Positions 1-53,706 of a DNA stretch of 53,706 nt are shown piece after piece. Source of the DNA: Candidatus Gemmiger faecigallinarum (lineage in GTDB: Bacteria; Bacillota; Clostridia; Oscillospirales; Ruminococcaceae); the NCBI GenBank assembly GCA_019120395.1, contig DWVD01000093.1, positions 1 through 53,706 on the forward strand. Reading direction: 5' to 3'. Both the position numbers and the translations under genes were made by a program. The notes below the pieces were generated by a model, which was not told the origin of the DNA, did no database searches, and saw only the letters and a program-made list of their open reading frames with translations. Positions within the stretch are counted from its first letter, which is position 1. Each line of letters opens with the position of its first letter.

Positions 1-173
1 GTGCTGTGCAGCTCCCCGATGGGGGAATACTTCTTAAAGATGACCTCGCCGTCTCCGGTGGTGAAAATCTCCAGCGGGTCCCCCCGCCGGATGCGCTGGG
101 TGCGGCGGATCTCCTTGGGGATGACCACCCGGCCCAGCTCGTCGATGCGGCGTACAATGCCTGTTGCTTTCAT
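1..173 (-). CDS. spoVT: Stage V sporulation protein T, N-terminal part (partial)
   Basis: The reverse strand encodes a start MKATGIVRRIDELGRVVIPK, followed by an EIRRT stretch and a KKYSPIGEL-like segment. This is the AbrB-type swapped-hairpin DNA-binding domain of SpoVT, nearly the textbook sequence. SpoVT is a forespore transcription factor; in Bacillus it is made under sigma G and tunes late forespore genes, and its C-terminal GAF domain would lie beyond the window edge. The ATG at 173 is preceded by a GGGAGGG ribosome binding site. In many Firmicutes spoVT follows mfd and prsA; here those genes are about 27 kb away, so the ancestral neighbourhood is split. Identification is strong; function in spore formation is inferred from the family. 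Confidence 0.9.
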   Translation of the reverse strand, partial: MKATGIVRRIDELGRVVIPKEIRRTQRIRRGDPLEIFTTGDGEVIFKKYSPIGELHS

Positions 174-303
174 TCGTTTACCCTCCCAGATGGTGTCCGC
201 GGGGTGCGGCGCGGCTGCGTCCGGCCCACCGCGCGGCGCCTTTTTTTGACAATCCGGGGTTATTGTTCCGCCGGGCAAGGCAAAATATACCTGCCGGGCG
301 GCA

Positions 304-515
304 AAAGCGGAGTAAGCGCAGGGAAGCTTTGGTTTTGCCGCGTAAGCGGCAAAACTGCGAAGCACCGAAAAAATCGCAAAAACAGGCTGGTGGCAAGGCG
401 CCGGAACGCCGGCGTCCTTTGTGGACGCCAAGCGACGGCAACGCAGCCAACGGCCTGTTTTGGTTAGATTTTGCGGCAAAGTTTCCTTGTGCGCACTCCG
501 CCAAGGCTGCGCGGG
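304..515. repeat. Dispersed structured repeat, copy 1
   Basis: About 210 bp that recurs at 4895-5110; roughly nine of ten positions match over the first 155 bp by manual alignment. The ends form an imperfect terminal inverted repeat (GCGGAG..GCGCA..GGAA pairing with TTCC..TGCGC..CTCCGC). Inside are a perfect hairpin (GTTTTGCCGC and GCGGCAAAAC, four-base loop), a second hairpin (GGCGTCC and GGACGCC) and a long-range stem (AACAGGC with GCCTGTT). No credible protein is encoded. It lies between the divergent spoVT and Nudix genes, upstream of the likely Nudix promoter. It could be a non-autonomous mobile element or a structured RNA. Confidence 0.85.
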
Positions 516-550
516 GCTGGCGGGGAGGCGGGGAGGCGGGGGCTTTTCAA

Positions 551-572
551 CGCGCCGCGCAGGCGGTATACT
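551..572 (+). promoter_or_regulatory. Possible promoter of the Nudix gene
   Basis: A good -10 (TATACT, 567-572) lies 51 bp before the Nudix start, with only a weak -35 (TTTCAA-like) 16 bp upstream. It sits just downstream of the structured repeat, so the repeat would not be part of this transcript. Confidence 0.4.
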
Positions 573-623
573 GAAAGCAGATCATCCCCCGGCCATGGCC
601 GGGGCAGGGAGGGAAACACAAAC

Positions 624-1103
624 ATGGCAGAGTTTTTGCAGACGACGCTGTGCTACCTGGAGCGGGATGGCTGCTACCTGATGCTGCACCGCGTCAAGAA
701 AAAGAAGGACGTGAACAAGGACAAGTGGATCGGCGTGGGCGGCAAGTTCGAGCCGGGCGAGGACGCCCTGGCCTGCGTTTTGCGCGAGGTTCGGGAGGAG
801 ACCGGCTACACCATGGAGTCCCCGCGGTACCGGGGCGTGCTGGATTTTTATTGCCCGCCCTGGCAGCCGGAACAGATCCACCTGTACACCTGCACCGAAT
901 TTTCCGGCGCGCCCCATCCCTGCGATGAAGGCGAGCTGGCCTGGGTGCCCAAAGACAAAATCCAGGATCTGCCCATCTGGACCGGCGACAAGCTGTTTTT
1001 CCGCCTGCTGGCGGAGGACGCGCCGTTTTTCCACCTGGAACTGTACTACGACGGCGACGTGCTGACCCGCGCCGTTCTGGACGGGGCCCAACTGGAGCTG
1101 TAA
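624..1103 (+). CDS. Nudix hydrolase (MutT/MTH1-like)
   Basis: 159 aa. A complete Nudix box (GX5EX7REUXEEXGU) is visible at residues about 37-59, beginning GGKFEPGE and ending REVREETGY, so the protein should hydrolyse a nucleoside diphosphate linked to another group with Mg2+. The arrangement (KKKDVNKDKW before the box, a tryptophan-rich segment after it) resembles the 8-oxo-dGTP diphosphatase MutT/MTH1 group, which cleans the nucleotide pool; the actual substrate cannot be read from sequence. The start at 624 was chosen because GGCAGGGAGGG lies just upstream and it gives the usual domain start; longer upstream reading runs into the repeat. Monocistronic, followed by a terminator. Confidence 0.88.
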   Translation: MAEFLQTTLCYLERDGCYLMLHRVKKKKDVNKDKWIGVGGKFEPGEDALACVLREVREETGYTMESPRYRGVLDFYCPPWQPEQIHLYTCTEFSGAPHPCDEGELAWVPKDKIQDLPIWTGDKLFFRLLAEDAPFFHLELYYDGDVLTRAVLDGAQLEL

Positions 1104-1122
1104 CCCCGCCCCATGCAAACAG

Positions 1123-1166
1123 ACCCCGCCGCCCGGTTTTTACCTGCCCGGGCGGCGGGGTCTTTC
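1123..1166 (+). terminator. Intrinsic terminator after the Nudix gene
   Basis: Long GC stem (CCCCGCCGCCCGG and CCGGGCGGCGGGG, short loop) followed by TCTTT, 20 bp after the Nudix stop codon. Confidence 0.8.
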
Positions 1167-1199
1167 AGCGTCGGTATCGCACGGCGGCGCGCCGGAGGT

Positions 1200-1820
1200 T
1201 CAGTCCTGCGGCGGCGCGTCCCCCTCCTCTGCGGGCTGGTCGGCAGCCTGCTGCTCCCGCTGCATGCGGCGCAGGCGGCTCAGCGTGACATTGGTCATCT
1301 GCAGAAAAGATGCGATATACTTGTTGTTGATGGTCTCGATCAGACCAGGATACTCCTTTAAAAACCACTGGAACCGCTCCATGGCGCTGCCGCGGTAGAT
1401 CACCATCTGCATGGTCACGATTTTGCGCAGCGACTGTTCCAGCAGCCGGTTGTACAGCTGCAGGCTGGCAAAGGAGCGCTGCACCACATTGGCCGCCACC
1501 GCCGTGGGGATGCTCAGCACGACGCTGTCCGTCAGGGCGACAATGGACGCGACCGCCGGTTCCGTCAGCGAGAAGGCGGTCATGGTCGTGTCGCCCGGGC
1601 GGCAGCAGAAACAGGTGACGACTTCCTCCCCTTTGGAATTCTGCGAAAATCCGCACAGGCAGCCGCTGATGACAAAGCTGATATACTCCGGCACCTCGCC
1701 CTCCCGCGTCAGGCACCTGCGTTTTGCGACCCACTGGATCTCCGTTACCGGGACGATCTCCGCCAGGAGCGCTTCGTCTTCCAGCTGCAGCACATTTTTA
1801 TAAAAATCCCTGATCTCCAC
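1200..1820 (-). CDS. Crp/Fnr-family transcriptional regulator
   Basis: 206 aa starting at GTG (1820), with a GGAGGGAG ribosome binding site eight bases upstream. The N-terminal about 120 residues form a cyclic-nucleotide-binding-type beta roll (motifs such as YISFVISGCLCGF and GEEVVTCFCCRPGD). The C-terminal segment, around residues 155-185 (INNKYIASFLQMTNVTLSRL), is the winged helix typical of Crp/Fnr. The ligand is unknown: several cysteines lie in the roll (CFCC), but there is no classical Fnr cysteine cluster at the N-terminus. The C-terminal tail is acidic and low in complexity. The gene stands alone; palindromes upstream may be its own operator. Confidence 0.85.
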   Translation of the reverse strand: MEIRDFYKNVLQLEDEALLAEIVPVTEIQWVAKRRCLTREGEVPEYISFVISGCLCGFSQNSKGEEVVTCFCCRPGDTTMTAFSLTEPAVASIVALTDSVVLSIPTAVAANVVQRSFASLQLYNRLLEQSLRKIVTMQMVIYRGSAMERFQWFLKEYPGLIETINNKYIASFLQMTNVTLSRLRRMQREQQAADQPAEEGDAPPQD

Positions 1821-1918
1821 TTGTTTGCTCCCTCCAGTTGGATCGTTCTTTCTTACCGTTTTTTCTCAAATCCTGTCGGCCGATTCGGAATCTTTCTTTA
1901 TTATGAACGATATTGGGG

Positions 1919-1942
1919 TGCAATTGCATTAACATAGGTTAA
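1919..1942. promoter_or_regulatory. Palindromes upstream of the Crp/Fnr gene
   Basis: Two adjacent palindromes in an AT-rich stretch: TGCAATTGCA (perfect, 10 bp) and TTAAC/GTTAA around a four-base centre. They lie about 100 bp upstream of the regulator start and may be operators for it. No convincing -35/-10 pair was found, so the promoter itself is not assigned. Confidence 0.35.
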
Positions 1943-2027
1943 TTTTTTCGTGAAAGTCCCACCACTGGTACTTTATTACATTTTTGTACGAATGTCATGC
2001 CGCCGGATCGGAATGCCGGCCGCCGCG

Positions 2028-3386
2028 TCATGCGCGTCGTCCCCTCCCCAGCCGCCGGATACGCTGCCGGGCGGCTGACAGGCTGCACGCCTGGTGCACA
2101 AACGCCAGCCCCGCAAACACCGTAACGCCCAGGCTGCGCCAGGTGAACCACCCGTGCTGGATGGAATGGGTGCGCAGCAGCGCCAGCCAGGCCGGGGCGG
2201 ACAGCGCCGCCAGCAGCAGCGGAAGCGCCGCGCAAAGCGCCTGCCGGCTGCGCAGGCACAGCGCAAACAGCGCCGCGCACGCCAGCGCCGCGGCGATCAG
2301 CGGCCAGAACAGCCCGCGGCTGTTCAGCGTGTCGTAGACAAAGCGGAAGATATTGCCCCAGGTCAGCTCCATGCCGTGCCAGGTGTCCGCCGAGGTGCGC
2401 ACCGCCGCCTGATGCAGCGCGTCGCCCACAATGTCCTGCCCGGTGACCAGCCCGGCCAACACCCATTTGGACGCCCAGCACAGCGCGTAGCCGGCGCCCC
2501 AGCAGACCGCGCCGCCTGCCACCGCGCCGCAGCGACGCAACGGCGCCCGGCTGCCGGGCACCCGGGGATCCAAAAGCCAGACGGTCAGCGGCAGGCCCAG
2601 GGCCAGGATGGGCGTGACCAGCAGGTCCAAAAAGGAGGTGCACACCCCCACCGCCACCAATCCCGCAGCCAGCGTCCCGGCGGCACGGGGCTTTGCCAGC
2701 ACCCACAGGCAGGCGGCGTAGCCGATGGCAAAGCAGGTGAAAAACTGTACCTGGTGGGGCGCAAAGAAGGCCGACGCCGCCAGCTGGCTGATGCCAAACC
2801 ACATCGCCGGCCAGCGGCCGCAGACCTTCCACAGCCGCCACAGCAGCGCGCCAGCCAGCGCAAAGAACACGATGTAATTGACCACCCGCACCTGCCCATA
2901 GGTCAAAAACAGCAAAAGCGGGCGCAGCCAGATCAGGTAGCCGTGCCAGTACCGCGCGTAGGAGAACGGCTCCAGCCCGACGTCCGCGCCGGTAAGCCCC
3001 CGGTCGCGGGCGGTCAGGTAGGTCTGCAGGTCGTCCGGCAGCGTCTCGAAGTTGTCCACGTTGTAGGCGGTGGCGGTCATCATGGCGGTCAGGGGGTCGG
3101 CCTCATCGGCGCTGGCGGCCTCAAACAGCATGATGGTGTCGGTGTAGTTGTCCATCTGGAACAGCTTGAAGCCGAAAATCTCCGGGTAGAGCCCCTCCTG
3201 CTGCAAAAGCGGAACCGAGCGGGCGACGTTTGCCCGCACCGGCCCGCCTGGCAGCGCAAAGGCCGCCAGCAGCAGCAAAAACAGCGCCGCCAGCGTGACG
3301 GCAAAGACGGCCGCGGCGCGGCCCGCAAAACAGGCGGCGCGGCGGGCGGGGGTGGAAGGATGTTCGGCGTGGTCGGGCCTGGGCAT
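2028..3386 (-). CDS. Polytopic membrane protein, GT-C glycosyltransferase-like
   Basis: 452 aa. The first membrane segment (about residues 22-45) is followed by a large external loop of roughly 110 residues with the motif YARYWHGYLIWLRPLL, then about eight to nine further hydrophobic segments and a basic tail. One long first loop before many membrane spans is typical of GT-C fold glycosyltransferases that use polyprenyl-linked sugars, and this Firmicutes family usually sits in cell-surface polysaccharide functions. I cannot name a substrate. The start at 3386 has an AAAGGAG ribosome binding site; the longer in-frame TTG at 3602 coincides with a -35 box and is unlikely. Product class is moderately sure, function is not. 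Confidence 0.6.
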   Translation of the reverse strand: MPRPDHAEHPSTPARRAACFAGRAAAVFAVTLAALFLLLLAAFALPGGPVRANVARSVPLLQQEGLYPEIFGFKLFQMDNYTDTIMLFEAASADEADPLTAMMTATAYNVDNFETLPDDLQTYLTARDRGLTGADVGLEPFSYARYWHGYLIWLRPLLLFLTYGQVRVVNYIVFFALAGALLWRLWKVCGRWPAMWFGISQLAASAFFAPHQVQFFTCFAIGYAACLWVLAKPRAAGTLAAGLVAVGVCTSFLDLLVTPILALGLPLTVWLLDPRVPGSRAPLRRCGAVAGGAVCWGAGYALCWASKWVLAGLVTGQDIVGDALHQAAVRTSADTWHGMELTWGNIFRFVYDTLNSRGLFWPLIAAALACAALFALCLRSRQALCAALPLLLAALSAPAWLALLRTHSIQHGWFTWRSLGVTVFAGLAFVHQACSLSAARQRIRRLGRGRRA

Positions 3387-3547
3387 GGCAAAAGCTCCTT
3401 TATGGTCCCGGCTGCGGGGCGGCCGCAGAGGGGCGGGATTTGGCGGTATCGGCGGCAGGGGCAGCCTTCTCCGGCACGGCGGGCCGCTCTCCCCGCCGGC
3501 CGGGCGGCCGTAGCGCAGCAAGGCAAAAGGCGGCCATACAAACAAAC

Positions 3548-3573
3548 GGGAGGGCAGTTTCCCCTGCCCTCCC
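3548..3573 (-). terminator. Terminator-like hairpin downstream of ftsW/spoVE
   Basis: Perfect 10-bp arms (GGGAGGGCAG and CTGCCCTCCC) with a six-base loop, followed on the minus strand by GTTTGTTTG. It lies 50 bp beyond the SEDS gene stop and directly abuts the -10 box of the next gene's promoter. Confidence 0.6.
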
Positions 3574-3602
3574 ATTATACTAAAACCGGCCGGCGGCTTC
3601 AA
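3574..3602 (-). promoter_or_regulatory. Promoter for the polytopic membrane protein gene
   Basis: Minus-strand TTGAAG, 17-bp spacer, TATAAT. The start point would fall inside the terminator hairpin of the upstream gene, so promoter and terminator are interlocked. The leader to the 3386 start would be about 180 nt. Confidence 0.6.
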
Positions 3603-3623
3603 CCGCCATGGCCCGGCGCGCCG

Positions 3624-4802
3624 CTAGGCTGCGTCCGCCTGGCGGGAGACCGACAGCACGATGCCCATCTCGCCTAGCAGCATCATCAAACTGGTGCCGC
3701 CGGAAGAGAAAAACGGCAGGCTGATGCCGGTGTTGGGGATGGTGTTGGTGACCACCGCGATGTTCAGCACCGCCTGCAGGATCACCTGGACCACAAATCC
3801 CACCACCAGCAGCGCGCCGAACCGGTCTCGGGCCCGCACCGCAATGGACATGCCCCGCAAAAGCAGCAGAAGAAACAGCCCGATGACCACCGCCGCCCCC
3901 ACAAAACCCAGCTCCTCGCACAAAATCGAAAAGATAAAGTCGTTCTGCGGTTCGGGGACGTAGAGGTATTTCTGCCGGCTGTTGCCCAGCCCCAGCCCGG
4001 CGATGCCGCCCGACGCGATTGCGTACAGGCTCTGGATGGTCTGGTGGCCCTCGCCCAGCGGGTCGGCAAAGGGATCCTGCCAGCTGGCCAGGCGGTCGGC
4101 AGCGTAGGGCACCAGCTCCGGCAGCAAAATGACCGCCGCCGCAATGGCCGCCGCGGCCGCCGCCCCCGCCAGCCCGAACCACTTGAGCCCGGTGCCGCCC
4201 ACAAACATCAGCACCGCGCCGATGCCCAGAATCAGCAGCGTACCGGACAGGTGCGGTTCCAGCAGCATCAGCACTGTGACCGCGCCCAGGATGACCGCAA
4301 AGGGCAGCACCCCGGTGGAAAACGTCTGCATCCGGTCATGGTTCAGCGAGATGATGTGCGAAAACACCAGCACCACCGAAAATTTGGCGATCTCGCTGGG
4401 CTGCAGCGTGCCCAGGCCCGGCAATACGATCCACCGCTTGCAGCCGTTGTACTCCGGCATGAACAGCACCACCACCAAAAGCGCCAGCGACACGCCCATC
4501 AGCGGCCAGGCCAGCTTGTGCCAGACATGGTAATCCACCAGCGACGCCAGGTACATGGCCGCCAGCCCCAGCGCGGCAAACAGCAGCTGGGGGCGGATGT
4601 AGGTGTAGGCGTCCCCCCGGCGGTACAGCGCCACCGCGTAGCCGGCCGAGAACAGCACCACCAGCCCCAGGCAGACCAGCAGCAGCAAGATCGCCAAAAA
4701 CGGCAGGTCCAGCGCCGGCAGCGCGCGCAGCCGCTTGCGTCCGTCGGACAGCGCCCGCCGGAAGCTGCGTTCCCCCCGCGCATGGTAGACGTTCTTTTCC
4801 AT
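3624..4802 (-). CDS. ftsW: SEDS peptidoglycan glycosyltransferase, FtsW/SpoVE type
   Basis: 392 aa integral membrane protein with about ten spans. SEDS signatures are clear: GCKRWIVLPGLGTLQPSEIAK, a glycan-strand loop with WQDPFADPLGEGHQTIQS, the FtsW/SpoVE stretch NSRQKYLYVPEPQNDFIFS, and the C-terminal NTGISLPFFSSGGTS. Family members polymerise lipid II at the septum (FtsW) or in the spore cortex (SpoVE), together with a class B penicillin-binding protein that is not in this window. FtsW versus SpoVE cannot be settled by eye. Start 4802 has an AAAGGGGG site eight bases away; the ATG at 4829 lacks a good site and a TACAAT -10 lies just upstream of it. Single gene with its own terminator. Confidence 0.88.
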   Translation of the reverse strand: MEKNVYHARGERSFRRALSDGRKRLRALPALDLPFLAILLLLVCLGLVVLFSAGYAVALYRRGDAYTYIRPQLLFAALGLAAMYLASLVDYHVWHKLAWPLMGVSLALLVVVLFMPEYNGCKRWIVLPGLGTLQPSEIAKFSVVLVFSHIISLNHDRMQTFSTGVLPFAVILGAVTVLMLLEPHLSGTLLILGIGAVLMFVGGTGLKWFGLAGAAAAAAIAAAVILLPELVPYAADRLASWQDPFADPLGEGHQTIQSLYAIASGGIAGLGLGNSRQKYLYVPEPQNDFIFSILCEELGFVGAAVVIGLFLLLLLRGMSIAVRARDRFGALLVVGFVVQVILQAVLNIAVVTNTIPNTGISLPFFSSGGTSLMMLLGEMGIVLSVSRQADAA

Positions 4803-4894
4803 CCCGCAGGCCCCCTTTCTTTGTGCCATCCCGTCTATTGTACGCGGCAGGGGCGCGGTTTAATCCTTTCCCGGCACAAAAAAGCCGCGCAGCC

Positions 4895-5110
4895 AAAGCG
4901 GAGAAAGCGCAGGGAAGCTATGGTTTTGCCGCGCAGGCGGCAAAACTGCGAAGCGCCGAAAAATCGCAAAAAAACAGGCCGGCGGCAAGGCGCCGGAACG
5001 CCGGCGTCCTTTGCGGACGCCAGGCGGCGGCAGCGCAGCCAACGGCCTGTTCTTAAATTGGATTTTGCGGCAAAGGTTCCTTGTGCGCGCTCCGCCAGGG
5101 TACTGCGCGG
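4895..5110. repeat. Dispersed structured repeat, copy 2
   Basis: Second copy of the element at 304-515, same orientation, lying between the 5' end of ftsW/spoVE and the 3' end of the SpoIID-domain gene (both minus strand). Differences from copy 1 mostly fall in predicted hairpin loops, bulges or A-runs, or in stretches outside the stems; one change turns a G-U wobble into G-C (AACAGGCT to AACAGGCC, facing GGCCTGTT). The closing stem and both inner hairpins are fully retained. No plausible protein is encoded. Confidence 0.85.
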
Positions 5111-5144
5111 CATTTTCGCCCGAGCTGCGCCGCATGAGGCAGGC

Positions 5145-8100
5145 TCAGTAGGTGGTCAATGTGGTGCCGGGGAAATAATGCAGCAGAATATCCTGATAGC
5201 TCCAGCCGTTGGTGGCGTAGCCGATGGTTCCCCATTGGCTCAGCCCGCAGCCGTGGCCATACCCGTACACGTCAAAAATAAAGCAGTCGTTGGAAGAATC
5301 GTAGGTCACGGTAAAGCACTGGCTGCGCAGGCTGCGGCCGTCCACGCTCTGGCCGGCCAGCAGCGTCTCGCGGAACCAGCTGCCGCTGCGGGTGACGTTG
5401 GGCCCTCCGTCGGGGCCGATCTGGATCTGGCTGACCCAGCCATACTGGTTGGCCGATACGATCTTGAACCAGCTGTTGGGATCCACGCCGGACAGGTCGA
5501 TCCCCAGGACCTCCTGGATGCGCTGCTGCACCGTCTGGCGGGCAAAGCGCGCGGTGCCGGAGCTGGCGCCGTTGGTGTTCCAGTTGGTGGCAAAACTCTG
5601 GTCATAGGGGCTTTCCACCGCCTGCAGCCAGGGCAGGTCGCCGCCCCACACGTCGGCCGAGGAGGCCGTGCCTGTGGAGGCCGAGGCAAAATACGGCGTA
5701 AAGCAGACGTTGCCGTTGTAGGTCACCAGCACATGGGCGACCTCGCGGGCGGCAGCCAAAGCGGCTTCGCCGGGCGTCGCCCCCGCCACCGAGGGATAGC
5801 CCCCCTGGCTGATGATCCAGCAATGCGCCGCCACGCACTGCGCCTTGTATGCTTCTGCCGGCGCGTTGGAGCCAAGCTCGTTCTGGGCGATCATGGCCAG
5901 GCAGGTCACCAGGTCCAGCGTCTGCTGGCTGCCGTTCATCGTCACGTTGATGGTCTCGCCCTCCGCCGAGCTACCCCCGCCGTCAGAAGGCGCGGTAGGC
6001 TCCGGGGTGGGCTGGGGCGCGGTTTCCTCCCCGCCGTCCCCCGAAGGGGCCTGCGTGGGTTCGGGGGTGGCGTCCGGCGTCGGCGTGGCCCTGCCCGCGG
6101 CGATCTCGTCCACCGAGATCGACTGCTGCGGCGGCGCGCCCTCGGCGCCCTGGTTCAGGTCGGACTCCGACGCGCCGGCCTGCCCGGCCCGGTCGGTCAA
6201 GCCGGCCAGCAGCTTGTCCACATCGCTGGTCAGCTGCTCGGTCTCGGCCTCCAGATCCTCCAGGCTCTGGTTCAGCGCATCGGTGTCGATGCCGCTCCCG
6301 TCGCCGGTCTCGCCGTCCGCTCCCCCGTCGGCAGAGGCGGGCAGCGCCGCGCTGGCCGTGGCGTACCATTCCATTTGCCGGGCCAGAAGCTGGGTCACAT
6401 CCGGCATCTCCTGCCCGGACGCCGCATAGCGGGCCGCCGGCAGCAACGCATCGTCCTGGACCGTAATGGCCGCCGGGGCAAGCTGGGCGTCCTCGTTTTC
6501 CCCGATCAGCCGCCCGGTCACGCAAAGGCGGACGCCGTCCGTCCCGGCGTCCGACACCAGCGTCAGGAAGCTGGCGTTGTCCCCCACCGTGATGGCGGTG
6601 TCATACAGCGAGCGCGCCCGCGCGCCCAGCACAAAGTCCAGATAATCGCCGTAATCCGACAGCTCGCGCCCGGAAATATCGAACGCGCCCGCGCCGGTCT
6701 CGGCGCCGTCCTGATAGTAGACGGCCATCACCTTGTAGCGATAGGTCCCGTCCGCCAGATACAGCGTGAACCCGGCGTTTTCCCGCAGCGTTTCCAGCTC
6801 CGAAAGCCCATCCAGGCCGCTGCCGTGCATGGCAAGCGCCGTGTTTGCCGGGTAATCGCTGCCCAGGTAGCTGGCGCCCTCCACCTGCGGTCGGGCCTCC
6901 TCCGCAGATTCGGTCGTTGCGCCGGACAGATAGACCAGCTCGCCTTCCATGCCGGGGAAAGCCAGGTAGCCGGCCACGTCCTCCCGCTTGTCGGCGGCGT
7001 TGGCAAGGTAATCCTGCGCGCTCTGGTCAAACTGCGCGGTGCCGTACCCGCGGGGCGATGGCTTGGCGCCCAGGCTGGTGCTGAAATAGAAGAACAGCGC
7101 AGCCGCGCCGACCGCCACCAGCAGCAAAAAGGCCGCCAAAACCATCAGCATGGTGCGGCGCTGCCGCTGTTCGGCTTTTTCGATGCGGGCCAGGCTGCGG
7201 CTTTGGCCCTCGTCCATCGCCGCGGCGGCGTCCGTCTCCCGCCCGTCCGGTTCGGGGGTGTCGTACAGGTAGCGCACCGCGCTCTGGAAGTCCTCCAGGC
7301 TGCTCGGCTCGTTGGCGTCGTCGGCGGCCTGCGCGGCGCGCACGGCGGCCGGGTCCAGGCCGCTGGTCAGATCCGGCAGGTCGTCGTCCAAAATGGAATG
7401 GGGCGGCTGCTGCCGGTTTGCCGCGGGGGCGGTATTCAGCCGCCGCCCGCCACCGGTGCGCACGCTGCGGTATTTGGCCGCCGCCTCGGCGCCGCCGGTC
7501 TCAAAATCGAACGCGGTATCCCCCCGTCCGGCTGCCGCGCGCGGCGACGCCGCATCCGGCGCGCCGGCCGTCTCAAAGGTGATCTTTCCCGCGGGGGAAG
7601 CCGGGGCCGTTCCTGCCGCCGCAGGCGCGGCGGGGTCGGCGTCCCAGCCCTGTTCGGCCGCCGCCCAGGCCGAGGCCGCCACCGACGCCGCATTGTCCGG
7701 CGTGGGGCGAGCGCTCTTCTCCTGCCGGCCGCCGGGCCGGTCCACCGCAGCCACCGCGGCGGCTGCCGCGTCGGCCGCCACCTTGGGGATCTGTGCCGTG
7801 TCAAAATCCAGCATCGGCTCAAAGGAGCTTCGCTTTTTGCGGCGGCGCAGCGAGAAGCGGGCGGTATCGCCGGGTTTGGACTGCCCCGCCTGGGACACCA
7901 GCAGAAGCGGGCGCTCGTGGCCGGGGCGGAACTGGATGGTGCCGGGGGTAAATTTCAGCCCCAGCGTGCGGCGACGCACCAGGTCCAGGATATTGTTGGC
8001 AATGGCCGCGTCGGTCAGGTCCGGCCCCAGGGCGCAGGCCGCCGCGCCGCGGTGGTCGCATACCAGCACAAAGGGCGCCTGGCCCACGGTCGCCGGCATG

Positions 8101-8630
8101 TACACGGCGGCGCAGTCCGCCTGGCCCACCGCCATGGCAAGCTGGGCGCGCCCTGCGGCCGCCTGCACCACATCGCCGGGGAACTTGTTCAAAAGCGAAG
8201 GCGGCGTGATGATCTTGCGCGCATTGACCGGGTCCGCATAGGTCTGGGTGCCAAAGTCAAAGGCGGCTTCGCTGTGTTCCAGCGGCCGCAAAAGCGCGCC
8301 CAGCATGCGGCCGGTGGTCTCGTCCACCGCCACCAGCATGCGGCGGCGCTTCAGCAGCGCGTCCAAGGTTGCCTGGGCCAGGCTGGTCTCGCCGGTACCG
8401 TAGACGGCGTCGCCAAAGCGGGCGGCCAGTTTCTGCGCCCACTTGTCGCAGTGCTCGTCGGCCATGGCCTGCGTGGGGGCGGACGCCTGCACGCAGACGG
8501 CAAACTCGCCGTCCCGCTCCAGCAGGCGCAGGCCGGTACAGCCGTCCGCCTGCGCCTGGCGCAGGATGGCGGTGACCTCGGCCGATGTCAGGCCGAACAC
8601 GCGCAGGATACGCAGCTGTGTGGACACCAT
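5145..8630 (-). CDS. Chimeric membrane protein: CinA-like half, sortase-B-like domain, SpoIID domain
   Basis: 1161 aa. Residues about 1-245 follow the middle and C-terminal halves of CinA (for example ARFGDAVYGTGETSLAQATL, then VAVDETTGRMLGALL where CinA has AESCTGG), but the catalytic motif is lost. A low-complexity Ala/Pro-rich stretch precedes a membrane span at about 492-514. Residues about 535-715 resemble class B sortase: VAGYLAFPG, His602 and Arg701 are kept, but the catalytic Cys position in LTLSTC reads LTLVSD (Asp694). An acidic and Pro/Thr-rich linker leads to a SpoIID/LytB domain (about 895-1161) with AYKAQCVAAH, Glu918 at the lytic-transglycosylase position, and GYGHGCGLSQWG. Likely a membrane-anchored, outward-facing peptidoglycan enzyme. 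The GGAGGTG site supports start 8630. It lies 123 bp downstream of cinA, same strand. Confidence 0.85.
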   Translation of the reverse strand: MVSTQLRILRVFGLTSAEVTAILRQAQADGCTGLRLLERDGEFAVCVQASAPTQAMADEHCDKWAQKLAARFGDAVYGTGETSLAQATLDALLKRRRMLVAVDETTGRMLGALLRPLEHSEAAFDFGTQTYADPVNARKIITPPSLLNKFPGDVVQAAAGRAQLAMAVGQADCAAVYMPATVGQAPFVLVCDHRGAAACALGPDLTDAAIANNILDLVRRRTLGLKFTPGTIQFRPGHERPLLLVSQAGQSKPGDTARFSLRRRKKRSSFEPMLDFDTAQIPKVAADAAAAAVAAVDRPGGRQEKSARPTPDNAASVAASAWAAAEQGWDADPAAPAAAGTAPASPAGKITFETAGAPDAASPRAAAGRGDTAFDFETGGAEAAAKYRSVRTGGGRRLNTAPAANRQQPPHSILDDDLPDLTSGLDPAAVRAAQAADDANEPSSLEDFQSAVRYLYDTPEPDGRETDAAAAMDEGQSRSLARIEKAEQRQRRTMLMVLAAFLLLVAVGAAALFFYFSTSLGAKPSPRGYGTAQFDQSAQDYLANAADKREDVAGYLAFPGMEGELVYLSGATTESAEEARPQVEGASYLGSDYPANTALAMHGSGLDGLSELETLRENAGFTLYLADGTYRYKVMAVYYQDGAETGAGAFDISGRELSDYGDYLDFVLGARARSLYDTAITVGDNASFLTLVSDAGTDGVRLCVTGRLIGENEDAQLAPAAITVQDDALLPAARYAASGQEMPDVTQLLARQMEWYATASAALPASADGGADGETGDGSGIDTDALNQSLEDLEAETEQLTSDVDKLLAGLTDRAGQAGASESDLNQGAEGAPPQQSISVDEIAAGRATPTPDATPEPTQAPSGDGGEETAPQPTPEPTAPSDGGGSSAEGETINVTMNGSQQTLDLVTCLAMIAQNELGSNAPAEAYKAQCVAAHCWIISQGGYPSVAGATPGEAALAAAREVAHVLVTYNGNVCFTPYFASASTGTASSADVWGGDLPWLQAVESPYDQSFATNWNTNGASSGTARFARQTVQQRIQEVLGIDLSGVDPNSWFKIVSANQYGWVSQIQIGPDGGPNVTRSGSWFRETLLAGQSVDGRSLRSQCFTVTYDSSNDCFIFDVYGYGHGCGLSQWGTIGYATNGWSYQDILLHYFPGTTLTTY

Positions 8631-8753
8631 GGGAACACCTCCGGGTGGTTGTGGTAGATTGGGGCCGCCCCGCCGGCGCAGGCCGGCACAGGGGACGGAC
8701 AGTCAGAAAAAGGGCAGATGCGCGCCGGCAGGGCGACGCATTTTTGCCGCGCG

Positions 8754-10064
8754 TCAGATGTCCAGCGCGGCAGGCTCGGCCAGGCAGCGGTCCGCCGGCG
8801 CGGCCAGCGCGCCCGGCAGGGGCAGGTCCAGCGCCATGCGGCGCAGCAGATCCAGCGCGTACAGCGCCGCCCGCGTACGGATAATGCCCCGGTCCTGGTA
8901 GCCGCCCAGCGTCAGGCGCATCAGATACACGCTGTTTTTGCGGGCGTCGCAGCCGCCCAGGTAGACGGTGCCCACCGGTTTGCCGGGCAGCGCGCCGCCG
9001 GGGCCGGCGATGCCGGTCAGCGACACGGCCAGCTCGGCGCCGGAGACCCGCTGCGCCCCCAGCGCCATGGCCGCCGCCACCGGGCCGGAAACGACGTTGT
9101 AAGTTTCGATCAGCGCCGGGTCCACGCCCAGCAGTTTTGCCTTGGCGGCCTCGGCGTAGGTGACAAAGCCGTAGCCGAACACCTCGCTGGCGCCGGGCAC
9201 GTTGGTGATGCGCTGGGCCACCAGGCCGCCGGTGCAGCTCTCGGCCGCGGCGGCGTGCAGCCCCCGCTCTTTCAGCGCGCGGACAACGGTGTATTCCAGC
9301 GCGGGCACGTCCACGTCGTAGGCGGCGTCCCCCAGCCGAGCGCGGAGCCTGTCCAGCATGGCGCCGCAGTCGGCTTCCGCCTGGGCGGCGGTGGCTGACC
9401 GGGCGGTGACGCGGATCTCGCTCTCGCCGGTCTTGCAGTAGATGGCGACGGTGGGGTTGGCGCTGTCGAACAGGTCGCCCACCTTCTCGGCAATGCGGCT
9501 CTCGCCCCCCAGCACGTGTAGCGTGCGGCTGTGGATGGTGCAGTTCTGCCGGCGCTCCAGCACCGGACGCACCTGCTCGGCCCACATGGCCTTCATCTCC
9601 CGGGGGACGCCGGGCATCAGGGCGGCGCAATGGCCGTTTTCATCCTCGAACCATGCGCCGGGCGCGGTGCCGTGGGCGTTGGGCAGTTTGTGCCCCCGCA
9701 CCGGCACCATGGCCTGTTTGCGGTTGTTTTCGGTGGGGGTGCGGCCGGTGCGGGCAAAAAAGTCCACGATCTTCTGCCATTCCGCCGGGTCGAACGTCAA
9801 TGCGTCGCCAAAGGCTTGGGCCACCGTTTCTTTGGTCAGGTCATCGTCGGTGGGGCCAAGCCCGCCGGAAAACACCAGCAGGTCGCTGCGGGCGCGGGCG
9901 GTGCCCACCAGCTCTTTCAGCCGGGCGGCGTTGTCCCCCACCACATGCTGGTGCAGCACGGTGATGCCCAGCTCGGCTAGTTCCCGGCTCAAAAACTGGG
10001 CGTTGGTGTTGACGATGTCGCCCAGCAAAAGCTCGGTGCCAACGCAGATGATCTCGGCGGTCAT
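8754..10064 (-). CDS. cinA: CinA: MoCF-like domain plus nicotinamide-nucleotide amidase
   Basis: 436 aa, full length for CinA. The N-terminal MoCF/COG1058 domain (ICVGTELLLGDIVNTNAQF, then SGGLGPTDDDLTKE) is an ADP-ribose pyrophosphatase in characterised members. A KH-like middle domain follows. The C-terminal PncC domain has AAAESCTGGL and SLTGIAGPGG and deamidates nicotinamide mononucleotide for NAD recycling; it is often linked to competence genes in Firmicutes. Start 10064 has an AAGGAGGGG site. It lies 55 bp downstream of thiI and upstream of the chimera whose N-terminus is a degenerate copy of CinA's second half. Confidence 0.92.
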   Translation of the reverse strand: MTAEIICVGTELLLGDIVNTNAQFLSRELAELGITVLHQHVVGDNAARLKELVGTARARSDLLVFSGGLGPTDDDLTKETVAQAFGDALTFDPAEWQKIVDFFARTGRTPTENNRKQAMVPVRGHKLPNAHGTAPGAWFEDENGHCAALMPGVPREMKAMWAEQVRPVLERRQNCTIHSRTLHVLGGESRIAEKVGDLFDSANPTVAIYCKTGESEIRVTARSATAAQAEADCGAMLDRLRARLGDAAYDVDVPALEYTVVRALKERGLHAAAAESCTGGLVAQRITNVPGASEVFGYGFVTYAEAAKAKLLGVDPALIETYNVVSGPVAAAMALGAQRVSGAELAVSLTGIAGPGGALPGKPVGTVYLGGCDARKNSVYLMRLTLGGYQDRGIIRTRAALYALDLLRRMALDLPLPGALAAPADRCLAEPAALDI

Positions 10065-10119
10065 GGGGATATCCCCTCCTTGGGAAAGCAGTTCAAACGG
10101 CAGGCAGCCGGCGTGCCGC

Positions 10120-11313
10120 TCACATTTCCGGGTCGTCCCCAATGCGGATGGGGATCTTTTCCACATTGGCGGCGGCTTCCCGCTCCAGCTCGGCCAGGCC
10201 GGGCATGGCGGCCTCGGCGGCCTCGATCTCGGCCAGGGTGGGCCGGGTCTTGGGGTGGGGCGGAGTGAAGATGGTGCAGCAGTCCTCGTACGGCTCGATG
10301 GAAGTCTCAAAGGTGCCGATCTCGCGGGATTTGGCAATGATCTCGGTCTTGTCCATACCGATGCAGGGACGCAGCACCGGCAGGTCCTGGGCGGCGTCGG
10401 TGCAGGCCAGCGCCGCCAGCGTCTGGCTGGCCACCTGGGCCAGGCTCTCGCCGGTGACCAGCGCCTGCATGTCGGTGGTGGCGGCCACCAGGTTGGCGAT
10501 GCGCAGCATGCTGCGGCGCATCAGCACGGTGAACAGCACGTCGGGGGCGTTGTCCCGGATGTACTCCTGGGGTTTGGTGTAGGGCACCACAAACAGCATG
10601 CAGTTGCCGGTGTACTCGCTGATCTCCCGTGCCAGCGCCACCACCTTGAGCTTGGCGCGCAGGCTGGTGTAGGGCGGCGAGGCAAAATGGATGTGGTGCA
10701 AAGCCAGGCCGCGCCGCGCCATGTACCAGGCGGCCACCGGGCTGTCGATGCCGCCGGACAGCAGGTTCAGCGCGCGGCCGCTGGTGCCCACCGGCAGGCC
10801 GCCGGGGCCGGGCACCTTGGGGCCGTGAATGTAGGCGCCAAAGTCCCGGATCTCCACCATGACCTCCAGCTGGGGGTTGTGCACGTCCACCCGCAGGTGG
10901 GGGTGCTTGGACAGCAAAAAGGCCCCCAGCTCCCGGCAGAGTTCCGGGCTTTTCATCGGGAAGGTCTTGTCCGACCGCTTGGCCTCCACCTTAAAGGTCT
11001 TGATGCCCCGTAGCGTCTGGCCCAGGTAGTCCTCGGCGGTCTGGCAGATGGCGGTAAAGTCCTTTTCGCAGACGGCGGCGCGGCTGAGCCGCGCGATGCC
11101 GAACACCTTGGACACCCGGCGGAACGCCTCGTCCATGTCGATATCCTCGTCCATGGGCTGGATGTACAGGGTGCTCTGGGCAGTGCGCAGCTTGAACTCG
11201 CCCAGATCCTCCAGGCGGGCGCGGACCGCCTTGGTCATTTTCGCCTCGAAGGTGCCGCGGTTCAGGCCCTTGAGGGCCATTTCGCCCTGGAATGCCATGA
11301 TGATCTCTCTCAT
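10120..11313 (-). CDS. thiI: tRNA 4-thiouridine synthetase ThiI
   Basis: 397 aa. ThiI uses ATP and persulfide sulfur to make 4-thiouridine at position 8 of tRNA. Visible in order: ferredoxin-like N-terminal domain, THUMP domain (about residues 60-165), and PP-loop ATPase with NLLSGGIDSPVAAW. The C-terminus carries ALVTGESLAQVASQT and the EDCCTIFTPPHP segment. No extra rhodanese domain is present, so sulfur must come from a cysteine desulfurase; one is encoded immediately upstream on the same strand, a pairing known from Bacillus (NifZ-ThiI). The ATG at 11313 was preferred to an in-frame TTG at 11322 because AGAAAAGG is properly spaced to the ATG. Confidence 0.93.
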   Translation of the reverse strand: MREIIMAFQGEMALKGLNRGTFEAKMTKAVRARLEDLGEFKLRTAQSTLYIQPMDEDIDMDEAFRRVSKVFGIARLSRAAVCEKDFTAICQTAEDYLGQTLRGIKTFKVEAKRSDKTFPMKSPELCRELGAFLLSKHPHLRVDVHNPQLEVMVEIRDFGAYIHGPKVPGPGGLPVGTSGRALNLLSGGIDSPVAAWYMARRGLALHHIHFASPPYTSLRAKLKVVALAREISEYTGNCMLFVVPYTKPQEYIRDNAPDVLFTVLMRRSMLRIANLVAATTDMQALVTGESLAQVASQTLAALACTDAAQDLPVLRPCIGMDKTEIIAKSREIGTFETSIEPYEDCCTIFTPPHPKTRPTLAEIEAAEAAMPGLAELEREAAANVEKIPIRIGDDPEM

Positions 11314-11398
11314 ATCGTTCAAACCTTTTCTGTTGGATTTCTATCTGTTGTTGGGACGCAGTTCAAAGTGCGGCCGCCGGCCTTTGCCTCTGACCTGC

Positions 11399-11434
11399 GC
11401 CGGGTATTTTCCACCGTTTTGTGGAAAACCCGGC
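11399..11434. repeat. Strong inverted repeat in the thiI upstream region
   Basis: GCCGGGTATTTTCCAC pairs with GTGGAAAACCCGGC across a short loop, between the cysteine desulfurase stop and thiI. It is not followed by a T-run on either strand, so it is not a standard terminator. A palindrome TACAATTTGTA (11446-11456) and an AT-rich stretch follow, which may hold a promoter for thiI. Confidence 0.6.
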
Positions 11435-11533
11435 TTCGTAAAATCTACAATTTGTATTTTTTTAATTTAATATACAGTTCGTTCCGGCACTTTTCGACAA
11501 TTCCCGTTCCCGCGCCGGTTTTCGTCTGCCGCT

Positions 11534-12691
11534 TCAGATGTGCTGCAGCTCGGTCAGGCCGGCGCGCAGGGCGTCCAGCAGGGCGTCCACGTCGGCCTCG
11601 TCGTTGTCGGCGCAGAAGCTGACCCGCAGGGCGGTGGCCACGGCTTTCTCGTCGCAGCCCATGGCCAGCAGCGTGTGGCTTGGCTCGCCCTTGTCGCAGG
11701 CGCTGCCGCCGGAGACGTAGATCTGCCGGTCGCTCAAGTAGCTGATAAAAGTCTGGCTGTTGACGCAGTTTGTGGAAAAGTTGAGCACCTCCGGCACCGC
11801 GTCCGCCGGCGAGTGGATGGTGACGCCGGGCAGCCCGGCCAGCCCCGCCCGCAGCCGTGCGTTGAGGGCGGCGGCATTGCGGGCATTGGCTTTCATCCGC
11901 TTTGCCCCCTGCTCGGCCGCCAGCCCCAGGCCGACGGCGTAGGGCAGGTTTTCGGTGCCGGGGCGGATGCCCCGCTCCTGGTGGCCGCCCAGATAGGGCG
12001 GGCGCAGGTGCTGGCGCTGGTTGTCGCAAAGGTACAGCGCACCGATGCCCTTGGGGGCGTGCACCTTGTGGCCGGAGACCGCCAGCGTATCCACGCCGGG
12101 CAGCTTTTTCATGTCCAGCGGGATGCGCAGCCAGGCCTGCACCGCGTCGATGTGCACGGCGGTGCGGCTGTTTTTGGCTTTGACCCCCGCCGCCAGCCGG
12201 GCGACGTCCTGCACCGCGCCGGTCTCGTTGTTGACAGCCATGCAGGCCGCCAGCACGGTATTTTTGTCCACCGCGTCGATCAGCTTCTGCACGTCGATGC
12301 GGCCGTCCGGCTCCGGGGGGATCTCCACCACCGCAAAGCCCCGGTCTTTCAGCGCCCGGATGGGCAGCTGGACGCTGGGATGCTCAAACCCGGTGGTGAC
12401 GATCTTGTCGCCCCACCCCTGCCGGGGAATGGCCGCGCCCAAAATCGCCAGGTTGTTGCTCTCGCTGCCGCAGGCGGTAAAATAGACCTCGTCTTTGGCG
12501 CAGCCAAGCGTCTTTGCAATTTTGCCGCGGGCGGCGGCGAGCTTGTGCTCGGCCAGGATCGCCGGCTCGTACAGGCTGGAAGGGTTGGCCCAGCAGGTAC
12601 GCATGGCGTCGTTGACGGCGTCGGCCACCGCCGGGTCCACCAGGGTGGTGGCGGCGTTGTCCAGATAATGCAGGTCAGGGTCGGTTCGCAT
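11534..12691 (-). CDS. Cysteine desulfurase (NifS/IscS family)
   Basis: 385 aa PLP-dependent class V aminotransferase fold. Starts with the signature YLDNAATTLVDPAV. The PLP lysine is in SGHKVHAPKG; GGHQERGIRPGTEN is the substrate-binding segment; the catalytic cysteine lies in SGGSACDKGEPSH, with the short loop typical of the NifS/IscS group. It would release sulfur from cysteine and pass a persulfide to ThiI, encoded directly downstream (221 bp), for tRNA thiolation; a wider Fe-S role is possible but no iscU-like scaffold is nearby. The start at 12691 has ACGAGG nine bases upstream. Confidence 0.92.
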   Translation of the reverse strand: MRTDPDLHYLDNAATTLVDPAVADAVNDAMRTCWANPSSLYEPAILAEHKLAAARGKIAKTLGCAKDEVYFTACGSESNNLAILGAAIPRQGWGDKIVTTGFEHPSVQLPIRALKDRGFAVVEIPPEPDGRIDVQKLIDAVDKNTVLAACMAVNNETGAVQDVARLAAGVKAKNSRTAVHIDAVQAWLRIPLDMKKLPGVDTLAVSGHKVHAPKGIGALYLCDNQRQHLRPPYLGGHQERGIRPGTENLPYAVGLGLAAEQGAKRMKANARNAAALNARLRAGLAGLPGVTIHSPADAVPEVLNFSTNCVNSQTFISYLSDRQIYVSGGSACDKGEPSHTLLAMGCDEKAVATALRVSFCADNDEADVDALLDALRAGLTELQHI

Positions 12692-12832
12692 GGTGGAAAG
12701 CCTCGTTTTCAAATGGTTTTCGGCGCGCGTGCCGCGGCAGGCCGCGCAGAAAGCGGGCGGCCGGCCAGGGCCGGAACGCCCCGCGCCCCGGTGCCGCCGG
12801 CAGGCAAAAATGAGCAGAGAAATACAGGTTAA

Positions 12833-12873
12833 ATTATAGCACGCCCCGGCGCCTGTGCACAAGCGCCGGGGCG
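12833..12873 (-). promoter_or_regulatory. Promoter region of the cysteine desulfurase with overlapping inverted repeat
   Basis: Minus-strand -10 TATAAT (12833-12838), preceded by TGC as an extended -10. The -35 region (TTGTGC, 18 bp away) lies in the loop of an 11-bp perfect inverted repeat, CGCCCCGGCGC and GCGCCGGGGCG (12842-12873). There is no adjacent T-run, so this looks like an operator or a structured boundary rather than a terminator. Confidence 0.5.
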
Positions 12874-12905
12874 AAAAATTCATGGAATTGTTGTGGGAAA
12901 TGCCT

Positions 12906-13919
12906 TCATTCCCCAAAATCCGCCGCCACCTTTTTCAGCATCTGGCGGATCGGCAGCTGATACGGGCAGCGGGTCTCGCAGGCGCCGCACTCGATGCAGG
13001 CGCCTGCCTTGACCGGGAGGGTGTTGTACCGCTCGTGCGCCCAGCCTTCCAGGCCGTAGCGGTTCAGGTAGCCCTGGAACAAAAAGCAGTTGGGGATCTG
13101 GATGCCCACCGTGCAGGGCGCGCAGTAATTGCAGCGGCGGCAGAACTGGGTGCCCAGGCTTTTGCGCACCTCCTCGCAGTCGGCCAGTTCCTCCTCGGTC
13201 AGGGGGGAGGTATCCTCGGCGGCGGCCACGTTCTGGCTCAGCTCCCGCAGTTCGGCCATGCCGGGGATGACAACCGTCACATCGGGGTTGGCCAGCGTAT
13301 AGCGGATGGCCAGGCGGCCGCTCTCGATGGCGCCGCCGGCCAGCGGCTTCATGGCGATGAACGCCTTGCCGGCGGCCTTGCAGCGGGCGATCAGGTCGGC
13401 GCCCTGCTGCTCGACGATGTTGTAGGGGAACATGATGGTCTCGATGTCGGGGCAGGCCAGCGCCTTCTCAAAGGTGGCGGCCAGGTGGGCGGTGACGCCG
13501 ATGTGCTCCACAATGCCCACCGCGTGGGCGCTTTTCAGCGCCTCCAGCGCGCCGCCCGGGGCGATGATGCGGTCAAAATCCTCCGGGCTGGGGTTGTGGA
13601 ACTGATACAGCTCGATGTGGTCGGTGCGCAGGCTGCGCAGACTGGCGTTCAGCTCGTCGGCCATCTCCTCGGCGGTGATGGCGCGGCATTTGGTGGCGAT
13701 GATAAATTCATCCCGCAGACCGCTCTGCTGCAAAGCCTGGCCGATCCATTCCTCGCTGACGGTGTACGCGCGGGCGGTGTCGATGTAGTTGACGCCCGCC
13801 TTGTGGGCAGCTTCCAGCAGCTCCCGCGTCCGGGGCTGGTCGATGCGCTGGACCGGGATCCCGCCAAAGCCCAGCCGCGAGACCTTCAGCCCCGTCGACC
13901 CCAATGAAACATATTGCAT
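12906..13919 (-). CDS. Aldo/keto reductase with C-terminal 4Fe-4S segment
   Basis: 337 aa. The TIM-barrel part shows FGGIPVQRI, YIDTARAYTVSEEWIGQAL (Asp and Tyr of the catalytic tetrad), IIATKC (Lys) and ELYQFHNP (His). About residues 285-320 carry two cysteine groups, FCRRCNYCAPC and ACIECGACETRCPYQLPI; the second is a CX2CX2CX3CP ferredoxin motif. This is the Fe-S aldo/keto reductase group common in anaerobic Firmicutes; substrate unknown. Start 13919 has GGAGGCG upstream. Monocistronic, with a promoter at 14009-14036. Confidence 0.88.
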   Translation of the reverse strand: MQYVSLGSTGLKVSRLGFGGIPVQRIDQPRTRELLEAAHKAGVNYIDTARAYTVSEEWIGQALQQSGLRDEFIIATKCRAITAEEMADELNASLRSLRTDHIELYQFHNPSPEDFDRIIAPGGALEALKSAHAVGIVEHIGVTAHLAATFEKALACPDIETIMFPYNIVEQQGADLIARCKAAGKAFIAMKPLAGGAIESGRLAIRYTLANPDVTVVIPGMAELRELSQNVAAAEDTSPLTEEELADCEEVRKSLGTQFCRRCNYCAPCTVGIQIPNCFLFQGYLNRYGLEGWAHERYNTLPVKAGACIECGACETRCPYQLPIRQMLKKVAADFGE

Positions 13920-14008
13920 AACAATAACGCCTCCGTTTTGTTGACTGTGACGATCGTGTTTCCGGGGCAGACCGGCATCCCGGACCCGCACAGCCGCATA
14001 TCCACATT

Positions 14009-14036
14009 ATTATAGCAGACTGTTTGTAAAATGCAA
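14009..14036 (-). promoter_or_regulatory. Promoter of the aldo/keto reductase gene
   Basis: Minus-strand TTGCAT, 16-bp spacer, TATAAT, with TGC before the -10 (extended -10). Confidence 0.6.
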
Positions 14037-14120
14037 TTTTTGTTTTTCTTCCTGTTTTTCCCCGGCAAGCCGCGCCGCCGGGCAGGTACGTTCCCGCCTG
14101 CCGACGGCGGCAAAAACACC

Positions 14121-14173
14121 CGGCCGCTTCTTTGCCGCTTTCAATTGACAAAGCGGCCGCCATGCGATACGAT
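14121..14173 (+). promoter_or_regulatory. Promoter of proC with flanking inverted repeat
   Basis: TTGACA (14145-14150), 17 bp, TACGAT (14168-14173). A 9-bp inverted repeat (CGGCCGCTT and AAGCGGCCG, 14121-14159) spans the -35 box and could be a repressor site. The rest of the 13920-14250 gap shows no gene. Confidence 0.55.
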
Positions 14174-14250
14174 AATACACATATATTATAAACTTCCGCG
14201 CCGCAGCCCGCCTGCGGGGCGGCCAATTGCAAAGGAGCGTGTTCCTGACC

Positions 14251-15051
14251 ATGCTATACGGTTTTATCGGATGCGGCAACATGGGCGGCGCGGTGGCGCG
14301 GGCGGTCTGCCGCGGCGCGGGCGCCGGCCAGGTGCTTCTGGCCAACCGGACCGCGGCCAAGGCCGAGGCCCTGGCCGCCGAGCTGGGCTGCCAGGCGGGC
14401 GACAACGCCCGGGTCGCCCGGGAGTGCCGCTACATTTTCCTCGGCGTCAAGCCGCAGATGATGGCGGATATGCTGGACGCCATCGCCGACATCCTGGCCG
14501 CGCGGCAGACGCCCTTTGTGCTGGTCAGCATGGCGGCGGGGCTTTCGATGGCGCGCATCCGGCAGATGGCCGGCGACGCCTACCCCGTCATCCGCATCAT
14601 GCCCAACACGCCGGTGGCGGTGGGGGCCGGCATGGTGCAGTACTGCGCCGCCGGTGTGACGCCGGAGCAGATGGCGGAATTTTTGCAGGCCATGGCCCCC
14701 GCCGGCCTGCTGGATCCGGTGGAGGAAAGCCAGATCGACGCCGCCAGCTGCGTGTCCGGCTGCGGTCCTGCCTGGGCGTATCAGTTTGTCGAGGCGCTGG
14801 CCGACGGCGGCGTGGCGGCGGGCCTGCCCCGCGCCAAAGCCCAGCTGTACGCGGCACAGATGCTTTTGGGCAGCGCCCGGATGGTGCTGGAAAGCGGCAG
14901 TCACCCCGGCGCTTTGAAGGACGCGGTGTGCAGCCCCGGCGGATCCACCATCCAGGGCGTGCGGCTGCTGGAGGAGCGCGCTTTCCGCGGCGCCGTGACC
15001 GACGCGGTGCTGGCCGCCTTTGACAAGACGAAAGAGATGGGGAAGCGGTAA
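14251..15051 (+). CDS. proC: Pyrroline-5-carboxylate reductase
   Basis: 266 aa, the usual ProC length. Last step of proline synthesis: reduces pyrroline-5-carboxylate with NAD(P)H. The Rossmann motif GFIGCGNMGGA is at the N-terminus; FLGVKPQ, MPNTPVAVGAG and the C-terminal signature SPGGSTIQGVRLLEE are all present. ATG 14251 gives the conserved start; AAAGGAG lies 13 bases upstream, which is long, and an in-frame GTG at 14239 is too close to that site. First gene of a proC-proB-proA run on the plus strand, so the full route from glutamate to proline is encoded here. Confidence 0.93.
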   Translation: MLYGFIGCGNMGGAVARAVCRGAGAGQVLLANRTAAKAEALAAELGCQAGDNARVARECRYIFLGVKPQMMADMLDAIADILAARQTPFVLVSMAAGLSMARIRQMAGDAYPVIRIMPNTPVAVGAGMVQYCAAGVTPEQMAEFLQAMAPAGLLDPVEESQIDAASCVSGCGPAWAYQFVEALADGGVAAGLPRAKAQLYAAQMLLGSARMVLESGSHPGALKDAVCSPGGSTIQGVRLLEERAFRGAVTDAVLAAFDKTKEMGKR

Positions 15052-15123
15052 GGCAAATGCAGAATCCGGAATGAGGAGTTTTTCCGTTCCGCCCGGCGAA
15101 ACCGCGGCGGCAGGGGGGTAAAA

Positions 15124-15888
15124 ATGCGTATCGTTGTAAAGATCGGCACCAGCACGCTGGCCCATGCGGGCGGGCGGCTGAACATCCGCCATACCGAGGA
15201 ACTGGTCAAGACCCTGAGCGACCTGAAAAACGCCGGGCACGAGCTGATCGTGGTGTCCTCGGGGGCTATCGGCATGGGGGCGGGCAAACTGCAGATCGCC
15301 CGCCCGCAGGACATGCCCACCAAGCAGGCCGCGGCATCGGTGGGCCAGTGCGAACTGATGTACACCTACGATCGGCTGTTCTCGGCCTACAACCACACCG
15401 TGGCGCAAATCTTGGTCACGCGGGAGGACTTTGACCGCGCCCCCCGCCTGATGAACCTGCAGAACACCGTCTACCGGCTTTTGCAGCTGGGGGCCATCCC
15501 CATCATCAACGAGAACGACAGCGTCGCCACCGAGGAGATCGCCGTGGGCGACAACGACACCATGGGCGCTCTGGTGGCCAAATACGCCCGCGCCGACCTG
15601 CTGGTGGTGCTGAGCGACATCGACGGCCTGTACACCGCCGACCCCCACACCCACCCGGATGCAAAACGCATCGAGACGGTGGCCGAGATCACACCGGAGA
15701 TCGACGCGCTGGCCGGCGGGGTGCACAGCGGCCTGGGCACCGGCGGCATGGCCACCAAGGTCATGGCCGCCCGCATCGCCACCGGCGCGGGGGTGGACAT
15801 GGTCATTGCCAACGGCGGCACGCCGTCGCTGCTGTACGACATTGTGGAGGGCAAGCCGGTGGGCACCCGTTTCATCGGCCGAAAGTAA
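15124..15888 (+). CDS. proB: Glutamate 5-kinase, short form without PUA domain
   Basis: 254 aa. Phosphorylates glutamate with ATP, first step of proline synthesis and usual point of proline feedback inhibition. The amino-acid kinase fold is complete: [35 protein letters not shown]-equivalent [12 protein letters not shown], and [12 protein letters not shown]. It ends right after the kinase domain, so it lacks the C-terminal PUA domain of the about 367-aa E. coli enzyme; short ProB proteins are known in other bacteria. Start 15124 is preceded by an AGGGGG site. Second gene of the operon, 72 bp after proC. Confidence 0.92.
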
Positions 15889-15959
15889 GCCCATACTGTC
15901 CGGACACCGGCGGGCGCCGCGCGCCGGCCCCGCCCCGTTTTTACAAGGAGGCGTTTTCC

Positions 15960-17252
15960 ATGACAACCCACGAGATCCTGCTGGCGGCGCAGGCTGCCCG
16001 CCAGCCGCTGGCGCTGGCTTCCACCGACGCCAAAAACGCCGCGCTGGAGGCCATGGCCGTGGCGCTGGTGGCGGCCGCGCCGGAGATTTTGGCCGCCAAC
16101 CGCCAGGACATCGACGCTGCCCGCGGCAAAGTGTCCGACGTGATGCTGGACCGCCTGGCGCTGACCAACACCCGCCTGGCCGACATGGCCAAGGGCATGC
16201 GGGAGGTCGCCGCCCTGCCCGACCCGGTGGGCGCGGTGCTGCGGCAGGTCGTGCGGCCCAACGGCCTGGTGATCGAAAAGACCGCCGTGCCCATGGGCGT
16301 GATCGCCATTATTTACGAGAGCCGCCCCAACGTCACCTCCGACGCGGCGGCGCTGGCCATCAAGGCGGGCAGCGCCTGCGTGCTGCGCTGCGGGCGGGAC
16401 GCCTGGCGCAGCTGCAGCGCCATTGTGGCGGCGCTGCGCCGCGGGCTGGCGCAGGCGGGCCTGCCCGAGACCGCCGTCAGCCTGATCGAGGACACCTCCC
16501 ACGCCTCCGCCAACGAGCTGATGACCGCCGACGGCCTGGTGGACCTGCTGATCCCCCGCGGCGGCAAGGGGCTGATCTCGGCCTGCGTGGCCAACGCCAC
16601 GGTGCCCTGCATCCAGACCGGCACCGGCATCTGCCACATCTATGTGGACAAGGCCGCCGACCTGGAAATGGCGGCGTCCATCGTCGAGAACGCCAAGACC
16701 AGCCGCCCCAGCGTCTGCAACGCCGGGGAAGTCTGCCTGGTGCACAGGGACGCCGCGCCGCAGTTTCTGCCCCTGTTGAAGCAGGCGCTGGTGGACGAAC
16801 GCGCCGCCGCGGGCCTGGCCCCGGTGGAGCTGCGGCTGGACGAACGCGCGGCCGCTGTCATCCCCGGCACGCCCGCCGGCCCCGACGACTTTGACACCGA
16901 GTTTTTGGATTATATCTTGGCTGTGGGCGTGGTGGACAGCCTGGACGACGCCATCGCCCACATCGGCGCCCACTCCACCCACCACAGCGACGCCATCGTC
17001 ACGGCGGACGACGCCGCGGCGGCCCGCTTTGTCTCCTGCGTGGACAGCGCGGCGGTCTACGTCAACGCCTCCACCCGCTTCACCGACGGCGGCGAGTTCG
17101 GCCTGGGCTGCGAGATGGGCATCTCGACCCAGAAGCTGCACGCCCGCGGGCCCATGGGCCTGGCCGAGCTGTGCACCTACAAGTATATCATCCGCGGCAG
17201 CGGCCAGGTGCGCGGCGGTTCGGCCGCCAGGCTGCAAACGCCCTGCGGGTGA
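15960..17252 (+). CDS. proA: Glutamate-5-semialdehyde dehydrogenase
   Basis: 430 aa, a normal ProA length. NADPH-dependent reduction of glutamyl 5-phosphate. Aldehyde dehydrogenase family features: [29 protein letters not shown], the catalytic cysteine in [15 protein letters not shown], and the C-terminal [27 protein letters not shown] precedes the ATG. Third gene of proCBA, 71 bp after proB. Its product and ProB likely work as a channelled pair, since glutamyl phosphate is unstable. Confidence 0.94.
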
Positions 17253-17281
17253 AAGAGTTCCCGCCGGAAGGAGCGCCCGCC

Positions 17282-18058
17282 ATGCCGCAGCACCCCCCCT
17301 CTGACCGCTGGTTCACGGTGGAGGCCATCGACGCCGACACCTATGCCATCAGCGAGTATGACCACTGGGAGGAGCCCCACTGCTACCTGCTGAACGGCGA
17401 CCGCGCCAGCCTGCTGATCGACACCGGGATGGGCGTGGGGCAGATCGCCGCCGTGGCCGCCGGGCTGGCCGGCCGGCCCGTCACCGCCGTTTTGACTCAT
17501 GCCCACTGGGACCACATGGGCGGGCTGCGCGGCTTTCCTTCCTTTGCGGCCCATCGGGCGGAGCTGGACTGGCTGACCGGGCAGTTCCCGCTGCCGCCGG
17601 CCGCGGTGCGCGCCCAGCTGCGCGACCCGCGCCTGCCGGCAGGTTTTGATTTGGACGGCTACCGGGTGTTCCAGGGGCGTCCCGCCCGGCTGTGGCGGGA
17701 CGGCGAGACCATCGACCTGGGCGACCGCCAGCTGCGGGTGCTGCACACGCCGGGCCACTCGCCGGGGCATGTCTGCTACTGGGAGCCTGCCGCCGGCTAT
17801 CTGTTCACCGGCGACCTGGTCTACCTGGGCGAGCTGGCGGCGGATTTCCCCTCCACCGACCCGCAGGCCTATCTGCGGTCGCTGCGCCGGGCGGCCGCGC
17901 TGCCGGTGCGGCGCATCCTGCCCGGCCACCACAGCCTGGACGTGCCCGCCGGGCTGGCCGGAGAGATGGCCGCCGCCTTTGCCCGCCTGAACGCCCGCTG
18001 CCTGCTGCGCCACGGCGCGGGCCGCTTTGCCTTTGACGGGTGGTCGGTGCGGCTGTGA
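17282..18058 (+). CDS. MBL-fold metal-dependent hydrolase
   Basis: 258 aa metallo-beta-lactamase fold. Metal ligands are visible: THAHWDHMGG (HxHxDH), HTPGHSPGH, FTGDLVY and the final PGHH. The family includes glyoxalase II, lactonases and RNases; with no RNase or flavodoxin parts, a small-molecule hydrolase is likely, substrate unknown. GGAAGGAG precedes the start at 17282, 29 bp after proA, so it is probably co-transcribed with proline synthesis, though a role there is only a guess. A strong terminator follows. Confidence 0.85.
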   Translation: MPQHPPSDRWFTVEAIDADTYAISEYDHWEEPHCYLLNGDRASLLIDTGMGVGQIAAVAAGLAGRPVTAVLTHAHWDHMGGLRGFPSFAAHRAELDWLTGQFPLPPAAVRAQLRDPRLPAGFDLDGYRVFQGRPARLWRDGETIDLGDRQLRVLHTPGHSPGHVCYWEPAAGYLFTGDLVYLGELAADFPSTDPQAYLRSLRRAAALPVRRILPGHHSLDVPAGLAGEMAAAFARLNARCLLRHGAGRFAFDGWSVRL

Positions 18059-18111
18059 CCGCGCGCCGCCCCGCCGCCCTTTAAGGCGCGGCACGCAACC
18101 CGCAAACAACA

Positions 18112-18170
18112 GACCGCCCCGGCGGCCGGGAGGGTGCTTTTCCCTCCCCCGCTGCCGGGGCGGTCTTTTT
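18112..18170 (+). terminator. Intrinsic terminator after the proCBA-MBL operon
   Basis: Stem GACCGCCCCGGC with GCCGGGGCGGTC around an inner GGGAGGG/CCCTCCC stem, then TTTTTAT. It separates the plus-strand operon from the convergent GH25 gene. Confidence 0.85.
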
Positions 18171-18185
18171 ATATGCCGTTTTTTG

Positions 18186-20144
18186 TCAGCCGATGTTCAT
18201 ATCCACGTTGCCGGGCACACCGTTGACCTTGCCGCTGCTGGTGTACTGCCAGATGTCGTAATGGTAGCCAAAGTCCAGCGTGTCGCGGTACTGGGCGATC
18301 CAGATCCGGTACTTGCTGATGTTGGCAAAGTTCAGCGAATTGTAGAACCAGCTGGCGTAAGAGTAAACGCCTGCGTTATACCCCGCGTTGCGGATCGTCT
18401 CGCAGAAAGCGACCGCATTGGCGGTGCGCTGCGCGGCCGAGATGCCGTCGGCGCGGCCGGTGTCCCCCGCCACCTTCTCGGTGTCAAAGTAAACGCCCAG
18501 CGGCAGGCTGTATCCCTGGCACAGGCTCAGCACCATGCTGGCCTCCTCCACCGCCTCGGCCTCGTTGACGGCCTGGCTGTAGAAGTAAACGCCCACGCGC
18601 AGGCCGGCGGCCGTTGCGCCCTGGATGTTTTTGCGGAAGGTGGAATCCTCCACCAGCGCGCCGCTGCCGTAACCGCGGTAACCCACGCGGATGATGGCAA
18701 AGGTGATGCCGTCCGCCGCCACCGCGTTCCAGTCGATGTTGCCCTGATACTTGGACACGTCGATGCCGCGGGCAGTCTGGTTCAGCGCGCCGTCCGCCGC
18801 AAACTCATACACATTGCCCTGGATGACCTGGGTGCCGGTGACCGGCTGATGGGTCGCCGGATCGTAATAGTAGTTGTTGCCGCCGATGTTCTGCCAGCCG
18901 GTATACTCGTATGTAATTTCTTCTTCCGCCGTGACCGCAAAGCCGTACCCGGCCAGGTCCGCCGCCCCGATCTCCTCCGGCCAGCCGGCGGTGGGGTCGT
19001 TGGGCGTCGCAGTCGGCGTGGGCGCCGGCGTGGGGGTGGGCGCGGCGGTCGGCGCCGGCGTGGGCGTGGGTTCCGGCGTCGGCTCCGGGGTGGGCGTCGG
19101 GGTGGGAGCCGCCGTCGGCTCCGGCGTCGGGCTGGCCGTCGGTTCCGGTGTGGCGCTGGCCGCCGGCGTCGCGGTGGCCTCCGCGCCTGTCTCCTCCTGC
19201 GTCACCGCTTCCGGGGTGACGGCGGGGGCGTTGCTTCCGTGGCGCAAAAGCCCTGCCAGCCCCACGGCGCCCGGCAATCCGCCGGCCGCCGCAAAGCGGG
19301 CCGAGCCGTCGCGGCGGGCGCCGGTCAGTTCGCCGGTCGATGCGTCATAGACCGGCTTGTAGGCCGTCACCGAGCCGTCCGTCAGCAGCAGGTACCCACC
19401 GTCGCTCAGCTCCGCCGTGTACACCGTCCTGCGCCCGATCTCCACCTTGCTGGATTCGGCATAGGCGACCGTGTCGACGATCTCGTCCTCCACGACGGTA
19501 CCGCCGCCATAGCTGGAGTCCTCCTCGCTTTCCACGACCTCCTCGGCCTGGACGATCTTATCCTGTACGGCTTCAATATCCGCCTTGTACTCGATTTTTT
19601 CGTGCACCGTGATGCCGACCGGGGCGGGCATATGGTATCCTTCCACATCCGGGAAGGAGATCTCGTAGTCGCCCGGCTCCACATCCTCCGCCAGCACCGT
19701 GCCGCTCTCGGTATCCACCGGGTAGTCGGCCGCATTGCCGTCGGCATCGGTGATGGTGATGCTCAGCTCCACGCCGATCAGCGGCAGGTCGGCGTCCGTC
19801 CCCTCCTGCCCGTCGGAGTCGTCCGCCATGCGGTAAAGCTGCACGCCGATGTCCTGCTGCACCACCGAAACCTCGCTGCGCACGCTGATGACCGGCGACG
19901 GCGTCGCGGTGGGGGCGGCTGTGGGCCGAGCGGTGGGTCGGGCCGCCGTCTCGTCGGTGGCAAGCTGCACCGCCTCGGTATTGGGCTGGGTCTGGCGGGG
20001 CGTGCCGATAAACGCCGCAGCCATGGCGCTGACGCCGATCCCGGCGCACAGGACCATGGCTATGCCGCCCATCGCCAGCTTGTAAAGCGGCAGCCGCTGA
20101 AAGGTACTGCCGGAGAAATATCGCATTGCCTTATGGTTTCGCAT
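18186..20144 (-). CDS. Membrane-anchored GH25 muramidase with Pro/Thr stalk
   Basis: 652 aa. A basic N-terminus and membrane segment (about residues 22-47) act as signal anchor. A Pro/Thr/Ala linker is followed by a beta-sandwich segment (about 118-195, LPLIGVELSITITDADGN..) like SpaA/transthyretin-type surface domains. A long Pro-Thr stalk spans about 325-385. One choline-binding-type repeat (GWQNIGGNNYYYDP) comes at about 423-463, then a C-terminal GH25 lysozyme domain from about 465: RGIDVSKYQGNIDW and the DxE motif in YFDTEK. GH25 enzymes cut the MurNAc-GlcNAc bond in peptidoglycan. Start 20144 has AGGAG eight bases upstream. Likely a cell-surface wall hydrolase; self-remodelling versus attack on competitors cannot be told apart. 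Confidence 0.88.
   Translation of the reverse strand: MRNHKAMRYFSGSTFQRLPLYKLAMGGIAMVLCAGIGVSAMAAAFIGTPRQTQPNTEAVQLATDETAARPTARPTAAPTATPSPVISVRSEVSVVQQDIGVQLYRMADDSDGQEGTDADLPLIGVELSITITDADGNAADYPVDTESGTVLAEDVEPGDYEISFPDVEGYHMPAPVGITVHEKIEYKADIEAVQDKIVQAEEVVESEEDSSYGGGTVVEDEIVDTVAYAESSKVEIGRRTVYTAELSDGGYLLLTDGSVTAYKPVYDASTGELTGARRDGSARFAAAGGLPGAVGLAGLLRHGSNAPAVTPEAVTQEETGAEATATPAASATPEPTASPTPEPTAAPTPTPTPEPTPEPTPTPAPTAAPTPTPAPTPTATPNDPTAGWPEEIGAADLAGYGFAVTAEEEITYEYTGWQNIGGNNYYYDPATHQPVTGTQVIQGNVYEFAADGALNQTARGIDVSKYQGNIDWNAVAADGITFAIIRVGYRGYGSGALVEDSTFRKNIQGATAAGLRVGVYFYSQAVNEAEAVEEASMVLSLCQGYSLPLGVYFDTEKVAGDTGRADGISAAQRTANAVAFCETIRNAGYNAGVYSYASWFYNSLNFANISKYRIWIAQYRDTLDFGYHYDIWQYTSSGKVNGVPGNVDMNIG
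18994..19180 (-). repeat. Pro-Thr coding tandem repeats (stalk of GH25 protein)
   Basis: In-frame degenerate repeats of PTPTPEPT type within the muramidase gene. Such repeats change length by slippage and serve as wall-spanning spacers. Confidence 0.8.
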
Positions 20145-20214
20145 CCTGTCCGCTCCTGTTTTGACCGCATGACATGCGGCGACTCCTCGGTGTCATTTTG
20201 TCGATATATCTACC

Positions 20215-20243
20215 ATTATATACTGCCCCGGCCGTCGGCGCAA
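20215..20243 (-). promoter_or_regulatory. Promoter of the GH25 gene
   Basis: Minus-strand TTGCGC, 17-bp spacer, TATAAT; about 65 nt leader to the start at 20144. Confidence 0.6.
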
Positions 20244-20388
20244 GGGCAGCGTGCAGGAAAAATATGTAAATTTTATCGCTGCATCGCCATACTGCGCCGC
20301 CATACCCGGCAGCGCAAAGCACAACTTGTTGCGGTCCGGTCCCAGCGCGCCCACAAGGTCTGCCCTGCGCCCGGGCGGGGGACAAAGG

Positions 20389-21513
20389 TCAGCCGGCCGC
20401 CGGCAGAAATTTTTCCACCAGCAAATCCACACAGGCGCCGTAGCTGCGCATGCCCAGCTCCTGGTCGTAGCTTTGCAGAAAGCCCTCGTACACGGCGCTG
20501 CCCACCTGCTCTACCGGACCTTCCCAGCTTGCCCAGTAGGCGTTGTTGTCGGCCAGGTCAGCCCGCGCTTCGGGGCACAGCCCTGCTGTCAGGGCGTTGG
20601 CGCGGTCAGGGTCAACGCTGTACAGTGCGTTGGACAAATGCAGGTAGCCGTACAGCCAGCCGGAATAGGCGTACACCGGGTCGCCGCTGGTAACGGCGGC
20701 GTAGATGCCGCAGAAATTGGCCTCCTGCTCGGCGGCCACGCCCCGCTGGTGGGCAAACTCATGGGCGACGGTCACCGGCAGGAACACCGCCGGGCAGTCC
20801 ACATTGAGGGTGCTCTCGCCAAACAGTGGGCAAAGGTAGCCGGTAAACCCGAAAGCGCTCATCAATTTGGAGTAGAAGGCCGGCTTGGGGCGGCGCTCCG
20901 GCCCGGCCAGGAAGGGGTATTCCACCACCATGGCGTCGTAGATGCCGGCGCTGGCGTCCAGGATCTCCGTTTTGTCGGCGGCAAACAGGCCGTCTGCGTC
21001 CCGCGGCACGCTGTCTGCCGCGGCGTTGGCCCGGGCCGCAAAGTAGGCTGCCACCGTTTCCAGCTCCTGCGCCGACACAGGCGCGGCGGTCATGCCGGCC
21101 TGCTCGGCAAAGGTCGCGCCGTAATACTGGGTGCCCCAGAAAGCGCAGACCAGCAGGTAGATCCAGGCGGCCAGCGCGGCAAAATGCAGCAGCCAGGTGC
21201 CCAGCCGGTTGCGGACACCCCGCACAGCCAGCACCACCGCCCGCACCAGCAGCGCCGCCGCCGCCAAAATGGCCAGGGTGGCCGCGGCCTCGCAGGCCGA
21301 GAAGGGCAGCGGGTCCACCGCTGCCGACACCGCCCGCTTGAAGGGCATCGAGACATACCGCAGCCAGGCGTCCATCCATGCGCGGCTGCCCCGCGCAGCC
21401 CAAAACAGGCACAGCCCCAGCAGCGCCAGCGCCAGCAGGCCCAGCGCGGCACGGTGGCGGCGCAGGCCGGCGGCAATGGTCCGGGGCAAACGGGCGGCGG
21501 TTTTGGCAGGCAT
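20389..21513 (-). CDS. DUF3810 family zinc-peptidase-like membrane protein
   Basis: 374 aa. The N-terminal third holds about three membrane spans; the remainder is a soluble, probably external domain. It contains the zinc-protease motif HEFAHQRG (HExxH) followed by a downstream glutamate in EQEANF, as in gluzincin-like peptidases. This arrangement matches DUF3810, for which I know of no assigned substrate. Start 21513 has an AAGGAGA site; an upstream in-frame ATG (21531) lacks one. Single gene with its own promoter. Proteolytic activity is inferred from the motif. Confidence 0.8.
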   Translation of the reverse strand: MPAKTAARLPRTIAAGLRRHRAALGLLALALLGLCLFWAARGSRAWMDAWLRYVSMPFKRAVSAAVDPLPFSACEAAATLAILAAAALLVRAVVLAVRGVRNRLGTWLLHFAALAAWIYLLVCAFWGTQYYGATFAEQAGMTAAPVSAQELETVAAYFAARANAAADSVPRDADGLFAADKTEILDASAGIYDAMVVEYPFLAGPERRPKPAFYSKLMSAFGFTGYLCPLFGESTLNVDCPAVFLPVTVAHEFAHQRGVAAEQEANFCGIYAAVTSGDPVYAYSGWLYGYLHLSNALYSVDPDRANALTAGLCPEARADLADNNAYWASWEGPVEQVGSAVYEGFLQSYDQELGMRSYGACVDLLVEKFLPAAG

Positions 21514-21559
21514 GGGCGGTCTCCTTCCCATATAGCGGAGGGCAGGACGGTACGCTTCT

Positions 21560-21589
21560 ATTATATCGGGGAAAGGACGGTTTTGTAAA
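21560..21589 (-). promoter_or_regulatory. Promoter of the DUF3810 gene
   Basis: Minus-strand TTTACA, 18-bp spacer, TATAAT. Confidence 0.6.
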
Positions 21590-21601
21590 CCGCGCGGCGG
21601 G

Positions 21602-22336
21602 TCACTCCGCCGGCCGGACCGCCTTGACCAGCAGCATCATGGGGCGGCGCAGCTCGTCGCGCATGCCGGGCTGGTCCAGCATCTCGGCGGGCGGCTCGGC
21701 CTCCACCACCGCCTGCAGCGCAAAGCCCGCGTCCAGCAGCCCCATCAGGATCTGGGTCAGGGTATGGTGCTGCTTTTCCACCTCGCAGCCCAAAAACTGC
21801 GTTTTGCGCGGGCCGGGCCGGTAATAGTCGTCCACCGGCCAGCACAGCGGGCGGCCGTCGGGGGCATACAGCCAGTCCTGCCCCACGCCGGCGGTGAACA
21901 CCGGGTGCTCAATGTTGAACAGAAAGGTCCCGCCGGGTTTCAGCGTGTGGTACACCTTCCGGTAAACGCCGTCCAGATCGGCAATGTAGTGCAGCGCCAG
22001 GTTGGACACCACGCAGTCCCAGGCGGCGGCCGGGTATTCGTATTCCTCCAGCCCGCAGCGGCGGTATTCCACCGCCGGGCGGGCGTTGCGGCGGGCGGCC
22101 TCGGCCAGCATTTTCTCGCTGACGTCAATGCCCAGCACCCGCGCTGCGCCCTGGTCGGCGGCATATTTGCAGTGCCAGCCGTAGCCGCAGCCCACGTCCA
22201 GCACCGCTTTTCCGGCCAGCTGCGGGAACAGCGGCTGCAGCTGGTGCCACTCGCCTGCCGCGGCCAGCCCGCCCCGGCTGCGGGGCATCTGCGCGTATTG
22301 CTCAAAAAATGCGGGATCATCGTAAATATTAGCCAT
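21602..22336 (-). CDS. SAM-dependent methyltransferase (class I)
   Basis: 244 aa. Rossmann-type methyltransferase: motif I VLDVGCGYGWHCKYAA, acidic loop LGIDVSEKML, and NLALHYIADLDGVY with LKPGGTFLFNIEHPVF, a UbiE/SmtA-like pattern. The C-terminal part includes a HHTLTQILMGLLDAGF segment seen in small-molecule or lipid methyltransferases. Substrate unknown. Start 22336 gives the usual N-terminus (MANIYDDPAFFEQYAQMPRS). The gene is transcribed away from the thiT riboswitch. Family sure, role not. Confidence 0.85.
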   Translation of the reverse strand: MANIYDDPAFFEQYAQMPRSRGGLAAAGEWHQLQPLFPQLAGKAVLDVGCGYGWHCKYAADQGAARVLGIDVSEKMLAEAARRNARPAVEYRRCGLEEYEYPAAAWDCVVSNLALHYIADLDGVYRKVYHTLKPGGTFLFNIEHPVFTAGVGQDWLYAPDGRPLCWPVDDYYRPGPRKTQFLGCEVEKQHHTLTQILMGLLDAGFALQAVVEAEPPAEMLDQPGMRDELRRPMMLLVKAVRPAE

Positions 22337-22481
22337 ATCCAGGCCGCCTTTCCGCCCCGGTTTTGCGGGGGATATTCCGGCTGCTACTGTACCATATTCT
22401 GCCATGGGCCGCAAGTGGGGCTGCGCGGCCGCCCCCCTTCCCCGGCTGCCGGGGCGCGGGGATCCGTCCGCCAAAAAATCC

Positions 22482-22509
22482 TTGACATTTTGCACAAACC
22501 CGCTATACT
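22482..22509 (+). promoter_or_regulatory. Promoter of the TPP riboswitch-thiT unit
   Basis: TTGACA, 16-bp spacer, TATACT, placing the transcript start about 15 bp before the riboswitch aptamer. Confidence 0.75.
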
Positions 22510-22525
22510 TGTGTTGGACATAAAA

Positions 22526-22625
22526 ACAGGGGCGCTGAGAGTTCTTCTCGGCTGAGATTGGGGTAAATTGCAGCCCCAGGTCGCCTTGAACCTGATCCGG
22601 GTAATGCCGGCGTAGGAAGTTTGTA
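22526..22625 (+). ncRNA. TPP riboswitch (THI element)
   Basis: Contains the conserved THI-box core in order: GGGGCGCTGAGAG, GCTGAGATTG, CAGCCCC, then GAACCTGATCCGGGTAATGC and CGGCGTAGGAAG. It binds thiamine diphosphate; with a terminator at 22660-22694 as expression platform and thiT next, high TPP should stop transcription before thiT. Confidence 0.95.
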
Positions 22626-22659
22626 CACCATCCTTCAAACGGGATGAAGCGGCTTTTGC

Positions 22660-22694
22660 GCGCCTGCATGTTTGCAGGCGCTTTTCTTGTTTTT
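22660..22694 (+). terminator. Riboswitch-controlled terminator
   Basis: GCGCCTGCA and TGCAGGCGC (loop TGTT) followed by CTTTTCTTGTTTTTA, between the TPP aptamer and thiT. Expected OFF-state terminator. Confidence 0.85.
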
Positions 22695-22778
22695 ATGTAC
22701 TATTTTCCGCCAAGGCGGCCTGCGCCGGCGGCTTTGCGCCGTCCGGCAGCCGCAACTTTGTGAAGGAGCGTTACAATC

Positions 22779-23408
22779 ATGTCTGCAACCCATTCCCGCA
22801 CCCGCACTCTGGTGGAAGCCGCGCTGATGATCGCGCTGGCCACCGTGCTTTCCGAAATCCAGTTCCCGCTGATGTGGACCCACGGCGGCGCCATCACTCT
22901 GCTGTCCATGCTGCCCATTGTGATGATGGGCCTGCGCCACGGCGCAAAGTGGGGCGCCGGCACCGCTTTCATTTACAGCCTGATCCAGTTTGTGCTGGGC
23001 ATCAGCAACCTGGCCTACTGCGCCACCCTGGGCGCGCAGATCGGCTGCGTGCTGCTGGACTATCTGCTGGCGTTCACAGTGCTGGGCCTGGCGGACGTGT
23101 TCAGCAAACCTTTCAAAAGCCGCGCCGCCGGCGTCAGCGTCGGCACCGCGGTGGTCTGCCTGCTGCGCTTTGTGTGCAGCTTCCTGTCCGGTTACATCGT
23201 CTGGAAGGACTACGACTATGCGGTCGAATGGCTGACCAACTTTGAATGGGGCGCCAATTTCATCAACACCATGGGCCAGGACGCCCTGTGCTGGTTTTAC
23301 AGCTTTGTGTATAACCTGAGCTACATGCTGCCCGAGACCATCCTGACGGTGATCGGCGCGCTGATCCTGTACAAGGCCATGCCCAAGCTGTTCTCCCGCC
23401 AGGCATAA
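22779..23408 (+). CDS. thiT: Energy-coupling factor thiamine transporter S component
   Basis: 209 aa integral membrane protein with about six spans, ThiT length. The ThiT signatures are visible: EAALMIALATVLSEIQFP near the N-terminus and PLMWTHGGAITLLSMLPI with MGLRHGAKWG. The substrate-binding aromatic/acidic residues sit in segments such as WGANFINTMGQDALCWFYSF and YNLSYMLPETIL. It captures thiamine with high affinity and needs the shared ECF module (EcfA, EcfA', EcfT) encoded elsewhere. GAAGGAG precedes the ATG. Control by the TPP riboswitch directly upstream confirms the substrate. Confidence 0.95.
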   Translation: MSATHSRTRTLVEAALMIALATVLSEIQFPLMWTHGGAITLLSMLPIVMMGLRHGAKWGAGTAFIYSLIQFVLGISNLAYCATLGAQIGCVLLDYLLAFTVLGLADVFSKPFKSRAAGVSVGTAVVCLLRFVCSFLSGYIVWKDYDYAVEWLTNFEWGANFINTMGQDALCWFYSFVYNLSYMLPETILTVIGALILYKAMPKLFSRQA

Positions 23409-23437
23409 GCCGGCGTCCGGTCCCCCAAAACTTCACA

Positions 23438-23478
23438 CGGCGGCGCAGGCGTTTGGCGGGCCTGCGCCGCCGTTTTTT
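23438..23478 (+). terminator. Intrinsic terminator after thiT
   Basis: ACGGCGGCGCAGG and CCTGCGCCGCCGT with a TTTTTT tail. Confidence 0.9.
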
Positions 23479-23479
23479 C

Positions 23480-23508
23480 TTGCGCCCCGGCCTGGGACAT
23501 GGTACAAT
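23480..23508 (+). promoter_or_regulatory. Possible promoter of the DUF4203-like gene
   Basis: TTGCGC, 17 bp, TACAAT. The roughly 180-bp leader that follows is very G+C-rich and includes GCGGAG/CTCCGC arms at about 23604 and 23660 that could pair; otherwise nothing recognisable. Confidence 0.4.
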
Positions 23509-23688
23509 GATCTGGGTTTTTCGGCAGGGCGCGCACCGCCGCCCCCGCCGCCTTTTCCGCGCCGCGCGCGCCGGCGGGCGGCGGCATACTTTCAAACACA
23601 GCGGAGAAACGCCGAGCCGCCGGCCGGGGCTGCTTTCCCGGCGCGCGGCCGCCGTACGCTCCGCAGCTGTAACAGGAGGGGTTTTACC

Positions 23689-24237
23689 ATGGATCTTACC
23701 CAATTGATCGGCAACGTTCCGTCGGCCGTGATCTCGCTGGCGCTGGGGGCGCTGATCTGCTTTGCCGGCTACCGACTGCGCAAGGCCGGCATCATGCTGA
23801 CCGGCGCGCTGCTGGGCTTTTCCGTCGCCAGCGACATTGCAGCCAACTTTCTGGACCAGTCCGCTTCGCTGATCGTCGGCGTCGTGGCCGCGCTTGTGGT
23901 CGCCGGGTTCTGTTCCTGGCTGTACGACGCGGGCATCTTTGTCTTTTGCGGCGCCTGCGGCGCGCTGTTCGCCTCGTCGATTTTGTCCCAGGCTGCGATG
24001 GAAAGCTGGCTGCGTCTGGTCATCCTGGCGGCCGTCTTTATCGCGGTCGGCGCGCTGGCGCTGAAATTCGTGCGCCCGGTCATGATCCTGGCCACCGGCC
24101 TTTCGGGCGCAAGCAGCATCCTGTCCAGCCTGGTCCAGCTGGGGCTTGCCATCCCGGCCGGCACCATCCAGCTGATCGCCCTGCTGGTCCTGGCCGCCGT
24201 CGGGATCGGCGTCCAGTTTGGCACCACGCGCGGCTGA
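23689..24237 (+). CDS. DUF4203/TMEM198-like membrane protein
   Basis: 182 aa made almost entirely of hydrophobic segments, about seven spans, with glycine-rich turns such as GALICFAGYRLRKAGIMLTG and a mid-protein CGACGAL. The first-half pattern (hydrophobic helix, then YRLRK, then GALLGF) fits the DUF4203/TM7S3-TMEM198 type. No catalytic motif is seen and the role is unknown. AGGAGGGG precedes the ATG by eight bases. Single gene between two terminators, convergent with the stalked 5'-nucleotidase-domain gene. Confidence 0.6.
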   Translation: MDLTQLIGNVPSAVISLALGALICFAGYRLRKAGIMLTGALLGFSVASDIAANFLDQSASLIVGVVAALVVAGFCSWLYDAGIFVFCGACGALFASSILSQAAMESWLRLVILAAVFIAVGALALKFVRPVMILATGLSGASSILSSLVQLGLAIPAGTIQLIALLVLAAVGIGVQFGTTRG

Positions 24238-24252
24238 CCCTGCAAACGCAAG

Positions 24253-24302
24253 CAGGCAGCCTGCTTTCCGGCGCAAGTCCGGGGCAGGCTGCCTGTTTTT
24301 TG
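24253..24302 (+). terminator. Terminator between convergent genes
   Basis: CAGGCAGCCTGC pairs with GCAGGCTGCCTG, T6 tail on the plus strand. The stem could also stop minus-strand transcripts, though the T-run is weaker there. Confidence 0.85.
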
Positions 24303-24313
24303 TTGCATGATTC

Positions 24314-26134
24314 TCAGTTTTTGCGGCGGTAGCGGTTGTTTTTGCCGCCGTTTTCCTCCATCCGGCGGCGGATCACCACAACGGCCACCACGATGCCGCA
24401 TACCACCAGCACGCCGATCCCGATGTACAGCGGCAGCATACCGGACGCCTGTTCTGCCGGCGGCTCCGGTTCCGACGCCTCCGGCGTTGCGGTGGGCGCG
24501 GGCGTGGGGCTGGGCGTTGCGGTCGGCTCCAGGGTGGGCGCGGGCGTTACGCCGATGATGGTCCCCGCCAGGGGGTCCTCCACGTTGGAGGGCCGGCGCG
24601 TGGCGCTGGGCGCGGCCGTCGGCTGGACGACCACCGGAACCGGCGTCGCGGTGGGCGCAGGCGTGGCGGTGGCTGTGACCGTGACGGTCTGCGAGGACGC
24701 CGGGGCCGGCGTGGCCGTCGGCACAGGTGTCGCGGTAGGCGCGGGCGTGGCGCTGGGCGCAGGCGTGGCGGTCGGCACAGGGGTCGGCGTGGCTGCCGGG
24801 ACTGTCGCAAAATCTTCCGGCAGCGCCACAACGGGCAGCTGCCTGCCGTCCGCCGTGCCGTACTCCGTCACGCTGCTCAAATACAGCGCCGGCCCGCCCT
24901 GCACCAGCTGCAGGGTATGGCTGCCGGGCGTCAGGCCGTCCACTGTCAGCCAGCCGTCCTCCGCCAGCACAGCCTGCGCCGCCGCGCCGTCCACATACAC
25001 CGTGGCCGTGCCCGCGGCGGCCGTGCCGTCGGTCAGCAGCCGGGCGGACCAGGCGGCCGCCCCCTCAGGCAGGCCGCGCCCGGTGCTGCCGGTGCGGCCC
25101 AGCAGCGCCGCCAGCGTTTCGCCGTCGCAGTTGCGGGGCAGGTCCAGCAGCGCGCCGTGCAGCGTCAGTGGCTGCGCCGCCGCGCGGGACGTCCCGGCTC
25201 CGCCCAGGTAATCCTGATAGCCGTCCGCTTCCGTCAGGCCAAAGCGCTCCAGCAGATCCGCCGGCAGCGCCAGCGCAATGCGCGGCTCCGTATCGTCAGG
25301 GTCGACCGGCTGCGCGCCGTCCAGCCCTGCCAGGCACACTTCCGTCAGCACGGCCGTGCCGTTCTCCATCCGGTACCGCAGGCTCAGTCCGCTAAGCTGC
25401 AGCCAGCCGTCCTCCTCCTGCAGGGCCGTGCCCAGCACCTGGCACAGCTTCCGGGGCGAGACCACCACCAGCGCCAGCCTGGCGTCCTGCAGGTAATCGC
25501 CCAGGGTCGCCTCGTCCAGCACAGCGCCGGCCGGGACCGTCTGCACAAAACGCGCGCCGTCCACCGCCGCCACCAGCGGCAGGTCCGCCAGCTCCGGCTG
25601 CCGCCAGACGCTGTGGGACGCCACCGCATAGCCGACCGCATCCGCCGCCAGGCTGCCAAAGTTCGTTTCCTCCTGCGCCGCGGCGTTCAGGCTGCCGCCG
25701 TCGGCCAGCGGCACGGCGCTCCACAGCGTGACGGCCGCCGTCAGGCTGCGGGCGGACTCCGGCGTGCCGGCAGGATACCGCCCCCCGGCCGCAACCGCGC
25801 CCACCATCCAGCTTTCCGGCCACTGTTCCGGCGCGATCACACGCCGCGCCGATTCGTCCGTCGCCCGGCCGGCGCTTTCGTCCGTCGCCGGGTCGGCGTT
25901 CTCGTCCGTATCCCGTCCGGCCTCCTCGTCGGTGGCCCCCTGCGCCGCGTCCGTCCCGTCATCGGTGAACAGGCGCAGCAGGTCGCCCAGGATGGGCACG
26001 TCCAGCAGCGTGTCCATCACGGTCCCCGCGGGCTGCACGCCTGGCGTGGCAGCGGCGGCGGGCAGCGCCGCCATGCCGGCCAGCAGGCAGCAGGCCAAGC
26101 ACAGGCTGAGCATGCGTGCAAGCGTTTGTTTCAT
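24314..26134 (-). CDS. Stalked surface protein with a 5'-nucleotidase C-terminal-type domain
   Basis: 606 aa. Signal peptide at residues 1-29 (LCLACCLLAGMAALPAAAA). A short acidic repeat (TDExAGR units) spans about 68-98. Residues about 145-270 match the 5_nucleotid_C fold: EETNFGSLAADAVG, then a strand where NGGGIR is expected but VDGARF is found, then VPAGAVLDEATLGDYL, LCQVLGTAL and LQLSGLSLRY. The N-terminal metallophosphatase domain of true 5'-nucleotidases is absent, so catalysis is unlikely and binding more likely. A long Pro/Thr/Ala stalk (about 441-555) leads to a C-terminal membrane span (about 565-587) and a basic tail. Start 26134 has a GGAGG site. Function unknown; surface exposure is well supported. 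Confidence 0.75.
   Translation of the reverse strand: MKQTLARMLSLCLACCLLAGMAALPAAAATPGVQPAGTVMDTLLDVPILGDLLRLFTDDGTDAAQGATDEEAGRDTDENADPATDESAGRATDESARRVIAPEQWPESWMVGAVAAGGRYPAGTPESARSLTAAVTLWSAVPLADGGSLNAAAQEETNFGSLAADAVGYAVASHSVWRQPELADLPLVAAVDGARFVQTVPAGAVLDEATLGDYLQDARLALVVVSPRKLCQVLGTALQEEDGWLQLSGLSLRYRMENGTAVLTEVCLAGLDGAQPVDPDDTEPRIALALPADLLERFGLTEADGYQDYLGGAGTSRAAAQPLTLHGALLDLPRNCDGETLAALLGRTGSTGRGLPEGAAAWSARLLTDGTAAAGTATVYVDGAAAQAVLAEDGWLTVDGLTPGSHTLQLVQGGPALYLSSVTEYGTADGRQLPVVALPEDFATVPAATPTPVPTATPAPSATPAPTATPVPTATPAPASSQTVTVTATATPAPTATPVPVVVQPTAAPSATRRPSNVEDPLAGTIIGVTPAPTLEPTATPSPTPAPTATPEASEPEPPAEQASGMLPLYIGIGVLVVCGIVVAVVVIRRRMEENGGKNNRYRRKN
24462..24800 (-). repeat. Pro-Thr-Ala coding tandem repeats (stalk)
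   Basis: Degenerate in-frame repeats of ATPVPTATPAPS type in the stalked surface protein, interrupted by a TVTVTATAT stretch and a non-repetitive segment (about 24555-24600). Confidence 0.75.
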
Positions 26135-26261
26135 GGCAATTCCTCCGTTTTCCGGCGGCCGGCCGCCTTTCCTGCGGGGCGGCCGCCCCGCGGGCCGCCG
26201 TCCCCTGTCGTCCGCCGCCGCATTGCGGCGGGCGTTTCCTGCGTTTTCCCCCGCCAACAGC

Positions 26262-26286
26262 AAAAGCCGGGGACAAGCCCCGGCTT
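26262..26286 (-). terminator. Terminator after the PrsA-like lipoprotein gene
   Basis: On the minus strand GCCGGGG pairs with CCCCGGC, followed by TTTTGCTGTT, about 90 bp after the lipoprotein stop. Confidence 0.7.
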
Positions 26287-26376
26287 CCGGTATGGGCGGG
26301 GCTTTTCGCCGCAGGCATCCCGCGGCAGGCCGCGGGCGCTGCCGGCAGTCCCGCGCTGTGTGCGGTCGTGTCAGCG

Positions 26377-27516
26377 TCAGACGCTGTACTTGATGTTCGA
26401 CGCGCTGTAAGTTCCCAGTGCACCCTGATCCAATGCGTGCTCCATCGCCGCTCCCTGCTCGTACAGCTCCGTCTGGAACTCCTCCAGCTTGTAAGCCGTC
26501 AGCAGGTCATAGTTGCTTTGATAGGCGGACAGGTCGTACATCGAGAACGGATCCACCGCGCGCGCCAGCACAATGGAGCTGGTCAGGTCGATCTTGACCC
26601 ATTCGCCGGGGGCGGCGTCCAGCGGGTCGGTCAGCACGTTGCCGCCGTCGCCGTCGTCATAGCCGGCCAGGTCGTCGGGCAGATACAGCTGCGACCCGAT
26701 GTAATAGCTGGTCTGCGCGCTCTCCATCGTGGACCCCATCACCGACATGACCTGCGGCAGGTACTGGCTGGCCGCCCCGTACAGGGCGGTATAGCTTTCC
26801 AGCCCGCTGCCGCCCGCATTCTGCTGCAGATACGCCAGGCAGTCGTCGGCAATGTCGTTGATGGCCGTGTTCATTTCCTCGTCGTTGAAGGCGTAGACAA
26901 AATTGGAGTAGTTCACCATCGGCAGCGTCACGCTCTCGATATAGCGGCAATCCTCCGTGATAAACTGCTCATATTCCTCGTCGCTCACCGGCTGCTGGCC
27001 GTCGGGGCCGTACATGACCTCCATGCAGGCCCGCGCTTTCTGGGCGTTGTTCAGATACGCCTCCAGCGACGTCCGGCCGATGCCGTTGGCCTGGTACAGG
27101 TCGCCGTTCGTCGTCCACATCGAGTCCACCGCCTGGGCGACCTCCGAGGTGGCCGCATCCTCCAGCGTGGCGCCCAGCTCGTCAAACATCTTCTCGACCG
27201 CCGCGTAATACTCGACGGCGGACATGGTCAGCCGGCTGATGTAGTCGGCGCCGTCGGTGGTGACCTCCTCGCCGTTGATGGTGCCGGTGACTTCGGCGTT
27301 CAGCACCACGCTGACGTCGGAAGCGCTCTCGCCGGTGGCGAAATCCACCAGGTCGGCGGTGGTGTTGTAGGCATTGTACTGGGCCAGCAGGTAGATGCCG
27401 GCCGGGATCTCGACGCCGCCGATGGTGCCGACCGTGGCGGGCGTGGTGACGTTACAGCCCGCGACGCCAAGCAGCATGGCCAGCGCGAGGCCCAGGCTGA
27501 TAAACTTCTGTTTCAT
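26377..27516 (-). CDS. PrsA/SurA-like lipoprotein
   Basis: 379 aa. A lipoprotein signal peptide ends in the lipobox LGVAGC (Cys21), so it should be lipid-anchored outside the membrane. After it comes the typical opening of PrsA/SurA-type foldases (VGTIGGVEIPAGIYLLAQYNA..) and a largely helical, acidic body. I see no clear parvulin (PPIase) domain, so it may act as a holdase. It lies directly downstream of mfd, where prsA-like genes are found in other Firmicutes, which supports the call. The start at 27516 has AAGGAG 13 bases upstream. It has its own promoter at 27577-27605. Confidence 0.72.
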   Translation of the reverse strand: MKQKFISLGLALAMLLGVAGCNVTTPATVGTIGGVEIPAGIYLLAQYNAYNTTADLVDFATGESASDVSVVLNAEVTGTINGEEVTTDGADYISRLTMSAVEYYAAVEKMFDELGATLEDAATSEVAQAVDSMWTTNGDLYQANGIGRTSLEAYLNNAQKARACMEVMYGPDGQQPVSDEEYEQFITEDCRYIESVTLPMVNYSNFVYAFNDEEMNTAINDIADDCLAYLQQNAGGSGLESYTALYGAASQYLPQVMSVMGSTMESAQTSYYIGSQLYLPDDLAGYDDGDGGNVLTDPLDAAPGEWVKIDLTSSIVLARAVDPFSMYDLSAYQSNYDLLTAYKLEEFQTELYEQGAAMEHALDQGALGTYSASNIKYSV

Positions 27517-27539
27517 GTGGGTGGGTTCTCTCCTTTATA

Positions 27540-27577
27540 TGGCTTTCGATGCGCAAAATACGCAGGATATAAAGCCA
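27540..27577. repeat. Inverted repeat at the PrsA-like gene start region
   Basis: TGGCTTT and AAAGCCA enclose TGCG and CGCA. It abuts the -10 box and covers the probable transcription start, as an operator or a 5'-leader hairpin would. Confidence 0.55.
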
Positions 27578-27605
27578 TTATAGCTTTTTTGTCCGCCGTT
27601 TTCAA
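27577..27605 (-). promoter_or_regulatory. Promoter of the PrsA-like lipoprotein gene
   Basis: Minus-strand TTGAAA, 17-bp spacer, TATAAT, in the mfd-lipoprotein gap. Confidence 0.7.
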
Positions 27606-27651
27606 GCAAAAGGGCGGCGCTGGTTGTGTAAATTCTGTGGGCGCGCAGGCG

Positions 27652-30600
27652 TTATGCCCCGCCGGAAGGCTGCGCCCCCGGCAAAAGCGCCACAGCATCG
27701 CGCAGGATGACCAGAGGGTCCTCGCCCTTTGCCACATGCAGCGAGATGGCGGGCCGCCCCAGCGCGCTGTACAGCACCCGGTGCGGCATGGCTTCCACCA
27801 GGGGCTTGAGTTGGTTGGGACCGATGACGTCGGTGTACAAAAGCAGCGCGTCGCCCTTCTGGGCGATCTCGTTGATGCCGGCGCGGGCGGCGGTGACCCG
27901 GATGAGCGAGATGTCCACCAGCCCCTGCACGCTGCGGGGCGGGTCGCCGTAGCGGTCGATCAGCTCGTCCAGCACGTCGGTGGCGTCGTCGGCCGTCTCG
28001 ATGGCGGCGATGCGCTTGTATGCCTCGATGCGGCCGGCCGCGTCGGAGATGTACTTTTCCGGCAGGTAGGCGTCGGCGTTGATGTCCACCAGGCAGTCGC
28101 TCTTGTCCGGGGCGGGCTGCTCGCCCTTGGCCAGCGCGATGGCCTGGCCCAGCATCTTGACATACAGGTCGTAACCCACGGCCTCCATGTGGCCGTGCTG
28201 GCTGTGGCCCAGCAGGTTGCCCGCGCCGCGGATCTGCAAGTCCCGCATGGCGATGCGGAAGCCGGAGCCGAAAGCCGTGAACTCCCGGATGGCCGAAAGC
28301 CGCTTGGATGCGATCTCGGTCAGCACTTTGTCGCGCTGGAAGGTGAAGTAGGCGTAAGCCCGCCGGCTGGACCGGCCCACCCGGCCGCGGATCTGATACA
28401 GCTGGGACAGGCCCATGCGGTCGGCGTTCTCGATGATCAGGGTATTGCAGTTGCGCACGTCCACGCCCGTCTCGATCAGCGTGGTGCAGACCAGGATGTC
28501 GATCTCGGCGTCCAGCAGCTGCTGCCAAACGGTGGAGATCTGCTCCTCGGTCATTTTGCCGTGGGCCACGCCCACCCGCGCCCCTGGCACCAGCTTGCCC
28601 ACGCGGGCGGCGCACTCGTCGATGTTGTCCACCCGGTTGTGCAGGTAGTAGACCTGGCCGCCGCGGGCCAGCTCCTTCTTGATGGCCTCGGCGATGATGC
28701 CGTCGTCGTACTCCAGCACGTAGGTCTCCACGGGGCGGCGCTCGGTGGGGGGCATCTCGATGGTGGACATATCCCGGATGCCGGACAGCGCCATGTTCAG
28801 CGTGCGGGGGATCGGCGTAGCCGACAGCGTCAGCATATCCACGCCGATGAAGTTTTCCTTTAACTTTTCCTTGTGCTTGACGCCAAAGCGCTGCTCCTCG
28901 TCGATGATGACCAGGCCCAGATCCTTGAATTTGACGTCGCCGGACAAAAGCCGGTGGGTGCCCACCACGATGTCCACCGTGCCGGCTTTCAGGCCGCGCA
29001 GCGTTTCCTTCTGCTCTTTGGCGGAGCGGTAGCGGCTGAGCAGTCCGATACGGATGGGGAAGGCTTCCATGCGGGAGATGGCAGTGTTGAAGTGCTGCCA
29101 GGCCAAAATGGTGGTGGGGGCCAAAATCGCGCACTGCTTGCCGCCCATCACGCACTTGAAGGCGGCCCGCAGCGCCACTTCGGTCTTGCCCACGCCCACG
29201 TCGCCGCACAGCAGCCGGTCCATCGGCCAGTTCTGCTCCATGTCGTGCTTGATGTCGGCGGCGGCGGCCAGCTGGTCGGGGGTCTCCTCATAGGCAAAGC
29301 GCTGCTCGAAATCAGCCTGCCAGGTGTCGTCGGGCGGGAAGGCGTAGCCGTGGGCCTGCTTGCGCCGGGCGTACAGCTCGATCAGCTCCTGCGCCATCTG
29401 CTCGGTGGCGGCGCGCACCCGCTTGCGGGTCTTGGCCCACTCGACGCCGCCCAGACGGCTGAGTTTGACTTTGTCGCTGTCGCCGGGGGCGGTGTAGCGG
29501 GACAGCAGATCCAGCTGGGTGACCGGCACATAGAGCACGTCTTTTTTGTCGTACTCGATGCGCAGGTAATCCTTGGTAACGCCCTGCACCTCCATGCGGC
29601 GGATGCCCGCATAGCGGCCGATGCCGTGGTTCTGGTGTACCACCAGGTCGCCGGGGGTGATGTCGCTCAAACTGGACAGGGCGTCCTTGTTTTTCTTTGC
29701 CTTTTTGCGCTTGGCTGCCGTGGACTCGCCAAAGGCCCGCCCGGTGATCAGCGCGTATTTGGCAAAGGGGTACTCGCACCCGGAGGACAGATGCCCCGGC
29801 AGCACCTGCACCAGCCCCGGCGCGGGGGCTGCGCCGGGCTGCTCGGTGACGGAAAAGCCCTTGTCCCGCAGGTCGCGGGCCAGGCCTTTGGCAGCGCGCT
29901 CGGTGCCGGCCAGCACGGTGACGGCGTAGCCCTGTTTGGTCAGCGGGGCCAGGTCGTCGTCGGCCAGGCCGGCCACCTCGCCGCCCCAGGCGGGCAGCGT
30001 GTGGGCGGGGGCGTTGACGATCTCCTTGAGCTTGACGTCCGGCATGCTGCGGGCAAAATTCTCGGCGCACAGCGTGGGGAAGCGGGCCGCCTGGGCCAGC
30101 GTCCAGCCCGGCGCGGCGTAAAGGTCGTCCAGCCCGGCGCAGAGGACGCCGTCCTCCAGCAGGCTCTTGAACTCCTCGTCCCGGCGGAACTGGTTGGCGC
30201 GCTCGGCCTCCCGCAGTGAGGCAGGTTCCTCCAAAATCAAAACCGGCGCCTCAAAATAGTCCAGGATGGTGGCGGGCTGCGGGTAGCGCAGCGTGATGTA
30301 CTTGTCCATGGCGGCGGGCATGGCGCCGCCGTCCAGCATGGCCAGGTCGGCCTGCATGCAGGCGGCCATGGCGGTCTTTTTTTTGCCCCGCTGTTTGGCC
30401 AGCGCCGCCCGCAGCAGCGCCGCCGCGTCGGCGGGCGCGCCGAACAACACCTCCCGCGCGGGGCTGAGGTAGAGCTTTTCCAGCGCGTCCTCCCGCCGCT
30501 GGGTGGCCAGATCAAAGCTGTGCAGGCTGTCGATCTCGTCGTCCCAGAACTCGATGCGGGCGGGGGCTTTCATGTCGGGGGCGTAGATGTCCACAATGTC

Positions 30601-31119
30601 GCCGCGGATGGAAAACTGGCCGGGGCCGTCCACCCGGTCGCGGCGGATGTAGCCGGCCGCGTACAGGGCGGCGGTCAGCTCCCCGCGCGGGATGGCGTCG
30701 CCGGGGCGCAGCGTGCGGGTGTTGCGGCAGAACTCCTCTTTCGGGGTGGTGTACTGGGTCAGCCCCTCGCAGGGGACGCAGACGGCCTGCAAGCGGCTGC
30801 CCACCAGATCGCCCAGCACGCCCAAACGGCGGTACTCGTACTCGCGGGCAGTATCCTCGATGGGGCGCAGCACGTAATCCCTGGCGGGGAACACCGCCGC
30901 CGGCACGCCCAGCGTGTTCAGGTCGGCGGCAAAGCGGGTGGCCTCGGCCTCGCCGGGGGTAACGATGCACAGCGGTCTGCCCAGCGTGCGGCACAGCGCC
31001 GCATACGCCTGCGCCCGGCCGGCAGCCGGCAGCCCGAACAGCGCCGCCGCGCCGGGGGACCCCAGCGCGCCGGCCAGTTTGGCATATTCAGTTGTGGCGG
31101 TAAACAGCTGCTGGAACAT
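27652..31119 (-). CDS. mfd: Transcription-repair coupling factor
   Basis: 1155 aa, full-length Mfd. It pushes RNA polymerase off DNA lesions and recruits UvrA. Visible in order: UvrB-homology module (residues 1-330, with EFWDDEIDSLHSFD), RNA polymerase-interaction domain (about 480-560, GDLVVHQNHGIGRYAGI), SF2 translocase with Walker A GDVGVGKTEVAL (about 641), DEEQ box (about 743), SATPIPRTLNMA, QIRGRVGRSSRRAYAY, and the C-terminal TRCF domain. The start at 31119 has AGGTG upstream. Downstream lies the PrsA-like lipoprotein; upstream, an opposite-strand acyltransferase separates it from pth. Confidence 0.96.
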   Translation of the reverse strand: MFQQLFTATTEYAKLAGALGSPGAAALFGLPAAGRAQAYAALCRTLGRPLCIVTPGEAEATRFAADLNTLGVPAAVFPARDYVLRPIEDTAREYEYRRLGVLGDLVGSRLQAVCVPCEGLTQYTTPKEEFCRNTRTLRPGDAIPRGELTAALYAAGYIRRDRVDGPGQFSIRGDIVDIYAPDMKAPARIEFWDDEIDSLHSFDLATQRREDALEKLYLSPAREVLFGAPADAAALLRAALAKQRGKKKTAMAACMQADLAMLDGGAMPAAMDKYITLRYPQPATILDYFEAPVLILEEPASLREAERANQFRRDEEFKSLLEDGVLCAGLDDLYAAPGWTLAQAARFPTLCAENFARSMPDVKLKEIVNAPAHTLPAWGGEVAGLADDDLAPLTKQGYAVTVLAGTERAAKGLARDLRDKGFSVTEQPGAAPAPGLVQVLPGHLSSGCEYPFAKYALITGRAFGESTAAKRKKAKKNKDALSSLSDITPGDLVVHQNHGIGRYAGIRRMEVQGVTKDYLRIEYDKKDVLYVPVTQLDLLSRYTAPGDSDKVKLSRLGGVEWAKTRKRVRAATEQMAQELIELYARRKQAHGYAFPPDDTWQADFEQRFAYEETPDQLAAAADIKHDMEQNWPMDRLLCGDVGVGKTEVALRAAFKCVMGGKQCAILAPTTILAWQHFNTAISRMEAFPIRIGLLSRYRSAKEQKETLRGLKAGTVDIVVGTHRLLSGDVKFKDLGLVIIDEEQRFGVKHKEKLKENFIGVDMLTLSATPIPRTLNMALSGIRDMSTIEMPPTERRPVETYVLEYDDGIIAEAIKKELARGGQVYYLHNRVDNIDECAARVGKLVPGARVGVAHGKMTEEQISTVWQQLLDAEIDILVCTTLIETGVDVRNCNTLIIENADRMGLSQLYQIRGRVGRSSRRAYAYFTFQRDKVLTEIASKRLSAIREFTAFGSGFRIAMRDLQIRGAGNLLGHSQHGHMEAVGYDLYVKMLGQAIALAKGEQPAPDKSDCLVDINADAYLPEKYISDAAGRIEAYKRIAAIETADDATDVLDELIDRYGDPPRSVQGLVDISLIRVTAARAGINEIAQKGDALLLYTDVIGPNQLKPLVEAMPHRVLYSALGRPAISLHVAKGEDPLVILRDAVALLPGAQPSGGA

Positions 31120-31135
31120 AAGGTCACCTGTCCAC

Positions 31136-31164
31136 TTGTCAGGCCGCCGCAGGGCGGCTATACT
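31136..31164 (+). promoter_or_regulatory. Promoter of the acyltransferase gene
   Basis: TTGTCA, 17-bp spacer, TATACT, in the 106-bp gap divergent to mfd. Confidence 0.7.
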
Positions 31165-31225
31165 TGATATAGGAGAAAACGGCAACTAAAACGCCGGCAG
31201 CCCCGCTGCCGAAAGGAGCCTGCCC

Positions 31226-32299
31226 ATGGCACAGTCTGCAATTTCCCGCAACCCCAACCCGGCGCTGGACCTGCTGCGCGTGCTGGCCGCCGCCATGGTG
31301 CTGCTGGTCCATGCCGGGCAGGCAGCCGGGCTGGACAGCGTGACCTGGGTGGGCGGCAACGGCGTGCTGCTGTTTTTTATTTTGAGCGGCTGCCTGACCA
31401 TGGCCAGCCTGGACCGGCAGCCCAAGCCGGGGGCCTACTATGCCGGCCGGGCGCGGCGAATTTTGCCGCTGTACTGGCTGGTGCTGGCGGTGCGGTTTGC
31501 CTTTGACGCGGTCGGGTATCTGGCCGGCGGCATGCCTGCGGGCCAGGTGTTCGGCCCGAACGGCCCCTGCGGGCCGCGGTATCTGCGCTACGTGTTCTTT
31601 TTGCAGATGTGGCTGCCCAGCGAGGACTGGATGCTTTGGAACAACCGCAACGCGCTGTGGACGATGAGCGCCTTCGCCTTTTTCTACCTGCTGGCCCCCT
31701 GGCTGCACCGCCTTTTGGAGGGCCTGGGCCTCCGGTTTGCCGCCGGGCGGTTTTGGGGCAGCTTTGCGCTGCTGCTCGCCTGCCTGGGCGGCAAAGGGTT
31801 GCTGGGCCGCGCCATCGAGCAGGCGCTGACCGCCCTGCCCGCCGGCAGCGTGGACAATATCTCGGAATTCAGCGCCAAAAATCCGCCCATGGAGCTGTAC
31901 GCTTTTCTGTTCGGCGTCACGCTGTTTTACGCGTTAAAAGAAGGCCGCGCTCTGCTGTACGGCGGGTTCTGCCTGCTGCTGCCCATGGCTTTCGGGTTCG
32001 AGCGCATGGCCTGGGAGGGCGCGTTCACGGCGCTGGTGCTGCTGGCGGTCTGCCTGCCCTGCCGGGTCCGGCCGGGCGGCCGGGCGCAGCGGGCGGTGCA
32101 TTTTTTAAGCGCCGGCAGCTTTTTCCTGTATCTGGCCCACCCGATGCTGCTGCCGCTTTTCCCGGTGTTGGAGCCGGGCGGCGGGCTGGCGCGGTGGGGG
32201 TATCTGGCGGGCATCCTGGCCGTCTGCCTGGCGGTCTGTTACCTGCTGTACGGGCTGGCGGTGCGCCGGTTCGAGGCGCTGTTCGCCCGCCGCCGGTGA
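31226..32299 (+). CDS. Acyltransferase 3 family membrane protein
   Basis: 357 aa with about ten membrane spans. Signature start NPALDLLRVLAAAMVLLVHAG contains the histidine of the OafA/YrhL-type acyltransferase 3 fold; FFILSGCLTMASL and YYAGRARRILPLYWLVL follow as expected. Members O-acetylate or succinylate peptidoglycan, surface polysaccharides or antibiotics; no SGNH domain is attached, so the acceptor is unknown. AAAGGAG precedes the start. The gene lies alone on the plus strand between pth and mfd, which are adjacent in many Firmicutes, and looks inserted. Confidence 0.85.
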   Translation: MAQSAISRNPNPALDLLRVLAAAMVLLVHAGQAAGLDSVTWVGGNGVLLFFILSGCLTMASLDRQPKPGAYYAGRARRILPLYWLVLAVRFAFDAVGYLAGGMPAGQVFGPNGPCGPRYLRYVFFLQMWLPSEDWMLWNNRNALWTMSAFAFFYLLAPWLHRLLEGLGLRFAAGRFWGSFALLLACLGGKGLLGRAIEQALTALPAGSVDNISEFSAKNPPMELYAFLFGVTLFYALKEGRALLYGGFCLLLPMAFGFERMAWEGAFTALVLLAVCLPCRVRPGGRAQRAVHFLSAGSFFLYLAHPMLLPLFPVLEPGGGLARWGYLAGILAVCLAVCYLLYGLAVRRFEALFARRR

Positions 32300-32340
32300 C
32301 GCAGCCTTTCCCTACTTTCGCACAACGCCCTTTTCCTGCA

Positions 32341-32370
32341 CGTCCTTGCGCGCAGGGGGAGGACGTTTTT
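32341..32370 (+). terminator. Terminator after the acyltransferase gene
   Basis: CGTCCT and AGGACG with a TTTTT tail; short stem, moderate support. Confidence 0.6.
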
Positions 32371-32373
32371 CAT

Positions 32374-32967
32374 TTAATGGTTATACCTGTTCTGCGCCTC
32401 GGCCAGCTTGCCGTCCATCAAAAGGCGGCAGGCGGCTTCCACGTCGGGCAGGCGGTCGGCCACGGCCTTGGCGTCCTCCGGCGGGAACTTGCCCAGAACC
32501 CAGGCGGCCAGATCGTACTGGGGGTTGGGCTTCTCCCCCACCCCGATGCGCACCCGGTAAAAGCCGTCGCCGCCAAGGCTGGCGATGATGCTTTTCAGCC
32601 CGTTGTGCCCGCCCGCCGAACCGGACGGCCGGATGCGGATATGCCCCGGCTTCTGGGCGATGTCGTCGCACAGCACGATCACATGGTCGGCGGGGATCTT
32701 GTAAAAGTTCGCCGCCGGGGCGATGCTCTGGCCGGACAGGTTCATGTAGGTCAAAGGCTTCAGCAGCACCACTTTGCGGCCGTCCACCTGGACGACGCCG
32801 TACAGCCCCTGCCATTTGGCCTTGCTGACGCTGACGCCCCAGCGGTCGGCCAGGTAATCCAGAGCGGCAAAACCGGTGTTGTGGCGGGTGCCGTCGTATT
32901 TCGGTTCGGGGTTGCCCAGGCCGGCGATCAGCCAGTCGGCCCCCGACAAACTTTTAAACAGTGGCAT
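32374..32967 (-). CDS. pth: Peptidyl-tRNA hydrolase
   Basis: 197 aa. Frees tRNA from peptidyl-tRNA that drops off ribosomes. Conserved sites: GLGNPEPKYDGTRHNTGF (Asn and catalytic His), PLTYMNLSGQSI, VIVLCDDI (Asp) and SAGGHNGLKSII (Asn). The start at 32967 gives a short extension before WLIAGLGNP; GGAAGGAG lies about 15 bases upstream, a long spacing. Downstream of the GlmU-like gene (89-bp gap, same strand), matching part of the glmU-prs-pth order of Firmicutes with prs missing. Confidence 0.94.
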   Translation of the reverse strand: MPLFKSLSGADWLIAGLGNPEPKYDGTRHNTGFAALDYLADRWGVSVSKAKWQGLYGVVQVDGRKVVLLKPLTYMNLSGQSIAPAANFYKIPADHVIVLCDDIAQKPGHIRIRPSGSAGGHNGLKSIIASLGGDGFYRVRIGVGEKPNPQYDLAAWVLGKFPPEDAKAVADRLPDVEAACRLLMDGKLAEAQNRYNH

Positions 32968-33056
32968 GGATGGGGATGTTCTCTCCTTCCGTCTTGCGTT
33001 GTCCAGTCGGCGCCCGGCGCAGGCAGGGCGGCCAGCGCCGGGCAGTTTGCAGCGTA

Positions 33057-33809
33057 TCAGTCCTTGCTGGTTTTGGCGGCCTTGTCGGCTTCCAGCTTCT
33101 GCTTTTTGGCAATGTATTTGGCCAGCTTTTTCTCACCCCAGCCGGGCAGGAAGGTCTGCTTGCCCCGCTCGATGCCCAGCGCGCCGTCGGGCACGTCCTT
33201 GCTGACGGTGGAGCCTGCGGCGGTGTAGGCGTGGTCGCCCACCCGGACCGGCGCCACCAGGTTGGTGTTGCAGCCGATAAAGGCATAGTCCCCGATGGTG
33301 GTGCGGTACTTGCCCTCGCCGTCGTAGTTGCAGGTGACGGTGCCGCAGCCAAAGTTGCAGTACTTGCCCACGTCGGCGTCGCCGATGTAGGTCAGGTGGC
33401 TGACGGTGTTTCCTTCGGCAAAGTTGGCGTTTTTGGTCTCGACGTAGGCGCCCAGGTGGACGCCCTCGGCGGTGACGGTGCCGGGCCGCACATGGGTAAA
33501 GGGGCCGATCTTGTTGTTCTCGCCCAGGGTGCTGTCGTAGCACTGGCTGGCGTTTACGGTGGAGCCGGCGCCCACGGTGGTGTTTTCCAGCAGCGTGTTG
33601 GGGCCGATGACGCAGCCGGCGGCGATCTTGGTGCTGCCCTTCAGGATGCAGCCGGGCAGGATGACCGCGCCGGAGGCGATCTCCACCTCCGGGTCGATAT
33701 AGACGTCGCGGCTTGTAAACTCGACGCCGTTGTCCAGGTGTTTTTCAAAAGTTTCGGCGTACCGGCGCTCGGCAGCCGCAAAGCGTTCGCGTGCAGTGGT
33801 CTCGCTCAT
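33057..33809 (-). CDS. GlmU-type acetyltransferase domain, stand-alone
   Basis: 250 aa left-handed beta-helix protein equal to the C-terminal half of GlmU (full enzyme about 455 aa); the N-terminal pyrophosphorylase domain (GxGTRM) is absent. Residues for glucosamine-1-phosphate acetylation are kept: Arg in HVRPGTV, Lys in VETKNA, His and Tyr in SHLTYIGDA, Asn in KYCNFGCGT and TCNYDG, Lys in GEGKYRT. It should therefore be active and make GlcNAc-1-P, with uridylylation by another protein. Start 33809 has GAGGGGAG upstream; the N-terminal about 30 residues are a charged helix not found in GlmU. Tail is Lys-rich. Same strand as pth. Confidence 0.82.
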   Translation of the reverse strand: MSETTARERFAAAERRYAETFEKHLDNGVEFTSRDVYIDPEVEIASGAVILPGCILKGSTKIAAGCVIGPNTLLENTTVGAGSTVNASQCYDSTLGENNKIGPFTHVRPGTVTAEGVHLGAYVETKNANFAEGNTVSHLTYIGDADVGKYCNFGCGTVTCNYDGEGKYRTTIGDYAFIGCNTNLVAPVRVGDHAYTAAGSTVSKDVPDGALGIERGKQTFLPGWGEKKLAKYIAKKQKLEADKAAKTSKD

Positions 33810-34258
33810 GGCGGATACTCCCCTCTCTGTCTGCCCGCGGCCGGGCGGCGGCCTGCGGGGGGTGTCCGGGCGCGCAGCAATGCGCCCGGCAGCGCGGCGG
33901 CAAGGGGATCCCCTGCTTTGCTCTGCCAGGCCGGCCTGCACCGCCCGGAACATGGTGCATTGCGTGATGGGCGCGGCGGAAACGGTTTTCCGGCGCGCCG
34001 TTTATATGGTAGTATAGCAGAACTTCCGCGCGCAGAAAAGAGAAAAGCGGAAGTTTTGTTCCCTGCCGTTCCTGTGCGGCCATGGGCCAGTGAACAACGA
34101 AGGCAGGCCGAAAGAATAGAAACCGAACTTTCAACCCATTATAATTTTAGCAAATACTATGCAAAATGCAAGCCCAAAGGGGCAAAAAATCGGCATTTTT
34201 TAGGCAATGCCGCACAAAAAATGTGGACTTTATGCTGGAAATCCCCGGAAAAGTCTGA
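33810..34258. other. Intergenic region between the GlmU-like gene and ppdK
   Basis: No gene. A minus-strand extended -10 (TGC before TATACT) reads at 34011-34019 towards the GlmU-like gene. A second minus-strand candidate (TTGCAT, 16 bp, TAAAAT) lies around 34140-34175. The stretch 34130-34230 is strikingly AT-rich against the surroundings. Confidence 0.5.
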
Positions 34259-34264
34259 TATAAT
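34256..34264 (+). promoter_or_regulatory. Extended -10 promoter of ppdK
   Basis: TGATATAAT (TGN before TATAAT) about 80 bp upstream of ppdK; the -35 position is poor (TGGAAA), as is common for extended -10 promoters. Confidence 0.65.
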
Positions 34265-34343
34265 GGATGATGCTGAACATGATACCATGCGACGCGGGTG
34301 TGCGCGGCACACCGGGAAGAAACCGTAATGTATGGAGGTTAGT

Positions 34344-37007
34344 ATGAGCAAGAAGTATCTGTACCTGTTCAAAGAGGGTCATGATGCCTTCGGCGGCGAC
34401 CAGACTACCATGAAGAACATTCTTGGTGGCAAGGGCGCCGGCCTGGCCGAGATGACCCACGCCGGCATGCCGGTTCCCCAGGGCTTCACCATCACCACCG
34501 AGGCCTGCACCCAGTACTACGCTGACAACCGCGAGATCAACGACGAGATCAAGGCGGACATCTTCAAGTATATGGGCATCCTGGAGGAGCAGACTGGCAA
34601 GAAGTTCGGCGACATCGAGAACCCGCTGCTGGTTTCCGTCCGTTCCGGCGCCCGCCAGTCCATGCCCGGCATGATGGACACCATCCTGAACCTGGGCCTG
34701 AACGACCAGTCCGTCGAGGGCTTGGCCAAAAAGACCGACAACCCCCGCTTCGCTTATGACTGCTACCGCCGCTTCATCCAGATGTACTCTGACGTCGTCA
34801 TGGAGCTGGGCAAGAGCTTCTTCGAGGAGCGCATCGACGCCATGAAGGAGCGCAAGGGCGTGACCCAGGACGTCGACCTGGATGCCGACGACCTGAAGGA
34901 GCTGGTCAAGGAGTTCAAGGCCATCTACCTGGAGAAGCAGGGCTCCGAGTTCCCGCAGGACCCGAAGGAGCAGCTGATCGGCGCCGTCAAGGCCGTGTTC
35001 CGCTCTTGGGACAACCCCCGCGCCAACGTCTACCGCAAGATGAACGAGATCCCCTACGAGTGGGGCACTGCCGTCAACGTCCAGCAGATGGCGTTCGGCA
35101 ACTCCGGCATGCGTTCCGGCACCGGCGTCGCCTTCACCCGCAACCCCGCCACCGGCGAGAAGAAGCTGATGGGCGAGTACCTGATCAACGCCCAGGGCGA
35201 GGACGTCGTCGCCGGCATCCGCACCCCCTCCCCCATCAGCAAGCTGCATGAGGAGATGCCCGACGTCTACGACCAGTTCGTCGAGATCGCCACCCGTCTG
35301 GAGAGCTACTACCGCGACATGCAGGATATGGAGTTCACCATCGAGGACGGCAAGCTGTTCATGCTGCAGACCCGTAACGGCAAGCGCACCGCCCAGGCTG
35401 CCCTGCAGATCGCCTGCGACCTGGTGGACGAGGGCGTTATCACCGAGCGCGAAGCTGTGCTGCGCGTTGAGCCCAAGCAGCTGGACACCCTGCTGCATCC
35501 CCAGTTTGACGCCGCTGCCCTGAAGGCCGCCCAGGCCATCGGCAAGGGCCTGGCCGCCTCCCCCGGATCTGCCTGCGGCCGCATCGTCTTCAGCGCCGAG
35601 GACGCCGAGGAGAAGGTCAAGGATCCCGACTGGAAGAAGGTCGTCCTGGTCCGTCTGGAGACCAGCCCCGAGGATATCGTCGGCATGCAGGTCAGCCAGG
35701 GCATCCTGACTGTCCGCGGCGGCATGACCAGCCACGCTGCCGTTGTTGCCCGCGGCATGGGCACCTGCTGCGTCTCCGGCTGCGGCAACGACAACAATGT
35801 TGTCATTGACTATGACGCCAAGACCATCAGCATCAACGGCCACGACTTCAAGGAAGGCGACTGGATCAGCATCGACGGCTCCACCGGTAACATCTACCAG
35901 GGCCAGATCGCTACCGTTGCTTCCACCGAGAACACCAACTTCAAGCGTTTCATGGGCTGGGCCGACGAGGCTCGCCAGCTGAAGGTCCTGACCAATGCCG
36001 ACAACCCGACCGACGCGCAGAACGCCGTCGATATGGGCGCCGAGGGCATCGGTCTGTGCCGTACCGAGCATATGTTCTTCGCCGAGGACCGCATCAAGGC
36101 CGTCCGCGAGATGATCTGCGCCCGCACTGTCGAGGCCCGCAAGGCTGCTCTGGCCAAGGTCGAGCCTTACCAGGAGGCGGACTTCACCGCCATGTACCGC
36201 ATCATGGGCGACCGTCCCATGACCATCCGCTACCTCGACCCGCCTCTGCACGAGTTCCTGCCCACCAAGGCCGAGGACATTGCCGAGCTGGCTGCCGACA
36301 TGGGCATGACCGCCGAGGAGCTGACCAACGTGGTCGAGAGCCTGCATGAGTTCAACCCCATGATGGGCCACCGCGGCTGCCGTCTGGCTGTCACCTACCC
36401 CGAGATCGCCGAGATGCAGACCAACGCCGTCATCAAGGCGGCCCTGAAGGTCTCTGCCGAGACCGGCACCATGATCACCCCCCACATCATGGTTCCCCTG
36501 GTTGGCGAGGTCAAGGAGCTGAAGTTCATCAAGGACGTTATCGTCAAGACTGCTGACGCCCTGATCGCCGAGGCCGGCGTCGACATGAAGTATGAGGTCG
36601 GCACCATGATCGAGATCCCGCGCGCCGCTCTGACCGCCGGCGAGATCGCCAAGGAAGCGGACTTCTTCAGCTTCGGCACCAACGACCTGACCCAGATGAC
36701 CTTTGGCTTCAGCCGTGACGACGCCGCCAAGTTCCTGACCGCTTACTACGACAACAAGATCTACGAGAGCGATCCGTTCCAGCATCTGGATCAGACCGGC
36801 GTCGGCCGCCTGGTCAAGATGGCTGCCCATGACGGCCGCGAAGCCAACCCCAACCTGGGTCTGGGCATCTGCGGCGAGCATGGCGGCGACCCCAGCAGCG
36901 TCGAGTTCTGCCACAACGTCGGCCTGGACTACGTCAGCTGCTCTCCGTTCCGCGTGCCCATCGCCCGTCTGGCTGCCGCTCAGGCTGCCATCAAGAACCC
37001 CCGCTGA
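34344..37007 (+). CDS. ppdK: Pyruvate, phosphate dikinase
   Basis: 887 aa, full length. Interconverts pyruvate + ATP + Pi and PEP + AMP + PPi in the cytoplasm. ATP-grasp N-terminus (LGGKGAGLAEM), swivelling phospho-His domain with GGMTSHAAVVARGMG (His near residue 463), and C-terminal PEP/pyruvate barrel with GLCRTEHMFF and GICGEHGGDP (catalytic Cys). The ATG at 34344 follows TGGAGG directly; an ATG at 34332 overlaps this site and is unlikely. Codon use is strongly biased to a few C/G-ending codons with CGT and GGT islands, unlike neighbours, suggesting high expression as a main glycolytic enzyme. Monocistronic. Confidence 0.97.
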   Translation: MSKKYLYLFKEGHDAFGGDQTTMKNILGGKGAGLAEMTHAGMPVPQGFTITTEACTQYYADNREINDEIKADIFKYMGILEEQTGKKFGDIENPLLVSVRSGARQSMPGMMDTILNLGLNDQSVEGLAKKTDNPRFAYDCYRRFIQMYSDVVMELGKSFFEERIDAMKERKGVTQDVDLDADDLKELVKEFKAIYLEKQGSEFPQDPKEQLIGAVKAVFRSWDNPRANVYRKMNEIPYEWGTAVNVQQMAFGNSGMRSGTGVAFTRNPATGEKKLMGEYLINAQGEDVVAGIRTPSPISKLHEEMPDVYDQFVEIATRLESYYRDMQDMEFTIEDGKLFMLQTRNGKRTAQAALQIACDLVDEGVITEREAVLRVEPKQLDTLLHPQFDAAALKAAQAIGKGLAASPGSACGRIVFSAEDAEEKVKDPDWKKVVLVRLETSPEDIVGMQVSQGILTVRGGMTSHAAVVARGMGTCCVSGCGNDNNVVIDYDAKTISINGHDFKEGDWISIDGSTGNIYQGQIATVASTENTNFKRFMGWADEARQLKVLTNADNPTDAQNAVDMGAEGIGLCRTEHMFFAEDRIKAVREMICARTVEARKAALAKVEPYQEADFTAMYRIMGDRPMTIRYLDPPLHEFLPTKAEDIAELAADMGMTAEELTNVVESLHEFNPMMGHRGCRLAVTYPEIAEMQTNAVIKAALKVSAETGTMITPHIMVPLVGEVKELKFIKDVIVKTADALIAEAGVDMKYEVGTMIEIPRAALTAGEIAKEADFFSFGTNDLTQMTFGFSRDDAAKFLTAYYDNKIYESDPFQHLDQTGVGRLVKMAAHDGREANPNLGLGICGEHGGDPSSVEFCHNVGLDYVSCSPFRVPIARLAAAQAAIKNPR

Positions 37008-37047
37008 GCTTTAACGCCCTGCGCGGTTTCTGACCCCTTATAACTTG

Positions 37048-37091
37048 ATCAGGCGCACCGTCCGTTTTCGGGCGGTGCGCCTGATTTTTTT
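37048..37091 (+). terminator. Intrinsic terminator after ppdK
   Basis: Near-perfect stem ATCAGGCGCACCG with CGGTGCGCCTGAT followed by TTTTTT. Confidence 0.92.
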
Positions 37092-37392
37092 GCGTTGGGA
37101 CCGCCCTCCCGGGGACCGCCCCCGCGTCTGTACCTTCTCTGTATCTTCACATGTCCGCCGCCCCCGCCTGCCATCTACGGATGCCCGGCGGGGGCTTCTG
37201 CGTCTGCCGGGCGCAGCCTTTGCCTGTGCACCCAAAATCACCGGGAAGCGGGGCTTCCCCTTCTTCCCCGATTTTAATGTTTCCACAACAAAACAAAAGC
37301 GATACCGAAACGAAGCCCCGATACACTGATGCTGTAAAAGAACCGCTCTCCGGCGACAGGCGCCGGATACAAAAAAGGATGGGGTCGATACC
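37092..37392. other. Intergenic region before the NlpC/P60-like gene
   Basis: No gene. Holds a hairpin with 9-bp arms (GCCCCCGCC and GGCGGGGGC, 37160-37195) without a T-run, then an A-rich stretch with AAAACAAAAGCG and CCGATACACT close to the next gene, which may be its promoter region although no normal -35 is present. Confidence 0.4.
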
Positions 37393-37884
37393 ATGCGCAA
37401 GGTCACCGTTTTGCTGACAAAATACTCGGACTGGGTCTCTACCTTTGTCCACTATCTGGCCGGGCAGGAGTATACCCACAGCTCCCTTGCGCTGGAAGAG
37501 GACCCGGACACCTATTACAGCTTCAATTACCGCGGCTTTGCCGTGGAGACGCTGGAAAAGCACCGTCGCCGCGGCGTGACCAAAAGCCGGTGCATCCAGC
37601 TTTCGGTGCCGGACGAAGCCTACGCCCGTATCCGCCGGCGCATCCGGCAGATGCAGGCAGAGCGGGAAAGCTACCACTACACCCGGCTGGGCGTGCTGTG
37701 CTGCCTGCTGCGGCTGCTTTTCCGCTGGGAACGGCACTATTTCTGCTCGCAGTTCGTGGCCGAGCTGCTGGCGGACTGCGGCCTGCCGCTGGGCAAAGCG
37801 CCCTGCTTTTATCTGCCAAACCGCTTTGCGCTGGAGCTTCCCAGCCTGCCCGCCTGCCGGGAAGTACGCCTAAACGTGGTTTAA
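37393..37884 (+). CDS. YiiX/YebB-like NlpC/P60 cysteine hydrolase
   Basis: 163 aa. Circularly permuted papain-fold pattern: an N-terminal histidine in GQEYTHSSLAL and a C-terminal nucleophile in HYFCSQFVAELLADCG, as in the YiiX/YaeF group that cleaves amide or thioester bonds in lipids or peptides. No signal peptide, so probably cytoplasmic or membrane-associated. AAGGATGGGG lies upstream of the ATG. Substrate not assignable. A single small gene downstream of the ppdK terminator. Confidence 0.7.
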   Translation: MRKVTVLLTKYSDWVSTFVHYLAGQEYTHSSLALEEDPDTYYSFNYRGFAVETLEKHRRRGVTKSRCIQLSVPDEAYARIRRRIRQMQAERESYHYTRLGVLCCLLRLLFRWERHYFCSQFVAELLADCGLPLGKAPCFYLPNRFALELPSLPACREVRLNVV

Positions 37885-38056
37885 GCAGCTTTCATCCGCC
37901 GCGCGGCGCGCCGATTTTTAACAATTCGCAAACAAAACCACAACACTGGCGCAACAGACAAGCGGTAAAGTATCCACAGTCGATGAGGCAGGCGCCCATC
38001 CCCAAATCCAAACAAACGGCGGCGTGGCCGCCCAAAATTTCAGGAGGAATTTGATT

Positions 38057-38425
38057 ATGAAAAAGAGTACATTGGTCGCTATGATCCTGGGCACCATCGG
38101 TGGCGTGTTCTTTGCGCTGGGCATGTGCATGGCGCTGCTGCCGGAGTGGGGCATGTTCACCCAGGGTATCGTCTGCGGCGTGGTCGGCTTGGTCATCCTG
38201 CTGATCGACCTGCTGGTCTGGCGCAAGATGGAGGGCAAGGCCCCCATCAAGGTCACCCCCAAAGCGGTGGGCACCGTGGTGGTCGGCGTGCTGGGCGCGC
38301 TGCTGCTGGGCGTTGGCATGTGCCTGTCCATGGTGTTCGGCAACATGGTGCTGGGCATCGTGGTGGGCATCGTCGGCATCATCGTGCTGCTGTGCCTGAT
38401 CCCGCTGACCAAGGGCGTCCGCTGA
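38057..38425 (+). CDS. Small tetra-spanning membrane protein, unknown function
   Basis: 122 aa with four hydrophobic segments arranged as two similar halves: TLVAMILGTIGGVFFALGM and KAVGTVVVGVLGALLLGVGM open each half, then a second span. This suggests an internal duplication. A short basic loop (RKMEGKAPIKVTPK) links the halves. CAGGAGGAA precedes the ATG. A clear terminator follows, so it is a single-gene unit. No known motif; function unknown. Confidence 0.7.
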   Translation: MKKSTLVAMILGTIGGVFFALGMCMALLPEWGMFTQGIVCGVVGLVILLIDLLVWRKMEGKAPIKVTPKAVGTVVVGVLGALLLGVGMCLSMVFGNMVLGIVVGIVGIIVLLCLIPLTKGVR

Positions 38426-38440
38426 GCCACGATCCATCCC

Positions 38441-38470
38441 GGGCCCGCAGCCAAGGCTGCGGGCCTTTTG
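38441..38470 (+). terminator. Terminator after the small membrane protein
   Basis: GGCCCGCAGCC and GGCTGCGGGCC with a two-base loop and TTTT tail. Confidence 0.85.
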
Positions 38471-38509
38471 GCATCTTTTACAAATACGGAACGAATGCGA
38501 GGGAAAACC

Positions 38510-38827
38510 ATGCGCGCTGCGATTTATAACGGAAAAAAGAACATCTCCATCGTTGATCTGCCCTCGCCCGTATGCGGGCCCGACGACGTGCTGCTGAAAA
38601 CGGTCTATGCCAGCATCTGCGGCACCGATGCGGCGGTCTACCAGCACGGGCTCGGCACCGGCCACAAAGTCACGGTGGGCGGCGAGTTCGGCCACGAAGC
38701 CGTCTGCCGGATCGCCGCTGTGGGCAAAAACGCCGCCGGTTTCCAGGTCGGCCAGCGAGTCTACCCCTATCCGCTGCTGGTCACCGGAGACACCAGCCGC
38801 TTGTACCACCACATGCCAAACAGATAG
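38510..38827 (+). pseudogene. Truncated zinc-dependent alcohol dehydrogenase (N-terminal remnant)
   Basis: 105 codons. Begins as a medium-chain zinc dehydrogenase: MRAAIYNGKKNISIVDLPSP, GPDDVLLKTVYASICGTDAA with the catalytic-zinc Cys, and VGGEFGHEAVCRIAAVG with the zinc His-Glu. Similarity continues through FQVGQRVYPYPLLVTGD and then stops; the reading frame ends nine codons on. The rest of the GroES-like fold and the whole NAD-binding domain (about 240 residues) are missing. The end overlaps the 3' end of a small opposite-strand gene, so a deletion or recombination joined the two. A GAGGG site still precedes the start. Confidence 0.8.
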
Positions 38828-39021
38828 CAGACTACGAACACAAGGATAACAGCGATGACGATGCCGTATTTGGCGCTGCCCAGCGCGCCGCCGCCCAGCG
38901 TGGTCAGCAGCACGGCAGGAAAACGTCCCACAAAGCAGACAAACAGCCAAGACTTTACCGAGATGCTGGCCAGCCCGGCAAAAGCGGCAATGGCAAGGAT
39001 CAGATACCGATATTTTTTCAT
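38767..39021 (-). CDS. Small membrane protein with chimeric C-terminus
   Basis: 84 aa with a GGAGGAA ribosome binding site six bases before the ATG at 39021. Two or three hydrophobic segments (YLILAIAAFAGLASISV, WLFVCFVGRFPAVLLTTL, YGIVIAVILVFVVCYLFGMW). The last ten residues are read from the antisense of the dehydrogenase remnant, so the natural C-terminus was probably replaced at the junction near 38800. Function unknown. A 32-codon reading frame with a good ribosome binding site lies upstream on the same strand. Confidence 0.6.
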   Translation of the reverse strand: MKKYRYLILAIAAFAGLASISVKSWLFVCFVGRFPAVLLTTLGGGALGSAKYGIVIAVILVFVVCYLFGMWWYKRLVSPVTSSG

Positions 39022-39121
39022 GCAGGTTCCTCCGGACTGTTATAAAACACGGGAAGCTTGCGGGGCGCGCGGCTTCCGGCCTGCGCCGGAACACCGTCGG
39101 CTCCCCTGTCAGCCAGCGGGG

Positions 39122-39220
39122 TCAAACCGTCCCGTCCCAATCCGCTTTCAACGCCGGCCAGGCCGGCCTGCCGGTGATGACCACAGCGGAAACAGCAACG
39201 ATCCCGGTAACGATACCCAT
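39122..39220 (-). CDS. Possible 32-aa membrane peptide
   Basis: Reading frame MGIVTGIVAVSAVVITGRPA followed by a short polar tail ending KADWDGTV. GGAGG lies seven bases before the ATG, a better site than many larger genes have. One hydrophobic helix, then a charged end. It precedes the 84-aa small membrane protein on the same strand by 100 bp. May be a real small protein or a leader peptide; no homologue is recognised. Confidence 0.4.
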   Translation of the reverse strand: MGIVTGIVAVSAVVITGRPAWPALKADWDGTV

Positions 39221-39349
39221 AACAAGATCCTCCGTTCTTTTTTGGGGACGGCAAAACTTTCCGCTGCTTCCGACCCTCTTGCAGCACATTCCATATACTT
39301 TTCAACATTTTGCACTGTGTTTGAAAATCGTTTGGATTTTGTTAAAGGT

Positions 39350-39823
39350 TCAGCGGGGATCCTGCAGAACCCGCAGAGCCTGCATGGCCTGACGGCGGCG
39401 CAGGCCGGCGCGCCCCGGGACCCGCACCCAGCGGCAATGCAGCGCGGGACGCCGGCCAAAGAAGTCGTGGTCGTCCAGGATCACAAAGCGGCGGCAGGAA
39501 TGGGCGGCCAGCCAGGCGGCGATCTCGTCGCCCTTGTCGCCGCTGTCCAGCACCGGCGCGGCGTCAAAAACGGGCGTGCCGTTGTCCGCCAGGCGGCGGA
39601 ACAGGTTGTCGGTCAGGGGGCGGCACTCTTCCAGGTACAGCCCGTCGCGCCAGGTGGAGGAAAGCACCACCGCCGCCCCGCTGCGCCGCACCAGCCACCG
39701 CAGGTGGCGCATGGCGCGCGGGTCCAGCAGCAGGCTGGCCGGGCCGCGCCCCAGCAGGCGGTTCAGCCGCCGGCTGCACGGGGTGGCCAGCACGCCGTCA
39801 ACGTCCAGAAAAATCACGTCCAT
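39350..39823 (-). CDS. HAD-like phosphatase domain protein
   Basis: 157 aa. HAD motif I FLDVDGVLATP at the N-terminus, motif II in VVLSSTWRDGL, and a motif IV-like acidic pair in FVILDDHDFF. The spacing and the SSTWR motif match the small single-domain HAD group sometimes named after the Swiss Army Knife RNA repair proteins; these are probably phosphatases acting on nucleotides or polynucleotide ends. Substrate not known. Start 39823 has CGGGAGG upstream; longer reading adds a basic, unlikely extension. Confidence 0.8.
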   Translation of the reverse strand: MDVIFLDVDGVLATPCSRRLNRLLGRGPASLLLDPRAMRHLRWLVRRSGAAVVLSSTWRDGLYLEECRPLTDNLFRRLADNGTPVFDAAPVLDSGDKGDEIAAWLAAHSCRRFVILDDHDFFGRRPALHCRWVRVPGRAGLRRRQAMQALRVLQDPR

Positions 39824-39897
39824 GCGTTTCCGCCTCCCGCAGCATTTTTGTCTGTTCCCAGTATACCCCCGCGCGGCGCGCCGCACAAGAGCCGTAC

Positions 39898-39926
39898 TTG
39901 ACAGCGGTGCGGCCCTGTGGGATAAT
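39898..39926 (+). promoter_or_regulatory. Promoter of the DUF3842 gene
   Basis: TTGACA, 17-bp spacer, GATAAT; close to consensus, about 30 nt before the GTG start. Confidence 0.8.
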
Positions 39927-39960
39927 AACCTCGTACAACGACCAGGAAGGGGGATGCGCA

Positions 39961-40380
39961 GTGAAGGTCATGGTCATCGACGGCCAGGGCGGCGGTTTGG
40001 GCCGCCAGCTGGTCGCAGCCATCAAGGCCAGGCTGCCGCAGGCCGCGGTGCTGGCGGTAGGCACCAACAGCACCGCCACCACCGCCATGCTCCGTGCCGG
40101 CGCGGACCAGGCCGCCACGGGCGAGAACGCCGTTGTGGTGGGCTGCCGCAGCGCCGACGCCATCGTCGGCCCGGTGGGCATTGTGATCGCCGACGCCATG
40201 CTGGGAGAGATCACCCCCAAAATGGCGGTGGCCGTGGGGCAGAGCAAGGCCGGGCGCATCCTGATCCCGGTGCACCAGTGCGACAACATCGTCGCAGGGG
40301 CCCAGGACCAGCCCATGGCCCGGCTGGTGCAAAGCGCCGTAGACGCGCTGGAGGAGCTGGACGGCTGTCGGCAGGCATGA
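39961..40380 (+). CDS. DUF3842 family protein
   Basis: 139 aa from GTG (39961), with AGGGGG eight bases upstream. The start KVMVIDGQGGGLGRQLVAAI is the hallmark of DUF3842, followed by VLAVGTNSTATTAML and a glycine-rich second half. It looks like a Rossmann-type nucleotide-binding fold, but no reaction is known. In this window it stands upstream of larE-larB-larC on the same strand, separated by a 227-bp leader with a terminator; a role with nickel-pincer cofactor proteins is possible but unsupported. Confidence 0.8.
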   Translation: MKVMVIDGQGGGLGRQLVAAIKARLPQAAVLAVGTNSTATTAMLRAGADQAATGENAVVVGCRSADAIVGPVGIVIADAMLGEITPKMAVAVGQSKAGRILIPVHQCDNIVAGAQDQPMARLVQSAVDALEELDGCRQA

Positions 40381-40545
40381 CCTTTCCGCAACGGCGGGCG
40401 GCTGAAGCCGTCCGCGCCGCAGCAGAAGCTGCGCAGCGGGAAGGCCGGGCACGCCTGCAAACGCCGGCGATCCTGCCGCTTTTGCCGCCGTGCGCCCTTC
40501 CGGCCAATGCGCGGCGAACAACAAAACCATGCAATGGATGTCACG

Positions 40546-40584
40546 AAGGCGTCCGCTTTCAAGCAGAAAGCGGGCGCCTTTTTA
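40546..40584 (+). terminator. Terminator or attenuator immediately upstream of larE
   Basis: Fifteen-pair stem (AAGGCGTCCGCTTTC with GAAAGCGGGCGCCTT, one G-T pair), five-base loop, then TTTTTA. It ends 24 bp before the larE start and just before its ribosome binding site, the usual place for an attenuator. It is 166 bp after the DUF3842 stop, far for a simple gene terminator. Confidence 0.8.
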
Positions 40585-40607
40585 TCCGGCCGGATCAGGA
40601 GGAAACC

Positions 40608-41363
40608 ATGACTTTACAGGATTTTTTTGCCGGCGTGCCGCGTGCCGCGGTGGCGTTTTCCGGCGGGACAGACTCGGCGCTGGTGCTATGGGCGGCCCGG
40701 CGGTATGGCTGCGACGTGCGTTCCTATTATGTCAAAACCGTGTTCCAGCCCGCATTTGAGCTGGAGGACGCCCGCCGGCTGGCGCGGGAGCTGGACGTTC
40801 CCCTGACCGTCGTGGACGCGGACATTCTGGCGGTGCCGGAAGCCGCCGCCAACGGGCCGCGGCGCTGCTACCACTGCAAGCGGGCGCTGTTTACGCAGCT
40901 GCGCCAGGCCGCCGCGGCCGACGGGTACACGGTGCTTTTGGACGGCACCAACGCCAGCGACGACGCCGGGGACCGCCCCGGCATGGCGGCCCTGCGGGAG
41001 CTGGCGGTGCGTTCGCCCCTGCGGGAATGCGGCGTGACCAAAGCGCAGGTGCGGCAGCTGTCCCGGCAGGCGGGGCTGTTCATCTGGGACAAGCCCGCCT
41101 ACGCCTGCCTGGCCACCCGCGTGCCCACCGGCACCGCCATCACGGCGGACATGCTGGACCGGGTGGAGCGGGCCGAGACCGCCCTGGCCGCGCTGGGCTT
41201 TACCGATTTCCGCGTGCGGCTGCTGGGCGCGTGCGCCCGCCTGCAGCTGACGCAGGACCAGCTGCCCCGCGCGCTGGCCCGCCGCGGCGAGATCCTGGCC
41301 GCGCTGCAGCCGCTGTTTGACGGCGTGCTGCTGGACCTGCAGGCCAGGGCGGCATCGCAGTAA
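40608..41363 (+). CDS. larE: Pyridinium-3,5-biscarboxylate mononucleotide sulfur transferase LarE
   Basis: 251 aa PP-loop enzyme. LarE activates the carboxylates of P2CMN with ATP and donates sulfur to form the nickel-pincer nucleotide precursor. PP-loop VAFSGGTDSALVLWAA near the N-terminus; LDGTNASDDAGDRPGM; and KPAYACLATRVPTGT, where the Cys matches the sacrificial cysteine of Lactiplantibacillus LarE. A second pair, CYHCKR, is the CxxC seen in many homologues. The AGGAGG site is six bases from the ATG. First gene of larE-larB-larC. Confidence 0.9.
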   Translation: MTLQDFFAGVPRAAVAFSGGTDSALVLWAARRYGCDVRSYYVKTVFQPAFELEDARRLARELDVPLTVVDADILAVPEAAANGPRRCYHCKRALFTQLRQAAAADGYTVLLDGTNASDDAGDRPGMAALRELAVRSPLRECGVTKAQVRQLSRQAGLFIWDKPAYACLATRVPTGTAITADMLDRVERAETALAALGFTDFRVRLLGACARLQLTQDQLPRALARRGEILAALQPLFDGVLLDLQARAASQ

Positions 41364-41441
41364 ACCGGCAGGAAGCCGACACATTCATCCGGGCTCGCCG
41401 CCTGCGCGGCCAGCCCGCCCAAAGGAAGGGAGATCCCCGCA

Positions 41442-42209
41442 ATGGAAAACAACAGGCACGATATTTTGCAGCTCCTGCGCAGCGTGGCCGACGGCAGCGT
41501 CCGTCCGGAGGACGCCCTGCTGGAGCTGAAAGAGGAGCCTTTTGCCGAGCTGGGCTACGCCAAGGTGGACCTGCACCGCAGCGTGCGCCAGGGCGCGGCC
41601 GAGGTGATCTACGGCGCGGGCAAAACGCCGGAGCAGATCGCCGGCATTGCCAAAACGCTGGGAGAGCGCGGATGCCAAAACATCCTGATCACCCGCATCT
41701 CCCCCGAGGCCGCCGATCTGGTGGCGCAGACCGTGCCGCTGGACTATCATGCCCAGCCCCGGCTTGCGGTGGCCTACCCCGGTCCCCGCAGAGCGCTGGG
41801 GCATATCGTGGTCGCCACCGGCGGCACCAGCGACATGCCGGTGGCCGAGGAAGCCGCCCTGACCGCCGAGGTCCTGGGCAACCGGGTCACCCGCCTGTAC
41901 GACGTGGGGGTGGCCGGGCTGCACCGGCTGCTTTCCAACCTGGACCCGCTGATGCAGGCGCGCTGCGTCATTGCCGTGGCGGGCATGGAAGGCGCGCTGG
42001 CATCGGTGGTGGGCGGCCTGGTGGACTGCCCGGTCATCGCGGTGCCCACCAGCGTGGGTTACGGTGCCAGCTTTGGCGGGCTGGCGGCGCTTTTGTCCAT
42101 GCTCAACTCCTGCGCGTCGGGATGCAGCGTGGTCAATATCGACAACGGGTTCGGGGCCGGGTTCCTGGCCAGCCGTATCAATCAGATGGAGGGACTGAAC
42201 GAAGAATGA
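41442..42209 (+). CDS. larB: Pyridinium-3,5-biscarboxylic acid mononucleotide synthase LarB
   Basis: 255 aa. Carboxylates and hydrolyses nicotinic acid adenine dinucleotide to P2CMN, first step of the nickel-pincer cofactor pathway. The N-terminal part has VDLHRSVRQGAAEVIYGAGK; the PurE-like C-terminal half has VVATGGTSDMPVAEEAAL, VAGMEGALASVVGGLVDCP, and VPTSVGYGASFGGLAALLSM ending in SCASGCSVVNIDNGFGAGF. All are strong LarB signatures. AAGGAAGGGAG lies upstream. It overlaps larC by four bases (ATGA), so translation is coupled. Confidence 0.95.
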   Translation: MENNRHDILQLLRSVADGSVRPEDALLELKEEPFAELGYAKVDLHRSVRQGAAEVIYGAGKTPEQIAGIAKTLGERGCQNILITRISPEAADLVAQTVPLDYHAQPRLAVAYPGPRRALGHIVVATGGTSDMPVAEEAALTAEVLGNRVTRLYDVGVAGLHRLLSNLDPLMQARCVIAVAGMEGALASVVGGLVDCPVIAVPTSVGYGASFGGLAALLSMLNSCASGCSVVNIDNGFGAGFLASRINQMEGLNEE

Positions 42210-43507
42210 AAACTTTATATTTGGAGTGCAGCATGGGCGCTGCCGGCGATATGCTGATGGCCGCGCTGTATGAGCTGCTGGACGACAAAGCGGCCTTTGT
42301 CGACAAGATGAACGCCCTGGGGCTGCCCGGCGTGGCGGTACAGCCCCGGGCCGCCAGCACCTGCGGCATCGCCGGCACCCACATGGCGGTGACGGTGAAC
42401 GGCGAGGAGGAAACCGAACCGGACGCCCGCGCCGCCAACGCGGCCCCGCACCCGCACGGCCACGACCATGGGCATCCCCACGACCATGACGGCCATGACC
42501 ACGGGCACGCCCACGGCGCGGAGGAGGGTCACAGCCACGATCACAGTCACGACCATCCGCATCACCACGCCACGCCGGGGCACATTGCCGGGATCATCGA
42601 CCGGCTGCCCCTGCCGGAACAGGTGCGCGCCGACGCCCGCGCCGTGTATGACGACATTGCCCGCGCCGAGGCCAAAGCCCACGGCTGTCCGGTGGGGGAT
42701 GTGCATTACCACGAGGTCGGGGCGCTGGACGCGGTGGCGGACGTGACCGGCGTATGCTACGCGCTGCACCTGCTGGGGGCGGACCGGATCGTGGTCTCCC
42801 CCATCCACGTGGGCAGCGGCACGGTGCGCTGCGCCCACGGCGTCATGCCGGTGCCCGCGCCGGCCACGGCCAACCTGCTGGCGGGCGTGCCCACCTACGG
42901 CGGCAGCGTGCAGGGGGAACTCTGCACCCCCACCGGCGCCGCTTTGCTGGCGCACTTTGCCGCCCAGTACGGCCCCCAGCCGGTGATGATGGTGGAAAAA
43001 GTGGGCGTCGGGATCGGGACCAAGCGCTTTGACCAGGCAAACTGCCTGCGGGCTTTCTGGGGCGAAAGCGCCGACTCCGCCAACGGCGAGATCACGGAAC
43101 TGGTGGCAAACATCGACGACATGACGCCGGAGAGCCTGGCGTTTGCGGCGTCCCGCCTGCTGGAAGCCGGGGCGCTGGACGTTTACACCACGCCCGGCAC
43201 CATGAAAAAGGGGCGTCCCGGGCATGTGCTGACCGTGCTGTGCGCCCCTGACCGGGCGGACGCGCTCGCCCGCGCCGTGCTGGCCCAGACCACCACCAAC
43301 GGCCTGCGGGTGCGCCGCTGCGGCAAGTATTTCCTGGCTCCGTCCATCGACACGGTGCAGACAGAGTGGGGGCCGGTACGCGTCAAGCGCGCCGAGGGCT
43401 TCGGCGTGCGCCACAGCAAGCCGGAATACGAGGACGTGGCCCGTATCGCCCGCGAAAACGGCCTGCCCTGCGCCGACGTGCTGCAGGCGGTGCAAAAGCT
43501 GCTGTAA
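42206..43507 (+). CDS. larC: Nickel insertion protein LarC (single-frame) with His-rich insert
   Basis: 433 aa. Inserts nickel into the pincer nucleotide in a CTP-dependent step. N-terminal LECSMGAAGDMLMAALYELL; mid-region VHYHEVGALDAVADVTG; SPIHVGSGTVRCAHGVMPVP; and C-terminal NIDDMTPESLAFAASRLLEAGA with KKGRPGHVLTVLC. In Lactiplantibacillus the protein is made from larC1/larC2 by ribosomal frameshifting; here it is one frame. A loop at about residues 86-125 has about 19 histidines in 40 residues, likely nickel storage or binding. Start ATG overlaps the larB stop. No lactate racemase gene (larA) follows, so the cofactor user lies outside the window. Confidence 0.95.
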   Translation: MKTLYLECSMGAAGDMLMAALYELLDDKAAFVDKMNALGLPGVAVQPRAASTCGIAGTHMAVTVNGEEETEPDARAANAAPHPHGHDHGHPHDHDGHDHGHAHGAEEGHSHDHSHDHPHHHATPGHIAGIIDRLPLPEQVRADARAVYDDIARAEAKAHGCPVGDVHYHEVGALDAVADVTGVCYALHLLGADRIVVSPIHVGSGTVRCAHGVMPVPAPATANLLAGVPTYGGSVQGELCTPTGAALLAHFAAQYGPQPVMMVEKVGVGIGTKRFDQANCLRAFWGESADSANGEITELVANIDDMTPESLAFAASRLLEAGALDVYTTPGTMKKGRPGHVLTVLCAPDRADALARAVLAQTTTNGLRVRRCGKYFLAPSIDTVQTEWGPVRVKRAEGFGVRHSKPEYEDVARIARENGLPCADVLQAVQKLL

Positions 43508-43526
43508 GGTCGCCCGAAAAACGCAT

Positions 43527-43577
43527 AAAAAGCGCCCGTTCCCGGGCCGGCTGCTGCCGGCGGGGACGGGCGCTTTT
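43527..43577. terminator. Bidirectional terminator between larC and the TIGR04076 gene
   Basis: AAAAGCGCCCGT pairs with ACGGGCGCTTTT, with an inner CCGG/CCGG stem; T-runs occur on both strands, and the flanking genes are convergent. Confidence 0.9.
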
Positions 43578-43592
43578 ATGCGGCGGGAAGGC

Positions 43593-43937
43593 TCAGCGCA
43601 CAGGGGTGTAGTCGATCTCGGCCTTTTCGTCGGTGGCTTCCAGCTTGAAGATGACGGGGCGCAGGCCGTCGTTGCAGCTGCAGATAGCCACGCCGGGTTT
43701 GCGGATCCAGTCGCCGTAATAGAACGGTTCCCGGCCCGCGCCGTGCGCCAGCGCAAAGACATACTGGTAGATGGCTTTCCATGCCTCGTCGCAAAGGCCG
43801 TCCGGCTTGGCATAATCGGCATAGAATACCTGCCCGGCGCGCAGCATGGGGCAGGCGGTCAGCCCCTCGATGCCGTACTCGTCGGCAAGTTCCCGGTCCA
43901 AAGTGTTTTTCAGCACGGTGATCCTGACTTTGTTCAT
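43593..43937 (-). CDS. TIGR04076 family protein
   Basis: 114 aa starting MNKVRITVLKNTLDRELADE at 43937, preceded by AGGAGGG. The pattern (KVRITVLK, YGIEGLTACPMLRAGQVF, CDEAWKAIYQYVFAL, YGDWIRKPGVAICSCNDGLRPVIFKLE) with spaced cysteines is that of the TIGR04076 family, a small conserved Firmicutes/archaeal protein of unknown function. The conserved Cys and Trp residues suggest metal or cofactor binding. Single gene with its own promoter. Confidence 0.8.
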   Translation of the reverse strand: MNKVRITVLKNTLDRELADEYGIEGLTACPMLRAGQVFYADYAKPDGLCDEAWKAIYQYVFALAHGAGREPFYYGDWIRKPGVAICSCNDGLRPVIFKLEATDEKAEIDYTPVR

Positions 43938-44001
43938 GATGATCCCTCCTGTAAGCGGCAAGCCTGCGTCCCGGCAGGACGCCGGGGCTTTTGCGAGCGG
44001 A

Positions 44002-44050
44002 CGTCCGCCCGGGCGCTTTCAGTATACCACACGGCGGACGCTGCGGGCAA
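44002..44050 (-). promoter_or_regulatory. Promoter of the TIGR04076 gene with flanking inverted repeat
   Basis: Minus-strand TTGCCC, 18 bp, TATACT (44021-44050). An 8-bp inverted repeat, CGTCCGCC and GGCGGACG (44002-44040), brackets the -10 and the start point. Confidence 0.55.
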
Positions 44051-44074
44051 ACGCCCCCAGGACGCAAAAGCGGC

Positions 44075-44116
44075 GCGCCGCCCGGGCGTCCCCCAACGGG
44101 GGGCTGCGGGCGGCGC
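44075..44116. repeat. Large hairpin in the 44-kb intergenic gap
   Basis: GCGCCGCCCG and CGGGCGGCGC arms enclose a CCCCC/GGGGG stem. There is no T-run. The rest of the gap (about 44117-44336) is comparatively AT-rich and shows no gene or clear RNA to me. Confidence 0.6.
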
Positions 44117-44336
44117 ATGCCGATTTATATTATGGCCGGATCGGCCTTGTAGGTTGTCTGCTCCTGACCGGGCGGCTGCCCTGGCATGGTCGAGGAACAG
44201 TATTTCGGGCGGTTCCGGTGCTCCGGTACCGTTCGTTTCATTGTTTATAGAATACGCCCTGATTTTGAAAAGCGTATAAAAAAGGTTTGAAGAATCTGGA
44301 AACAAAATTTGAACAGACTGTGTCCAAACCGGCGCG

Positions 44337-44370
44337 CAAAAAGCCGCCCTCCGCCAAGGCGCGGGCGGCA
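44337..44370 (-). terminator. Terminator of the PadR-DUF1700-DUF4097 operon
   Basis: On the minus strand GCCGCCC and GGGCGGC with a TTTTTG tail. It lies about 205 bp after the last operon stop, leaving a long 3' untranslated region. Confidence 0.65.
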
Positions 44371-44574
44371 TAAGAAAACAAAGGTCCTGCGAACTGCACA
44401 GCATTGCAAAATCGCGGAAAATCGGCAGATGCAAGGCGGAGGGGCGCGGCACACTTGTTGTATGGCAAGCCCCGGTCCCGCAGCAGACGCCGCTTTTCCG
44501 CCAGAATTTTGCGGCCTTGTTTGCTTATGGAACCGCGCGGAAGGCGGAGGACGGCTTTAGAGGAAGGGGATCGC

Positions 44575-45426
44575 TTATTTGGTGGCGACTGCAATGTCGC
44601 CGGAGGTGGTTTTCAGCGTCAGGAGACAGCCGCTGCCGTCCACGTTCAGCTCGTCTTCCGCCCGGACGCCGTCGCAGTCGATTTCTCCGCTGACGCTGGT
44701 CGCCCGCACGGCGGCGCCCGGCGCGGTGATGCGGATCTCGCCCGAAGTGGCGGTGCAGTCGACGGAGGCAGTTACCGTCCCGCCCACCGTGCAGTCGCCC
44801 GAAACGGTGTCGACGGCCAGGGTATCCAGCCGGGCGTCGCATTGCACATCGCCCGAAACCGTCTGGAATTCGCCGCTGTCGGCGGTCAGGTCCTGGCAGA
44901 CCACATCGCCGGACACGCTCGCAGTCTGGACGCCGCCGCAGGCAAGGCCTTCCAGCCGGATCTCCCCGGAGACCGTTCTCAGCGAGAGGTCTCCCAGCTC
45001 CGTGTCCCGGGGGACCGTGATATTCAGCTGCCCGCCGGCGCTGACGCCGGTCCCGCCGTCATTCAGGCTTTCGGTGAAGAAATACAGGGTGCCGTCCTTC
45101 ACCTCGGCCTGCTTCAGCGTCTCGTTTTCAGAAAGCCGGTACTCCACGGAGTAACCGTCCCCGGCGGCGATCTGGATGTCCATGGCCACGACGCCGGCGT
45201 CAACGCGGGCAAACTCACCCGCGTCCAGCCGGACAAGATCATTGGCGGCCCCATCGGGCGCGGCGGACGCCTGGGCGGGGGCCGCGTCTTGGGAGGACGA
45301 GACCGCCGAACGGCCGCCGTCCGGGAAAGTCAGGGCGGCCGAGCCGTCGATCAGGGCGCCGCTGGTGAACAGGACGCCGCCAATGACCAGGATGCCGCCC
45401 ACGCTGATTGCAAACTTATGACGCAT
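44575..45426 (-). CDS. DUF4097 beta-repeat protein, membrane anchored
   Basis: 283 aa. N-terminal membrane segment (FAISVGGILVIGGVLFTSGAL), a short linker, then from about residue 70 a beta-repeat domain with recurring SGD/SGE turns (TVSGEIRLEG, SVSGDVVCQD, TVSGDVQCDA, TVSGDCTVGG, ATSGEIRIT, TTSGDIAVA). This is the DUF4097 pattern of a right-handed beta helix or solenoid, probably outside the cell. No enzyme motif. AAAGGAG precedes the ATG, and the gene overlaps the upstream DUF1700 gene by 11 bp, so they are translated together. Last gene of the operon. Confidence 0.82.
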   Translation of the reverse strand: MRHKFAISVGGILVIGGVLFTSGALIDGSAALTFPDGGRSAVSSSQDAAPAQASAAPDGAANDLVRLDAGEFARVDAGVVAMDIQIAAGDGYSVEYRLSENETLKQAEVKDGTLYFFTESLNDGGTGVSAGGQLNITVPRDTELGDLSLRTVSGEIRLEGLACGGVQTASVSGDVVCQDLTADSGEFQTVSGDVQCDARLDTLAVDTVSGDCTVGGTVTASVDCTATSGEIRITAPGAAVRATSVSGEIDCDGVRAEDELNVDGSGCLLTLKTTSGDIAVATK

Positions 45427-46006
45427 GATGGTTGCTCCTTTCTACGGTTTTTGAGATCAGCACGGTCAGCTTTTTCAGCAGATTACGGACCAGCCAGACG
45501 ATCAGTCCCAGCACCCCCGCCGCACCGCCGGCCAAAATCAGGCCGGCGCCCAGCAGTTTCATCCACATAGCTGCGGTCAGCGGCGCCAGAGAGGTGAACG
45601 AATGGAACAGCAGCTCGATCCCGACCCGCCCCAGCACATAGAGCGTGACGGCCAGGCCGGATCCCGCGGCCAGCACCAGGATGGCCAGCACCAGCAGGAG
45701 GAGGATGACGGCTATCGCCACCGGGAAGGTCACCGGCAGGGTGAACAGCGCGGCCAGCGCGATGGCCACCGCCCTGCCCACGCCGCCTTTGCGGGCGCTG
45801 TCCGCCGTTTTGACGGCGGACTCAGCCAGGATCTTGGAGGCCAGCGCCCGCGGGGGACCAAACCGTTCGGTCAGCATAGCGGCGTCGGTCAGCCCGCTTT
45901 CCTGGGCAAATTCCCGATAGAAATCAAGGGCGGCTTCGCGCTCCTCCGGCGGCAGCCGTTTCAGGCGGGCCGCAAGTTCATGGAAATATTGCTCCGATGT
46001 GGACAT
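45416..46006 (-). CDS. DUF1700 membrane protein
   Basis: 196 aa. The N-terminal about 60 residues (SEQYFHELAARLKRLPPEER, then a helix to RFGPPRALA) form the DUF1700 cytoplasmic segment. Four hydrophobic segments follow: the three in the middle (VAIALAALFTLPVTFPVAIA..) and one near the C-terminus. DUF1700 proteins are usual partners of PadR regulators and DUF4097 proteins. The start at 46006 has AGGAGG upstream. Its N-terminus is clearly paralogous to that of the next gene upstream in the operon. Confidence 0.85.
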   Translation of the reverse strand: MSTSEQYFHELAARLKRLPPEEREAALDFYREFAQESGLTDAAMLTERFGPPRALASKILAESAVKTADSARKGGVGRAVAIALAALFTLPVTFPVAIAVILLLLVLAILVLAAGSGLAVTLYVLGRVGIELLFHSFTSLAPLTAAMWMKLLGAGLILAGGAAGVLGLIVWLVRNLLKKLTVLISKTVERSNHHAS

Positions 46007-46066
46007 TGTGTACCTCCTTCTGCGGGACGCCCGTCCACGGCGGCCCCGCACGCTGAAACTATCCGC

Positions 46067-47206
46067 TTACAGTGCAATGTCGATATCCCCCGAGGTGCTG
46101 CGCAGCGTCAGCTTGCAGCCGGCGCCGTCCCGCTGCATCACGCGGGCTTTCATCCCGTTGCAGCGCACGCTTCCGCTGGTGCTGGAGGCGTTCACCGCAG
46201 CGTCCGGCGCATGGATGCAGACGTCCCCGGACACGGTGGTGCAGCTGGTGGCCAGCCGGACCGGGCCGCTCACCCGGCAGTCGCCCGACACGGTGGAGAT
46301 ACCCAGCGTGTCCAGCTCAACTTCACATTCCACATCGCCCGAGACGGTGTGGATCTCGCCGCAGTTGCCCGCCAGGTCCTGACATTCCACGTCGCCGGAG
46401 GTGGTGGTGACCGAAAAACTGTCGCACCCGAACGTGGTCAGCTCCACGTCGCCGGAAGTGGTGACCAGCTCCGCGGCGGTACAGTCCACCTTGCGCAGCT
46501 CCACGTCGCCGGAGGTGGTGCGCAGCGGCAGGTCCACGCAGGTGCGGTCTTCCAGCCGGATATCGCCGGAAACGGTCGCCATGCAAAGCCGTTTCAGCAC
46601 GGCGTCCTGGGGCACGATAACCACCACGGCCGCACCGCCCTCCCGGGAAAAGTGGAAGCTGTCCCCGCCAAAGTGGATCTCCACGCGGCTGCTGGTACGG
46701 TGAAAAACGCCCTGCCCGGCGCGCGTGGCAAAGTACAGGGTGCCGTCCGCGACTTCCAGCCGCTCCAGCCGTTCCCTGGCGGGCAGGCAGTACCGCACGG
46801 CAAACGCCTCGCCCTCCTCAAACCGGATGTCGGCGGCCACGGTGCGGATCTGCACGTTTTCAAAAGGCGGCAGCGCCTGCTGCGTCCAGTCGGTCCCGCC
46901 GGCGTCCTGCCCGCTGTCTGCCGCGCCGAACAGCGCGCCCAAAAGGTTTCGCACCGCGTCCCCCAAGCCGGCGGCCGCGGAGGCTGCGCCGTCCTCCTCT
47001 TCCGGGCGGCGCGTGTCCAGCTGCTGCCGCAGCAGGTCCGCCAGCTCGTGCGGGGCGCCGAAATGGGCGGCCAGCTGCTCGTAGCTGTCCATTCCCGCCT
47101 CGGCGGCGTACTCCCGGTGATAGGTCAGGATCTCCTCCCGCTCGGCTTCCGGCAGCCAGCTCAGGCAGGCGGCCAGCTCGGCAAAATACTGTTCAGAAGT
47201 GTGCAT
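46067..47206 (-). CDS. DUF1700-DUF4097 fusion protein
   Basis: 379 aa. Residues 1-65 (SEQYFAELAACLSWLPEAER..) are a DUF1700 N-terminus like that of the neighbouring gene, but no membrane span follows. After a linker, residues about 115-379 are a DUF4097 beta-repeat domain with at least eight TTSGD/TVSGD units about 18-20 residues apart. So one protein joins the two domains that the next two genes carry separately. No signal peptide is visible, which suggests a cytoplasmic beta-repeat domain, unlike the membrane-anchored DUF4097 protein downstream. The start is two bases after the PadR stop codon, so the genes are coupled. Confidence 0.85.
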   Translation of the reverse strand: MHTSEQYFAELAACLSWLPEAEREEILTYHREYAAEAGMDSYEQLAAHFGAPHELADLLRQQLDTRRPEEEDGAASAAAGLGDAVRNLLGALFGAADSGQDAGGTDWTQQALPPFENVQIRTVAADIRFEEGEAFAVRYCLPARERLERLEVADGTLYFATRAGQGVFHRTSSRVEIHFGGDSFHFSREGGAAVVVIVPQDAVLKRLCMATVSGDIRLEDRTCVDLPLRTTSGDVELRKVDCTAAELVTTSGDVELTTFGCDSFSVTTTSGDVECQDLAGNCGEIHTVSGDVECEVELDTLGISTVSGDCRVSGPVRLATSCTTVSGDVCIHAPDAAVNASSTSGSVRCNGMKARVMQRDGAGCKLTLRSTSGDIDIAL

Positions 47207-47208
47207 CG

Positions 47209-47514
47209 TTATCCCTCCAATAGTTCATCCATGTCCCGCTTGAACTGCTGCCACTCTCGGATGTGCTGCGCCAGCAGGGCGCGGCCTTCGTCGGTCAGGC
47301 TGTAATACCGCCGGTTGCGCCCCTGCCAGGGCTTGTCGTAGGTGGTCAGCAGGCCGCCCTTCTGCAGCCGGCGCAGGGCGGGATACAGCGAAGTTTCCGA
47401 CACATCCAGGATCTTGCGCACCTGCTGTGTGATCTCATAGCCGTAGGTGTCCCCCCGCTGCAGAATGCTCAGCACCACAAAATCCAGAATGGCGCCGCCG
47501 ATCTGAAATCCCAA
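47209..47514 (-). CDS. PadR-family transcriptional regulator
   Basis: 101 aa. PadR winged helix: GGAILDFVVLSILQRGDTYG, VSETSLYPALRRLQKGGLL (recognition helix and turn) and GRNRRYYSLTDEGRALL wing. A C-terminal helix for dimerisation follows. The start is probably TTG at 47514, since no ATG or GTG fits the family N-terminus; GTGAGG and AAAGGAAG lie upstream. First gene of the PadR-DUF1700 operon. A perfect inverted repeat over the -10 of its promoter suggests autorepression, released by an envelope or drug signal as in other PadR systems. Confidence 0.92.
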   Translation of the reverse strand: MGFQIGGAILDFVVLSILQRGDTYGYEITQQVRKILDVSETSLYPALRRLQKGGLLTTYDKPWQGRNRRYYSLTDEGRALLAQHIREWQQFKRDMDELLEG

Positions 47515-47533
47515 CTGGCCTCACTTCCTTTGC

Positions 47534-47557
47534 TCGTTTTACTATATTATAAAACGA
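47534..47557. promoter_or_regulatory. Probable PadR operator
   Basis: Perfect inverted repeat TCGTTTTA, eight bases, TAAAACGA, centred on the -10 box of the PadR operon promoter. Confidence 0.75.
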
Positions 47558-47574
47558 ACAATATTGTCTGTCAA
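47546..47574 (-). promoter_or_regulatory. Consensus promoter of the PadR operon
   Basis: Minus-strand TTGACA, 17-bp spacer, TATAAT: a full sigma-A consensus. A promoter this strong usually needs repression, in line with the overlapping operator. Confidence 0.9.
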
Positions 47575-47624
47575 CTCCCTATCCAAAAAAATTCATGCCG
47601 TTTGGCAGCGCCCGCCCCCGCCCC

Positions 47625-47653
47625 TTGCGGTCCGCGGCGAATGGGCGTAAACT
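47625..47653 (+). promoter_or_regulatory. Possible promoter of the macro-domain gene
   Basis: TTGCGG, 17 bp, TAAACT, 37 bp before the start; moderate match. Confidence 0.4.
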
Positions 47654-47689
47654 GAAAGCATCCACTATGCAGCCGGGAGGGAACGCGGT

Positions 47690-48706
47690 ATGCCGTTTGA
47701 GATCGTCCGCAATGATATAACCAAAATGAAAGTAGACGCCATTGTCAACGCGGCCAACCGGTCGCTGCTGGGCGGCGGAGGCGTGGACGGGGCCATCCAC
47801 CGGGCGGCCGGGCCGGAGCTTCTGGCCGAGTGCCGCGCGCTGGGCGGCTGCGATACCGGCGACGCCCGGATCACCGGCGCCGGGCGGCTGCCCTGCCGGT
47901 ATGTGATCCACACGGTCGGGCCGGTCTGGCGCGGCGGGGCTTCCGGCGAACCGGCGGCGTTGGCTTCCTGTTACCGGACCTCGCTGCGGCTGGCGGCAGA
48001 GCATCGCTGCGAGAGCGTGGCGTTCCCGCTGATCTCGGCCGGGGCCTACGGCTACCCCAGGGACCAGGCCCTTCAGGTGGCGGTGGATACCATCCGGGCC
48101 TTTTTGCAGGAGCAGGAGCTGACGGTCTACCTGGTGATCTTTGACCGGGATTCCTTCCAATTGGGCAGCGCGCTGTACCGGGACATCGCCGCTTTTATCG
48201 ACGACGCCTACGCGCAGGCCCATTCCGACAGCAGCGCCGAACAGCGCCGCCGGCAGCTGAGCGAAAGCGCCTGGCAGCGGGCGCCCCTGGCCGCGCCCCG
48301 GCCGGCCGCCATGCCCGCGCCGCAGCCTTTTTCCGACCGCAGCCTGCTGGACGCCATCGGGCAGATCGACGAGAGCTTTTCCCAGATGCTGCTGCGTAAG
48401 ATCGACGAGCTGGGCATGACGGACGCCGCGTGCTACAAGCGGGCCAACATCAGCCGGAAGCTGTTTTCCAAGATCCGGTCGGACGTCCACTACAAGCCCA
48501 GCAAGCCCACAGTGCTGGCCTTTGCCATCGCGCTGCGCCTGCCCCTGCCCGAGACCCGGGACATGCTGCAGAAAGCCGGGTTCGCCCTGTCCCGCTCCAA
48601 CAAATTCGACATTATTGTGGAATATTTTATCGCCCATGGCCGCTATGACATTTTCGAGATCAACGAGGCGCTTTTTGCCTTTGATCAGCCCCTGCTGGGC
48701 GGCTGA
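47690..48706 (+). CDS. Macro-domain protein with C-terminal helical domain
   Basis: 338 aa. Residues 1-165 are a MacroD-type macro domain: [33 protein letters not shown] and [12 protein letters not shown] are the ADP-ribose-binding loops, so it should remove ADP-ribose from proteins or O-acetyl-ADP-ribose. A Pro/Ala linker (about 190-215) leads to a helical domain with [36 protein letters not shown] and [20 protein letters not shown]. This second part looks like a helix-turn-helix-like fold, which would suggest nucleic-acid binding or regulation; that is inference. GGGAGG precedes the ATG. The VWA gene lies downstream on the same strand. Confidence 0.85.
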
Positions 48707-48774
48707 CCGGCGGAATGTCGCCTGCCGGGCGACCTTTCCGGCAAAACGCTGCGGTACAATATGGCTGTAAGGAA

Positions 48775-48923
48775 GGCGGAACACCCGCAAGGGCGCTTTG
48801 GCTGCCGCCGCGGCGGCCAAAGCGCCGGCCATTCGCAAAAAAACAGCCCCCGGCAGCGCCGGGGACAATACCAAAGACTTGTTTTTTTGCAGGATGGGCG
48901 GCAAGGCCCCGCGTACTCCGCCT
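48775..48923. repeat. Possible third, diverged member of the structured repeat
   Basis: Gap between the macro and VWA genes. It has closing arms GGCGGA and TCCGCC, a strong hairpin with 11-bp arms (GGCGCTTTGGC and GCCAAAGCGCC), then TTCGCAAAAAAACAG, a small GC hairpin, GGCGGCAAGGC and GCGTACTCCGCC. The order and several words (TCGCAAAAAAACAG, GGCGGCAAGGC, CTCCGCC) match the elements at 304 and 4895, but most of the sequence does not. Relationship uncertain. Confidence 0.45.
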
Positions 48924-48961
48924 GCCGGAAGTACCGACGCAGCATGTCAGGAGGGCGCACC

Positions 48962-49699
48962 ATGGCGAACGAAACGAAACGATTTGATACGGCATCCAAA
49001 AACGATTTGACCGAGCTGGTTTTTGTGCTGGACTGCAGCGGCTCGATGGCCGGGCTGGTGGAGGACACCATCGGCGGCTTCAATTCGATGATCGAAAAGC
49101 AGAAGTCCGAACCGGGCCGCGCCTTTGTCAGCACCGTGCTGTTTGACGGCGAAAGCCGGGTGCTGCACGACCGGCTGCCGCTGGAGCAGGTCCCGCCCAT
49201 GACCCGCCGCGACTATCTGCCCGGCGGCTGCACGGCGCTGCTGGACGCCCTGGGCGGCGCGATCCGCCACATCGGCAACATCCACAAGTACGCCCGGCCG
49301 GAGGACGTACCGGCGCATACGCTGTTCGTCATTACGACCGACGGACTGGAAAACGCCAGCCGCCGCTATTCCGGCGGGCAGGTGCGCCAGATGGTCCAGC
49401 GCCAAAAGGACCGGTACGGCTGGGAGTTCCTGTTCCTGGGCGCCAATATCGACGCAGTGGAGACCGCACGGCAATACGGGATCGGCGCGGACCGGGCGGC
49501 CACCTATCGCAGCGACAGTTCCGGCACCCGGCTGAATTACGACGTGCTCAGCGACGCCATCGGGCGCGTGCGCGCCGGCACGCCCATGACCGCCGACTGG
49601 AAAGCCCCCATCGAAGCGGACATGCGGCAGCGCGCCGAGGCGGCCCGCCGGGACGGGGACGCCGCCGCGCGGCCGGGGCGGAAAACCGGCCGGCCATGA
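48962..49699 (+). CDS. VWA-domain protein
   Basis: 245 aa. A von Willebrand factor A fold with an intact MIDAS: FVLDCSGSMAG (DxSxS), the threonine in PGGCTALLDALGG, and TTDGLENAS (Asp). Proteins of this type bind Mg2+ and act as scaffolds in metal resistance, stress or toxin/defence complexes. After residue about 200 the chain is charged and low in complexity, ending in a basic tail. No signal peptide or membrane segment, so cytoplasmic. CAGGAGGG precedes the ATG. It follows the macro-domain gene after the structured gap; a functional pair is plausible but not shown. Confidence 0.85.
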   Translation: MANETKRFDTASKNDLTELVFVLDCSGSMAGLVEDTIGGFNSMIEKQKSEPGRAFVSTVLFDGESRVLHDRLPLEQVPPMTRRDYLPGGCTALLDALGGAIRHIGNIHKYARPEDVPAHTLFVITTDGLENASRRYSGGQVRQMVQRQKDRYGWEFLFLGANIDAVETARQYGIGADRAATYRSDSSGTRLNYDVLSDAIGRVRAGTPMTADWKAPIEADMRQRAEAARRDGDAAARPGRKTGRP

Positions 49700-49787
49700 T
49701 GGGCGCCGCAGCACCGGCCGCACAGCCCCCCCGCCGTTGTATGGCGCGGGGCGCCGCCTGGACCGGTCTTGCGGAAAGCCGGCGCCG

Positions 49788-50375
49788 TCAGGCCAGCGTG
49801 ACCCCCAGCCCCAGGTTGGGCGCGGCGATGGAAAGGATCAGGTCGGCCGCAAACAGCGCGGCCAGCACGGCGGCGGCCAGCCGCACCGCGCGCCGGGGCA
49901 GGCGGTCCATCCCGCGCCAGAACAGCGGTGCCAGCAGATAGGCCACCAGCAGGCCCGCCGCGGCGAATACCAGCAGGCTCATGGCGCAGATACGCCCGTT
50001 TATGTTCAAAAAATATCCGGTATAGTCCCACCAGCGCGCGTGGAACAGCTGCTCCAGCGCCCAGGATGTGACATATTCCAGCACGCCGCACACCGCCATG
50101 CAGACGGCAAAGAACCGCCCCGGCCGCCGGCCGGCCTTTACGCTCAGCAGCACCATCAGCACCGCGCCCACGCCGTAGATGGGCGCCCAGGGCCCGTGCA
50201 GGAACCCCCGGTAACCGGCGATCAGCTCCCACAGGCTGTACCGGCCCCAGTGATCGATCCAGAGCACGCCGACCTCCCAGATCCAGCCGCCGACGCTGGC
50301 GGCAAAAAAGAACAGCGCATAATAGATCGGCGGCTGCCAGGCAGGCCTGGCCTTGCATACGGCGGGCAGATGCAT
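49788..50375 (-). CDS. CmpB-like putative ABC-transporter type IV membrane protein
   Basis: 195 aa with about six spans. Matches the small Firmicutes family often called putative ABC transporter permease (type IV, CmpB): FFAASVGGWIWEVGVLWI, GYRGFLHGPWAPIYGVGAV, then WALEQLFHARWWDYTGY with NINGRICAM. There is no ATPase gene nearby and transport has not been shown for the family as far as I know. The start at 50375 has AGAGAGGAA. Single gene, between the VWA gene and the two-component operon. Confidence 0.78.
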   Translation of the reverse strand: MHLPAVCKARPAWQPPIYYALFFFAASVGGWIWEVGVLWIDHWGRYSLWELIAGYRGFLHGPWAPIYGVGAVLMVLLSVKAGRRPGRFFAVCMAVCGVLEYVTSWALEQLFHARWWDYTGYFLNINGRICAMSLLVFAAAGLLVAYLLAPLFWRGMDRLPRRAVRLAAAVLAALFAADLILSIAAPNLGLGVTLA

Positions 50376-50481
50376 GGGGGTTCCTCTCTTTCATGGATGG
50401 TTTGGGGACGATTTGGATTTTTCTCCAGTATATCCGGGCATTGCTTTTGCCATGTTTGGATTTTGTTTCAGCAATATAAAA

Positions 50482-50520
50482 ACAGCCAGATGCCCGTCGG
50501 GGTATCCGGCTGTTTTTTAT
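50482..50520 (-). terminator. Terminator after the two-component operon
   Basis: ACAGCC and GGCTGT arms with T-runs on both strands; on the minus strand it follows the 201-aa gene. Confidence 0.75.
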
Positions 50521-50546
50521 ATCACGCGGCCTGCCAGGGCGGCTTT

Positions 50547-51152
50547 TTACTCCAGCAGGCGGCTGCCCTGGCGGCAGATCTCGTCGATCTCGTCATACTT
50601 CTGCTCCATCAGCGGCAGGATCTCGGCGGTCTTGCGCTGCGTCAGCCAGCGGTAAAGATGGAAAGGCGCGATCCACCCCAAAAACGCGGGAACGGCCAGC
50701 ACGATGCTCAGGACGATACGGGGCGGTTCGGCAACGATCGAAAACGTTGCCCCCGCCATAAAGGCGGTGCCCAGGATCCCCACCAAAATCGACACGATGG
50801 AGGACGCCGTGGTCTTGGACTGTTCCAGCGCCTGCAGCTCGGCAATGCAGCTGTCAAAATGGCGCTGCAGCCGGGTCAGCTCGGTGCGGTTGGCCAGCGT
50901 GCGGCTGCGGCGGAAGTACAGCCGCACCGTGTTGGCGCTCATCTCGTCCGAAGCCGCCGCCAGCAGGCGTTTGCGGCGCAGCGTGTCCCGGTGGGGGTCC
51001 CGCTCCCAGCCAAAGCAGGGGTAACTGTCCAGGCAAAGCGACGCCAGCGCCGCCGGCACCGTCACCTCGCGGTACTCGTAGCCGGTGTAGGCGTTCTGCG
51101 CCTGTCCGCTCTGTTCGTTTTGTTCGTCCGGTTCCTTTGATTCAATGCGCAT
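50547..51152 (-). CDS. Membrane protein of unknown function in a two-component operon
   Basis: 201 aa. An acidic, Gln-rich N-terminus (KEPDEQNEQSGQAQ) is followed by a helical cytoplasmic part with many charged residues (EMSANTVRLYFRRSRTLANR). Two adjacent membrane spans lie at about 120-165 (IVSILVGILGTAFMAGATFS, IVLSIVLAVPAFLGWIAPF), and the tail is charged. No known domain recognised. It lies 15 bp after the histidine kinase stop on the same strand, with AAGGAGAG upstream, so it is probably co-expressed and may be the target or an auxiliary sensor. Confidence 0.72.
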   Translation of the reverse strand: MRIESKEPDEQNEQSGQAQNAYTGYEYREVTVPAALASLCLDSYPCFGWERDPHRDTLRRKRLLAAASDEMSANTVRLYFRRSRTLANRTELTRLQRHFDSCIAELQALEQSKTTASSIVSILVGILGTAFMAGATFSIVAEPPRIVLSIVLAVPAFLGWIAPFHLYRWLTQRKTAEILPLMEQKYDEIDEICRQGSRLLE

Positions 51153-51167
51153 GGAATGGTGCTCTCC

Positions 51168-52244
51168 TTACAGGTTTTCTGCCGCCCGGGCAGGCAGGAA
51201 AACAGAAAAAGTCGTGCCTTTGCCCACTTGGCTGTCCACCGTGATCTCGCCGCCGGACAGCTGCAGTACCCGCCGCGCCAGCGCCAGCCCCAGGCCGTTG
51301 CCCTCGGTGGCATGGGAGGTGTCTCCCTGGTAGAATTTGTCAAAAATGTGTTTTTGCGTTTCCTCCGGGATTCCGCAGCCGGTGTCCGACACCGACACGG
51401 TCACGCCGCTCCCGTCCGATACCTGCCGCAGCGCCACCCGGCCGCCCGGCTCGGTAAACTTGAAGGCGTTGGACAGCAGGTTGTTCCACACCAGCGCCAT
51501 CAGGTCGGCGTCCGCCTCGATCACGGCCCGGTCCTCCAGCTCCACGTCAAAAGCGATGTCCTTTTCCTCCCATACCGCCTCAAATCCCAGCGCGCAGTCG
51601 CTGAGCTGGCGGCACAGATCATAGGGGCGGACCTGCGGCGTAAGGCGCTGGCTTTCCAGCTTGTTCAGCCTGAGGATGTTGCTGACCAGCGTGGAGAGCC
51701 GATGGGTGCTGTCGATGATGGCCGACACATAGGCCTGCTGGTCCTCCGGCGGCAGGCGGGGGCTTTGCAGAAGCTGGGCATAATTCTGGATCGCGGCAAG
51801 CGGAGTCTTGATCTCGTGGGAGACGTTGGCCACAAAGTCGGTCCGCATCGTCTCGATGCTGCCCAGCTCGGCTACCATCTGGTCAAAGTCCAGGATCATC
51901 TGATCCAGGTAATCGTACCGGTTGGGGGTGTGGAGCGGCGGGATATAGACCGAAAAATCCCCCCGCGCCACCTGGCTGGCCGCCTTTGCCAGCTCCTTCA
52001 TCGGTTTATCGTATGTTTTCGTAATCTGGCAGCGGGTGAACAGCGTCAGCCCGGCGGCCACCAGCGTCCAATAGGCAGAAGGGATCAGAATCTGGACAAA
52101 GTCCGGCCAGTGGACGCCCTGTTCGTTGATCAGCGTGATCAGACCGACGTGAACGCCGGACATCAGCAGCAGGACGCCCAGATAGGTGGCAAACAGCACC
52201 GGCGGGAACCGGGATTCCTGCCGCCGTTTTTCCTGCCGGGTCAT
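51168..52244 (-). CDS. Sensor histidine kinase
   Basis: 358 aa. Two membrane spans (about 15-40 and 50-72) with a very short external loop, then a HAMP-like region, HisKA with the phospho-His in VSHEIKTPLAAIQNYAQLL, and HATPase_c with NNLLSNAFKFTEPGG (N box), DTGCGIPEE (G1), FDKFYQGD (F box) and GNGLGLALARRV (G2). The small external loop suggests sensing within the membrane or through a partner, as in envelope-stress kinases. It overlaps the response regulator by four bases (ATGA), so the two are translationally coupled. Confidence 0.94.
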   Translation of the reverse strand: MTRQEKRRQESRFPPVLFATYLGVLLLMSGVHVGLITLINEQGVHWPDFVQILIPSAYWTLVAAGLTLFTRCQITKTYDKPMKELAKAASQVARGDFSVYIPPLHTPNRYDYLDQMILDFDQMVAELGSIETMRTDFVANVSHEIKTPLAAIQNYAQLLQSPRLPPEDQQAYVSAIIDSTHRLSTLVSNILRLNKLESQRLTPQVRPYDLCRQLSDCALGFEAVWEEKDIAFDVELEDRAVIEADADLMALVWNNLLSNAFKFTEPGGRVALRQVSDGSGVTVSVSDTGCGIPEETQKHIFDKFYQGDTSHATEGNGLGLALARRVLQLSGGEITVDSQVGKGTTFSVFLPARAAENL

Positions 52245-52912
52245 TTCAGCACCGCCTTGTAGCCCAGACCGCGCACCGTTTTGATCTCAAAGCCGTCGCA
52301 GCCGGAAAATTTGTCCCGCAGTTTGGTGATGTACACGTCCACAGCCCGCAGGCTGCTGTTGCTGTCCAGCCCCCAGAACTCGTCCAGCAGCTGGCTGCGG
52401 GAAAAGGTGTGCCCGGGGTAGGACAGCAGCTTGTAAATGATGTTGAATTCCCGGGTGGTGACGGGGATCTCCTGCCCGCCCAGCTCGGCGGTCATGCCGT
52501 CGGCGTCCAGCGCCAGGCTGCCGACGGTCAGCTTCCGGCTGGCCTCGATGTTGGCCCGGCGCAGCAAAGCCCGCACCCGCATCAGCAGCTCACTGAAGTC
52601 GATGGGCTTGACCATATAGTCGTCGATGCCCAGGTCAAAGCCCTTGCGCTTGGCGGGCAGGTCGTCCCGCGCCGACACGAACAGGATCGGCACCGTTTTG
52701 TTGATCTCCCGCACCGTTTTGGCAAATTCAAAGCCGTCGGCGCCCGGCATCATAATGTCCGAGACGATCAGGCTGTACATCGTGTTGTACATGGCGTCGT
52801 AAGCGTCGTTCACATTCAGGCAGCCCTTTGCCTCGTAGCCGCTGTCGTTCAGATAAGTGCAGACGCTCTGGTTCAGTTTGGCGTCGTCGTCCACCACAAG
52901 GATGCGGATCAT
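52241..52912 (-). CDS. OmpR/PhoB-family response regulator
   Basis: 223 aa. Receiver domain with ILVVDDDAKLN, the phospho-acceptor Asp in LIVSDIMMPGADG, SARDD and the Lys in YMVKPIDF. Then a winged-helix DNA-binding domain (ITKLRDKFSG, IKTVRGLGYKAVL). It should act with the adjacent kinase. AGGAGG is nine bases before the ATG. First gene of a three-gene operon, divergent from the incomplete gene at 53149. Target genes are not evident. Confidence 0.94.
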   Translation of the reverse strand: MIRILVVDDDAKLNQSVCTYLNDSGYEAKGCLNVNDAYDAMYNTMYSLIVSDIMMPGADGFEFAKTVREINKTVPILFVSARDDLPAKRKGFDLGIDDYMVKPIDFSELLMRVRALLRRANIEASRKLTVGSLALDADGMTAELGGQEIPVTTREFNIIYKLLSYPGHTFSRSQLLDEFWGLDSNSSLRAVDVYITKLRDKFSGCDGFEIKTVRGLGYKAVLK

Positions 52913-53148
52913 AGGGGGTTTCCTCCTGCTATGTCAGCGGAACAACGTTCCGCCGTTCTCGGTTTCTTACCAAACCATAACACGGGATTGTTTGAGTATT
53001 GTTAAACCCGAAGTCTTTCGAAAAAAATTCCGCTTTCTTTTTTTACATTTCTCAAACAAAAGCGCAACGCAGGGCAAACAAAGCGCCGATACATTATCCC
53101 GCAGGGACACTCTTACAGCGTGCCCCATCAGAAAGTGAGGTAATCCCT

Positions 53149-53706
53149 ATGAAAATCACAAACCCGAACGTGACCCTGGCGGACGAGGCGAGGAGCGGCA
53201 TGCAGGAGGATGTGCGCTCCGGCTTTCTCGACTGGCTGTTCCAGTTCTCGGTCACCGGCGACGACGGCGAACTTTACTCCATCGGCGGCTCCATTCTGTC
53301 GCTGGCGCTGGAAAAACTGGACGTGGTCTCGTTCAACTGCGCCCGCGGCACCGGCCATGTGGAGCAGCTGCCCGGCTCCATCTACAAAGTCACACGGTTC
53401 CCCGGCATGTTGTTTGAACGGCTGCTGCGCAAGCCCCGGGGCGCCCTGGACATCCAGAGGGAGTCTGACCGCGTGATTGTGACCTGCAGCGGCGAATACC
53501 GGGCAGAGTGCTACGCGGACCACACCTGGCACCTGGTCATCGACTCTCTGGACGGCCGCTACAAGGCGGATCTGTACCACCGCCCCCACGGCTACCCGCT
53601 GTGGTATGGCCGAGAAAAGCCCTCCTGCCTGACGCAGCACTCGGTCACCTACGGCTACAACTGGGCCGGCGATGTGGAGGGAGCCATCTGGCTGGACGGC
53701 CGGCGC
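53149..53706 (+). CDS. Partial protein, possibly AttH/CrtC-like lipocalin fold
   Basis: The 186 visible codons begin MKITNPNVTLADEARSG and run off the window edge. The sequence is rich in beta strands and aromatic residues (LDWLFQFSVTGDDGELYS, GAEY-like SGEYRAECYADHTWHLV, TYGYNWAGDVEGAIWLDG). The alternation and the GYNWAGDVEG segment resemble the AttH/CrtC type of lipocalin-like proteins, but this is a weak call. GAGG lies nine bases upstream of the ATG. It diverges from the two-component operon; the 236-bp gap has an A-rich stretch with CAAACAAAAGCG and CCGATACATT. Confidence 0.45.
   Translation, partial: MKITNPNVTLADEARSGMQEDVRSGFLDWLFQFSVTGDDGELYSIGGSILSLALEKLDVVSFNCARGTGHVEQLPGSIYKVTRFPGMLFERLLRKPRGALDIQRESDRVIVTCSGEYRAECYADHTWHLVIDSLDGRYKADLYHRPHGYPLWYGREKPSCLTQHSVTYGYNWAGDVEGAIWLDGRR

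Follow-up and report, generated by a model that had tools for sequence, protein, structure and literature searches.

CinA proteins consist of a COG1058/MoCF domain followed by KH and PncC domains, class B sortases (C60B; SrtB 4ux7, 2oqw and 1ng5) start with a membrane anchor, and the SpoIID/LytB lytic transglycosylases (TIGR02669) include the C. difficile (5txu) and chlamydial SpoIID enzymes. According to PMC6221140, the E101A variant of C. difficile SpoIID is inactive; PMC4246079 supplies the TtCinA numbering of the PncC active residues Lys301 and Thr340. Our literature search returned no link of CinA, a class B sortase and a SpoIID-like enzyme to one process. In the accessible parts of the texts, those naming both SpoIID and sortase include none about a fusion, and the match found for sortase and pseudoenzyme concerns enolase.

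One gene with parts of three enzymes

The window, the whole stretch of 53,706 nucleotides of contig DWVD01000093.1 from Candidatus Gemmiger faecigallinarum that was analysed, contains a single open reading frame with an ATG start in which parts related to all three families are joined. A first-pass annotation had placed this gene correctly; it lies on the minus strand. Its features and those of its neighbourhood are as follows.

5145..8630, minus strand: whole fused gene, 1161 aa (full-length relatives also found)
8397..8612, minus strand: CinA-type KH domain, residues 7-78 (Pfam CinA_KH, under its cut-off; AlphaFold2 and Foldseek to CinA 6mr3)
7959..8387, minus strand: PncC-like (NMN deamidase fold) domain, residues 82-224, active site lost (Pfam, profile, Foldseek; trio counts)
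8307..8324, minus strand: DETTGR, residues 103-108, where ESCTGG is expected (alignment)
7167..7898, minus strand: Ala-rich linker, predicted to be cytoplasmic, residues 245-488, poorly conserved (dN/dS comparison)
7083..7151, minus strand: membrane span, residues 494-516 (hydrophobicity and more basic N-terminal flank, judged by eye)
6396..7040, minus strand: class B sortase-derived domain, residues about 531-745, triad not conserved (profile, AlphaFold2 and Foldseek, alignment)
5148..5963, minus strand: SpoIID/LytB domain, residues 890-1161 (TIGR02669; PDB SpoIID 5i1t)
5877..5879, minus strand: catalytic Glu918 (aligned with Glu101 of C. difficile SpoIID; Glu conserved across SpoIID-like domains)
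8754..10064, minus strand: free complete cinA (MoCF, KH and PncC, ESCTGG intact), directly upstream of the fused gene (Pfam; alignment to TtCinA 4ct8)
10120..11322, minus strand: thiI, conserved upstream gene (Pfam; synteny)
11534..12916, minus strand: nifS-type gene (Aminotran_5), conserved upstream (Pfam; synteny)

A search of 26 genomes of the genus found the fused gene in every one, so the architecture extends beyond this genome, and its occurrence as one long frame in 22 of them rules out an assembly or frameshift artefact. In the other four (G711, G713, G726 and G732) the gene is fragmented or partial, and in the last three of these it adjoins contig edges, judged by coordinates. Chance resemblance is ruled out, as each of the three parts has a match by profile or by fold. 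Judged from the sequence, two of the three enzyme parts are without an active site, and only the SpoIID part still looks able to work.

The CinA-derived part

Residues 5-235 have the KH and PncC folds of CinA with the active site gone, which agrees with the first-pass reading of the N-terminal half. The Pfam matches of the window protein fall under their cut-offs (CinA_KH, E 3.6e-4; CinA, E 0.021); a phmmer search within the retrieved frames pairs residues 39-172 with the neighbouring CinA (E about 1e-9), a profile from 16 Gemmiger rows matches CinA 6mr3 at E 2.7e-9, and Foldseek matches the AlphaFold2 model of this part to the same structure at E 2e-14. The best of five models had a pLDDT of 91.6 and the other four 86.8 to 58.0; the AlphaFold input alignments held the window and Gemmiger rows only (16 and 17 sequences). 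A MoCF (COG1058) domain gave no match in the window protein, whose KH domain begins at residue 7. Unlike CinA, the fused protein has no MoCF domain, has lost the Ser/Lys/Thr site and is joined to a membrane protein.

The absence of ESCTGG had been recognized in the first-pass annotation. We scored the Ser of this motif together with Lys301 and Thr340, numbered via alignment to TtCinA 4ct8: all three occur together in 0 of 21 Gemmiger-type PncC domains, as against 44 of 44 free CinA proteins, and singly the Lys is kept in 6 and the Thr in 1 of the 21. D103, E104, T106 and G107, together with P179, A180, V182, G183 and Q184, are invariant in the 16 Gemmiger rows. By alignment, the active-site loops of this domain are rewritten, and in a form invariant across the genus.

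The sortase-derived and SpoIID parts

Residues 531-745 have a class B sortase fold that lacks the Cys. A profile search matched SrtB 4ux7 at E 7.6e-6, the rest of the match list being unrelated antibody chains, and the AlphaFold2 model (pLDDT 87.0) matched SrtB structures in Foldseek at E 8.4e-10 (4ux7), bearing out the fold first assigned. The sortase model TIGR03064 had no match in the window protein at E 0.01; the fused relatives L050 and L075 match it above its cut-off. The Cys position is indeed occupied by Asp694. His602 and Arg701 had been taken as retained, and the window has both letters, but retention is ruled out by the 16 Gemmiger relatives, in which His occurs in none and Arg in four; the Cys position holds Cys in none of them and Asp in two. 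All 46 unfused sortases and all six fused to CinA have an intact His/Cys/Arg triad, whereas sortases fused to SpoIID have lost it in 34 of 53 cases; the remaining 19 keep it, so fusion does not in every case leave a protein with a single enzyme.

For the SpoIID part, the window protein scores 106.4 bits against the NCBIfam model TIGR02669 (SpoIID/LytB; cut-off 83.3) and 17.4 against Pfam PF08486, under the cut-off of 23, and the PDB match is SpoIID 5i1t at E 2e-19. Glu918, correctly singled out in the first-pass annotation, aligns with Glu101 of C. difficile SpoIID (5txu), and the catalytic Glu is present in 83 of 84 aligned SpoIID-like domains. The likeness to the SpoIID/LytB lytic transglycosylases thus covers the C-terminal domain and its Glu, and probably also membrane anchoring and action outside the cell; the differences are the joining to CinA- and sortase-derived domains and a score under the sporulation-equivalog cut-off. 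Glycan-strand cleavage is the predicted activity. The membrane span lies between the CinA-like and sortase-like parts, as had been proposed, and because class B sortases start with a membrane anchor, the CinA part is probably cytoplasmic and the sortase and SpoIID parts outside.

Probable collapse of an operon

The loci were picked for long frames, strong matches or neighbouring matches, so that counts over them, such as 80 loci with thiI and 79 with nifS among the 88 searched, are no frequencies; HMM counts start at L032, as some loci with lower numbers repeat later ones (L003/L046 and L004/L033, with equal scores). In relatives, a run of consecutive separate genes comes after nifS and thiI: cinA or pncC, then one to four class B sortase genes and a spoIID-like gene. 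The separate order is pncC, one to four sortases and spoIID-like in L109-L114, L119, L120, L122, L123 and L135, and cinA, sortase and spoIID-like in L124, L127 and L132; cinA and sortase are fused beside a separate spoIID-like gene in L125, L126 and L130; and all parts are fused in L049-L053, L055-L063, L065-L067 and others. These separate genes and partly fused forms lead us to infer that an operon collapsed into one polypeptide. This arrangement behind nifS-thiI is that of the taxonomic order which includes Gemmiger, and in many of its genomes the CinA or PncC, sortase and SpoIID-like genes would have been joined end to end with their sequence along the chromosome kept. This unusually complete series from separate genes through partial to full fusion suggests that CinA, class B sortase and SpoIID-like enzyme serve one process, although adjoining genes need not share a function. 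In the class-wide sample, the window alone among the matches listed spans both sortase and SpoIID. Other taxonomic orders of the same class, represented by four loci picked for strong matches, gave a SpoIID-like gene beside which neither cinA nor sortase was found (L140-L142) and a sortase alone (L143).

Seven fusions keep the MoCF motif and the PncC trio (L049, L054, L069, L073, L074, L077 and L086); their sortase is dead in six and undetected in L054, and the fused CinA is the only CinA match listed in their genomes. A strict trade-off in which either CinA or the sortase stays alive is rejected: many fusions have lost both, and trio and triad occur together in L056, whose MoCF motif is lost, and in L050 and L060, whose CinA motifs are otherwise degenerate, which makes the trade-off a tendency and no rule. 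At the genome level, G032 (completeness 91) has a single CinA match (best E 1.6e-21), which is probably that of the fused gene, the only CinA match of G033 (completeness 97) is the fused one, and G026 (completeness 87) has no CinA match. Both the operon origin and the intact sortase triad of many fused relatives had gone unnoticed in the first-pass annotation.

In the SpoIID tree (L047, L068 and L085 left out), L049, whose fused protein has a complete CinA and a dead sortase, is sister to the Gemmiger-type clade (SH-aLRT 96), and in the CinA tree (L033, L035, L037, L039, L043, L083, L128 and stand-alone PncC genes left out) the free cinA of the Gemmiger-type lineage groups with the CinA part of L049 (support 95). 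The branch leading to the CinA-derived domain is long. When this domain is placed with the local cinA, the log-likelihood rises by 3.5 to 4.0 units (p-AU 0.578 and 0.591, with 15 more long-branched or degenerate rows left out of the AU test), values that allow an origin by tandem duplication but do not show it.

Selection on the dead parts

Across 105 pairs from 15 Gemmiger (L035, L045 and L047 left out of the dN/dS sets), median dN/dS is 0.31 for the CinA part, 0.56 for the sortase part and 0.22 for SpoIID, with linkers at 0.50 and 0.71; the same KH/PncC domains of free cinA give 0.29. In Gemmiger, the constraint on the dead CinA part matches that on the working CinA next to it, and the dead sortase part evolves about as fast as the linkers. 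In other genera this contrast is absent or reversed: the CinA and sortase parts have 0.13 and 0.14 in L080/L083, and 0.59 and 0.35 in L081/L082, among nine other pairs of which several are saturated at synonymous sites. The dead sortase part of L058/L065 has a dN/dS of 0.10, and these other-genera values count against the sortase being only a stalk as a general rule.

A possible function, and alternatives

The reading that we favour, and hold to be rather likely, is that the product of the collapsed operon is a membrane-anchored SpoIID-type cutter of glycan strands whose cytoplasmic binding domain derives from CinA and whose stalk derives from a sortase. In the Gemmiger lineage a complete CinA is encoded directly upstream, the sortase has lost its active site, and the CinA half of the fused protein has lost its catalytic residues, yet selection on it remained strong and its pocket loops were rewritten. 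The SpoIID-type part would most likely cleave glycan strands in cell-wall remodelling while held at the membrane, the dead sortase acting as its stalk. The CinA-derived domain would bind a putative cytoplasmic partner (a nucleotide-like ligand, its own second copy or the neighbouring CinA), and this binding may place or regulate the cutter across the membrane. The first-pass annotation had proposed that two enzyme folds were turned into binding or sensing modules controlling one lytic enzyme. Such control is putative, and reuse of this kind fits the CinA-derived part, which is dead, constrained and invariant in its rewritten loops; it fits the sortase-derived part less well, where the near-linker rate in Gemmiger speaks against it and the constrained dead sortase of L058/L065 for it. 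As a wall-cutting protein of gut bacteria with a dead cytoplasmic enzyme that may have been retained for regulation, the protein lends itself to testing, and the fusion series is a natural experiment on the fate of enzymes after joining. A more specific version, which we regard as unlikely, makes the dead CinA a cytoplasmic sensor of pyridine-nucleotide or related metabolites that gates the cutter outside, the cinA-sortase B-SpoIID operon being one wall-remodelling system tied to that metabolism.

It is likewise improbable that the joining was a harmless, neutral ratchet (sortase anchor first) that left SpoIID as the only part that matters, with those from CinA and the sortase carried along in slow decay. 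Such decay would fit the fast evolution of the Gemmiger sortase part, the confinement of triad loss to SpoIID-fused sortases (eight state changes by parsimony, at least four counting starred branches only), and the fusions in which KH/PncC (L071, L075 and L087) or sortase (L054 and L088) is undetectable; however, the Gemmiger CinA part is constrained like working CinA, its rewritten loops are invariant, and it occurs in all 26 genus genomes searched, four of them with pieces or partial copies. We give still less credence to a mixed dimer of the pseudo-CinA part and the neighbouring CinA, tethering NMN/ADP-ribose recycling to the membrane at wall-cutting sites: the two genes are encoded side by side here, but in 20 fused relatives whose CinA part is degenerate or incomplete the separate cinA lies at another place in the genome, so the two genes need not adjoin. 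Finally, a second SpoIID partnering SpoIIP in spore engulfment is very unlikely, for although SpoIIP is found in 25 and Spo0A in all 26 of the genus genomes searched, the window protein scores 93.5 bits against the sporulation-specific equivalog TIGR02870, whose cut-off is 234.75, and the same genome has a separate, shorter SpoIID-like gene (C113, 351 aa).

Domain structure of the fused protein

The fused gene lies between two other genes in the window.

3624-4829, minus strand: FtsW/RodA-type gene (PF01098), directly downstream of the fused gene
5145-8630, minus strand: fused gene, open reading frame of 1161 aa
8754-10064, upstream of the fused gene: free complete cinA (Pfam MoCF, KH and CinA)

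The gap between the cinA stop and the fused gene is 123 bases, and thiI and a nifS-type gene (Pfam) lie upstream of cinA. The FtsW/RodA-type gene is present at 11 of 17 Gemmiger loci (L032-L048; L-numbers denote loci taken from relatives' genomes) and at 0 of the 71 remaining loci searched, many of which carry little downstream DNA. An antisense plus-strand frame of 1537 aa (4044-8657) over the fused gene probably arises from the G+C-rich codon usage of that coding sequence.

The first-pass annotation had placed CinA's KH and PncC domains at the N-terminus, without the ESCTGG site, and both points hold. Residues 5-235, which score under cut-off in Pfam, match the neighbouring CinA by phmmer (E about 1e-9); a profile built on 16 Gemmiger rows matches CinA 6mr3 (E 2.7e-9), as does the AlphaFold2 model by Foldseek (E 2e-14; best of five models, pLDDT 91.6, three of the five being about 60 or below). 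The MoCF domain is absent from the window's fused protein. Glu104 occupies the place of the Ser in ESCTGG. In TtCinA, PMC4246079 ascribes the reaction to Lys301 and Thr340, which we mapped onto the compared domains through alignment. The trio of Ser, Lys and Thr is complete in all 44 free CinA and all 19 stand-alone PncC, and in 0 of 21 domains of the fused, Gemmiger-type form from relatives (Ser 0, Lys 6, Thr 1). Both loops of the former active site are rewritten yet invariant in the 16 Gemmiger rows (D103, E104, T106, G107; P179, A180, V182, G183, Q184).

Residues 531-745 have the expected class B sortase fold: the profile matches 4ux7 (E 7.6e-6; antibody chains also match, as noise), and the AlphaFold2 model (pLDDT 87.0; 85.2-87.0 over five models) matches SrtB structures by Foldseek (E 8.4e-10). 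The nucleophilic Cys, said to be replaced by Asp694, is indeed lost, the position being Asp in 2 and Cys in 0 of 16 relatives of the genus. The supposed retention of His602 and Arg701 did not survive comparison with the same relatives (His in 0/16, Arg in 4/16); the window's two residues are therefore most likely chance occurrences.

Residues 890-1161 are SpoIID/LytB (TIGR02669, 106.4 bits against a cut-off of 83.3). Glu918, already proposed as catalytic, corresponds in the alignment to Glu101 of C. difficile SpoIID, whose substitution by Ala is reported to abolish activity (PMC6221140). Of 84 aligned domains, 83 have Glu at this position, L131 being the sole exception.

Origin from an operon of separate genes

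At many relatives' loci, the same parts occur as consecutive separate genes. These run pncC, one to four class B sortases and a SpoIID-like gene at L109-L114, L119, L120, L122, L123 and L135, and complete cinA, sortase and SpoIID-like gene at L124, L127 and L132. Partial fusions also occur: L125, L126 and L130 have a cinA-sortase fusion and a separate SpoIID-like gene, and L129 has a shorter CinA part fused to the sortase, again with SpoIID separate. Gene order in the operons is the domain order of the fused protein, and on this sequence comparison the fused gene is best described as a collapsed operon. The operon or its fusions were seen in families f1, f15, f16 and f24 of the order; thiI is present at 80 and nifS at 79 of 88 loci searched. 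At L109 (4091-8959) and L135 (3524-8112), pncC is followed by four tandem sortase genes and then the SpoIID-like gene.

Several loci depart from this arrangement. At L115, pncC is on the opposite strand some 3.5 kb off; at L116, an extra gene separates sortase from SpoIID-like gene, and L117, L118 and L121 have gaps about as large; L076 has a free cinA and a fusion limited to sortase and SpoIID. In another family of the order, SpoIID-like frames (L131:3520-5811, L133:8939-11290) have a MoCF-like match at the N-terminus (E about 1e-10; Pfam gives no MoCF match in the L133 frame) beside a stand-alone pncC, so that CinA's other half may have moved onto the SpoIID-like protein. No SpoIID-like gene was found at L134 or L136-L139 within the DNA examined. 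L136 (3298-5961) encodes an 887-aa class B sortase with two Big_2 stretches, after nifS-thiI in cinA's usual place.

Fate of the enzyme parts after fusion

The sortase triad (His, Cys, Arg) is kept in 46/46 frames that carry neither a CinA nor a SpoIID part, as well as in 6/6 sortases fused to CinA only. Among 53 SpoIID-fused sortases it is lost in 34 (16 from Gemmiger) and kept in 19 (Fisher's p 4e-14, for rows related to each other). On the SpoIID tree the triad label changes 8 times by parsimony, and at least 4 times counting starred branches only.

In seven fusions (L049, L054, L069, L073, L074, L077, L086), the MoCF motif and PncC trio are both intact; the sortase in each is either dead or was not detected, and the genomes have no second CinA among the matches listed. 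Another 20 fusions have a CinA part in which the trio or the MoCF motif is missing; for each of them, a separate cinA with the trio lies elsewhere in the genome.

L049, whose CinA is complete and whose sortase is dead, groups as sister of the Gemmiger-type proteins in the SpoIID tree (support 96), and its CinA part clusters with the Gemmiger lineage's free cinA (support 95). These positions suggest that the fused ancestor of the lineage probably already carried a dead sortase and that a second CinA copy arose. Holding the degenerate fused copy together with the local cinA gave a log-likelihood 3.5 to 4.0 better (p-AU 0.578 and 0.591), which would allow its derivation from that gene.

By simple counting, which gives rough figures, Gemmiger median dN/dS (105 pairs, 15 proteins) rises from 0.22 in SpoIID and 0.31 in the CinA part to 0.56 in the sortase part and 0.69 in the membrane span; the two linkers stand at 0.50 and 0.71. 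Matching domains of free catalytic cinA give 0.29; thus Gemmiger's dead CinA part is under the same constraint as the working enzyme. In other genera the dead parts (CinA, sortase) are alike (L080/L083, 0.13 and 0.14), reverse the contrast (L081/L082, 0.59 and 0.35) or are both constrained (L058/L065, 0.27 and 0.10).

Distribution and novelty

Conservation of the architecture, surveyed within the genus, proved complete: all 26 genomes searched have the fused gene, 22 as a single long frame, which rules out restriction to one genome. Some part of the protein was matched in 190 of 197 family genomes, many rows among the matches listed covering SpoIID alone. Of 40 loci, each from a different further genome of the family and selected for long frames or strong matches, 38 have the fused gene by HMM (L068 and L085 do not); 31 of the 38 contain a MoCF-like domain, absent from the Gemmiger form. 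L068 (2936-7588) has a 1550-aa frame of different architecture, which contains long repeats (by eye) and ends in a SpoIID domain. In a class sample of 245 genomes, the window's protein is the only match among those listed covering sortase and SpoIID, and four loci picked from it show no such operon.

The individual domains are already known. In literature searches that mostly left subscription journals uncovered, we found no work bringing together SpoIID, sortase and CinA, no fusion joining SpoIID with class B sortase or sortase with competence-damage, and nothing on class B sortases in connection with Faecalibacterium and peptidoglycan; the portions available of papers pairing SpoIID with sortase do not mention such a fusion. 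The novelty is therefore the architecture and the operon, which we did not find described in the literature searched.

Topology and possible role

A single membrane span (residues 494-516) separates the CinA and sortase parts, as anticipated, and its N-terminal flank is basic (by eye). Sortase and SpoIID families act outside the cell. Together these features suggest that the CinA part lies inside and the remainder outside. Building on the established folds, lost sites, catalytic Glu, operon and constraint, we propose that the SpoIID part would cut glycan strands, that the CinA part would bind something and so place or regulate the cutter, and that the sortase part could be a stalk.

A role outside sporulation would fit three observations: a septal, peptidoglycan-cutting SpoIID is reported from a non-sporulating bacterium (PMC6635528), the window's genome has a second, separate SpoIID-like gene, and the fused protein scores low in the sporulation-specific SpoIID model. 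However, sporulation genes are present in the genus, with SpoIIP in 25/26 and Spo0A in 26/26 genomes searched.
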